Below, one piece after another: positions 1 through 34,122 of a DNA stretch of 34,122 nucleotides. Source of the DNA: Bacillota bacterium (GTDB taxonomy: Bacteria > Bacillota > Clostridia > CAKSNL01 > HGM11501). The stretch spans positions 1-34,122 of the forward strand of contig JAUZPY010000011.1 of assembly GCA_030705805.1 (NCBI GenBank), read 5' to 3'. The notes beneath the pieces are model-generated. The model did not search any database. It was not told the origin of the DNA and saw nothing but the letters and a program-made list of their open reading frames with translations. The translations under genes were made by a program, and so were the position numbers. Numbering within the stretch: position 1 is the first letter of the stretch; every line of letters starts with the position of its first letter.

Positions 1-255
1 GGCGTACTCTCAAATGTTACTTATTATCCGGCCGTAATTACCGGCTGGTATGCTGACGGAGCAGTTAAGTTTAATATGACAGGAGCAGAACAAAAATATA
101 TGGCTCCCGGTGGAGGCGAGCCCCTTGCTGTTTCTTTTAATCCTTCCGAAATAGAAGGGCAGCTTCAGGGAAAATATGACTACACTTATGATAAAGTAGT
201 TTCCGGAATGAATATGAGATACAGAATTGTAATTGAGTTTAAAAAACAACAATAA
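1..255 (+). CDS. C-terminal end of an unrecognised protein (partial)
   Basis: The first 84 codons of the window are open in frame 1 and end at a TAA just before a terminator hairpin, so this is the 3' end of a gene that starts outside the window. The visible residues are rich in Gly, Tyr and Asn, with a stretch reading APGGGEPLAVSF, and end in a lysine/glutamine tail (EFKKQQ). No membrane segment, catalytic motif or cysteine cluster is visible, and I do not recognise the family. Codon use fits the rest of the window. Confidence 0.7.
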   Translation, partial: GVLSNVTYYPAVITGWYADGAVKFNMTGAEQKYMAPGGGEPLAVSFNPSEIEGQLQGKYDYTYDKVVSGMNMRYRIVIEFKKQQ

Positions 256-265
256 AAAACAATAA

Positions 266-296
266 AAAAGCTTCAGATTCTGAAGCTTTTTTATTG
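266..296. terminator. Bidirectional terminator between convergent genes
   Basis: An 11-bp perfect stem (AAAAGCTTCAG / CTGAAGCTTTT) with a 3-base loop is followed by T's on the plus strand and preceded by A's, so it can stop transcription from both sides. It separates the partial plus-strand gene from the minus-strand ImmA-like gene. Confidence 0.85.
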
Positions 297-956
297 TTTT
301 CCAATACATTCCGAACATGGTTCATATCCCATATCAATTAAATCATCAAGCGTAAAATACCGTAGATTGTCCTTGCCTTTAACAAAACGGCAGTCAGATG
401 TGTGATATTTTTTACCGTTTTGTGTAACAACGTACATTTTCTGCATAGACTTTTTATATAATGCACCGCCAACAAAACTCATCCCTACAATAAACGATAA
501 AAATATTAATATTATAAGTATTTTATTGAATTTTCCAAATAAATATATACTTCTAAGAGTGCTCGGATAAAGTATGTAATGGGCAAAATCATTTGCTTCC
601 TGCTCGTGTATTATATCCTGACCGGCAAGGTCTTTCCCCGCATCCATGTGGTCGTTATAAATATGACCTTCTTCATGGGCAAGAAGTATAAGCTTTTCTC
701 TGTTTGATAGCCCTTCAACAATAAAAACAATGCGATTAACACTATCAACATATGTAAAAGCTTTTACTGATTTTGAATATTCCTCAAGTCTTAATGACGA
801 AAGAAGCTTTTCCACTGAAGGGTCATTTGAATACTGACTATATTCTACTACTGTATAGCCTTGCTTTGAAAGAATATCAGCAAGACATTCTACATCAACG
901 CTGTAAGCATGAAATTCTTTCAAAAAACTTAAGGCTCTTTTCTTTACATGATTCAA
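291..956 (-). CDS. Membrane-anchored ImmA/IrrE-family metallopeptidase with C-terminal Cys/His domain
   Basis: 221 residues starting at a TTG with a strong AGGTGA site 4 bases upstream. Residues 94-98 read HEEGH, the HExxH zinc-peptidase signature, and the glutamates near 118-120 (HEQEANDFAHYIL) fit the third ligand of the ImmA/IrrE (COG2856) fold. Family members such as ImmA of ICEBs1 cleave a partner repressor. Unlike the usual soluble enzymes, this one continues into one hydrophobic helix (about 143-167) and a C-terminal module, GKKYHTSDC...EPCSEC, with H185, C189, C214 and C217 as likely metal ligands. That module is seen at the ends of other bacterial proteins. The gene lies directly downstream of two HTH repressor genes on the same strand, which are its likely substrates. 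The domain calls are firm; the role is inferred from context. Confidence 0.85.
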   Translation of the reverse strand: MNHVKKRALSFLKEFHAYSVDVECLADILSKQGYTVVEYSQYSNDPSVEKLLSSLRLEEYSKSVKAFTYVDSVNRIVFIVEGLSNREKLILLAHEEGHIYNDHMDAGKDLAGQDIIHEQEANDFAHYILYPSTLRSIYLFGKFNKILIILIFLSFIVGMSFVGGALYKKSMQKMYVVTQNGKKYHTSDCRFVKGKDNLRYFTLDDLIDMGYEPCSECIGKQ

Positions 957-973
957 AATATCACCTCAAGAAT

Positions 974-1001
974 ACAAGGTGGAGTTATTACCCCACCTTG
1001 T
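974..1001 (-). other. Intercistronic hairpin without a T tract
   Basis: A 9-bp perfect stem (ACAAGGTGG / CCACCTTGT) with a 10-base loop sits between the HTH gene and the ImmA-like gene on the minus strand. No T run follows in the minus direction, so it looks less like a terminator than like an attenuating or RNA-stabilising hairpin within an operon. Confidence 0.5.
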
Positions 1002-1008
1002 TTAAGTC

Positions 1009-1431
1009 TTACTTGCTTTTAATACTACGAAGGGCTTCCTGTGCATCACCTTGCGCGCTCTTAGCAGTTTTGGTTTTTGCTGTCTTACCACCATAAGCAG
1101 CTACGTATCCGACTTCTTCACCTATACATCTGTTGTACTCCATTAAAATAACTGTACGAACTGTATGCATACCTTTTTCGTCAAGTGCCGAATACATATT
1201 AACCATGTCAACTACCTCATCGTCCAACGGAATAGGTGTTTCATAGTCCGCAAGACGAATATTAAGGGTTTTGCACATTTTTAGTACCGTGTCGTATCCT
1301 GTGCCGCTTACACCTTTTTTAAGTGCGCTGACAACTGTAGTCTGCGGTACACCAATCGCAAAAGCAAATTGCCTTACGCTTCGGTACTGCTTCTTGATTT
1401 CACAAGTAATTAGCTCAGTTAAGTAATCCAT
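1009..1431 (-). CDS. Cro/CI-type HTH transcriptional regulator (paralogue B)
   Basis: 140 residues, ATG start preceded by GAGGTGAT. The N-terminal 60 residues form a Cro/CI-type helix-turn-helix: SVRQFAFAIGVPQTTV is helix 2-turn-recognition helix, followed by ALKKGVSGTGYDTVLKMC. Its first 50 residues are nearly the same as those of the next gene upstream (1478-1798), so the two arose by tandem duplication. The extra C-terminal tail (about 110-140) is Lys/Ala-rich and probably disordered. It has its own promoter (1453-1481) that overlaps the end of the upstream gene. Such pairs next to an ImmA-like peptidase resemble the lysogeny switch of phages and ICEs, but no integrase or structural gene is nearby, so this may be a domesticated or stress-response module. 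Confidence 0.85.
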   Translation of the reverse strand: MDYLTELITCEIKKQYRSVRQFAFAIGVPQTTVVSALKKGVSGTGYDTVLKMCKTLNIRLADYETPIPLDDEVVDMVNMYSALDEKGMHTVRTVILMEYNRCIGEEVGYVAAYGGKTAKTKTAKSAQGDAQEALRSIKSK

Positions 1432-1452
1432 AAAATCACCTCATCCGCAACA

Positions 1453-1481
1453 ATATTATCACAGAATTTCGTATATGTCAA
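1453..1481 (-). promoter_or_regulatory. Promoter and probable operator of HTH gene B
   Basis: Reading on the minus strand, TTGACA (1476-1481), a 17-base spacer and TAATAT (1453-1458) lie 22 bases before the ATG. The spacer and -10 contain GAAATTCTGTGATAAT (1455-1470), which shares the AATTCnGT core with two sites in front of HTH gene A. A repressor bound here would block this promoter. Confidence 0.75.
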
Positions 1482-1798
1482 TCCTTTTTTGAGCAACGCT
1501 TGTGCTGTGTCTTGATTGTACGAAAAACCATTTCTTTTCCGCTTTCATCTAAGAAAAGAAACATTTGTAATGCTGTGGAAATATCTTCCTCTGGGGTTAG
1601 AATATTTACGGAATTTTCGGGAGTGATGTTTAAAACCCTACAAATTTTAATTACGGTTCTGTAGGCAGTACCGCTTACACCATTTTTTAAAGCACCCGAT
1701 ACTGTTGTCTGAGGTATTCCTGTTGATAATGAAAATTGTCGTACACTTTTATATTGTTTTATTAGCTCCGTTCGGATTTTATTAGTAAGCTGGTCCAT
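1478..1798 (-). CDS. Cro/CI-type HTH transcriptional regulator (paralogue A)
   Basis: 106 residues, ATG start with an AGGAAG site. Residues 15-48 (KSVRQFSLSTGIPQTTVSGA...NGVSGTAYRTV) are the helix-turn-helix and match the downstream paralogue at most positions, including the unusual VSGT loop, so both probably read related operators. The C-terminal part is short (TPEEDISTALQMFLFLDESGKEMVF) and similar to the corresponding part of paralogue B (VVDMVNMYSALDEKGMHTV), presumably for dimerisation. It is the first gene of a three-gene minus-strand set that ends in the ImmA-like peptidase, and has a near-consensus promoter with two operator-like sites. Confidence 0.85.
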   Translation of the reverse strand: MDQLTNKIRTELIKQYKSVRQFSLSTGIPQTTVSGALKNGVSGTAYRTVIKICRVLNITPENSVNILTPEEDISTALQMFLFLDESGKEMVFRTIKTQHKRCSKKD

Positions 1799-1819
1799 TT
1801 AAGCACTTCCTTTTATTTG

Positions 1820-1883
1820 TAATTAACGGAATTGTGTGCAAATGATTTATTTTTATCTTACACAACAATTACCGAATTGTCAA
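1820..1883 (-). promoter_or_regulatory. Promoter with two operator-like sites for HTH gene A
   Basis: On the minus strand TTGACA (1878-1883), a 17-base spacer and TAAGAT (1855-1860). The spacer holds ACAATTCGGTAATTGT (1865-1880), an inverted repeat of ACAATT around four bases. A second similar site, ACAATTCCGTTAATTA (1820-1835), lies downstream of the transcription start. Both carry the AATTCnGT core found in the promoter of gene B, which points to self- and cross-repression. Confidence 0.75.
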
Positions 1884-1972
1884 CCAAAATATTCAAAATT
1901 TTGATAAATTTTCCATTAATTATGTTATTTATGTATACCAAAAAATCTTTTTTATATATAGTCAGCTTTATG

Positions 1973-2001
1973 TTGACATAAAGTGTTAAAGGAATTATAA
2001 T
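1973..2001 (+). promoter_or_regulatory. Consensus sigma-A promoter
   Basis: TTGACA (1973-1978), exactly 17 bases, then TATAAT (1996-2001): a perfect housekeeping promoter placed 30 bases before the ATG at 2032. It drives the unknown 108-residue gene and probably the overlapping CCA nucleotidyltransferase gene. Confidence 0.85.
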
Positions 2002-2031
2002 TAATCTAATCTTTAACCGGAGGTACTTGTT

Positions 2032-2358
2032 ATGCTGGAAATTAAGATTATGGCAGATAATCTGGATTACGGACTCCTGGCGGAAAAATTTATTCCGGAG
2101 GCAATTGGGGAATTCTCTGAAAAAAAGGGTGGCTTTTTCGGCAATTTAGCCGGTAAGCTTAAAGGCTTTTCAGGAGCAGCTGCAAAAGCAGCACTCAATG
2201 TTATGCCTCAAAAGGTTAAGGAGGATCTGGTAATACAACTTGCAAATGAATATAAGGAGAAATTTATAAAGTCCGCTAACATTACTTTGAATCAAAAAGG
2301 GATAGCAGCCCAAATTAATGATATTGAGGTGTCTGTTGTTGAAAAAAATGTTAGGTAA
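2032..2358 (+). CDS. Unknown 108-residue protein
   Basis: I do not recognise this protein. It starts at an ATG seven bases after a CGGAGGT site and follows a perfect promoter, so it is very likely expressed. It is soluble: no signal peptide or membrane helix. A Gly/Lys/Phe-rich segment (GGFFGNLAGKLKGFSGAAAKAA, about 34-55) could be amphipathic; the C-terminal third alternates hydrophobic and polar residues like beta strands (ITLNQKGIAAQINDIEVSVV). Its end overlaps the start of the CCA nucleotidyltransferase gene, which implies translational coupling. Confidence 0.75.
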   Translation: MLEIKIMADNLDYGLLAEKFIPEAIGEFSEKKGGFFGNLAGKLKGFSGAAAKAALNVMPQKVKEDLVIQLANEYKEKFIKSANITLNQKGIAAQINDIEVSVVEKNVR

Positions 2359-3637
2359 GATACCCGAATATGTGAAGAGAGTGCTAGAAGAACTTAATAA
2401 TCAAGGGTTTGAAGGTTTCTTGGTAGGGGGATGTGTCAGAGACTTTTTGCTTGGCAGAATGCCGGGGGACTATGATGTGGCTACCAGCGCATTGCCCGAA
2501 GAAATTATAGAATGCTTTAAGGATTATACCGTAATAGAAACAGGATTAAAGCATGGGACAGTAACTGTGGTATCCGATAGGTCACCGGTTGAAGTTACTA
2601 CTTATCGAATTGATGGAAAATACCTAGACAATAGAAGACCCAGTGAAGTTTTTTTCACTGAATCTTTAGAAGAAGACCTGTCTCGCAGGGATTTTACTAT
2701 AAATGCCATGGCTTATTCAGACAAAATCGGAATTGTGGATTTATTTGGCGGCGCGAGCGATGTGCAAAAGAAAATTATCCGCTGCGTTGGCGAGCCTTCT
2801 AAGCGTTTTGAAGAAGATGGACTCAGAATACTTCGTGCCTTGAGATTTTCATCCTGCCTCGGATTTGACATTGATAAAGAAACAAAAGAAGCTATTCATT
2901 TATATAAGGATTTACTTTATAACATATCAGTGGAGCGTATATACGATGAATTTACGAAACTTCTTTTGGGAGACTATGCTGACCTTGTGTTAAATGAATT
3001 TACCGATGTAATTGCCGTTTTTATTCCTGAACTTTTAAATATTCTCGAATATGATTGCTTTGAGCATACATTGAAAGTAATTAAGCTTTGTGAGAAGAAT
3101 AAATCCTTGCGTTATGCGGCACTGTTTCATGAACTTGGCAAGCCTCTTTCTGAAGCTCCCGAAAGAAATAATTTAAACGAAAAGGAAGAGTGTGCAAGAA
3201 GCTCTGAAATTGCTAAGAAAACCTTAAACAATCTTCATTCAGATAAAAAAACACTGGATACAGTAAAAAAACTGATATTAAAACATGGAGAGATAATAAC
3301 TCCTTCAAGGATTAAAATAAAAAAGATGGTCAGGGATTCTTCTTTTGATTTTACAAGACTTTTATTAATGCTTCAGCTTGCTTCAAAAACAGCATTTAAT
3401 GATGAGCCTAGGGAAAAAGCAATAGAAAAAGCAATAGAAATTTTAAAAGAAATAGAAAAAGATAACTTATGCCTGTCATTAAAGCAGCTGAAAGTATCAG
3501 GTAAAGATATTGAAGCTCTTGGAACGGCGGGGGAGAAGGTTGGGCAAATTCTTAATTATTTGCTCGATCAGGTTATAGAGGAAAAGGTGGAAAATGAAAA
3601 AGGCCCTTTGCTGGAATTAGCTAAAAGGCTTTTATGA
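2339..3637 (+). CDS. cca: CCA tRNA nucleotidyltransferase
   Basis: Adds or repairs the 3' CCA end of tRNAs. Class II nucleotidyltransferase features are clear: GGCVRD near residue 28, the metal-binding DYD pair (PGDYDVATSAL), the RRDFTINAMAY motif with the Arg residues that contact the nucleotide, and EEDGLRILRALRF of the neck. About 432 residues, the usual size. The C-terminal HD-like region reads FHELGKP rather than HDIGKP, so the second metal ligand of the HD site is changed to Glu and phosphohydrolase activity is doubtful. I favour the TTG at 2339, seven bases after GAGGTG (2326-2331); the ATG at 2348 has no good site and the ATG at 2318 precedes it. The gene overlaps the one upstream. 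A poly(A) polymerase role cannot be excluded. Confidence 0.9.
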   Translation: MKKMLGKIPEYVKRVLEELNNQGFEGFLVGGCVRDFLLGRMPGDYDVATSALPEEIIECFKDYTVIETGLKHGTVTVVSDRSPVEVTTYRIDGKYLDNRRPSEVFFTESLEEDLSRRDFTINAMAYSDKIGIVDLFGGASDVQKKIIRCVGEPSKRFEEDGLRILRALRFSSCLGFDIDKETKEAIHLYKDLLYNISVERIYDEFTKLLLGDYADLVLNEFTDVIAVFIPELLNILEYDCFEHTLKVIKLCEKNKSLRYAALFHELGKPLSEAPERNNLNEKEECARSSEIAKKTLNNLHSDKKTLDTVKKLILKHGEIITPSRIKIKKMVRDSSFDFTRLLLMLQLASKTAFNDEPREKAIEKAIEILKEIEKDNLCLSLKQLKVSGKDIEALGTAGEKVGQILNYLLDQVIEEKVENEKGPLLELAKRLL

Positions 3638-3647
3638 TGGGGTAATT

Positions 3648-4325
3648 ATGATTAATTTTACGGAAATTTTTAGACAGCTTTATGAAAACTTTTTAAGTAA
3701 TATGCCTGCCCAGATGGTGGGAGTAGTTGCGTCCATAATTTCAATTATTACTTTTCAACAGAAAACTCAGAAAAGAATCGTGTATATGCAGCTTGCAGCT
3801 TCGACCTGCTGGACAATTCACTTTTTATGGCTTGGTGCTTTTGGTGGCGGGATATTAAACATTATAGCTGTGTTCAGATCTTATGTTTTTGCGCACAGGG
3901 ATAAGCCTTGGGCAAGGAAAAAAGCATGGCTTGCCTGTTTTGCTATTATAATAGTTATTGCAGGAATATTGCCTCTCGGGACTATTACGGAAGCTATTAA
4001 GGAAGGCGGAAAGGTCACATTTAGCATGATTCTTTTAAACCTGCCTTTTGCTGACGGAAATATACCCGGTGGTCTTCTTGAAATGCTTCCTATAACAGGA
4101 ATGATGCTTACTACAGCAGCTTTTTGGATAACGGACGCAAAAAAGGTTAGGCGTATATCGTTGCCCAGTTCGCCTTGCTGGCTGATTTATGACGCTTCTA
4201 AACAGTCTTGGTCAGGGGTATTTACAGAAATTTTTGTTATGACTTCTATTTTAATAGCAATGTACAGATTGGACAGAAAGAAAAAAAGCGTTAAAGAGAA
4301 TCAATTTGAAAAAGTTAGAAGTTAA
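3648..4325 (+). CDS. YgjV-family inner membrane protein
   Basis: 225 residues with about five or six hydrophobic helices, beginning MINFTEIFRQLYENFLSNMPAQ. The stretch SIISIITFQQKTQKRIVYMQ followed by AASTCWTIHFLWLGAFGGGILN is characteristic of the YgjV family (PF10688), integral membrane proteins of unknown function. The tail after the last helix is short and basic (RLDRKKKSVKENQFEKVRS). It starts ten bases after the CCA nucleotidyltransferase stop, with GGGG as ribosome binding site, and so is in the same transcript. No substrate can be inferred. Confidence 0.8.
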   Translation: MINFTEIFRQLYENFLSNMPAQMVGVVASIISIITFQQKTQKRIVYMQLAASTCWTIHFLWLGAFGGGILNIIAVFRSYVFAHRDKPWARKKAWLACFAIIIVIAGILPLGTITEAIKEGGKVTFSMILLNLPFADGNIPGGLLEMLPITGMMLTTAAFWITDAKKVRRISLPSSPCWLIYDASKQSWSGVFTEIFVMTSILIAMYRLDRKKKSVKENQFEKVRS

Positions 4326-4486
4326 AAGAAGGCTTTTATATTGACGGGGAACAATTAGACTTTATTATTAAAGAGCTTCGAGGGAAACATAAATCCAGCG
4401 GATTAAGTGACGAAAAAACATGATAAACAGGAAGAGAATATGCCAGAAGGTTTTTTGAGATAGAATTGATTAAAAGACGGTGATTA
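4326..4486 (+). pseudogene. Possible remnant of a small coding gene
   Basis: In the frame of position 4331 the DNA reads about 30 protein-like residues (FYIDGEQLDFIIKELRGK...), then two adjacent in-frame stops (4421-4426), and then another protein-like run (TGREYARRFFEIELIKRR) to a TGA at 4484-4486. There is no start codon or ribosome binding site. The charged, helical look suggests an eroded gene, but I cannot identify the parent. Weak call. Confidence 0.3.
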
Positions 4487-4489
4487 GAG

Positions 4490-4786
4490 TTGGTAAGACA
4501 TATTGTATTTTGGAAACTTAAAGAAGAAGCTTGCGGTAATACCAAGCTGGAAAATGCAAAGATTATAAAAGAAAAACTGGAAGCCCTTCAAGGAAAGATT
4601 CCCGGAATAATAGACATGCAGGTTGGAATCAATGAAAACGGCGGCGAATATGACGCAGCCCTTATTTCGACCTTTGAATCAATGGACGCTTTAAAGAGCT
4701 ATGACAGTCACCCGGAACATCTTAAGGTAAGAGAATTTGTCAAGACAGTAAGGGAATCAAGAGCCAGCGTTGATTTTAATATTTAA
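4490..4786 (+). CDS. Dabb (stress-responsive A/B barrel) domain protein
   Basis: 98 residues covering one Dabb domain (PF07876): MVRHIVFWKLKEE opens the first strand, the central helix carries LEALQGKIPGI, and the last part SYDSHPEHLKVREFVKTVRES is the usual family signature. These small dimeric ferredoxin-like barrels occur as stand-alone proteins of mostly unknown function. The start is a TTG at 4490 with a weak GGTGATT site. A strong terminator follows directly. Confidence 0.85.
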   Translation: MVRHIVFWKLKEEACGNTKLENAKIIKEKLEALQGKIPGIIDMQVGINENGGEYDAALISTFESMDALKSYDSHPEHLKVREFVKTVRESRASVDFNI

Positions 4787-4813
4787 AGAAACCGCATTGC
4801 GGTTTCTTTTTTT
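4785..4813 (+). terminator. Rho-independent terminator after the Dabb gene
   Basis: AAAGAAACCGC pairs with GCGGTTTCTTT around a very short ATT loop and is followed by a T run. Confidence 0.9.
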
Positions 4814-4828
4814 GCTTTTAAGCTAAAT

Positions 4829-4863
4829 GGCAGACGTTTCATAATGATAGGTCTGCCGTTTTT
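4829..4863 (+). terminator. Second hairpin, possible backup terminator
   Basis: GGCAGAC (4829-4835) and GTCTGCC (4851-4857) form a 7-bp stem followed by GTTTTTA. It lies 20 bases after the first terminator and before the next promoter. Confidence 0.55.
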
Positions 4864-4917
4864 ATGACGTTTTGTCGAAGCTAATATGAAAATATTTCGA
4901 AATTTTATTCAAGACTA

Positions 4918-4946
4918 TTGACGTTTGTATACTATTGTAATATAAT
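4918..4946 (+). promoter_or_regulatory. Promoter of the short-RHH / Ltp operon
   Basis: TTGACG (4918-4923), 17 bases, TATAAT (4941-4946). The start site would be near 4953, leaving a leader of about 160 bases before the first ATG at 5112. Confidence 0.75.
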
Positions 4947-4952
4947 CGCATA

Positions 4953-5104
4953 TAGAAATAATTGCTATTTTCTTTAACGGCTATAGCAGAACATGATATT
5001 ACTATACTTCCGGTATTTGAAATAGCCGTTATAGTATTATCTTTCGGTGCGGTTACGGAGGGTTATTTAAACGAAACGAACAAAGATTACTAACCCGGAG
5101 GTGC
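4953..5104 (+). other. Long structured 5' leader
   Basis: Between the promoter and the first ORF there are about 150 non-coding bases with clear pairing: AACGGCTAT (4977-4985) with ATAGCCGTT (5022-5030), enclosing a small ATAC/GTAT hairpin with loop TTCCG; and GGGTTA with TAACCC around 5055-5095, just before the GGAGGTG ribosome binding site (about 5097-5103). This could be a cis-regulatory RNA. I checked by eye for the hallmark bases of common riboswitches (c-di-GMP, SAM, TPP, T-box) and did not find them. Confidence 0.45.
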
Positions 5105-5111
5105 CTTATAT

Positions 5112-5243
5112 ATGTCTGATAAAAAATTAATTATACCTTCTAAAAAATACAAGGGAGACACTTCTGTTGTCTCGGCAAGGCTGCCAAATGGAATGATAAA
5201 GGATTTAGACAAGATTGCTGAAGATACAGAACAACAAATATAA
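5112..5243 (+). CDS. Short RHH-like peptide (43 residues)
   Basis: A small ORF with a very strong GGAGGTG site. The peptide begins MSDKKLIIPSKKYKGD and continues TSVVSARLPNGMIKDLDKIA, which matches the beta strand and first helix of ribbon-helix-helix (CopG/MetJ-like) proteins. It stops after EDTEQQI, just where the second helix should begin, so the DNA-binding fold is incomplete. Full-length relatives have about 20 more residues, so this may be a natural truncation or a decayed gene; it is still well placed for translation. It precedes the Ltp-domain gene by 16 bases in one operon. Confidence 0.65.
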   Translation: MSDKKLIIPSKKYKGDTSVVSARLPNGMIKDLDKIAEDTEQQI

Positions 5244-5259
5244 TTTTAGGAGGACAATC

Positions 5260-6108
5260 ATGAAATGTAATCAATGCGGCACAGAATTCGAGGCTAATTT
5301 TTGCCCAAACTGCGGAGCTCCGGCGGTAAATGTTCCGGAAGCACAGCCGGTAAGCAATGCACAAAATGTACGGCAAACGATCAATTACGGTCAGACACCC
5401 ATTCAGCCTGTCCAAAAGACGAAAAAGCCCATATACAGGAAATGGTGGTTTTGGGTTATCGTCGCTGTTGTCTTTATCGGTGTAATAGCCAATCTTGATG
5501 ATAACGGCAATACAACCGAGAGCGGCACAGTAAGCAGCAATGTCAATTCTGCGGAAAGCAGCGATACAACAAAAAATGATATAAACAGTAAAAAGGTTGA
5601 AGTAACTGTTGTTGACTTTAGTTCAATGGATCAGGCTGCAATTCAAAGTTGGGCAGATACAAAAAAAGTCACTTGTGAAATTACCGAGGATTATTCTGAG
5701 TCAGCGGCAAAAGGCTCTTTAATCAGCCAGAGTGTAAAGGCCGGAGACACTGTTCAAGAAGGCGATACAATAAAAATAGTTTTTTCACTTGGGAAAAAGC
5801 CGTCCGCCGAATATATGAATGCTCTTAAACAAGCTGAATCCTATTCAAAGACAATGCATATGTCAAAAAAGGGAATCTATGATCAGTTAACATCTGAATA
5901 CGGCGGAAAATTCCCGGCTGATGCTGCACAATATGCGATTGATAACGTAAAAGCTGATTGGAATTCTAATGCTTTGGAGCAGGCAAAATCATATCAAGAA
6001 ACAATGAGTATGTCAAAGAGCGCAGTATATGATCAATTGATATCTGAATATGGCGGCAAATTTACAAAAGAAGAAGCGCAATATGCCGTTGCTCATCTAG
6101 ATAATTAA
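5260..6108 (+). CDS. Zinc-ribbon / TM / PASTA-like / double Ltp-domain surface protein
   Basis: 282 residues from the ATG at 5260, right after TAGGAGGA. Order of parts: a zinc ribbon at 3-18 (CNQCG...CPNCG); a Pro/Gln-rich linker; one membrane helix at about 61-79 (WWFWVIVAVVFIGVIANL); a Ser/Thr/Asn-rich spacer; a PASTA-like domain at about 112-168 (VEVTVVDF...KAGDTVQEGDTIKIVFSLG); and two copies of an Ltp motif, at about 178-220 and 238-280, each reading like MSKxxxYDQLxSEYGGKF. Ltp domains (PF07553) occur in host-surface lipoproteins; the phage TP-J34 Ltp protein blocks DNA injection by other phages. Here the ribbon would lie inside the cell and the Ltp repeats outside. Function as a phage-exclusion or surface-sensing protein is an inference. 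Confidence 0.85.
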   Translation: MKCNQCGTEFEANFCPNCGAPAVNVPEAQPVSNAQNVRQTINYGQTPIQPVQKTKKPIYRKWWFWVIVAVVFIGVIANLDDNGNTTESGTVSSNVNSAESSDTTKNDINSKKVEVTVVDFSSMDQAAIQSWADTKKVTCEITEDYSESAAKGSLISQSVKAGDTVQEGDTIKIVFSLGKKPSAEYMNALKQAESYSKTMHMSKKGIYDQLTSEYGGKFPADAAQYAIDNVKADWNSNALEQAKSYQETMSMSKSAVYDQLISEYGGKFTKEEAQYAVAHLDN

Positions 6109-6135
6109 TATGTTAATTTAATGTGGTAATTATAT

Positions 6136-6186
6136 AAGAGCCGTGTTTACTGCTGGAAGTCAGTAATGAATACGGCTCTTTTTTGT
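6136..6186 (+). terminator. Terminator of the Ltp operon
   Basis: AAGAGCCGT (6136-6144) pairs with ACGGCTCTT (6172-6180), followed by TTTTG. A nested TTACTG/CAGTAA hairpin lies inside the loop. Confidence 0.85.
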
Positions 6187-6282
6187 TTTGGTGAGTCTTG
6201 AAGGTTTACAATGCTAAGTAATTGAAATTGCAAAACTACGGACTATGGTTATAAAAAAGTTATAGAAAATCTCTCTTTTTAG

Positions 6283-6311
6283 TTGATTGAATTTTTCTAT
6301 AGTGGTATAAT
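6283..6311 (+). promoter_or_regulatory. Promoter of the ybaK / GH43 pair
   Basis: TTGATT (6283-6288), 17 bases, TATAAT (6306-6311), placed 27 bases before the ybaK ATG. Confidence 0.65.
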
Positions 6312-6338
6312 TGTAAAAAAATATATGGAGCGCTAAAA

Positions 6339-6818
6339 ATGAAAGATAATTACAAAACTAATGCAATGAGAATACTGGATAGTGCAAATATTTCTTATGA
6401 AGCTTACAGCTATGAGGGAAACGATGGCAAAATAGACGGCATTTCCGTTGCTGATAAAGTAGGGCAGCCTTATGAAAAGGTATTTAAGACCTTAGTAACT
6501 GTTGCGCCTTCAAAGTTATATTATGTTTTTGTTATTCCCGTAGACAAGGAGCTGAATTTGAAAGCAGCTGCAAAGGCGGTGGGAGAGAAGTCTGTTGAGA
6601 TGATTAAAGTAACCGACATAAATAAAGTAACAGGCTACATAAGGGGCGGCTGTTCTCCTGTCGGCATGAAAAAGGAGTATAAGACAGTCATTGATGAATC
6701 GGTACTTTTACAAGACAAATTTTTTGTAAGTGCCGGGAGAATAGGATTTCAGCTTGAAATTTCACCTTCCGAGCTTAAAAAAGCTGTAAACTATGATATT
6801 GCTCAAATTACATTATAG
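6339..6818 (+). CDS. ybaK: Cys-tRNA(Pro) deacylase, YbaK/EbsC family
   Basis: 159 residues, the normal length, ATG after a GGAG site. Hydrolyses Cys-tRNA(Pro) formed by prolyl-tRNA synthetase errors. Family marks: EKVFKTLVT, where the conserved Lys lies in the strand lining the pocket; FVIPVDKELNLKAAAKAVGEKSVEM; the glycine-rich YIRGGCSPVGMKK loop; and FVSAGRIGFQLEISPSEL near the end. The GH43 gene begins ten bases downstream, so the two share a transcript, though no functional link is evident. Confidence 0.92.
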   Translation: MKDNYKTNAMRILDSANISYEAYSYEGNDGKIDGISVADKVGQPYEKVFKTLVTVAPSKLYYVFVIPVDKELNLKAAAKAVGEKSVEMIKVTDINKVTGYIRGGCSPVGMKKEYKTVIDESVLLQDKFFVSAGRIGFQLEISPSELKKAVNYDIAQITL

Positions 6819-6828
6819 GGGGAAGATT

Positions 6829-7872
6829 ATGAATAATAGTATAAAGCCCGGAAAAATATGGCTTGATACAGAAGGAAAAAGAATTCAGGCACATGGGGGA
6901 TCAATTTTAACTGTAGACGGAAAGTTCTATTGGTACGGAGAAAATAAGGAACATACAAAGCCCGGCACTAAGATATGGCACTGGGGAATAAGGTGCTATT
7001 CTTCCGAGGATTTGTATAATTGGAAAGACGAAGGAATCATCTGTCCGCCGGATCCTGAAAATCCCGACAGTCCAATGAATCCTGAACACTCTGTGGACAG
7101 GCCTCATATTTTATATAATGAAGACAACAAACAGTACGTGATGTGGATGAAGGAAATGGAATCGGGTGGCCGTCAGTGCATGAATATAGCAGTTTCTGAC
7201 AAAATTACAGGCCCATATAAAGTAGTAAAGGCAGGTATTCACCCTCTTTCGATGAATTCAGGCGATTTTGATTTGGTCAAAGCAGAAGACGGAAAAGCAT
7301 ATATTTATTTTGAAAGAGTTCATTCAGAACTGATTTGTGCAGACTTGACTCCGGATTATATGGATGTGACCGGATATTACTCAACCCATTTTCCGGCTTC
7401 TCATCCGCCTTTTGTACGTGAAGCACCGGCGGTATTTAGAAAAAAAGACAAGCTATATATGTTTACATCAGGAACAACAGGGTATTTTCCCAATCCTTCT
7501 GAGGTTGCCGGTGCCGATACTTATCACGGGACATGGCAGGTTCTGGGAGATCCCCATATAGACGGACGCCATAATGATTCTTATTGCAGCCAGATATCTT
7601 CTGTATTTAAACATCCGTATAAAAAGGACTTGTATATAGCTCTTGCTGACCGCTGGCTGGTGGATCTTCCAAAGGATATGCCTGATATCATTGCGGCTTT
7701 TGACAGCCATTTTGATAAAGATAAAACGCCCACAATGAGTTGGAACGAAATATTATCCTTATCTAAGAATGATACATCCATTGCGGATTATGTATGGCTG
7801 CCGGTTTATTTTAAGGATGGTATGCCTGTAATAAAGTGGCATGACGAGTGGAAAATAGAGGACTTTGATTAA
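6829..7872 (+). CDS. Glycoside hydrolase family 43-like beta-propeller enzyme
   Basis: 347 residues from the ATG at 6829 behind AGGGGGA. The opening (QAHGGSILTVDGKFYWYGENK) is the usual first blade of GH43 enzymes of the exo-beta-1,3-galactanase / galactosidase-like subgroup; VDRPHILYNEDNKQYVMWM, AVSDKITGPYKVV, and SGDFDLVKAEDGKAYIYFE are further blade motifs, and REAPAVFRKKDKLYMFTSG carries the conserved Glu expected of the acid catalyst. No signal peptide, so it acts inside the cell on imported oligosaccharides. The exact substrate (beta-galactan or arabinan side chains) is not certain. It may work with the GH110-like enzyme and the SGNH esterase encoded 3-5 kb away. Confidence 0.85.
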   Translation: MNNSIKPGKIWLDTEGKRIQAHGGSILTVDGKFYWYGENKEHTKPGTKIWHWGIRCYSSEDLYNWKDEGIICPPDPENPDSPMNPEHSVDRPHILYNEDNKQYVMWMKEMESGGRQCMNIAVSDKITGPYKVVKAGIHPLSMNSGDFDLVKAEDGKAYIYFERVHSELICADLTPDYMDVTGYYSTHFPASHPPFVREAPAVFRKKDKLYMFTSGTTGYFPNPSEVAGADTYHGTWQVLGDPHIDGRHNDSYCSQISSVFKHPYKKDLYIALADRWLVDLPKDMPDIIAAFDSHFDKDKTPTMSWNEILSLSKNDTSIADYVWLPVYFKDGMPVIKWHDEWKIEDFD

Positions 7873-7890
7873 TAAAGGGACATAAATTAA

Positions 7891-7921
7891 AAATGGCAGA
7901 GAGTATCTCTCTGCCATTTTT
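7891..7921 (+). terminator. Terminator after the GH43 gene
   Basis: A 13-bp perfect stem around TAT (AAATGGCAGAGAG and its complement), followed by T's. Confidence 0.9.
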
Positions 7922-7936
7922 ATGACTTTTGGCTTT

Positions 7937-7970
7937 TGCCTGCATTTGCAGCCACCGGCAAATGCAGGCA
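7937..7970. repeat. Perfect 13-bp hairpin in intergenic DNA
   Basis: TGCCTGCATTTGC (7937-7949) and GCAAATGCAGGCA (7958-7970) pair around 8 bases. No T run follows in either direction. It lies between the GH43 terminator and the 40-base palindrome below. Confidence 0.6.
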
Positions 7971-8006
7971 GATATCTTTAAAGGCAAGTATTCTGGCAAA
8001 AGATAC

Positions 8007-8046
8007 AAAGCGTAGGCGGCTATCAATTGATAGCCGCCTACGCTTT
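8007..8046. repeat. Perfect 40-base palindrome at the end of the DUF4367 gene
   Basis: Each 20-base arm is the exact reverse complement of the other, with CAATTG at the centre and GCGTAGGCGGC in the left arm. It lies 10 bases beyond the stop of the minus-strand DUF4367 gene, where a terminator is expected, but the T tract after it is poor. It is more GC-rich than its surroundings. Confidence 0.7.
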
Positions 8047-8056
8047 ATAAAATAAA

Positions 8057-8935
8057 TTATTTAATTGATTTAGCGACTTTAAATAAGTCTTCCTTTGAAA
8101 TTTCACCACGTCCCTGAACAGCTATTGATATGTCGTCACACTCCCAGTCAATGCTTCTGCCGTCACTGATAACTGCCTTGTTGCCGTTTATTTTTGTTTC
8201 TTCAATTGTACCGTCTGTAGCGTATCCAAAGGCTGTGTTTTCATTTATGATGCGCTCATGAACAACAAACCATTTGCCAGTATCCTGATTTTTGTAATAC
8301 ACAAACAAATAATCTTTACCCATGGGAACCCCGCCGTAGAACGAAAATCCTTCCGGTAAATAGGTTGGCATTTTTGATTTAAAACTTAAATTATCATTAA
8401 TTGCTTTCTCATCGTCAATAACCGGATAGCCTTCGCCTTTTGCTTCTTTTAGTGGATCTGTGGTTTTATCGGAAAATGTTACTTTTACACTTCCGTCTTC
8501 CGTTTCTATTTTTGTTACATCTATATTTTCTCTTATAAAAGTTTCGAAATCGGTAATTTTATTCCCGTCTTTGTCGTAATACTGGGTGTCTTTTTGATAA
8601 GATGTAACAGAGTTTCCGTTTTTATCGAAGACTAACCCCACTAACTCATCGGGCAAATTTACGGCCTTACTGTCATCAACTTGTAAAAACTGATTATGAC
8701 CTGTTGAAATGCTTTTTACAATATTATCTATCAAGTTTTGTGCAAAAGCAGTTTGAGAAAAAGCAGCTACAACAGCTACGCATGCCGCAATGCCGGCTAT
8801 TTTTCCGATTTTTATTTTTCTTGTCTTCTTTATTATGTTTTTCATTTTACTGCGCTCTAAGTCCGTTAAATCTGCTATTTCATATTCGGAAAGATCCATT
8901 TTTACATCATTTAAATAATCAAATTCATTTTTCAT
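8057..8935 (-). CDS. DUF4367-type membrane partner of the ECF sigma factor
   Basis: 292 residues from the ATG at 8935, which overlaps the last 11 bases of the sigma gene and has a GGAG site. The cytoplasmic N-terminus (DYLNDVKMDLSEYEIADL...ERSKMKNIIKKTRK) is followed by one membrane helix (about 46-66, AGIAACVAVVAAFSQTAFA) and an outer part. In that part, two DKNGN/DKDGN repeats, at about 104 and 121, precede a C-terminal DUF4367 domain with LPEGFSFYGGVPMGKDYLFVYYKN. Proteins of this layout are encoded next to ECF sigma factors and presumably act as anti-sigma factors or signal receivers. I infer that role from the pairing. The upstream GTG at 8942 is too close to the site to be used. Confidence 0.8.
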   Translation of the reverse strand: MKNEFDYLNDVKMDLSEYEIADLTDLERSKMKNIIKKTRKIKIGKIAGIAACVAVVAAFSQTAFAQNLIDNIVKSISTGHNQFLQVDDSKAVNLPDELVGLVFDKNGNSVTSYQKDTQYYDKDGNKITDFETFIRENIDVTKIETEDGSVKVTFSDKTTDPLKEAKGEGYPVIDDEKAINDNLSFKSKMPTYLPEGFSFYGGVPMGKDYLFVYYKNQDTGKWFVVHERIINENTAFGYATDGTIEETKINGNKAVISDGRSIDWECDDISIAVQGRGEISKEDLFKVAKSIK

Positions 8936-9464
8936 AAAAATCACTCCTTTGAAGGTTTTGACTTAATTTTTTTCTACCTCTTGATAATCTGTTAAAGAAA
9001 TAATCAGGACTTTTGTTTTCTTTTTTTGCTATCTCATTAATCTTTTCGCCAAGTATGTAATGTTTATAGAAAAGCTCTCTGTCTTTTGGCTCTAAGCAGT
9101 ATAGAATGCTTTGAATTTCACTTTCTAAAACATTATTAAAGTCATCCTTATCATACGGAATATTTTCATCTAATTCATCAAAGCGAAAATTTTCATAATT
9201 CTTTCGTTTGTAGTCTATGCATTTATATTTGCAGACTGCACCGACCCAATTATTTAATGAATTTTTGCTTTCATCATAGCTTTTCATGTTTTGCCATATT
9301 GATAGAAGAATATCGTTTATGCAATCGCTTTGGTATTCTGTAAATGCTGACATATGATATTTGACAATCGATTTTATAAGTCCTCCATACACATCAATGA
9401 ATAGTTCAAATGCCTTTTCATTATGCTTTAATATTCCTTCAACAATTTTCTTATCTCTGTCCAT
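8925..9464 (-). CDS. ECF-type RNA polymerase sigma factor
   Basis: 179 residues, ATG after GAAGGTGATT. Region 2 is visible at about 44-88 (SDCINDILLSIWQNMKSYDE...LNNWVGAVCKYKCIDYKRK), with the conserved aromatic residues that melt the -10, and region 4 at about 123-170 (LEPKDRELFYKHYILGEKINEIAKKEN...NRLSRGRKKLSQ), a helix-turn-helix for the -35. No region 1 or 3, as in ECF sigma factors. It overlaps the DUF4367 gene so the two products are made together. Its targets, including any autoregulated promoter, cannot be told from sequence alone. Confidence 0.9.
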   Translation of the reverse strand: MDRDKKIVEGILKHNEKAFELFIDVYGGLIKSIVKYHMSAFTEYQSDCINDILLSIWQNMKSYDESKNSLNNWVGAVCKYKCIDYKRKNYENFRFDELDENIPYDKDDFNNVLESEIQSILYCLEPKDRELFYKHYILGEKINEIAKKENKSPDYFFNRLSRGRKKLSQNLQRSDFYEK

Positions 9465-9561
9465 TTAATCAATCACCTTCTTTTTATTCAAGATTGAAGC
9501 GCCTCTGTTTATTAATACGAATTATTTTAAAAAAACCTATCACTTTTTTTAAAATAATAAA

Positions 9562-9611
9562 AATAAGGACGAAAAATAAAAACTGTTCTGTTCTTAATTC
9601 GCATCCTTATT
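9562..9611 (-). terminator. Probable terminator of the GH110-like gene
   Basis: AATAAGGA and TCCTTATT pair across a 34-base loop; on the minus strand the second arm runs into a T-rich stretch (TTTTTATTATTTT). The flanking AAAACCTA / TAGGTTTT also pair. Confidence 0.5.
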
Positions 9612-9635
9612 AGGTTTTTAGTCTGAAATTTTCTG

Positions 9636-11243
9636 TTAAAATTCGATGTGGGTATTTATGCAATGCTCGGCTATGCTTTCCTTTTCACAATCCGATTGGA
9701 TGATGTTGTCCTTAAATGTAAAGCCATCAATGTCATGCACATCAAAGAGGGAGCATTTGTTGCAGTTTATGAACTTGTTGCCTATAATTCTCATATTACT
9801 ATGATAATACTTACCTTCCTGGGCAGCTTCCCTGGGAGCAACATGAACAACGGCGTCTCCCCATATGGTGTAGCAGCACTCATCAAAGGTGTTGCCTTCA
9901 ATTAAAATATCCCTTGTTGCACCTGATTCATACCAGTAACTGCCGTTGCTTTCAAGTTTTATTGCGCTTCCGGAATTACTAAAATAGTTGTTTCTAACAA
10001 TTATTTTGCCTCTGCTTGCAAGCAGCATGCCTCTTCCGACACTGTAACTGGAGTCATTGTTTTCAAAAATAACATCCGGGAAAAGACGCACATCTTCAAC
10101 AACATCACCGAGGGTGACCTTATCTGTAGATTTATCAACATAAAGTATTGTGCACTCATTATTGATTTTTTCAACGCCTGTTACGTTAAACTTTTCGTAG
10201 TCTATCAGTGATTTGTTATTTGAAACTTCAATTTGAGTACCCTCATCGTATATATCAGTGCCGAGTTGCTGATCATGCATGTATTTTACTATTAAGTGAT
10301 CTTCGCCCTTGCCGATGATTTTTGTATATATGCCGTGTATGTTAAGAGAATCGTCCATCTGGGCCTTAAAATGAGAATTCTTTATATGAATGAGACCGGA
10401 GCAATGGACAAAATGTGTTGAGTCTGCATTTAAACTCAAAAAGCCCTTTTCTTTATATGTGTTTGTCATGTTGTCGATAGTGATATTTTCACATTTCTGT
10501 CCGAGAACGCCCATGCCGATTGCCGTATATACTGTATAATTTTCAATAAATGTGTTTTTGGAATCCTTTAAGAATATTGCAGGTGCATAGCGGCGCTCTG
10601 ACCAGATAATGATTGTATTGCCGAGTTTAACGTTTACGTCTACATGTTCAAAAAGAATTTTGTTATGCTCAATCTCCTTTGCCGTCACAGGATTGTATTT
10701 GTGGCAAAGGGCAACGTTTCTTGTATCCTCGCGAAGTCTTTCTTTATCTGTGTATCGCTCGGAAAAAGAATTTGCCATTGAAGAGTAATCATCGCCTCTT
10801 GAGTAACCGAAATAAAACTTACTGCCTGCAATAAAATATGGATGATTGCCATATAAATCAAGCACAAAGCTGCCGCTTCCGACCTCGGAGACTACGCCTG
10901 AAGCTGAATATGGGTGAAGGGTTTTTATTGAGAGGTTTTTAATTGTAATATTTTCGCAGCCATCCACTACAATCGGGTTCATGACACCTTCAAATAGGAA
11001 TTCACTTCCTCCACCGTCAATTGTAAAGTCTTTCATGTCCTTTAACAAAAAGCCTATCCTCTTAAAGCCTATTTCACCGTGATTTGATGTACAGTAAACA
11101 CCCTCCATTGCCATCTCCGGATTTAATGTATACGTACCCTTATCAAATTCAAGTGATTTGATGGAATGCTTCTTGCAGTAGAGGAGAGCATTCCTTATGT
11201 TAAAGGCCGTATTTTCTGATTTACAAAATTCCTTAAATTTCAT
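9636..11243 (-). CDS. GH110-like right-handed beta-helix enzyme (alpha-1,3-galactosidase family)
   Basis: 535 residues from the ATG at 11243, 11 bases after GGGGG. Hallmarks of GH110: CTSNHGEIGFKRIGFLLKDM; FTIDGGGSEFLFEGVMNP, a pectate-lyase-like rung; many Asn-rich rungs (ENITIKNLSI, NTFIENYTVYTAIGMGVL); and CSGLIHIKNSHFKAQMDDS with LNIHGIY, where the paired Asp residues are probably catalytic. Family members remove terminal alpha-1,3-linked galactose, as in blood-group B type glycans. No signal peptide is visible, so the enzyme seems to be intracellular. Directly upstream is a broken copy of a paralogous gene, so one functional copy remains. The GH43 and SGNH genes nearby suggest breakdown of galactose-containing, acetylated glycans. 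Confidence 0.85.
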   Translation of the reverse strand: MKFKEFCKSENTAFNIRNALLYCKKHSIKSLEFDKGTYTLNPEMAMEGVYCTSNHGEIGFKRIGFLLKDMKDFTIDGGGSEFLFEGVMNPIVVDGCENITIKNLSIKTLHPYSASGVVSEVGSGSFVLDLYGNHPYFIAGSKFYFGYSRGDDYSSMANSFSERYTDKERLREDTRNVALCHKYNPVTAKEIEHNKILFEHVDVNVKLGNTIIIWSERRYAPAIFLKDSKNTFIENYTVYTAIGMGVLGQKCENITIDNMTNTYKEKGFLSLNADSTHFVHCSGLIHIKNSHFKAQMDDSLNIHGIYTKIIGKGEDHLIVKYMHDQQLGTDIYDEGTQIEVSNNKSLIDYEKFNVTGVEKINNECTILYVDKSTDKVTLGDVVEDVRLFPDVIFENNDSSYSVGRGMLLASRGKIIVRNNYFSNSGSAIKLESNGSYWYESGATRDILIEGNTFDECCYTIWGDAVVHVAPREAAQEGKYYHSNMRIIGNKFINCNKCSLFDVHDIDGFTFKDNIIQSDCEKESIAEHCINTHIEF

Positions 11244-11248
11244 GGTAA

Positions 11249-11643
11249 TTAAAACCCCCTTAAATTTAGGCATCCATATTTGTGCAGTGGTCTGCCAGGC
11301 ATATCTCTGTAAAAAGTCTTTGTCATGTTTACAGCAAAATTTTCAAGCGTAATGTTCTCACTTTCATCAACTACAAATGGATTCAGTGTGCCATCAAATA
11401 AAAATTCACTTCCGTGTCCGTCTATTGTAAAACTTTGCATTTCCTTTATGTAAAAGCCAATTTTTTTATAACCGTTTGAACCATGATTTGAAGTGCAAAG
11501 CACTCCCTGAGAGGTCATATCAGGCGTAAAAATAGGCGCCTAAATCAAATTCAAGAACATCTACGCTGTCTCTGCAGTAATTTGTGGCATTAAAAAGATT
11601 GTACGACATATTGTGAGGTCATGCAAAACGCCTTAAAATTCAT
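11249..11643 (-). pseudogene. Decayed N-terminal remnant of a GH110-like paralogue
   Basis: An ATG at 11643 with an AAGGAG site opens MNFKAFC, like the intact gene (MKFKEFC). The reading frame then shifts: another frame gives MSYNLFNATNYCRDSVDVLEFD, matching FNIRNALLYCKKHSIKSLEFD of the intact protein, and a third shift gives QGVLCTSNHGSNGYKKIGF...FTIDGHGSEFLFDGTLNP, again matching. The sequence ends at LNLRGF and lacks the remaining 400 residues. Two frameshifts and a large 3' deletion make this a pseudogene created by tandem duplication. Confidence 0.85.
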
Positions 11644-11731
11644 GAAATCAGCTCCTTGTCACAATTATAGGCCATAATATGGATAAAAGCAATAAAAAAA
11701 CAGCAGGAACATATGATTGAGCACAAAAATA

Positions 11732-11773
11732 AAAAGTAATTCATAGAATACCTAAAATTCTTTGAATTACTTT
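11732..11773 (-). terminator. Terminator of the SGNH gene
   Basis: A long inverted repeat (AAAGTAATTCA ... TGAATTACTTT with inner AGAAT/ATTCT) followed on the minus strand by TTATTTTTG. Confidence 0.7.
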
Positions 11774-11862
11774 AAATCACTAATTACTGACGTATTTACT
11801 TTTATCTGCTTTTTGCCCCAAGGCAAACTCTCTTATGGAAATATCCCTTGGCGACCTTTTTG

Positions 11863-12564
11863 TTACATTAATTCCTTTAACTCTTCCCATATGGCATCTG
11901 CAATGGCTTGCATTCCCTTATCTCCGGGATGAGCGGCAACACCGCCATGCTTAAAAAGACCTATTGCTTTCATTTCGGGATTTTCGCCAAGAAGTCCTAA
12001 ATCAATAGCTTTTCTGCCATATTCATCAGCTACGGTAATAACTGCATTGTCTACAGGTACTTTAATCCAAAAATTAGTTGTAAATATTATTTTACAGTCC
12101 GAATTTTTTTCTGTTAAAAAAGAAAGAAATTTGCGCAAAGCCTCGGTGTAATCATGTTCTTCTACAGTAGGAAGAAGAACATTTTCGCCAATACGATAAA
12201 TTATAATATCGGGAGCATAGTCCCTTGCATCAAGGTAATTGTCAAGTACATCATCTTCCCAGAAACGAGTCTCCCATTTAAAGCCCTGTGTAATGCAATA
12301 TACGGCATTAGGATGTATTTTATGTACCCTTTCCATTGTAAGATGAAGATAATCCTTTTCAGGGCAGGACGCTGCCATACCGTGATCATATGGCCAGCCG
12401 ATATCATCGTTTCTTCCATGCCTGGTTATAGAGTTGCCCACAAACATTATTTTGAGAGCGCCATCCTCTTTACTACCCCTGACTGACACATAGTCCTTTT
12501 TTTCAAGCTGATTTACTGCAGGAACAGTATTTTCTTTATCAGATACAGATTTACTTCTTTCCAT
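11863..12564 (-). CDS. SGNH/GDSL-family hydrolase (probable carbohydrate esterase)
   Basis: 233 residues, ATG right after AGGAGGTGATATC. Block I is GNSITRHG with the nucleophile Ser45; the block III Gly-x-Asn is GEN (126-128); the catalytic His lies in AAHPGDKGM (His212). The Asp usually three residues before that His is absent (Val at that place), so the enzyme may use a dyad. No signal peptide. Such proteins remove acetyl or other acyl groups from sugars. The first 30 residues are charged and not part of the fold, so translation could also begin later. It is transcribed toward the GH110-like pair but separated from it by a terminator. Confidence 0.8.
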   Translation of the reverse strand: MERSKSVSDKENTVPAVNQLEKKDYVSVRGSKEDGALKIMFVGNSITRHGRNDDIGWPYDHGMAASCPEKDYLHLTMERVHKIHPNAVYCITQGFKWETRFWEDDVLDNYLDARDYAPDIIIYRIGENVLLPTVEEHDYTEALRKFLSFLTEKNSDCKIIFTTNFWIKVPVDNAVITVADEYGRKAIDLGLLGENPEMKAIGLFKHGGVAAHPGDKGMQAIADAIWEELKELM

Positions 12565-12592
12565 GATATCACCTCCTAAAGTTTACATATTA

Positions 12593-12656
12593 ATTTAACC
12601 ACAGCAAAATAGGTTTGTCAATAATTATTGCATTTGATTCTTTTGTGTTGTATAAT
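12593..12656. promoter_or_regulatory. Back-to-back divergent promoters
   Basis: For the SGNH gene (minus): TTGACA (12616-12621), 17 bases, TTAAAT (12593-12598). For the PHP gene (plus): TTGCAT (12628-12633), 17 bases, TATAAT (12651-12656). The two -35 boxes are only six bases apart, so one bound protein could control both directions. Confidence 0.65.
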
Positions 12657-12801
12657 ATAAATTAATAAGTTAAAAAGAAAAAAGCAGCTTTGTGTGCTTT
12701 AATCTATAAGAGCATATACCCATTTAATGCGGAGAAAACAATGTACTCAATATAGTATAGTGTTCATGCAGCTTACATTTGGGATGAAAATCGGTGATTA
12801 C

Positions 12802-13488
12802 ATGAAAATTATGGACTTGCATTCTCATACATATTTCAGCAATTGTGGACGTGACGAGCCGGAAACCATAATTGATGCTGCCGCAGAAGGCGGAATAGAG
12901 CTTTTTGGTATTACAGACCACAACTACGGAATAAATGAGAGAGAAGTGGAATATTCAAGGCTTATTAACAGCATGAAAGAACCTTACGCTGACAGAATCA
13001 AACTTTTATGCGGAATCGAGATAGCTACTCTTCCTGATTATTACAATATGAAGGAAGAAGAATATAAGCTTTTTGATTTCTGCTTAATAGAAAATGTGGG
13101 ATGGGAAGGCACAATTACAAAGGACTGTTTCTTTGAATTTATGGAGAAAATTCCGATTAAAAAAGGAATAGCCCATACAGATCTTTTTGCCTATGCAGAA
13201 ACTATAGGAATGACTCCTTTTGATTTCTTTAAGAAAATGGCTGATTCCGGGATATTTTGGGAAATGAACGTTAGCTATGATTCAATACATAACTATAGAG
13301 AACATCCTTATATGCTTGAATTTTTTGAAGATCCTAAAAAGCAAGACATTATAAGAGATGCAAAGGTTGTTATAAGCGTAGGCTTTGATGGACATAGGGT
13401 GGAGGATTACCTTCCGCCTAGGATAAAAGAGTATTGCTTAAAACTGGGTGAAATGAAGCTAAAAACAGCAGATGAGCTGTTTAAATAA
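12802..13488 (+). CDS. PHP-domain phosphoesterase
   Basis: 228 residues from the ATG at 12802 (GGTGATT site); an upstream in-frame ATG at 12727 would add 25 atypical residues and lacks a site. PHP motifs: DLHSHTYFS (first His pair), GITDHNYG, CGIEIAT, IAHTDLF, and SVGFDGH near the C-terminus, together giving the metal cluster. Family members are histidinol-phosphatase-like or nucleotide phosphoesterases; which one cannot be told. It begins an operon with the secreted protein 17 bases downstream. Confidence 0.88.
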   Translation: MKIMDLHSHTYFSNCGRDEPETIIDAAAEGGIELFGITDHNYGINEREVEYSRLINSMKEPYADRIKLLCGIEIATLPDYYNMKEEEYKLFDFCLIENVGWEGTITKDCFFEFMEKIPIKKGIAHTDLFAYAETIGMTPFDFFKKMADSGIFWEMNVSYDSIHNYREHPYMLEFFEDPKKQDIIRDAKVVISVGFDGHRVEDYLPPRIKEYCLKLGEMKLKTADELFK

Positions 13489-13505
13489 ATAAGGAGAAGG
13501 AACTT

Positions 13506-14591
13506 ATGAAAAAAATTATATGTACCCTACTTGTACTGATAATGTCGTGCCCTGCTTTCTTTGTATGTGCGGCTGAAGATGCAATTAAGCTGTCCATTGA
13601 TGGGAAAAACGTTGAGTTTACCGACGCCTGTCCTATGATAGTTGACGGCAGAACTTTGGTACCAATGAGAGCTTTGGCAGAAGCTTTAGGTGCAGAGGTT
13701 AACTGGTATGAAGATTCTAAGACCATAGTGCTCGAAAAAACCGTACAGAAATTAAAGAGCATAAACTTCAGCGGAGAAAAAAGTTACGACAGTGTTGTTA
13801 TAAAAGCTATATTCACGATAGATAATCCAGTGGTATGCGTAGTAAATATGAATCCTTCCAATGAGTTTGATCCCATGACTAAATTTACGGAGGAACAGTA
13901 TAAAAGTGCCGACATTATACGTGTTGCTGTTGACTCAAATCCTACAATTTATGAATCAAGAACCTACATACCCGCAAGATATGTTGCAAACGTTCTTGGG
14001 TATAACGTGGAATGGAATGCTGATACCAAAACTGTATCATGTGCGTCTTTAGGAACGCAGGATTGTACAGTAGGTCAAAATTTTGATTTGTGGATATCAA
14101 GGTATAGTCTTATAAGCCATTTGAGTGTACAAATGTATAATTTGGCGCCCGATCTTTTTACCGATCAATACCTTCAGGATATGAGTGACTATTATTATAA
14201 TGGTCTTAAAACCGAAAACACAAAGTTTGTAAACTTTGTAAGTATGATAGCTTACAAATATATGGGCGAATATGGATATTATCCTGCTTTGACTTCCAGC
14301 ACTAATCTTTACGCCTCTGACGGGACAACTTTGCTAAACGGAAAGACAAAAGAGCAAATAGAAGCTATACTTTTGAATGACTTTAAAGTTAACGGATTTG
14401 AGAAATATATGGCTTATTTAAGAAGCCCAAGTGATTCTGATAAAGAATTAGTTGAGTACTATATGAAATCATTTGATTCCTTCAATGAATTATTTAGTAA
14501 GATTAAAGAAGCAAATGCTTCTAATACAACAGATAGTTCGAGTGCAGCAAGTAGCTCAAGTGCAACAAATAGTACAAGTACAACAAAGTAG
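13506..14591 (+). CDS. Secreted protein with split copper-amine-oxidase N-terminal domains
   Basis: 361 residues, ATG after AAGGAGAAGG. A signal peptide occupies about 1-23 (MKKIICTLLVLIMSCPAFFVCAA). Two Cu-amine-oxidase-N-like beta modules (PF07833) follow: MIVDGRTLVPMRALAEALGAEV with WYEDSKTIVL (about 45-78), and TYIPARYVANVLGYNVEW (about 157-174). The rest (about 190-335) is mainly helical and not recognised. The final 25 residues are almost all Ser, Thr, Ala and Asn, a flexible tail. In clostridia this domain occurs in many exported, cell-wall proteins and does not imply amine oxidase activity. Confidence 0.82.
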   Translation: MKKIICTLLVLIMSCPAFFVCAAEDAIKLSIDGKNVEFTDACPMIVDGRTLVPMRALAEALGAEVNWYEDSKTIVLEKTVQKLKSINFSGEKSYDSVVIKAIFTIDNPVVCVVNMNPSNEFDPMTKFTEEQYKSADIIRVAVDSNPTIYESRTYIPARYVANVLGYNVEWNADTKTVSCASLGTQDCTVGQNFDLWISRYSLISHLSVQMYNLAPDLFTDQYLQDMSDYYYNGLKTENTKFVNFVSMIAYKYMGEYGYYPALTSSTNLYASDGTTLLNGKTKEQIEAILLNDFKVNGFEKYMAYLRSPSDSDKELVEYYMKSFDSFNELFSKIKEANASNTTDSSSAASSSSATNSTSTTK

Positions 14592-14616
14592 CGTAGAGTA
14601 TCAAATTAATTAGCAT

Positions 14617-14655
14617 AAAAAAAGTCCCGGTTCAATTTTGAACCGGGACTTTTAC
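14617..14655. terminator. Bidirectional terminator
   Basis: GTCCCGGTTCA pairs with TGAACCGGGAC, with A's before and T's after, between convergent genes. Confidence 0.9.
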
Positions 14656-14662
14656 TAACATT

Positions 14663-15253
14663 TTAATCTTGAAATCTGGTAGATTTAAATAGTGCTTTGC
14701 TTACTGCTGTGCCTACTACAAAACTTACGCCTGCTTCTATAAGGCCGTTTGTGCCAACAAAAGCTATCACAAAGGCAAATATATTCATATTACCGCGTGC
14801 ATCCATTATGGTTTTTGTATTTCCAAAAAGCAGAATTAGAAAAAGCATAAAAAAGATAGTGTTTAAAAGTGCTCCGGATAAGTTTGCGACTGCAAAAGAT
14901 GCCATCTTAGTTTTGTCTACCTTATATAAGCCTTTAAATATAAGACCTGTGAGCCAACCCATTAAAATTCTGGGCACCAAACATAAGATAGCAGTATAAA
15001 ATGGGTTAATAGAAAGTAATACGGAACCAAATTGGCTTAAGCCAAAGCATTGTATAAAGCTTGTAATTCCAAATACGGTGCCAAAGAATGCTCCTGCGCC
15101 AGGGCCCATAAGTACAGCACCTATTGCAACGGGTATCATAATAAAAGAAATTTCGAGGAAAGCAGTCTTTAGATATCCAAGAGGTGTAAAAGACATAAGT
15201 ACTATGATTGCCGTGAAAAGTGCGTACATTACCAATGTTTTTGTGTTTTTCAT
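14663..15253 (-). CDS. ECF transporter S component (vitamin-binding; PanT-like)
   Basis: 196 residues, ATG after AAGGAGG, about six membrane helices. The pattern FTPLGYLKTAFLEISFIMIPVAIGA, then MGPGAGAFFGTVFGITSFIQCFG, and later LVPRILMGWLTGLIFKGLYK with NLSGALLNTIFFM is that of energy-coupling-factor substrate-binding subunits, closest in look to pantothenate-type proteins. The substrate is not proven. No ATPase or T component is encoded nearby, as is normal for group II ECF systems that share a central module. A 102-base leader with two similar hairpins separates it from the transporter gene upstream. Confidence 0.8.
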   Translation of the reverse strand: MKNTKTLVMYALFTAIIVLMSFTPLGYLKTAFLEISFIMIPVAIGAVLMGPGAGAFFGTVFGITSFIQCFGLSQFGSVLLSINPFYTAILCLVPRILMGWLTGLIFKGLYKVDKTKMASFAVANLSGALLNTIFFMLFLILLFGNTKTIMDARGNMNIFAFVIAFVGTNGLIEAGVSFVVGTAVSKALFKSTRFQD

Positions 15254-15265
15254 AAAATCCTCCTT

Positions 15266-15344
15266 GCTGCTGTTCTTTCGATACAGCGCTTCATAAAAAT
15301 ATATATTTTGAAACTTCGGCTGCTGTTCTCGGCAGATACAGTGC
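15266..15344 (-). repeat. Two imperfect direct repeats upstream of the ECF S-component gene
   Basis: On the plus strand GCTGCTGTTCT...GATACAGCGC (15266-15289) recurs as GCTGCTGTTCT...GATACAGTGC (15319-15344). Read on the minus (transcribed) strand each copy can form a small CTGT/ACAG hairpin. They lie just before the ribosome binding site and could be a regulatory leader; they match no riboswitch that I know. Confidence 0.45.
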
Positions 15345-15355
15345 CTAGCTCCAAG

Positions 15356-16300
15356 CTAAATAAATAAGGCAGAAAATGCCATAATTAACGGAATGGTTAT
15401 TATTGATACCAATGTACTTATTGCTACAAGTTCGGAAGCATAGCTTGCATCATTGCCGTATTTTGCGGCAAAGAGAGCCGCAACGGCTGCAACAGGGCAG
15501 GCAGAGGGGATAAGTACCGACTGAGATATCATTTCGCTCATCGGATAAACCCTGTTTATTGCCCATAAAACAAAAATAGAAATTATAGGTATTAAGAGTA
15601 ATCTGAAGAAAAGGACGCTATAGAGCGGCTTATGACAAAACGCTTTCTTTAGATTTATTTTTGCAAGATATGTACCCAAAACTACCATGGAAAGGGGAGT
15701 ATTTAAAGTAGAAAGCCTTTCAATTGTGTCCTTAAGAATATAAGGAAGCTCTATCCTTAAAAGAAATAATATAAGAGCTACAAAAGAACCTATAATTCCG
15801 GGTGTTAAAAGCAGTTTTTTTACGGATAGGCTTTTTCTGCTGCCGGAAAAAACACAAAGCCCTTGAGTCCAGTATAAAATAGTGAAAACTACAAGATATG
15901 CAGATCCGTAAAATACCCCGTCTTTGCCTAAAACAGCCTGCAAAAGTGGTATAGCCATAAACCCGCAATTTGAATATATGGTTGCAAAAATATTAACTTT
16001 ATAATTTCCGGTTGGTTCTTTTTTAAAATATAAAGTTGCTATAATAATTGCAATCAGATGGATTAGAATGCTAAATACTGCAGCAGCTGCAAGTCCCAGT
16101 ATAAGGTTTTGGCTAAAATCCGCAATTTTATCTTGATAAGAATTTACTAAGACACAAGGAGTAACAACAAATAACAATATATCTGTCATTTGCTTAACTC
16201 CGGTTTCAGTTACAATTTTCATTTTAGATAGAACAAAACCTACTGCCATTAATAAAAATATTATTACAACCTGGGTTGTTACATTTAAAGCGATATCCAT
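15356..16300 (-). CDS. AEC-family (auxin efflux carrier-like) transporter
   Basis: 314 residues with about ten hydrophobic helices in two halves, and a GGAGAAACAA site. Recognisable features are the opening VVIIFLLMAVGFVLSKMKIV, the cross-over motif TIYSNCGFMAIPLLQAVLGKDG (Asn and Gly conserved in the family), and VLIPSACPVAAVAALFAAKYGND in the second half. AEC proteins export organic acids or other anions. It starts nine bases after the rlmH stop, in the same transcript. Substrate unknown. Confidence 0.88.
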   Translation of the reverse strand: MDIALNVTTQVVIIFLLMAVGFVLSKMKIVTETGVKQMTDILLFVVTPCVLVNSYQDKIADFSQNLILGLAAAAVFSILIHLIAIIIATLYFKKEPTGNYKVNIFATIYSNCGFMAIPLLQAVLGKDGVFYGSAYLVVFTILYWTQGLCVFSGSRKSLSVKKLLLTPGIIGSFVALILFLLRIELPYILKDTIERLSTLNTPLSMVVLGTYLAKINLKKAFCHKPLYSVLFFRLLLIPIISIFVLWAINRVYPMSEMISQSVLIPSACPVAAVAALFAAKYGNDASYASELVAISTLVSIITIPLIMAFSALFI

Positions 16301-16309
16301 TTGTTTCTC

Positions 16310-16789
16310 CTACTTGTGATAACATTCTCCTGCGTTGATCTTAGAAGCTCTGTATAGTTGCTCTAAAAATATTACTCTGGATAGCTGATAGGTAAAAGTC
16401 ATTTTGGAAAAGCTTAATAAAAAATCAGCTGTATTTATTATTTTTGGTGATAAACCAAAAGAGCCACCGATAATAAAACAAACCTCACTTTTTTCCCCCA
16501 AAGCTAATTTTTCAAGTTTTACAGCTAAGTCTTCGCTGGATATATTTGTTCCTTCAATTGCCAGAGCCACCACATAGGAGTTCTTACCAATAGTTTTAAG
16601 AATTTTCTGACATTCGTTTTCCATTGCGATCTGCTTTTCTGCCTCTGAAGGATTTTCTATTTTGGTATCCTCGGCAATTTCAATAATTTCCAGCTTGTGA
16701 AACCTGGAAAGCCGCTTGATATATTCATCTGCGGCAGCTTTAAAGTAGTCTTCTTTAAGCCTTCCCACGCAAATAAGCTTAATTTTCAT
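16310..16789 (-). CDS. rlmH: 23S rRNA pseudouridine-1915 N3-methyltransferase
   Basis: 159 residues, exactly the normal size. SPOUT-type knot enzyme: MKIKLICVGRLKEDYFKAAADEYIKRLSRF at the start, CFIIGGSFGLSP (SAM-binding loop), and the C-terminal LEQLYRASKINAGECYHK. It methylates the pseudouridine in helix 69 of the ribosome. The pre-C-terminal segment reads FTYQLSRVIFLEQ where most homologues have PHQL(M/A)R. Promoter TTTACA (16841-16846), 17 bases, TATAAT (16818-16823), then GGAGAATTGG. Confidence 0.95.
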   Translation of the reverse strand: MKIKLICVGRLKEDYFKAAADEYIKRLSRFHKLEIIEIAEDTKIENPSEAEKQIAMENECQKILKTIGKNSYVVALAIEGTNISSEDLAVKLEKLALGEKSEVCFIIGGSFGLSPKIINTADFLLSFSKMTFTYQLSRVIFLEQLYRASKINAGECYHK

Positions 16790-16817
16790 ACCAATTCTCC
16801 AATTCTTTATTTATATA

Positions 16818-16846
16818 ATTATACATCTTTTGGTTAATTGTGTAAA
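16818..16846 (-). promoter_or_regulatory. Promoter of the rlmH operon
   Basis: On the minus strand TTTACA, a 17-base spacer and TATAAT, 29 bases before the rlmH start. Probably drives rlmH and the AEC transporter, possibly also the ECF S component. Confidence 0.7.
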
Positions 16847-16850
16847 TAGT

Positions 16851-16891
16851 AAAAAAGAACAAAGCGCCCATAGGGCGCTTTGTTCTTTTTT
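16851..16891. terminator. Bidirectional terminator between two minus-strand operons
   Basis: A long near-perfect palindrome: AAAAAAGAACAAAGCGCCC with its complement around AT, ending in a T run. It ends the small-gene pair to the right. Confidence 0.9.
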
Positions 16892-16892
16892 G

Positions 16893-17054
16893 TTAACTTC
16901 TGTGAAGATAGTTATCTGCGTAGCTCTTCAGCTCGCTGAGTGACTTGAAATCTACTCCGCTTTGCATAATATTTTCTTGTGCAGAAGCAGGAAGATTTGA
17001 GAAATATGTCTGCATTTCTGAATCTGTAAATACTGTTTTATTTCTATCTGTCAT
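16893..17054 (-). CDS. Small unknown protein (53 residues)
   Basis: ATG at 17054 directly after GGAGGTG, stop at 16893 just before a terminator. The peptide contains KTVFTDSEMQTYFSNLPASA and QENIMQSGVDFKSLSELKSY and ends YADNYLHRS. Looks soluble and helical. I have a general memory of similar short clostridial hypothetical proteins but know no function. It forms a two-gene operon with the next gene upstream (49 bases between). Confidence 0.75.
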   Translation of the reverse strand: MTDRNKTVFTDSEMQTYFSNLPASAQENIMQSGVDFKSLSELKSYADNYLHRS

Positions 17055-17103
17055 AAAAAACACCTCCGAAGTATATTGTTTCCGGAAATGTTAAATTTAT
17101 ACA

Positions 17104-17568
17104 TTAAGCTGCAAAAAGATTTTCTGTAACAAGCTGACACCCATCTTTTATTACCTCACGGAGATCGGCAATATCATCTTCGGTTAATTCTGTGCCCGGT
17201 TCGCTGCCCATAATAAATAAAGTATCATAAAGCTCTTCCAATGCATCGTTATCATCATCACCGGAGAATTCAAGCTTCAATGTGAAGGCCAAATCTGAGC
17301 AAGCGTTCCAGAAATTTAAAACTTCAGAGGCAACAAAGTCATTGGTCAATCCGACTGCAAACTCCATAAGTGAGGACAAATTAAAAATCATGGTTTCTTT
17401 GGATAGGGAAATACCCTTGCCCCTGCAGTATCCTTCTAAAACTGCAGGATCGCTAAAACAGACAACATGATCCTTTTCAGTTGCAAATCCGGAATTAATG
17501 TCAGCGTACCATACGCAATAGTAATCTTTCTCATCTGTTTCAAATACGGATTTAAAATACTCTTTCAT
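17104..17568 (-). CDS. Unknown acidic protein (154 residues)
   Basis: ATG after AGGAGGACTT. Strongly acidic, no signal peptide or membrane helix; the second half carries FSGDDDNDALEELYDTLFIM and ELTEDDIADLREVIKDG. The first half (DYYCVWYADINSGFATE) has a beta-like look. No known motif. It seems to be the first gene of a two-gene transcript with the 53-residue protein. Upstream is a 10-bp hairpin (17597-17624) in the untranslated leader. Confidence 0.75.
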   Translation of the reverse strand: MKEYFKSVFETDEKDYYCVWYADINSGFATEKDHVVCFSDPAVLEGYCRGKGISLSKETMIFNLSSLMEFAVGLTNDFVASEVLNFWNACSDLAFTLKLEFSGDDDNDALEELYDTLFIMGSEPGTELTEDDIADLREVIKDGCQLVTENLFAA

Positions 17569-17596
17569 ATAAGTCCTCCTATTTTCTTTTTTAAAT

Positions 17597-17624
17597 CCTC
17601 ACCAAAAGATTGAGTTTGGTGAGG
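17597..17624 (-). other. Leader hairpin upstream of the acidic-protein gene
   Basis: CCTCACCAAA and TTTGGTGAGG form a perfect 10-bp stem with an 8-base loop; no T tract on either side. Confidence 0.5.
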
Positions 17625-17676
17625 AGTGTTATCATATAATTCCCAAATTTCAGTATGAATAACCGAAACATTTGGT

Positions 17677-17736
17677 AAAACCGAAGTTCGGTTTAAGAAT
17701 ATAGCTATTTAAAAAAGTTTTTCTTACATGTATAAT
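17677..17736 (+). promoter_or_regulatory. Short palindrome and possible promoter before the 271-bp element
   Basis: AAACCGAA-G-TTCGGTTT is a 17-base palindrome near 17677-17693. TATAAT at 17731-17736 could be a -10 box on the plus strand, but no good -35 is visible. If used, it would transcribe the inverted-repeat element starting 52 bases later. Confidence 0.3.
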
Positions 17737-17787
17737 CATGGAATTTAAACATCTGTGGTGATGAATTTTCTTGTGTCGTTTGCACGC

Positions 17788-18058
17788 TAGGCATAAGGGA
17801 GTTGAACTATATATGGTTTTAAAAGGCAAATTTTCCGCAGCGTTAAAATGCTCGTGAATACATACGTATTCACTGCGCTTTTGCCTTTTCTTACAAAAAA
17901 ATTGCTCTTTTAAAACTCTCCGACCCTACCTTTAGGAAAACTTTTGTCTTTTCAGCGCGTAAGATTGCAGCAAGGCTGACGCCTTGCAAAATCGACAAGC
18001 TGGAAGGACGGAAATTTAACAAGGGCAGGGCATATAGAGTTCGAATCTCTTATGCCTA
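17788..18058. repeat. 271-bp foldback element with 28-bp imperfect terminal inverted repeats
   Basis: The left end (17788-17815) starts TAGGCATAAGGGAGTTGAAC and the right end (18031-18058), read in reverse complement, starts TAGGCATAAGAGATTCGAAC; 24 of 28 bases agree, and two of the four differences remain G-U pairs in RNA. Inside are AAAAGGCAAA / TTTGCCTTTT, an 8-bp GTGAATAC / GTATTCAC hairpin (17854-17873), GTTTTAAAAG / CTTTTAAAAC, and GCAAGGC-TGAC-GCCTTGC (17970-17987). No ORF of note. It is either a MITE-like repeat or a large structured RNA. No clear target duplication is seen. Confidence 0.6.
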
Positions 18059-18176
18059 AGTAATCCATAATTAACAACATCAACAATAATCAAAAAAAAT
18101 GTCTCCCGTTTTTAGGTAATTAACCAATACCCTATATATTTTACCACAAAAATTATATTCTTCAAGTAAAAAAACA

Positions 18177-18204
18177 TTGAATTATCTAAAAATTTTGTTA
18201 TAAT
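18177..18204 (+). promoter_or_regulatory. Promoter of the phosphofructokinase gene
   Basis: TTGAAT (18177-18182), 16 bases, TATAAT (18199-18204), 33 bases before the ATG. Confidence 0.6.
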
Positions 18205-18237
18205 TAAATTATTAATAAACTTAAGAGGGTGTTTACA

Positions 18238-19458
18238 ATGATAAAGGGTAATCTGGTTGTAGGACAATCAGGAGGGCCCACCGCAGCTATTAACGCATCA
18301 CTTTGCGGTGTAATAGAAGGCGCACTGGAACATTTTGACGGCGAAATTATGGGTATGGTTAATGGTATTGAAGGTCTTTTAAACGAGAATTTTACTGACC
18401 TTAGAAAAACATTTAAGGACGTAAAAGCAAGAGATATGCTGATTCATACTCCGTCCGCATACCTTGGCTCATGCAGATATAAGATGCCGAAATCTTCCGT
18501 TGATTCGTCTGTTTATGAAAAGATTTTTAAAATATTTGAAAAGTATAATATAAGATATTTCTTGTATATAGGCGGCAATGACTCTATGGATACGGTATAT
18601 CAGCTTAGCGAATATGCAAAGAAAAAAGATTATGAAGTTTACATAATGGGAGTTCCAAAGACAATAGATAACGACTTAAACGGCACAGACCATTGCCCCG
18701 GTTACGGCAGTGCCGCTAAGTTTATTGCAACGGCTGTTAAAGAAATGCATAGAGATACAAACGTATATAACTTAAACAGCGTTTTAATTGTTGAAATAAT
18801 GGGCAGGAATGCCGGCTGGTTAGCTGCAGCTTCCGCATTGGCAAGAGGAGAAAACTGTACATCTCCGGACCTTATTTATTTGCCGGAAGCGCCCTTTGTA
18901 ATGGACGAATTTTTATCAGATGTAAAGGCCTTGGTTGAAAAGCAGAAGGTTGTAATAGTTGCAATTTCAGAAGGAATCAAAGATTCCGAAGGGGTTTATG
19001 TGTGTGAAAGCACAGCAAGCGGTGCGGTTGATAACTTCGGTCATAAGTATTTAAGCGGGTCCGGCAAGGTGCTGGAAAACGCAGTAAGAAACAATCTTGG
19101 ATTTAAAGCAAGAGCAGTTGAACTTAATGTATTTCAGCGCTGCGCTGCACATTTGCAGAGTAAAACAGATATTGAAGAGTCAAGGAAAGTAGGCAAATCC
19201 GCCTGTGAAGCTGCTTTATCTGGCACCACAGGGAAAATGATGGGTTACGTTAGGGTAAAGGATTATGAAATATCCTATGAACCAATGGATATTTCCATGG
19301 TTGCCAATGTAGAAAAAATTGTTCCCAGAGAGTGGATAAATGAACGTGGCAATAACGTTAATGAAAAGTTTGTCCAATATGCAAAACCACTTATTATGGG
19401 TGAAGATTATCCGGCATATAGTGACGGATTGCCATGCCATATAGCCCTTGAAAAGTAA
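18238..19458 (+). CDS. Phosphofructokinase, pyrophosphate-dependent type
   Basis: 406 residues from the ATG at 18238, six bases after AGAGGGTG (the GTG at 18229 is part of that site). Catalyses fructose-6-phosphate to fructose-1,6-bisphosphate. Motifs: GQSGGPTAAINAS (phosphate loop), IGGNDSMD at 111-118, PKTIDND at 140-146 with the catalytic Asp, and EIMGRNAGW at 186-193. The Asp at 115, replacing the Gly of ATP enzymes, and the Lys of PKTIDND are typical of enzymes using PPi, common in anaerobic clostridia. It is the only glycolytic gene here. PPi use is a strong inference from these residues, not shown directly. Confidence 0.92.
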   Translation: MIKGNLVVGQSGGPTAAINASLCGVIEGALEHFDGEIMGMVNGIEGLLNENFTDLRKTFKDVKARDMLIHTPSAYLGSCRYKMPKSSVDSSVYEKIFKIFEKYNIRYFLYIGGNDSMDTVYQLSEYAKKKDYEVYIMGVPKTIDNDLNGTDHCPGYGSAAKFIATAVKEMHRDTNVYNLNSVLIVEIMGRNAGWLAAASALARGENCTSPDLIYLPEAPFVMDEFLSDVKALVEKQKVVIVAISEGIKDSEGVYVCESTASGAVDNFGHKYLSGSGKVLENAVRNNLGFKARAVELNVFQRCAAHLQSKTDIEESRKVGKSACEAALSGTTGKMMGYVRVKDYEISYEPMDISMVANVEKIVPREWINERGNNVNEKFVQYAKPLIMGEDYPAYSDGLPCHIALEK

Positions 19459-19477
19459 AAAAAACCATACATATCCT

Positions 19478-19506
19478 TTGATTTGTGAAATAGGTTATGC
19501 TACAAT
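19478..19506 (+). promoter_or_regulatory. Promoter of the DUF1934 / ior operon
   Basis: TTGATT (19478-19483), 17 bases, TACAAT (19501-19506), 21 bases before the GTG start, so the operon can be read separately from the phosphofructokinase gene. Confidence 0.6.
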
Positions 19507-19527
19507 ACAGAAAGGAGGCGGTAATCA

Positions 19528-19953
19528 GTGAAAAAAGATGTTATAATATCCATAAAGGGTGCGTTTACAGAAGATGGCGGTGAAGCTGATGGGGTTGAAC
19601 TTGTAACCTCAGGCAGATACTATGAAAAGAACGGAAAAAAGTATATTGTATACGAAGAAAGCGAGGTTACCGGCTTCGGTGAAGGCACTCAGACCATGCT
19701 AAAGATAGATGGGGGTACTGTAACCATGTCCCGTAGCGGCGTAGGAGCAACCCAGATGGTATTTGAAAACGGAAAAAGACATATGGGTTACTACGAAACT
19801 CCTTATGGAACTTTTACTGTAAGTACTATAACAGACAGAGTAAAGGTACATTTGGGGGAGAGAAGCGGGAACATTTCTATTGACTATTGTATTGATGTTA
19901 ATAATGTTCCTCACAGCAGCAACAGCTTATCAATGTCCATAAGGGAGGCATAA
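19528..19953 (+). CDS. DUF1934 (YwiB-like) beta-barrel protein
   Basis: 141 residues, GTG start with an excellent AAAGGAGGCGG site. The pattern YYEKNGKKYIVYEESEVTGF, followed by TMLKIDGGTVTMSRSGVGATQMVFENGKRH and TPYGTFTVSTITDRVKV, is that of the DUF1934 family (a small calycin-like barrel; B. subtilis YwiB). Function unknown. The stop codon TAA overlaps the next ATG (TAATG). Confidence 0.88.
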   Translation: MKKDVIISIKGAFTEDGGEADGVELVTSGRYYEKNGKKYIVYEESEVTGFGEGTQTMLKIDGGTVTMSRSGVGATQMVFENGKRHMGYYETPYGTFTVSTITDRVKVHLGERSGNISIDYCIDVNNVPHSSNSLSMSIREA

Positions 19954-20723
19954 TGGGCACTTCTCTTATAACTTTATGTGACAATATATATATTTCCCCT
20001 CTTTCTCTTAAAGAAGGAGGAACAAACAAAGGAGATTTTTACGCTGCAGGGGCTAAAGGCATCAGCCTTCACGCTCTGCCCACTTGGGTAAAAGCAACGC
20101 AGGGATACCCCTTTGTTAATTTTTATATGCAGAATTCTTGGTATGAGAGAGAAATTTCTTATCTGAAAGAACTGCCTATACCCGATAAAGTAACAGCATT
20201 ATGCAGAAAAGAGGCTTACACAAGAAGCCTTGAAGCTTGCGCTTTATACCTAAAGAACAATAATATTGAATTAGCCGAAGGCGAGCTTGAAGGTATCGGT
20301 TCGTTTAATGACGATTTTGCTTCTATGGATGATGGATTGGACGGAATATATTATCTATGCACTCCTCAAAACAAGAAGTATACAGGGCAGATAGATTCAC
20401 CCGGTGAAAATGATGCGGCTTTTTACCTTTACAATATTTATAGGTTTACAGAATCTGCGTCAAGGGGGCAAGGCCCTGAAGCACTCACGGCAAGCGCAAA
20501 AGAACTGATAAAGACTCTTGCCATGGCAGAAATTGATATTATCAGGGCTGTATACAGAAAAGACACTTCTGTTTTGTACCGAAGGATAAAAAAGGCTGCC
20601 ACCTGCTATTATGATTACTATTATGAAGGCGGAATCAATAAAGAAAATAAAGGGCAATTGTCAATTGCATTTAACAGAGTATTAAAGCTATATATGAGGC
20701 TTTTACTGGCAAAAGAAATATAA
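19953..20723 (+). CDS. Unknown protein coupled to DUF1934 gene (256 residues)
   Basis: I do not recognise this protein. It begins in a TAATG overlap with the DUF1934 gene and ends 30 bases before iorA. It is soluble, with many Tyr and Lys/Arg residues. The middle has a run of acidic residues (IGSFNDDFASMDDGLDGIYYL), then a mainly helical C-terminal half (PEALTASAKELIKTLAMAEIDIIRAVYRKD and KKAATCYYDYYYEGG). No catalytic motif. Tight packing between DUF1934 and iorA suggests co-expression only. Confidence 0.7.
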   Translation: MGTSLITLCDNIYISPLSLKEGGTNKGDFYAAGAKGISLHALPTWVKATQGYPFVNFYMQNSWYEREISYLKELPIPDKVTALCRKEAYTRSLEACALYLKNNNIELAEGELEGIGSFNDDFASMDDGLDGIYYLCTPQNKKYTGQIDSPGENDAAFYLYNIYRFTESASRGQGPEALTASAKELIKTLAMAEIDIIRAVYRKDTSVLYRRIKKAATCYYDYYYEGGINKENKGQLSIAFNRVLKLYMRLLLAKEI

Positions 20724-20753
20724 CGGGTAATACAGTAATACGGAGGAGATTTG

Positions 20754-22481
20754 ATGAAAGAGATAATGCTTGGAAACCATGCTGTGGCACGGGGAGCTTA
20801 TGAAGCCGGCGTAAAAGTTGCTTCTGCATACCCTGGAACACCCAGCACGGAAATAATGGAGTATATGGCAACATTGCCATGTCCTCATGTAGAATGGGCA
20901 CCAAACGAAAAGGTAGCAGCAGAAACTGCAATCGGTTCGTCAATTGCGGGAGGACGAGCTATTTGTGCTATGAAGCACGTGGGACTTAATGTGGCAGCAG
21001 ATCCGCTTTTTACAGCAGCTTATACAGGGGTAAATGCAGGTTTATTAATTTGCGTGGCTGATGATCCGGGTATGCATAGCTCTCAAAACGAACAGGACAG
21101 CAGAAATTATGCCAGAGCGGCTAAGGTTATAATGCTGGAGCCTTCCGACAGCAACGAATGCTACATTTATGCGAAAAATGCTTTCAGCTTGAGCGAAAAA
21201 TTTGATTTGCCGGTTATTTTAAGATTATCAACAAGGGTATCTCATTCCCAAAGCCTTGTAGAAACGGGAGAGAGGGAGGAATTTTCTAAGCCCTATGAGA
21301 AGAATCCCGGCAAATATGTAATGATGCCGGCTATGGCAAAAAGGCGTCACCCCGAGCTTGAAAATATATTGACAGAAGTTAAAAACTATGCACAAGACTG
21401 CGAGTTTAATAAGATTGAGTACCACGACAAAAAAATAGGTATTATAACTTCCGGAATTACCTATCAGTATGCAAAAGAGGCACTTGGCGACAAGGCTTCC
21501 TATTTAAAGCTTGGTATGGTTTATCCTTTACCGGAGAAGTTAATATCGGAATTTTCTAAAAACGTCGATACCTTATATGTAGCAGAGGAATTGGATGATT
21601 TTTTTGAGGAATACATTAAGTCTTTAGGTATAAAGGTTATAGGAAAAGAAGCCTTTACAAAAATAGGAGAATATAGCGCAGATTTGATTCGAAAGGTAAT
21701 TTTAAAAGAGGAACAAAAAGGCACCGCTCCAGACGAAGCTTTGCCAGCAAGGCCTCCGGTTATGTGTGCCGGATGTCCTCACAGAGGAACTTTTTATGCA
21801 CTTAAGTCATTAGGATTAACGGTTTGCGGCGATATCGGATGTTATACTTTAGGAACTTTAGAGCCGTTAGCTTCAGTTGATTCCTGCGTTTGTATGGGTG
21901 CGTCTATCGGACTTGCTCATGGTATGGATAAAGCAATAGAGAATTCCAGCAAAAAGACTGTTGCCGTATTGGGAGATTCCACTTTTATTCATTCGGGAAT
22001 AACAGGTCTTATAAATGTTGTATACAACAAGGGCAATACTACCGTAATTATTCTTGATAATTCTATTACCGGCATGACAGGACATCAGGATAATCCTTTA
22101 ACGGGTAAGACCATTAAGGGCGAACCTACAAAGCAGGTTAATTTAGTGATGCTCTGCAAAGCTATAGGGGTAGAAAATGTCAGAATCGCAGACCCGTTTA
22201 ATATTGAACAGTTTAAAAAGGTAGTATCGGAAGAAATAGAAAAAGACGAGCCTTCCGTTATTATTGCTCAAAGACCTTGTGCTCTTTTAAAAAGTGTAAA
22301 ATACGAAGGCAAAATGACTGTAACAGATAAGTGTATTGGCTGCAAGATGTGCCTTAAAATTGGCTGTCCTGCGATACACTTTAAGGATGGTCATGCATTA
22401 ATAGATAAAACACAGTGCAACGGTTGTGGCTTTTGCCAGCAAATTTGTAAGCTGAAGGCCCTTGGGAAGGAGGAAGCTTAA
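20754..22481 (+). CDS. iorA: Indolepyruvate:ferredoxin oxidoreductase, alpha subunit
   Basis: 575 residues, ATG behind CGGAGGAG. Oxidatively decarboxylates aryl pyruvates (from Trp, Phe, Tyr) to aryl-acetyl-CoA with ferredoxin reduction. Opening MLGNHAVARGAYEAGVKVAS and AYPGTPSTEIMEYMA is the pyrimidine-binding domain; MCAGCPHRGTFYALKSLG and GDIGCYTLGTLEPLASVD are the thiamine-diphosphate domain; the C-terminus carries CIGCKMCLKIGCP (about 523-535) and CNGCGFCQQICK (about 553-564), two [4Fe-4S] clusters. The gene ends exactly before iorB (no gap). In anaerobes it runs amino acid fermentation. Confidence 0.95.
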   Translation: MKEIMLGNHAVARGAYEAGVKVASAYPGTPSTEIMEYMATLPCPHVEWAPNEKVAAETAIGSSIAGGRAICAMKHVGLNVAADPLFTAAYTGVNAGLLICVADDPGMHSSQNEQDSRNYARAAKVIMLEPSDSNECYIYAKNAFSLSEKFDLPVILRLSTRVSHSQSLVETGEREEFSKPYEKNPGKYVMMPAMAKRRHPELENILTEVKNYAQDCEFNKIEYHDKKIGIITSGITYQYAKEALGDKASYLKLGMVYPLPEKLISEFSKNVDTLYVAEELDDFFEEYIKSLGIKVIGKEAFTKIGEYSADLIRKVILKEEQKGTAPDEALPARPPVMCAGCPHRGTFYALKSLGLTVCGDIGCYTLGTLEPLASVDSCVCMGASIGLAHGMDKAIENSSKKTVAVLGDSTFIHSGITGLINVVYNKGNTTVIILDNSITGMTGHQDNPLTGKTIKGEPTKQVNLVMLCKAIGVENVRIADPFNIEQFKKVVSEEIEKDEPSVIIAQRPCALLKSVKYEGKMTVTDKCIGCKMCLKIGCPAIHFKDGHALIDKTQCNGCGFCQQICKLKALGKEEA

Positions 22482-23054
22482 ATGAACACCTCAATAATGA
22501 TAGTCGGAGTCGGCGGGCAGGGCACACTTCTTGCCAGCAGGATTTTAGGCAACACCGCAATAAGATGCGGATATGACGTAAAGGTAAGCGAAGTCCATGG
22601 CATGAGCCAGAGGGGCGGCAGCGTAGTAACTTATGTACGCTTCGGTGATGAAAAAGTTGCATCACCTATTATCGGAGAAGCTTCTGCCGACATAATCATG
22701 GCCTTTGAACAGCTTGAAGCATATAGAAGCATTGATTATTTGAAGAAAAACGGCAGACTTTTGGTTAACGCCCAGCAAATTGACCCAATGCCCGTTATTA
22801 TCGGTAAGGCTAAATACCCTGAAAATATATTATCTAAGATAGAAGAAAAGGGTATAAACATAATATCTGTTGATGCACTTTCTCTTGCAAGAAGCGCAGG
22901 AAGTGAAAAGGCAGTTAATGTTGTACTCATTGGACTTCTTGCTAAAAATACGGATATTGAAAAAGGCATATGGGAAGAAGTTATAAAAGAAACAGTTCCT
23001 CCGAAGTTTTTGGATATTAATCTTAAAGCTTTTAACCTAGGCTATTCTATTTAA
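22482..23054 (+). CDS. iorB: Indolepyruvate:ferredoxin oxidoreductase, beta subunit
   Basis: 190 residues, starting directly after the iorA stop, with AAGGAGG inside the end of iorA. GVGGQGTLLASRILGNTAI (gamma domain of 2-oxoacid oxidoreductases) and VHGMSQRGGSVVTYVRFG are diagnostic. It makes an alpha2beta2 complex with IorA. Followed 11 bases later by the PLP enzyme gene. Confidence 0.95.
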   Translation: MNTSIMIVGVGGQGTLLASRILGNTAIRCGYDVKVSEVHGMSQRGGSVVTYVRFGDEKVASPIIGEASADIIMAFEQLEAYRSIDYLKKNGRLLVNAQQIDPMPVIIGKAKYPENILSKIEEKGINIISVDALSLARSAGSEKAVNVVLIGLLAKNTDIEKGIWEEVIKETVPPKFLDINLKAFNLGYSI

Positions 23055-23065
23055 GGAAGTATTTT

Positions 23066-24316
23066 ATGATGTACTACAGTTTCTCTGCAAAAACAATGGA
23101 AATTGCAGCTATTGCCGAAAAAGCTGCAAAGGAGCGCTTTGAAAAGATAGAATCAATATGTTTTTATAATCAGGCAAAGGTTTTATCCGCTTTTGCAGAA
23201 AACAGAATTGGGGCAGCTCATTTAATGGGTACTACCGGCTACGGTTACGATGATATCGGCCGTGATGCCTTGGATAGAGTATATGCAAGAGCTTTTGAGT
23301 GTGAAGACGCTCTGGTAAGAAGTGCAATGAGCAGCGGAACTCACGCAATTACTACAGCGCTTTTTGCCGTGCTCAGACCGGGCGATAAGCTGTTGGCGGT
23401 TACAGGCAAGCCTTACGATACGCTGGAAGATGTAATCGGCTTAAACAGTGCAAATAACGGCTCCTTAAAAGACTTTGGCATAAAGTACAATCAGATTGAT
23501 TTGGCAGATGGTCATGCGGATATAGAGTCAGTTAAATCATATCTTGAAAAAGAAAAGGTTAAAATGGTACACATACAGAGGTCAAGAGGATATGAGTGGA
23601 ACCATAATTTAAGCTTATTGGAAATAGCAAAGCTTATTAAAGCGGTCAAGGAAGTAAGCCCTGATACAATATGCTTTGTAGATAACTGCTACGGTGAGTT
23701 TGTAGATGAGCATGAGCCTACCTATTACGGCGCAGACCTTATTGCCGGTTCTTTGATAAAGAATCCCGGCGGAGGATTGGCAAAAATGGGCGGCTATATC
23801 GCAGGCAGGCACGATTTGGTTGAGCAGGCAGGGTATCGGATTACTACTCCTGCCACAGGCAGAGAAACAGGTGCAACTCTTTATGAAAATAAGGATATGT
23901 ACCAGGGCTTTTTCCTAGCTCCTCATGTTGTTTCTCAATGTATGAAGTCAGCTGTATTTTGTGCTGCTTTAATGGAACAACTGGGTTTTCAGACATCGCC
24001 GACATCAAAGGAAGAAAGAACGGATATCGTGCAAGCGGTTAAATTCAACGATCCTTTAAAACTCATTGCTTTTTGCAGGGGCATACAAAAAGGCGCGCCT
24101 ATAGATTCTCACGTTATTCCGGAGCCCTGGGATATGCCGGGCTATAAAGACCCTGTAATTATGGCTGCCGGTGCTTTTATTCAGGGTGCTTCAATTGAGC
24201 TTTCGGCCGACGGCCCTATAAGAGAGCCTTATGTAGGCTATATGCAGGGAGGACTGACATATGAGTCGGCAAAGATCGGTATATTACATGCAGCGGAAAA
24301 TTTATTAAACATTTAG
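23066..24316 (+). CDS. Methionine gamma-lyase-family PLP protein
   Basis: 416 residues, ATG behind AAGGAAG. Belongs to PF06838, a fold-type I PLP family annotated as 'methionine gamma-lyase family' or 'aluminium resistance protein'. Key pieces: HLMGTTGYGYDDIGRDALD, SAMSSGTHAITTALFAVLRPGD, VHIQRSRGYEWN, FVDNCYGEFVDEHEP, and AGSLIKNPGGGLAKMGGYIAG, where the Lys of SLIKNPGGG is the likely PLP-binding residue. The true reaction in this family is not well settled. Operon end, followed by a terminator. With iorAB it may serve amino acid breakdown. Confidence 0.88.
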   Translation: MMYYSFSAKTMEIAAIAEKAAKERFEKIESICFYNQAKVLSAFAENRIGAAHLMGTTGYGYDDIGRDALDRVYARAFECEDALVRSAMSSGTHAITTALFAVLRPGDKLLAVTGKPYDTLEDVIGLNSANNGSLKDFGIKYNQIDLADGHADIESVKSYLEKEKVKMVHIQRSRGYEWNHNLSLLEIAKLIKAVKEVSPDTICFVDNCYGEFVDEHEPTYYGADLIAGSLIKNPGGGLAKMGGYIAGRHDLVEQAGYRITTPATGRETGATLYENKDMYQGFFLAPHVVSQCMKSAVFCAALMEQLGFQTSPTSKEERTDIVQAVKFNDPLKLIAFCRGIQKGAPIDSHVIPEPWDMPGYKDPVIMAAGAFIQGASIELSADGPIREPYVGYMQGGLTYESAKIGILHAAENLLNI

Positions 24317-24321
24317 TTTAC

Positions 24322-24355
24322 AAAAGCCACAGCCAATTGGCTGTGGCTTTTTTTG
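24322..24355 (+). terminator. Terminator of the ior operon
   Basis: AAAAGCCACAGCC pairs with GGCTGTGGCTTTT around AATT, followed by seven T's. Confidence 0.92.
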
Positions 24356-24374
24356 GCATTTTTGAAATTATTTC

Positions 24375-24403
24375 TTGATAATAATGTCGTAATAAGTTAT
24401 AAT
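24375..24403 (+). promoter_or_regulatory. Promoter of the carboxypeptidase gene
   Basis: TTGATA (24375-24380), 17 bases, TATAAT (24398-24403). Confidence 0.7.
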
Positions 24404-24426
24404 ATAGACATATTTAAAATAAGAGG

Positions 24427-25728
24427 GTGAACACCATTAAACCTTTAAAAATAGTTTCTCTGTTTTTATGCATATGCTGTATCTTTTCATTATTTAGCAT
24501 AGCGATAAATGCAGACTCGGCTGAACCCGAAATTTTAGCACCAAGCGCTATTTTAATTAATGCTGATACAGGAGAAATTTTGTTATCAAAAGATGCAAAT
24601 TCTAAAAGATATCCTGCCAGCACTACAAAAGTTATGACGGCACTTTTGGCAATTGAAAATTGTGATATGAATGACACAATTACTATAAGTAATAATGCAG
24701 TAATGTCCATTGCGTGGGACAGCACTAAGCTTGGCCTTTATGAAGGCGAAAAATTTAAAATGTATGATTTACTGTGTGCTATGCTTATTGCATCGGGAAA
24801 CGATGCGGCTAATGCCGTAGCGGAAAAAGTCTCAGGCAGTGTTGATAAATTTATTGATCTCATGAATAAACGTGCAAAAGAACTTGGCTGTAAGAATACA
24901 AATTTTACAAACCCTCATGGTCTTACGGACGAGAACCACTATACAACAGCTCAGGATTTGGCTATAATAGCGAAGAAAGCTATGGAATACCCCACTTTCA
25001 GGGAAATGGTTAAAACCAAATATTATGAGCTTCCTACAACTGACAAATGCTCAGAAAAAAGGGCTTTTTATACCACAAATAATATGATTACCAATATAAG
25101 AGGCTCCAAGTATTTATATAGTCCGGCTACAGGTATAAAAACCGGATATACACAAGCTGCTTTAAACTGCCTTGTGGCTTCGGCAGAGAAGGATGATATA
25201 CCATTAATATGTGTAGTATTAAATGCAAGTACTGTTGATGGAGTAAATACAGCTTATACTGATACTAAAAACATGTTTAATTGGGCATTTGACAATTACA
25301 AAAGCAAGACTGTACTTGCGAAAGGCCAAGTAGCTGATGAATGTGCAGTAAAATATGCAAAGGGAGTAAAGACAATAAAGCTTATTGCCGAGAAAGATTT
25401 TAAGACGGTTATGCCGGTAAATGCAGCAGATGAAAATATCACCACAAAGGTTAAAGTGACGAATAAAATTGTAGCTCCCCTTATGGCAGGAGAAGTGTTA
25501 GGTACTGCTGATGTTTATTACGGAAAAACGCTTCTTGGAAGTGTAAATCTTGTCACAGACAAAGCCTATGATTATTCCTTGTGGAATGTATTTACAATAG
25601 CTTTATTTAAGATTTTAGGCTGGATGGCAATTATATTGCTGATTCTTATGACTGCCCTCCTTGTTTTTAGGCAGATTGAATATAATAAGAGAAGTAAGAG
25701 AAGAAAAAACGTAAAAAGACAATATTGA
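24427..25728 (+). CDS. D-alanyl-D-alanine carboxypeptidase (PBP5-like, S11 family)
   Basis: About 433 residues. An N-terminal signal sequence (KPLKIVSLFLCICCIFSLFSIA) leads to the penicillin-binding fold. Motifs, numbered from 24427: STTK (65-68) with catalytic Ser and Lys, SGN (123-125), KTG (238-240). A C-terminal beta domain and a final membrane helix (about 388-413) followed by a basic tail (RRKNVKRQY) anchor it. It trims peptidoglycan stem peptides outside the membrane. The start is unclear: GTG at 24427 lies inside the probable ribosome binding site AGAGGGTG, whereas ATT at 24436 has the same spacing to it as the ATG of the phosphofructokinase gene. No ATG or TTG is in frame nearby. Confidence 0.9.
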   Translation: MNTIKPLKIVSLFLCICCIFSLFSIAINADSAEPEILAPSAILINADTGEILLSKDANSKRYPASTTKVMTALLAIENCDMNDTITISNNAVMSIAWDSTKLGLYEGEKFKMYDLLCAMLIASGNDAANAVAEKVSGSVDKFIDLMNKRAKELGCKNTNFTNPHGLTDENHYTTAQDLAIIAKKAMEYPTFREMVKTKYYELPTTDKCSEKRAFYTTNNMITNIRGSKYLYSPATGIKTGYTQAALNCLVASAEKDDIPLICVVLNASTVDGVNTAYTDTKNMFNWAFDNYKSKTVLAKGQVADECAVKYAKGVKTIKLIAEKDFKTVMPVNAADENITTKVKVTNKIVAPLMAGEVLGTADVYYGKTLLGSVNLVTDKAYDYSLWNVFTIALFKILGWMAIILLILMTALLVFRQIEYNKRSKRRKNVKRQY

Positions 25729-25732
25729 CATT

Positions 25733-25820
25733 AAAGGGCAAGGCTGTTTGATGAACCCATCCATTAAAGTATATCCTTGATAGGGATAGGGTTCATTTTA
25801 TAGCCTTTGCCCTTATTTTT
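25733..25820 (+). terminator. Long nested hairpin terminator
   Basis: AAGGGCAAGGCT pairs with AGCCTTTGCCCTT, and inside it ATGAACCC pairs with GGGTTCAT; TATTTTTG follows. It is unusually long (about 80 bases), so it may also have another role. Confidence 0.7.
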
Positions 25821-25878
25821 GTTATAAAATTGAACCTACCGCATATATATTTAGTAAACAAATGCGGGAGGGAATGCT

Positions 25879-26493
25879 ATGGCAAATGAAAATAACCGTG
25901 TCAGGTTAAAAGGAACATTGTGTGAGCTGCCAAGTTTCAGCCACAGAATATATGGTGAAGGTTTTTATAGTATGGTACTTGCGGTGCCCAGGCTTTCGGG
26001 TGCAGCTGATTATGTACCGATAACTGTATCAGAAAGATTACTTACCGGCATAGATGCAGAGTATGGTCAAAACTTAGCGGTTGACGGGCAATTCCGTTCA
26101 TATAATAATTATTCAGACACCGGAAGCCGTTTGCAGCTAACTGTTTTTACTAAGAGCATAGAAAATATTGAGGAAGATGACATATCTGAACCGAACGATA
26201 TTTTTCTGGATGGTTATCTGTGCAAAGAACCTATTTACAGACAGACTCCCTTTGGAAGGGAAATTTCTGATATGCTTATTGCCGTAAACAGGGCATATAA
26301 TAAATCGGATTACATACCGGTAATAGCATGGAGCAGAAACGCAAGATTTTGCTCAGGACTGCCTGTTGGAACTCATATAAAAATTTATGGAAGGGTTCAG
26401 TCCAGGGAGTACCAGAAAAAAACGGAAGAAGACTATATTGTAAAAACGGCCTATGAAATTTCAGCCTCAAAACTGGAAATGCCTGAAGAATAA
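25879..26493 (+). CDS. SSB-like protein with two OB folds
   Basis: 204 residues, ATG after GGGAGGGA. The first half (RVRLKGTLCELPSFSHRIYGEGFYSMVLAVPRLSG...DYVPITV) and second half (LDGYLCKEPIYRQTPFGREISDMLIAVNRAYNKSDYIPVIAW) each look like a single-stranded-DNA-binding OB domain; the second, with TPFGREI and IPVIAWSRNARF, is closest to classic SSB. A short acidic tail (EMPEE) lacks the usual DDDIPF-like end for protein partners. It probably binds DNA as an accessory SSB; the main SSB is presumably elsewhere. Confidence 0.75.
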   Translation: MANENNRVRLKGTLCELPSFSHRIYGEGFYSMVLAVPRLSGAADYVPITVSERLLTGIDAEYGQNLAVDGQFRSYNNYSDTGSRLQLTVFTKSIENIEEDDISEPNDIFLDGYLCKEPIYRQTPFGREISDMLIAVNRAYNKSDYIPVIAWSRNARFCSGLPVGTHIKIYGRVQSREYQKKTEEDYIVKTAYEISASKLEMPEE

Positions 26494-26552
26494 GATAAGC
26501 TTATGTAATGGCTGCTAAAAAGACACTGTTTTTCAGACTTTAATTAAGCGGT

Positions 26553-26592
26553 AAATAACAGGTTCATCCCATTGGGATGAACCTGTTATTTA
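26553..26592. terminator. Bidirectional terminator
   Basis: AAATAACAGGTTCATCCC pairs with its complement around ATT, between the SSB-like and araC genes. Confidence 0.9.
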
Positions 26593-26683
26593 TGTATCTT
26601 GCGCACCTATTTTTATCCTATTATTTTTGTAATATTACCACAGTAAGCTTTAAGGCTTGATATAATTCATGCATTGACCAATT

Positions 26684-27547
26684 TCATATTTTAAGCCCTT
26701 TATTCTTCTTTTTAACTGTGTTTTTATATTTAAGCGGGGTTATTCCGGTTTGCTTCTTAAAAGATTTTATAAAATATCCAACATTATTAAATCCTGTATC
26801 AAGAGCCGCATCCAGCACTGAAATATTGGTTTCTTCAAGTAAGGCTCTTGCTTTATGTATACGGTAACTTACAATATACTCTGTTGGTGTCCTGCCCATA
26901 TGTTCCCTAAAAAATCGATTTACATAGGAAGGGCTGTAGCATAAAAGTTCTGATAAATTTTCAATGGTAATTTTTGAAGAAAAATTTGTATGAATATATT
27001 GAAGGGCCTTTTCAAGCTGATCATTGCTGGTATTTTTGGCTCTTCCGGAAGGGCTAAAAGTATAATAACTATTATCAAATATTTCTATAAATATATTAAG
27101 CAGCTGATGCTTAACTTTAAGTTCCCATGCAAAAGGCTTATCTTTAGCCAAATCATTTATATCATATAAAGAATTAATAATTTTTGAGTCGGGTTCCTTT
27201 TTACTGTCATAAATTCTTTGAAAACTATATTGCGGTGAAAAATACCTACTGCAATCTGTTCCGTATAAAGTATAAGGATGGAATACCACGGCAAAATAAT
27301 GAAACGGCTCCATATTACATGAATATATAGAATGGAGAATGCCTCCTGAAAAGAAAATGCATTGCCCCGCATTTAAAATATATTCCTCATCTTCGACACG
27401 GCAGGCGCAGCTGCCTTTATCAATAATAAGAAACTCAAATTCATCATGCCAGTGATATGGAACACTCGTTTCTCCTGTATATGTATGCAGATGCATATCT
27501 TCTTCACGATGCATTGAAGAGGGCTCTTTTAAGCTATTTCTGTCCAT
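26684..27547 (-). CDS. AraC-family transcriptional regulator
   Basis: 287 residues, ATG after AGGAGAG. The N-terminal half is a cupin sensor (TSVPYHWHDEFEFLIIDKGS...LNAGQCIFFSGGILHSIY) that would bind a sugar; the C-terminal 100 residues (LEKALQYIHTNFSSKITIENL, SYVNRFFREHMGRTPTEYI, VLDAALDTGFNNVGYFIKSFKKQTGITPLKY) form the double helix-turn-helix. It is divergent from the kinase/dehydrogenase pair 122 bases away and thus probably controls that pair and itself. Confidence 0.93.
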   Translation of the reverse strand: MDRNSLKEPSSMHREEDMHLHTYTGETSVPYHWHDEFEFLIIDKGSCACRVEDEEYILNAGQCIFFSGGILHSIYSCNMEPFHYFAVVFHPYTLYGTDCSRYFSPQYSFQRIYDSKKEPDSKIINSLYDINDLAKDKPFAWELKVKHQLLNIFIEIFDNSYYTFSPSGRAKNTSNDQLEKALQYIHTNFSSKITIENLSELLCYSPSYVNRFFREHMGRTPTEYIVSYRIHKARALLEETNISVLDAALDTGFNNVGYFIKSFKKQTGITPLKYKNTVKKKNKGLKI

Positions 27548-27560
27548 ATACTCTCCTTTT

Positions 27561-27635
27561 TGCAGAATAGTGCAATTTTATGCAATTATAGTGCATGAAT
27601 TAAGTGGCCTTTTTTTTATATAATGCGATTATAAT
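27561..27635. promoter_or_regulatory. Divergent control region with four phased TGCA motifs
   Basis: TGCA occurs at 27561, 27571, 27581 and 27592, one helical turn apart. TAGTGCA is repeated exactly, 21 bases apart (27569 and 27590), as expected for an AraC-family dimer site. On the minus strand the likely -10 of the araC gene (TATAAT, 27585-27590) falls inside. On the plus strand two TATAAT boxes (27619-27624 and 27630-27635) lie without a good -35, which fits an activator-dependent promoter for the kinase gene. Confidence 0.6.
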
Positions 27636-27668
27636 ACAATTTGCCAGAAAAATCAAGGAGGTATTTAT

Positions 27669-28616
27669 ATGTACGATGTGGCATGCGTTGGTATTCTTGT
27701 AGCAGATGTTATTGCAGGCAAAGTAAGTAATATACCGCAAAAGGGACTTTTGGAGCATGTGGATTCGGTTAAAATTTATTCCGGCGGTAATGCTATGACT
27801 GCTTCAATAAATATAAAAAAACTGGGCGCCAAAACAGCAATAATAGGGATGGTCGGAAAAGACATTTTCGGAAGCTTTTTAAAGCAGTGTTTAGCAGACA
27901 GAGGCGTAGACGTAAAAGGTTTGAAAGAGAGTGACGATTATCAGACTTCTACCAGTATTGTAATGGTATCTGAAGACGGAGAAAGAAGCTTTCTGCACTG
28001 CGTTGGAGCTAACGGTCACTTTTCGGTTAATGACATTGACTATGATATAATTAAAGATTCAAAAGTTGTGTTTGTAACAGGAACATATCTTCTTGATACC
28101 TTTGATGGGGCGCAGACAATGGAATTTTTGAAAAAGTGTAAGGAAATGGGCAAGACTACGGTACTTGACTGCTGTTGGGACAGCAAAGACCGCTGGGGCA
28201 GTTTATTGGATATGTCCATGCCCTATATTGATATTTTTATGCCTAGCATTGACGAGGCAAAGAGAATTGCAAAGAAAGATACGCTTAAGGAAATAGCGGA
28301 TGTATTTTTTGAAAAAGGGGTTAAAACCGTTGTCATTAAAAATGGCAAGTACGGCTGTTATGTCAGGGAAAGCTTCGCAGGTGAGGGCAAGGAATATCCA
28401 ACCTACTTAAGCATAAAGCGTGTGGATACTACCGGTGCGGGAGATAGCTTCTGCTCAGGCTTTTTGGCGGCTTTTGCAAGGGGTAAAAGCATAGAAGAAT
28501 GTGCAAAATTTGCCAATGCGGTAGGTACTCATTGTATAATGGCCAGCGGGGCTACAACAGGGATAAAATCCTATGAGGAAACACTAAAATTTATGGAAGA
28601 GCATGAGGTGGGCTGA
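27669..28616 (+). CDS. PfkB-family sugar kinase
   Basis: 315 residues, ATG after AAGGAGG. The ribokinase fold is clear: SGGNAMTASINIKKLGAKTAIIGMVGKDIFG near residue 38, and near residue 255 VDTTGAGDSFCSGF, the anion hole and catalytic Asp. The central part (VTGTYLLDTFDGAQTMEFLKKCKEMGK) is normal. Substrate unknown; its partner, a mannitol-1-phosphate-dehydrogenase-like enzyme encoded one base on, suggests a hexitol or ketose. The sugar could be phosphorylated here and then reduced or oxidised by the next enzyme. Confidence 0.9.
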   Translation: MYDVACVGILVADVIAGKVSNIPQKGLLEHVDSVKIYSGGNAMTASINIKKLGAKTAIIGMVGKDIFGSFLKQCLADRGVDVKGLKESDDYQTSTSIVMVSEDGERSFLHCVGANGHFSVNDIDYDIIKDSKVVFVTGTYLLDTFDGAQTMEFLKKCKEMGKTTVLDCCWDSKDRWGSLLDMSMPYIDIFMPSIDEAKRIAKKDTLKEIADVFFEKGVKTVVIKNGKYGCYVRESFAGEGKEYPTYLSIKRVDTTGAGDSFCSGFLAAFARGKSIEECAKFANAVGTHCIMASGATTGIKSYEETLKFMEEHEVG

Positions 28617-29813
28617 TTGAAAAAAGCATTAATGTACGGCGGGGGAAATATCGGAAGAGGATTCATAGGTCAGGTTTTATGTGAATCAGGCTATGAGGTA
28701 AGCTTTGTAGATGTAAACAAAGAGCTTGTTTCTACTTTAAATAAAGAAGGGCAGTACCCTGTAAGAATATTAAAGGGTGAGGGCTTTGAAGAAGTTATTG
28801 TAAATCATGTATCCGCTATAGACGGTACGGATATAGAAGCAGTTTCTGATGCGATTTCAGGCTCAGACCTTTGCGCAACAGCAGTAGGGGTTAACGTTCT
28901 TAAATTTATAGCAAAACCCTTCAAGGAAGGGATTGTTAAAAGGTTTACTATAGGAAATAAGAAACCTTTGGATATCATAATCTGCGAAAATTTAATAGGG
29001 GCTGACGAATATTTAAAAGGCCTTATAAAAGATTTAATGACAGAGGAAGAGAAAAAGTATCTTGAAAATGTAGGCTTTGTTGAAGCTTCTATTGGCAGAA
29101 TGGTACCCGTTCAAACCGACGAAATGAAGGATGGCAATCCTTTAAGAGTCTGTGTGGAAAGCTATAATCGCCTGCCGGTTGATAAAGCAGCCTTTAAGGG
29201 CGAAATTCCAGCTATCGAAAATCTGGTGCCATATACGCCTTTTTCTTACTATATTGAAAGAAAGCTTTTTGTACATAATATGGGTCATGCAGCCTGTGCC
29301 TATTTAGGCAAGTACTGCGGAAAAGAGTTTATATATGAAGCCATCAATATACCTGAAGTTGAATTAATCGTTATTCGTGCAATGACAGAATCCATTAACG
29401 CTATGAGCAAAAAGTATTCTGTGGATACGGATCCTTTGTTTAGGCACGTTGAAAATCTAATATACCGTTTTTCAAACAAGCAGCTTGGGGATACTGCTTC
29501 AAGGGTTGGCGGCGATATAAAAAGAAAGCTTTCGCCAAACGACAGATTGGTTGGGGCATATAACCTTTGCAAAGAAATGGGAACGGACAATACTTATATA
29601 GCTTTAGCGATAGCAGCCTCACTTCTTTTTGAGAGAGAGGGAGAAGAAAAGCTCAAGCCGGAATATATTCTTACAGAAATATCAAAAATAGAAAAAGACA
29701 GCGAAGATTATAAAAAGATTATGAATATTTATGATTGCTTTAAAGAAGGAAAGAGTTTAAACCAGATTCTTAAAGAAGTAAAAGAGCAGCAAAATAAAAT
29801 TATGATAGTATAA
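28617..29813 (+). CDS. Mannitol-1-phosphate 5-dehydrogenase-like enzyme
   Basis: 398 residues from TTG at 28617, directly after the kinase stop, with GAGGTG in the end of the kinase. MYGGGNIGRGFIGQVLCESGYEVSFVDVN is the NAD(P)-binding fold of the polyol-specific long-chain dehydrogenases (MtlD). DIIICENLIGADEYLK and VEASIGRMVPVQTDE follow, and KLFVHNMGHAACAYLG carries the catalytic-region His and Lys. It would interconvert a hexitol phosphate and a ketose phosphate. No phosphotransferase system component is present here, so the sugar would be phosphorylated inside the cell by the kinase. A terminator follows. Confidence 0.88.
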   Translation: MKKALMYGGGNIGRGFIGQVLCESGYEVSFVDVNKELVSTLNKEGQYPVRILKGEGFEEVIVNHVSAIDGTDIEAVSDAISGSDLCATAVGVNVLKFIAKPFKEGIVKRFTIGNKKPLDIIICENLIGADEYLKGLIKDLMTEEEKKYLENVGFVEASIGRMVPVQTDEMKDGNPLRVCVESYNRLPVDKAAFKGEIPAIENLVPYTPFSYYIERKLFVHNMGHAACAYLGKYCGKEFIYEAINIPEVELIVIRAMTESINAMSKKYSVDTDPLFRHVENLIYRFSNKQLGDTASRVGGDIKRKLSPNDRLVGAYNLCKEMGTDNTYIALAIAASLLFEREGEEKLKPEYILTEISKIEKDSEDYKKIMNIYDCFKEGKSLNQILKEVKEQQNKIMIV

Positions 29814-29846
29814 AAATAAATCGCCTGATTGGCGCTTTATTTTTTG
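29813..29846 (+). terminator. Terminator of the kinase/dehydrogenase operon
   Basis: AAATAAA-t-CGCC pairs with GGCG-c-TTTATTT around TGATT, followed by T's. Confidence 0.85.
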
Positions 29847-29927
29847 TGGTGTTTACTTTATATATGTATTCTTTTTAGCGGTATATCTCTGTATTATCTG
29901 CAATTTAAAGTTTTTTGTGTAATTTTC

Positions 29928-29980
29928 TTGACTTTTTTTTATACAAATGATATCATTATATCAAAATATATTGATATCAT
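29928..29980 (+). promoter_or_regulatory. Promoter and palindromic operator of the restriction operon
   Basis: TTGACT (29928-29933), 17 bases, TATCAT (29951-29956). The -10 lies in the palindrome ATGATATCAT (29947-29956). A second copy, TGATATCAT, is at 29972-29980, and ATATCAA/TTGATAT (29958-29964 and 29971-29977) form a further inverted repeat. Such closely spaced short palindromes are the usual operators of ribbon-helix-helix repressors, one of which is the first gene. Confidence 0.75.
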
Positions 29981-29993
29981 AGAGGTGAAGCGA

Positions 29994-30179
29994 GTGGATG
30001 AAAAAATAAAACAAGTGCAAGTGCGACTAACTCCAGAAATGCACAGTAAATTAAAAGGCTCGCTGGCATATGAAGGGAAAAAGCTTGTGGACTTTTTTAA
30101 CGAAGCAGCAGAAGCTTATTTAAAAGACAGTAAGGCTTATGAAAAAAGCATTTCAAAAATAATCGGGGGTAAAAAATAA
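29994..30179 (+). CDS. Ribbon-helix-helix regulator of the restriction operon (61 residues)
   Basis: Starts at GTG 29994, five bases after AGAGGTGAA. The peptide has the Arc/CopG fold: KIKQVQVRLTPEMHSKLKGS is the DNA-reading strand and first helix, then LAYEGKKLVDFFNEAAEAYL is the second helix. Extension upstream to 29829 would add a hydrophobic run that covers the promoter and is not credible. The stop overlaps the hsdM ATG (TAATG). With its palindromic operator it probably represses the whole operon. It could instead be thought an antitoxin, but the partner is a methylase subunit, not a toxin. Confidence 0.82.
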   Translation: MDEKIKQVQVRLTPEMHSKLKGSLAYEGKKLVDFFNEAAEAYLKDSKAYEKSISKIIGGKK

Positions 30180-31741
30180 TGGCAGTGATGAATAGTACAA
30201 TAGAAAAGAAATTATGGGATGCGGCAGATTCGATGCGCACCAACTCAAAATTAAAATCTTCAGAATATGCAACTCCGGTTTTAGGATTAATATTTTTACG
30301 CTTTGCTGATTATCGTTTTACTTTAGCTGAAGAACGTGTTGCTAAAGAATTTGAAAATAGTCGGCGTTTACCGAGTAAAATTGATTATCAGCGTCAAGGT
30401 GTACTTTTTGTACCACCAACTGCAAGATATAATTATCTGTTGAACCTACCGGAGGAAGAAGACATTCAGCAGGCTGTTATTCAGGCCATGAAAGATATTG
30501 AGGATGAAAACCTATCATTAAAAGATGTTTTACCCAAGCAATACAGACGCGTTTCCAAGGATATTTTAATCTCCCTTATAAAAGCTTTTTCAGAAATTGA
30601 AATGCAGGAACATAACGGAGATACTTTTGGTGCGGTTTATGAATATTTCCTAAGCAAATTTGCACTTTCGGAAGGTCAAAAAGGTGGAGAATTCTTTACA
30701 CCTACCTCCCTCGTTAGACTAATTGTTGAAATATTGGAACCAAACAAGGGTTTATTACTGGATCCTGCATGCGGCAGTGGTGGTATGTTCGTCCAAAGTG
30801 GTAAATTTGTAAAAAGACATAGCGGTAACCCTGAAAGTGATATTAGTATTTTCGGACAAGAAAATATTGCTGATACTGTTCGCCTGTGCAAGATGAACCT
30901 TGCCGTTCACGGATTAGAGGGCGACGTAAAAGAGTGTAATACCTATTATCAGAATATTCATGGTTGTTATCACCGCATGAATTACATTATGGCGAATCCA
31001 CCGTTCAATGCAAAAGGCGTAGATAAAGAAAGAATCAAAGGCGATAAGCGTTATCCCTTTGGAATTCCTACCAACGATAATGCAAACTATCTTTGGATTC
31101 AAGAGTTTTATAGCGCAATGAAGCCTGGCGAAGGTAAAGCCGGTTTTGTTATGGCAAACTCTGCTGCTGATGCAAGAGGAACTGAGCTTGAAATACGAAA
31201 GCAAATTATTGAAAGCAAAGTTGTTGACGTAATGATTTCGATCGGCTCAAACTTTTTCTATACTGTTACTTTGCCTTGTACCCTTTGGTTTTTTGATAAC
31301 ATAAAAGTCCATCATAACAGCGACGATACTGTTTTGTTTATCGATGCAAGAAACACTTTCACTCAAATCGACCGTGCACATAGAGAGTTTTCTCTTGCTC
31401 AAATTGAATACATCGCTAACATTGCCCGCCTTTATCACAATAAACCAATTGAAAATCTTGAGGGCGGAGCTGATTTGCTGAAAGAGCTATTCCCTGATAA
31501 AAAATATCAGGACATCCCCGGACTTTGCAAGGTTGCAACGATTGATGAAATTGAAGCACAAGGGTGGAGCCTTAACCCAGGCCGCTATGTTGGTACGCAA
31601 ATTGAGGAATTTAACGAAGAAGACTTTTTAGAAAGCCTAACCGCATTAAATGCAGAGTTGCAGCAGCTTAACCAACAGGCACAACAGATAGAAAGGGCAA
31701 TAGAAGAAAACTTTCTTTTGTTGGTGAATGGAAATGAGTAA
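30179..31741 (+). CDS. hsdM: Type I restriction-modification system, methyltransferase subunit
   Basis: 520 residues. N-terminal helical domain (STIEKKLWDAADSMRTN ... ATPVLGLIFLRFADYRF), then the N6-adenine methylase: SAM site DPACGSGGMF (195-204), catalytic NPPF (273-276), plus GGEFFTPTSLVRLIVEILEP as the usual preamble. It methylates adenine in the asymmetric site set by HsdS and is also part of the restriction complex. The C-terminal part ends in a coiled helix (LTALNAELQQLNQQAQQIERAIEE) that contacts HsdS. Overlaps hsdS by a few bases. Confidence 0.95.
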   Translation: MAVMNSTIEKKLWDAADSMRTNSKLKSSEYATPVLGLIFLRFADYRFTLAEERVAKEFENSRRLPSKIDYQRQGVLFVPPTARYNYLLNLPEEEDIQQAVIQAMKDIEDENLSLKDVLPKQYRRVSKDILISLIKAFSEIEMQEHNGDTFGAVYEYFLSKFALSEGQKGGEFFTPTSLVRLIVEILEPNKGLLLDPACGSGGMFVQSGKFVKRHSGNPESDISIFGQENIADTVRLCKMNLAVHGLEGDVKECNTYYQNIHGCYHRMNYIMANPPFNAKGVDKERIKGDKRYPFGIPTNDNANYLWIQEFYSAMKPGEGKAGFVMANSAADARGTELEIRKQIIESKVVDVMISIGSNFFYTVTLPCTLWFFDNIKVHHNSDDTVLFIDARNTFTQIDRAHREFSLAQIEYIANIARLYHNKPIENLEGGADLLKELFPDKKYQDIPGLCKVATIDEIEAQGWSLNPGRYVGTQIEEFNEEDFLESLTALNAELQQLNQQAQQIERAIEENFLLLVNGNE

Positions 31742-32933
31742 ACCTTTATCCGATATAGTAGAATATAATCCTAAAGTTACTATAAAACGTGGCGATTTAG
31801 TTAACTATATTCCAATGGAAGAGATCGTGCCAAATCAAAGATATGTTGAATCAACGCAACAGAGAGTATTTTCTGGCGGTTCAAAATTTGAAAATAATGA
31901 TATTATTTTTGCAAGAATTACTCCTTGTCTGCAAAACAGAAAAATAGCACAATACAAATCGCAAGCACAAAACCCAGCAGCAGGTTCTACTGAGTACTTC
32001 GTTTTTCGTTCCATACCAAATGTTTCTGATAGTTCATTTGTTTATTACTTGCTAAAATCTGATTTTGTTGTAGAGCCAGCCATAAAAAGTATGAAAGGTG
32101 CATCGGGAAGGCAAAGAGCGGAGATACAACCAATTTTGGATTTGCATCTTCAAATTCCTTCATATGATACACAGATTAAGATAGGAAAAATTCTCTCCGC
32201 CTACGATGAGCAGATTGAAAATAACAATCGCAGAATTTCTATTTTGGAAGAAATGGCGCAGAAAGTATATCGTGAATGGTTTGTGCACTTCCGTTTTCCC
32301 GGCCATGAGAACTGTAAAATGGTTGAGTCTGAGTTTGGCACGATTCCTCAAGGATGGGAATATCTTGATTTGTTTGAGTGCTCAGATATTCAATATGGAT
32401 TTGCGTTTAAATCGAAACTGTTCTGCAATGATTCTTCGTTACACCCAGTTGTAAGGATACGCGACATATTGGGGAACAAAACAGAAACATTTTCGCCTGA
32501 AATGCCTAATCAAAAATACCTCCTTAATGAGGGGGATATTCTAATTGGAATGGATGGAATCTTCCATATGAATCAATGGAGTGGAGGAGCTGCATATTTA
32601 AACCAGCGAGTTGTTAGAATTCGTCCTCGATGTATGTCGACTTTTCAGCTTTATTATTACTTGGAACCAATAATTAAAGATTTGGAAACAGTAATAACGG
32701 GAACAACCGTTGCACATCTGAGTGATGTGGATCTTAAAAAAATAAAAGTTTTGGTGGCTGATAAAGATACACAGATTAAAGCAGATTCCATGATGCACTC
32801 ATTATTGAATCAAAAATTAAACTTATTAAATAAAAACACCATTCTACAAAAAACTCGTGATTTGTTGCTTCCAACACTCATCAACGGCGACATTGATGTT
32901 TCGCAGTTTGATATTAAGATAAAGGAGGAGTGA
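31728..32933 (+). CDS. hsdS: Type I restriction-modification system, specificity subunit
   Basis: About 400 residues with two target-recognition domains, each followed by a helical spacer. The first TRD (about 1-150) includes FENNDIIFARITPCLQNRKIAQ and SMKGASGRQRAEIQPILDLHLQIPS; its spacer is IGKILSAYDEQIENNNRRISILEEMAQKVYREWF. The second TRD begins at PQGWEYLDLFECSDIQYGFAFK and ends in KADSMMHSLLNQKLNLLNKN. Domain order is normal for HsdS. The start may be 31728 or the ATG at 31734, both within the end of hsdM. Ends as the next gene begins (TGATG). Confidence 0.93.
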   Translation: MEMSKPLSDIVEYNPKVTIKRGDLVNYIPMEEIVPNQRYVESTQQRVFSGGSKFENNDIIFARITPCLQNRKIAQYKSQAQNPAAGSTEYFVFRSIPNVSDSSFVYYLLKSDFVVEPAIKSMKGASGRQRAEIQPILDLHLQIPSYDTQIKIGKILSAYDEQIENNNRRISILEEMAQKVYREWFVHFRFPGHENCKMVESEFGTIPQGWEYLDLFECSDIQYGFAFKSKLFCNDSSLHPVVRIRDILGNKTETFSPEMPNQKYLLNEGDILIGMDGIFHMNQWSGGAAYLNQRVVRIRPRCMSTFQLYYYLEPIIKDLETVITGTTVAHLSDVDLKKIKVLVADKDTQIKADSMMHSLLNQKLNLLNKNTILQKTRDLLLPTLINGDIDVSQFDIKIKEE

Positions 32934-33592
32934 TGATGGAAAATAAGCAAAAAGTTTTACAGTGTTACTCTTGCGGGAACGAAACATTAATGAATTTGGT
33001 TGGTGAACATAGAAGTGATTGGGGTTGCCCTGAAGACCTACACGAAACCTGTAACTATCAACTGTATATTTGTCCAATTTGTGGCAAGCCAACACTTTTA
33101 GAGACATATTGGAATGAATGTCAACAGAGATACACATATAATGGCGAAATAGAAGACTACGAAGAGCATACCATTTTATTCCCTGTTAGCACAATTAAGA
33201 CTAACAACTTGCCTGTGGAGGTCAAATCCGCTTTTGAATCAGCTTTGAAAACTAAAAATATTGATACAGCGGTTTGTTTAATCGCTCTTAGACGAACACT
33301 CGAAATAGTTTGTAAAGAGAAAGGTGCAGTCGGACATAACCTTTGGAAAAAGATTGAGGATCTCTCCAACAAGGGTATTTTGCCACCTGAATTAAAGCAT
33401 GCCTCCGTTATTACTAAAACTTATGGTAATATGGGTGCGCATGATGCTGATATTTCTACAACAAAACAAGAGTTAGAACAAGTTATTGAATTCGTTCAAT
33501 ATATCTTAGACTATCTTTATATATTACCTGCCAAAATAAATAAGATCCAAGAAAAAATGGCAAGAGCAAAGGACGAGGAGGGAGAAGAATGA
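32933..33592 (+). CDS. Zinc-ribbon plus DUF4145 protein inside the hsd operon
   Basis: 219 residues, ATG at 32933 with AAGGAGGAG and overlapping the hsdS stop; it overlaps the hsdR start by ATGA. The N-terminus has four Cys in two pairs (CYSCGNE, ICPICGKP, with a further Cys pair CPEDLHETC between), a zinc ribbon. The C-terminal domain (VKSAFESALKTKNIDTAVCLIALRRTLEIVCKEKGA...LWKKIEDLSNKGILPPEL...GNMGAHDADISTTKQELEQVIEFVQYIL) is DUF4145, a HEPN-like helical fold; LRRTLE and NMGAHD are its conserved places. Such genes are seen between hsdS and hsdR in some Type I operons; the role is unproven. Confidence 0.88.
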   Translation: MMENKQKVLQCYSCGNETLMNLVGEHRSDWGCPEDLHETCNYQLYICPICGKPTLLETYWNECQQRYTYNGEIEDYEEHTILFPVSTIKTNNLPVEVKSAFESALKTKNIDTAVCLIALRRTLEIVCKEKGAVGHNLWKKIEDLSNKGILPPELKHASVITKTYGNMGAHDADISTTKQELEQVIEFVQYILDYLYILPAKINKIQEKMARAKDEEGEE

Positions 33593-34122
33593 ACCAATAT
33601 ACTGAAGATAATTTAGTTGAGCAGCCGGCAATGGAGCTTTTGAATTCTATGGGCTGGGATATTATGAACTGTTACGAAGAGAAACTTGGTAAAGATGGGA
33701 CACTCGGTCGTGAAACTTCCTCCGAGATTGTTTTGGTGCGTTATCTTCGTGAGGCTGTAAAAAAATTAAACCCTACTGCCGACATTGATGCCATTGATAT
33801 GGCAATTGAAGAAATAACAAAAGACCGTTCATCTTTATCTCCAGTTGCCGCAAACAAAGAGATGTACAAACTGATAAAAGACGGTGTACCTGTAACTTAT
33901 CGTGATGAATACGACGAAGATGTTGATGGATTGATTCGTGTTATTGATTGGAAGGATTCTGCAAACAATACATACCTTATGACAAATCAGCTTTGGATCA
34001 CAGGTTCTGTTTATAAACGTCGTGCGGATATTATTGGATTTATAAACGGTATCCCTCTTGTTTTTATGGAACTTAAAGCTACCCACCGAAACATTGAAAA
34101 CGCTTATAATGACAATTTGCGA
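33589..34122 (+). CDS. hsdR: Type I restriction endonuclease subunit, N-terminal part (partial)
   Basis: 178 codons are visible before the window ends. The opening (MNQYTEDNLVEQPAMELLNSMGWD) is a standard HsdR start. The PD-(D/E)xK nuclease is seen as RRADIIGFINGIPLVFMELKA with D147 and E161/K163. The following SF2 helicase motor lies outside the window. It overlaps the DUF4145 gene by ATGA. Typical HsdR subunits are about 1000 residues, so most is missing here. Confidence 0.93.
   Translation, partial: MNQYTEDNLVEQPAMELLNSMGWDIMNCYEEKLGKDGTLGRETSSEIVLVRYLREAVKKLNPTADIDAIDMAIEEITKDRSSLSPVAANKEMYKLIKDGVPVTYRDEYDEDVDGLIRVIDWKDSANNTYLMTNQLWITGSVYKRRADIIGFINGIPLVFMELKATHRNIENAYNDNLR

Follow-up and report, generated by a model that had tools for sequence, protein, structure and literature searches.

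A probable remnant of a collapsed SPFH/zinc-ribbon operon carries an intact Ltp-type exclusion gene in a clostridial genome

In this study we have analysed a 34,122-nucleotide stretch of DNA (the window) from a draft metagenome-assembled genome (MAG) of 152 contigs, the one genome of its genus that was covered. The explanation that we favour, and that we consider probable on the whole, is that the locus at 4918-6187 is what remains of a collapsed SPFH/zinc-ribbon operon, with an intact Ltp-type exclusion gene at its end. This explanation builds on homologies, gene orders, gene stubs and a fold prediction, which are laid out below; all features of the locus lie on the plus strand.

The gene directly upstream of the Ltp gene (5112-5243) encodes a peptide of 43 aa which, as the sequence-only reading had described, is RHH-like and has no second helix. 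It retains the strand and helix 1 and shows 74-79% identity to the full-length RHH proteins of two other loci, L005 and L027, over their residues 1-42. The full-length relatives are 67-70 aa long, and the peptide, holding only residues 1-41 of 67 (78% identity), equals the first two thirds of such a protein. The full-length L005 protein is recognised by Pfam as RHH_1 (5.7e-6), while the peptide from the window matches no Pfam family, and no full-length copy of the gene was found elsewhere in the window genome. A frameshift as the cause of the short gene is ruled out: the homology ends at 5234, which leaves 25 bases to the Ltp start codon, and the missing 26 residues need 78. When 391 genomes of the class were searched, seven further strong relatives (L063-L069) were found in addition to L005 and L027. 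All nine of these closest clear relatives are full length and head SPFH/Band-7 (Band_7_1) and zinc-ribbon membrane genes, the SPFH proteins often having C-terminal zinc ribbons; between RHH and SPFH there is one zinc-ribbon gene in L065 and one transmembrane (TM) gene in both L005 and L027. Weaker relatives either have other neighbours (L070, L071) or stop at the contig end (L072). The truncated RHH-Ltp pair itself, for which the earlier reading had suggested searching other genomes, was not found there; the RHH gene accompanies the SPFH operon (nine of nine), which rules out RHH-Ltp as a conserved pair. At 29829-33592 of the window, 24 kb from the Ltp locus, the type I restriction-modification genes HsdM and HsdS are preceded by a small RHH-like ORF, and a DUF4145 protein encoded in the same region matches PD-T7-4 weakly.

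A good promoter is present upstream of these genes: TTGACG-TTTGTATACTATTGTAA-TATAAT (4918-4946) has 11 of the 12 consensus bases and a 17-bp spacer, within which lies a putative RHH operator. The same -35/spacer/-10 block, TTGACNNNTGTAWACATTTGTANTATAAT, recurs in seven other loci (L005, L027, L063, L064, L066, L067 and L068), where it is located either before the RHH gene or before a channel gene that precedes the RHH gene. Scored with a matrix built from five loci other than the window, the window promoter reaches 24.7, as compared with 9.6 for the next best position in the window and 23.2 for the best of 100 random 34-kb sequences. The operator part of the spacer taken alone is unexceptional, ranking third among 68,214 window positions; it is only its fixed place between the -35 and the -10 that would make it telling. 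The TGTAWACATTTGTA box is a putative target of the full-length L005 RHH protein.

The stretch that follows the promoter (4953-5111) had been taken for a structured leader, which the folding calculations do not bear out. Its folding energy of -31.3 kcal/mol is close to the mean of -29.9 for shuffled sequences (z -0.35; 63 of 200 shuffles are as good) and no Rfam family fits it, so a structured leader RNA or riboswitch is ruled out, as is a repeated element, since the leader is present in a single copy in the genome. What it does contain, in frame, is the C-terminus of a channel protein. An alignment of the frame LLFSLTAIAEHDITILPVFEIAVIVLSFGAVTEGYLNETNKDY to an L027 ORF (535-1314 of that locus) with a Pfam channel domain (Ion_trans, 7.6e-28) covers residues 218-254 of the latter; it scores 66, the maximum of 2000 shuffles being 57, and no piece among 3240 taken from the window in six frames scores as high. 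In L027 the channel gene is positioned directly upstream of the RHH gene, i.e. in the same relative place as the aligned frame in the window. As judged from this alignment, the leader is what is left of an ion-channel gene, namely a stub of its C-terminal ~40 codons (4962-5093). A TM-Ltp protein followed directly by an ion-channel gene of the same family is encoded at L125:6184-7528.

In L005 (Ruminococcaceae MAG RUG11462) the gene order is promoter, RHH, TM protein, SPFH protein with zinc ribbons, TM protein, five further zinc-ribbon proteins and, as the last gene, one encoding a zinc ribbon-TM-PASTA-Ltp-Ltp protein that is 57% identical to the window protein over its full length. In L027 the ion channel lies between promoter and RHH, and the product of the last gene has the same zinc-ribbon/TM head joined to another C-terminal part. 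The promoter, the regulator gene and the last gene are therefore common to the window locus and to SPFH/zinc-ribbon operons. RHH, SPFH and Ltp genes are united in one operon in L005 only, and channel, RHH, SPFH and Ltp genes together occur in no single locus. Since the RHH relatives belong to such operons, the promoter and operator are shared and the L005 operon ends in the Ltp gene, we infer that the window locus is a reduced operon: with deletion as the direction of change, two deletions would have left only the promoter, a pair of stubs and the Ltp gene, which is intact. The RHH/Ltp deletion junction is placed at 5228-5259: RHH homology ends near 5234, and the ribosome site and start codon of the Ltp gene come directly after. 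The corresponding interval in L005 is about 5.3 kb long and holds eight genes. The difference may also reflect gene gain in L005 instead of loss in the window, but the two cut stubs in the window argue for loss. A comparison within the family at the YbaK neighbour, looking for an empty site, found differing flanks.

A comparable situation is seen in L004 (UBA5396). At 5275-6819 of this locus the SPFH gene breaks off at residue 215 of 434. The final 18 codons of a zinc-ribbon gene are fused to it out of frame, and an intact Ltp gene comes directly after the join. By the evidence of this join, L004 is a second, independent operon collapse that spared the Ltp gene. An HTH gene stands in L004 where the RHH regulator would be. 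Two further observations concern other parts of the window: a short ORF at 11249-11518 is similar to the N-terminal portion of an adjacent protein of 545 aa (9636-11273) and looks like a truncated tandem duplicate, and two adjacent paralogous small HTH-like proteins of 140 and 106 aa are encoded on the minus strand at 1009-1798.

The Ltp gene is an intact ORF (5260-6108) for a protein of 282 aa that has the zinc-ribbon/TM/PASTA/double-Ltp architecture already recognised in the sequence-only reading, with PASTA and both Ltp repeats above their Pfam cutoffs (Ltp 1.4e-48, PASTA 5.5e-9). The zinc ribbon (5263-5322) is a CxxC-x8-CxxC motif with Cys 3, 6, 15 and 18; its matches to Pfam zinc ribbons are weak and sub-threshold only. 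A single TM helix (aa about 61-79, 5440-5496), seen in the sequence as well as in the AlphaFold2 (AF2) model, is preceded by a K/R-rich stretch (KTKKPIYRK) and followed on its outer side by an acidic one (NLDDN), charges from which an N-in/C-out topology may be inferred. A Ser/Thr/Asn-rich linker leads to the PASTA domain (aa 115-176, 5602-5787), behind which Ltp repeats 1 (5809-5949, 87.7 bits) and 2 (5956-6099, 90.8 bits) both exceed the curated PF07553 cutoff of 23.2 bits. The protein has no lipobox, its anchor being the zinc ribbon and TM helix, and Pfam detects no kinase domain in its 282 aa. Downstream lies a terminator hairpin (6136-6187, inverted repeat I3) with 20-nt arms that are 80% paired, a 5-nt loop and a T run. 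A sub-threshold Rfam L20_leader match (6062-6190; 31.1 bits against a gathering threshold of 58.7), which spans the 3' end of the Ltp gene and the terminator, is probably this hairpin. A PADLOC match to PD-T4-6 was set aside as it spans TM and PASTA alone and is uninformative on function.

PHROGs places the window protein in a superinfection exclusion family (8.1e-60), and the best solved relative by sequence is 4eqq, the Ltp protein of phage TP-J34 (5.8e-21). In the AF2 model, which was built on seven relatives, pLDDT lies at about 90 or higher from the PASTA domain almost to the C-terminal end, and with few exceptions it exceeds 90 in PASTA and the two Ltp repeats. The structure prediction for which the earlier reading had called agrees well with this assignment: the modelled Ltp part has the tandem helix-turn-helix fold of 4eqq and superimposes on it with a TM-score of 0.94 (rmsd 1.2, 48% identity, Foldseek E 3.7e-10). 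The modelled PASTA part overlays the PASTA domains of PrkC and StkP; the window protein resembles these PASTA kinases in PASTA fold and TM placement and differs in having no kinase and one PASTA only. The Ltp part is acidic, with 10 basic and 14 acidic residues, and is strongly constrained (pN 0.09-0.13, with pS saturated). The window protein is the sole Ltp protein of its genome.

The TP-J34 Ltp protein (PF07553, PDB 4eqq), a superinfection exclusion lipoprotein of a Streptococcus thermophilus phage, prevents the injection of phage DNA; the partner of its acidic repeats is the tape measure protein of the infecting phage (PMC3952083). The window protein is similar in its two Ltp repeats of the same fold, its linker, its outward display at the cytoplasmic membrane and the charge of its repeat domain (net -4 in the window and in the aligned TP-J34 part), whereas it differs in having a zinc ribbon and TM helix for the lipobox and an added PASTA domain, and in being chromosomal and outside a lysogeny module. 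The replacement of the lipobox, which the sequence-only reading had singled out, is real but not special, since it is also found in Ruminococcus phage phiRg507T2_3 and in several clostridial Ltp proteins. Gp22 of this phage, annotated as superinfection exclusion, likewise consists of a zinc ribbon, a TM helix and two Ltp repeats; unlike the window protein it is without PASTA and is encoded on a phage, between repressor and integrase. The anchor type is therefore already used by phages, and the lipobox marks the prototype and not the whole family.

Close relatives with the full PASTA-Ltp arrangement, but without the SPFH operon, are found in prophages in four loci: beside integrase and CI-type repressor genes in L006 and L124, with major tail and tape measure genes in L007 and with endolysin and holin genes in L123. 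Homologues are thus not confined to the company of cell-wall genes, and the association of Ltp with phages holds. Phage records with plainer Ltp proteins have them between repressor and integrase, while the window gene is flanked by the cellular genes Dabb and YbaK and not by a prophage lysogeny module. In the PASTA-Ltp tree operon and phage forms are not cleanly separated, and the prophage form L123 stands beside the operon form L005; the Ltp gene therefore moves between contexts.

Given the homology and fold of the Ltp part, its acidity and constraint, the prophage relatives and the known action of the TP-J34 protein, exclusion at DNA entry is the best reading: the window protein likely acts as a chromosomal superinfection exclusion factor that would block DNA entry at the tape measure protein. 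A role as a cellular envelope protein, with PASTA binding peptidoglycan, the Ltp repeats binding a wall or membrane partner and the zinc ribbon docking to SPFH scaffolds in a YdjI-like stress response that has no part in phage exclusion here, appears unlikely to us. In its favour, the Ltp gene is the last gene of an L005 SPFH/zinc-ribbon operon that resembles B. subtilis pspA-ydjGHI, a known operon of this type in which YdjI is the SPFH protein with a zinc ribbon (PMC8581546; PMC11237479). The intact relatives of the window share with pspA-ydjGHI the SPFH, zinc-ribbon and zinc-ribbon membrane proteins; unlike it they are RHH-headed, with no PspA or TPM protein seen, and the window itself has lost SPFH. 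Also consistent with an envelope role are the other payloads on the same zinc-ribbon/TM head beside SPFH genes in L027, L028 and L029. However, the Ltp gene is intact both in the window genome, which has lost the SPFH partner, and in L004, where that partner is cut; full PASTA-Ltp relatives occur in prophages; and the Ltp repeats are the very part shown to exclude phages in TP-J34 (PMC3952083).

That an intact operon was mis-joined in the draft assembly is very improbable. With 152 contigs and no strain-level relative for comparison such an artefact is conceivable, but it needs two separate joins within 330 bases, it should have left an SPFH gene elsewhere, when the window genome (94% complete) has no SPFH homologue beyond a zinc-ribbon match, at the locus or outside it, and a similar collapse is seen in L004. 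Least probable of all is a regulated three-part exclusion locus in which a leader RNA and a small RHH-like peptide control the Ltp gene: although all parts sit behind one promoter with good ribosome sites and a short ORF could influence how the gene behind it is translated, leader structure is at chance level and explained by the channel stub, the peptide is without the helix 2 that RHH dimers need, and the pair did not turn up with the RHH relatives of the 391 genomes. The phage-exclusion reading proposed earlier is hence retained as far as the homology of the Ltp part to the TP-J34 protein goes, in sequence and fold, and given up for leader, RHH peptide and Ltp gene as a designed unit; sensing of the envelope by the locus finds no support here.

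Under the collapsed-operon explanation, the ancestral order would have been promoter, ion channel, RHH regulator, TM protein, SPFH/zinc-ribbon protein, zinc-ribbon membrane genes and Ltp. One deletion would have removed the channel gene except for its C-terminus and a second RHH helix 2 together with all that followed up to, but not including, the last gene, so that the Ltp gene would now lie directly behind the operon promoter, presumably derepressed through loss of the RHH regulator. The zinc ribbon and TM helix would hold the protein in the membrane, with the linker and the PASTA domain, a possible wall-side stalk, displaying the two Ltp repeats outside; by homology to TP-J34, these may stop DNA passage from an infecting tailed phage by binding its tape measure protein. 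The zinc ribbon could serve as a docking point for SPFH proteins.

The same zinc-ribbon/TM head with differing C-terminal parts occurs near SPFH-type genes at L027:6534-7190, L028:6001-7230 (with DUF6591) and L029:5968-7212, and these parts are possibly swappable payloads. We offer only tentatively the wider idea that clostridial SPFH/zinc-ribbon operons carry swappable outward payloads under RHH repression, including Ltp blockers concentrated at SPFH patches, of which the window would hold a collapsed, constitutively expressed example.

The Ltp kind of protein, its zinc-ribbon/TM anchor in annotated phages and SPFH/zinc-ribbon operons are all already known. What appears to be new, on the gene order of L005, is that a cellular SPFH/zinc-ribbon operon includes a gene for an Ltp exclusion protein, and our literature search found no published link between the two. 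For the reading of raw genomes, the locus illustrates that a gene stub can mimic a novel small regulator. The zinc-ribbon head common to SPFH-operon proteins provides a testable idea for how blockers may be positioned in the membrane. Finally, while prophages are the known source of Ltp exclusion proteins, the present one appears wired into an operon of the cellular envelope-stress type, and its retention through operon collapse, twice independently, suggests that bacteria have domesticated the phage's own exclusion tool.
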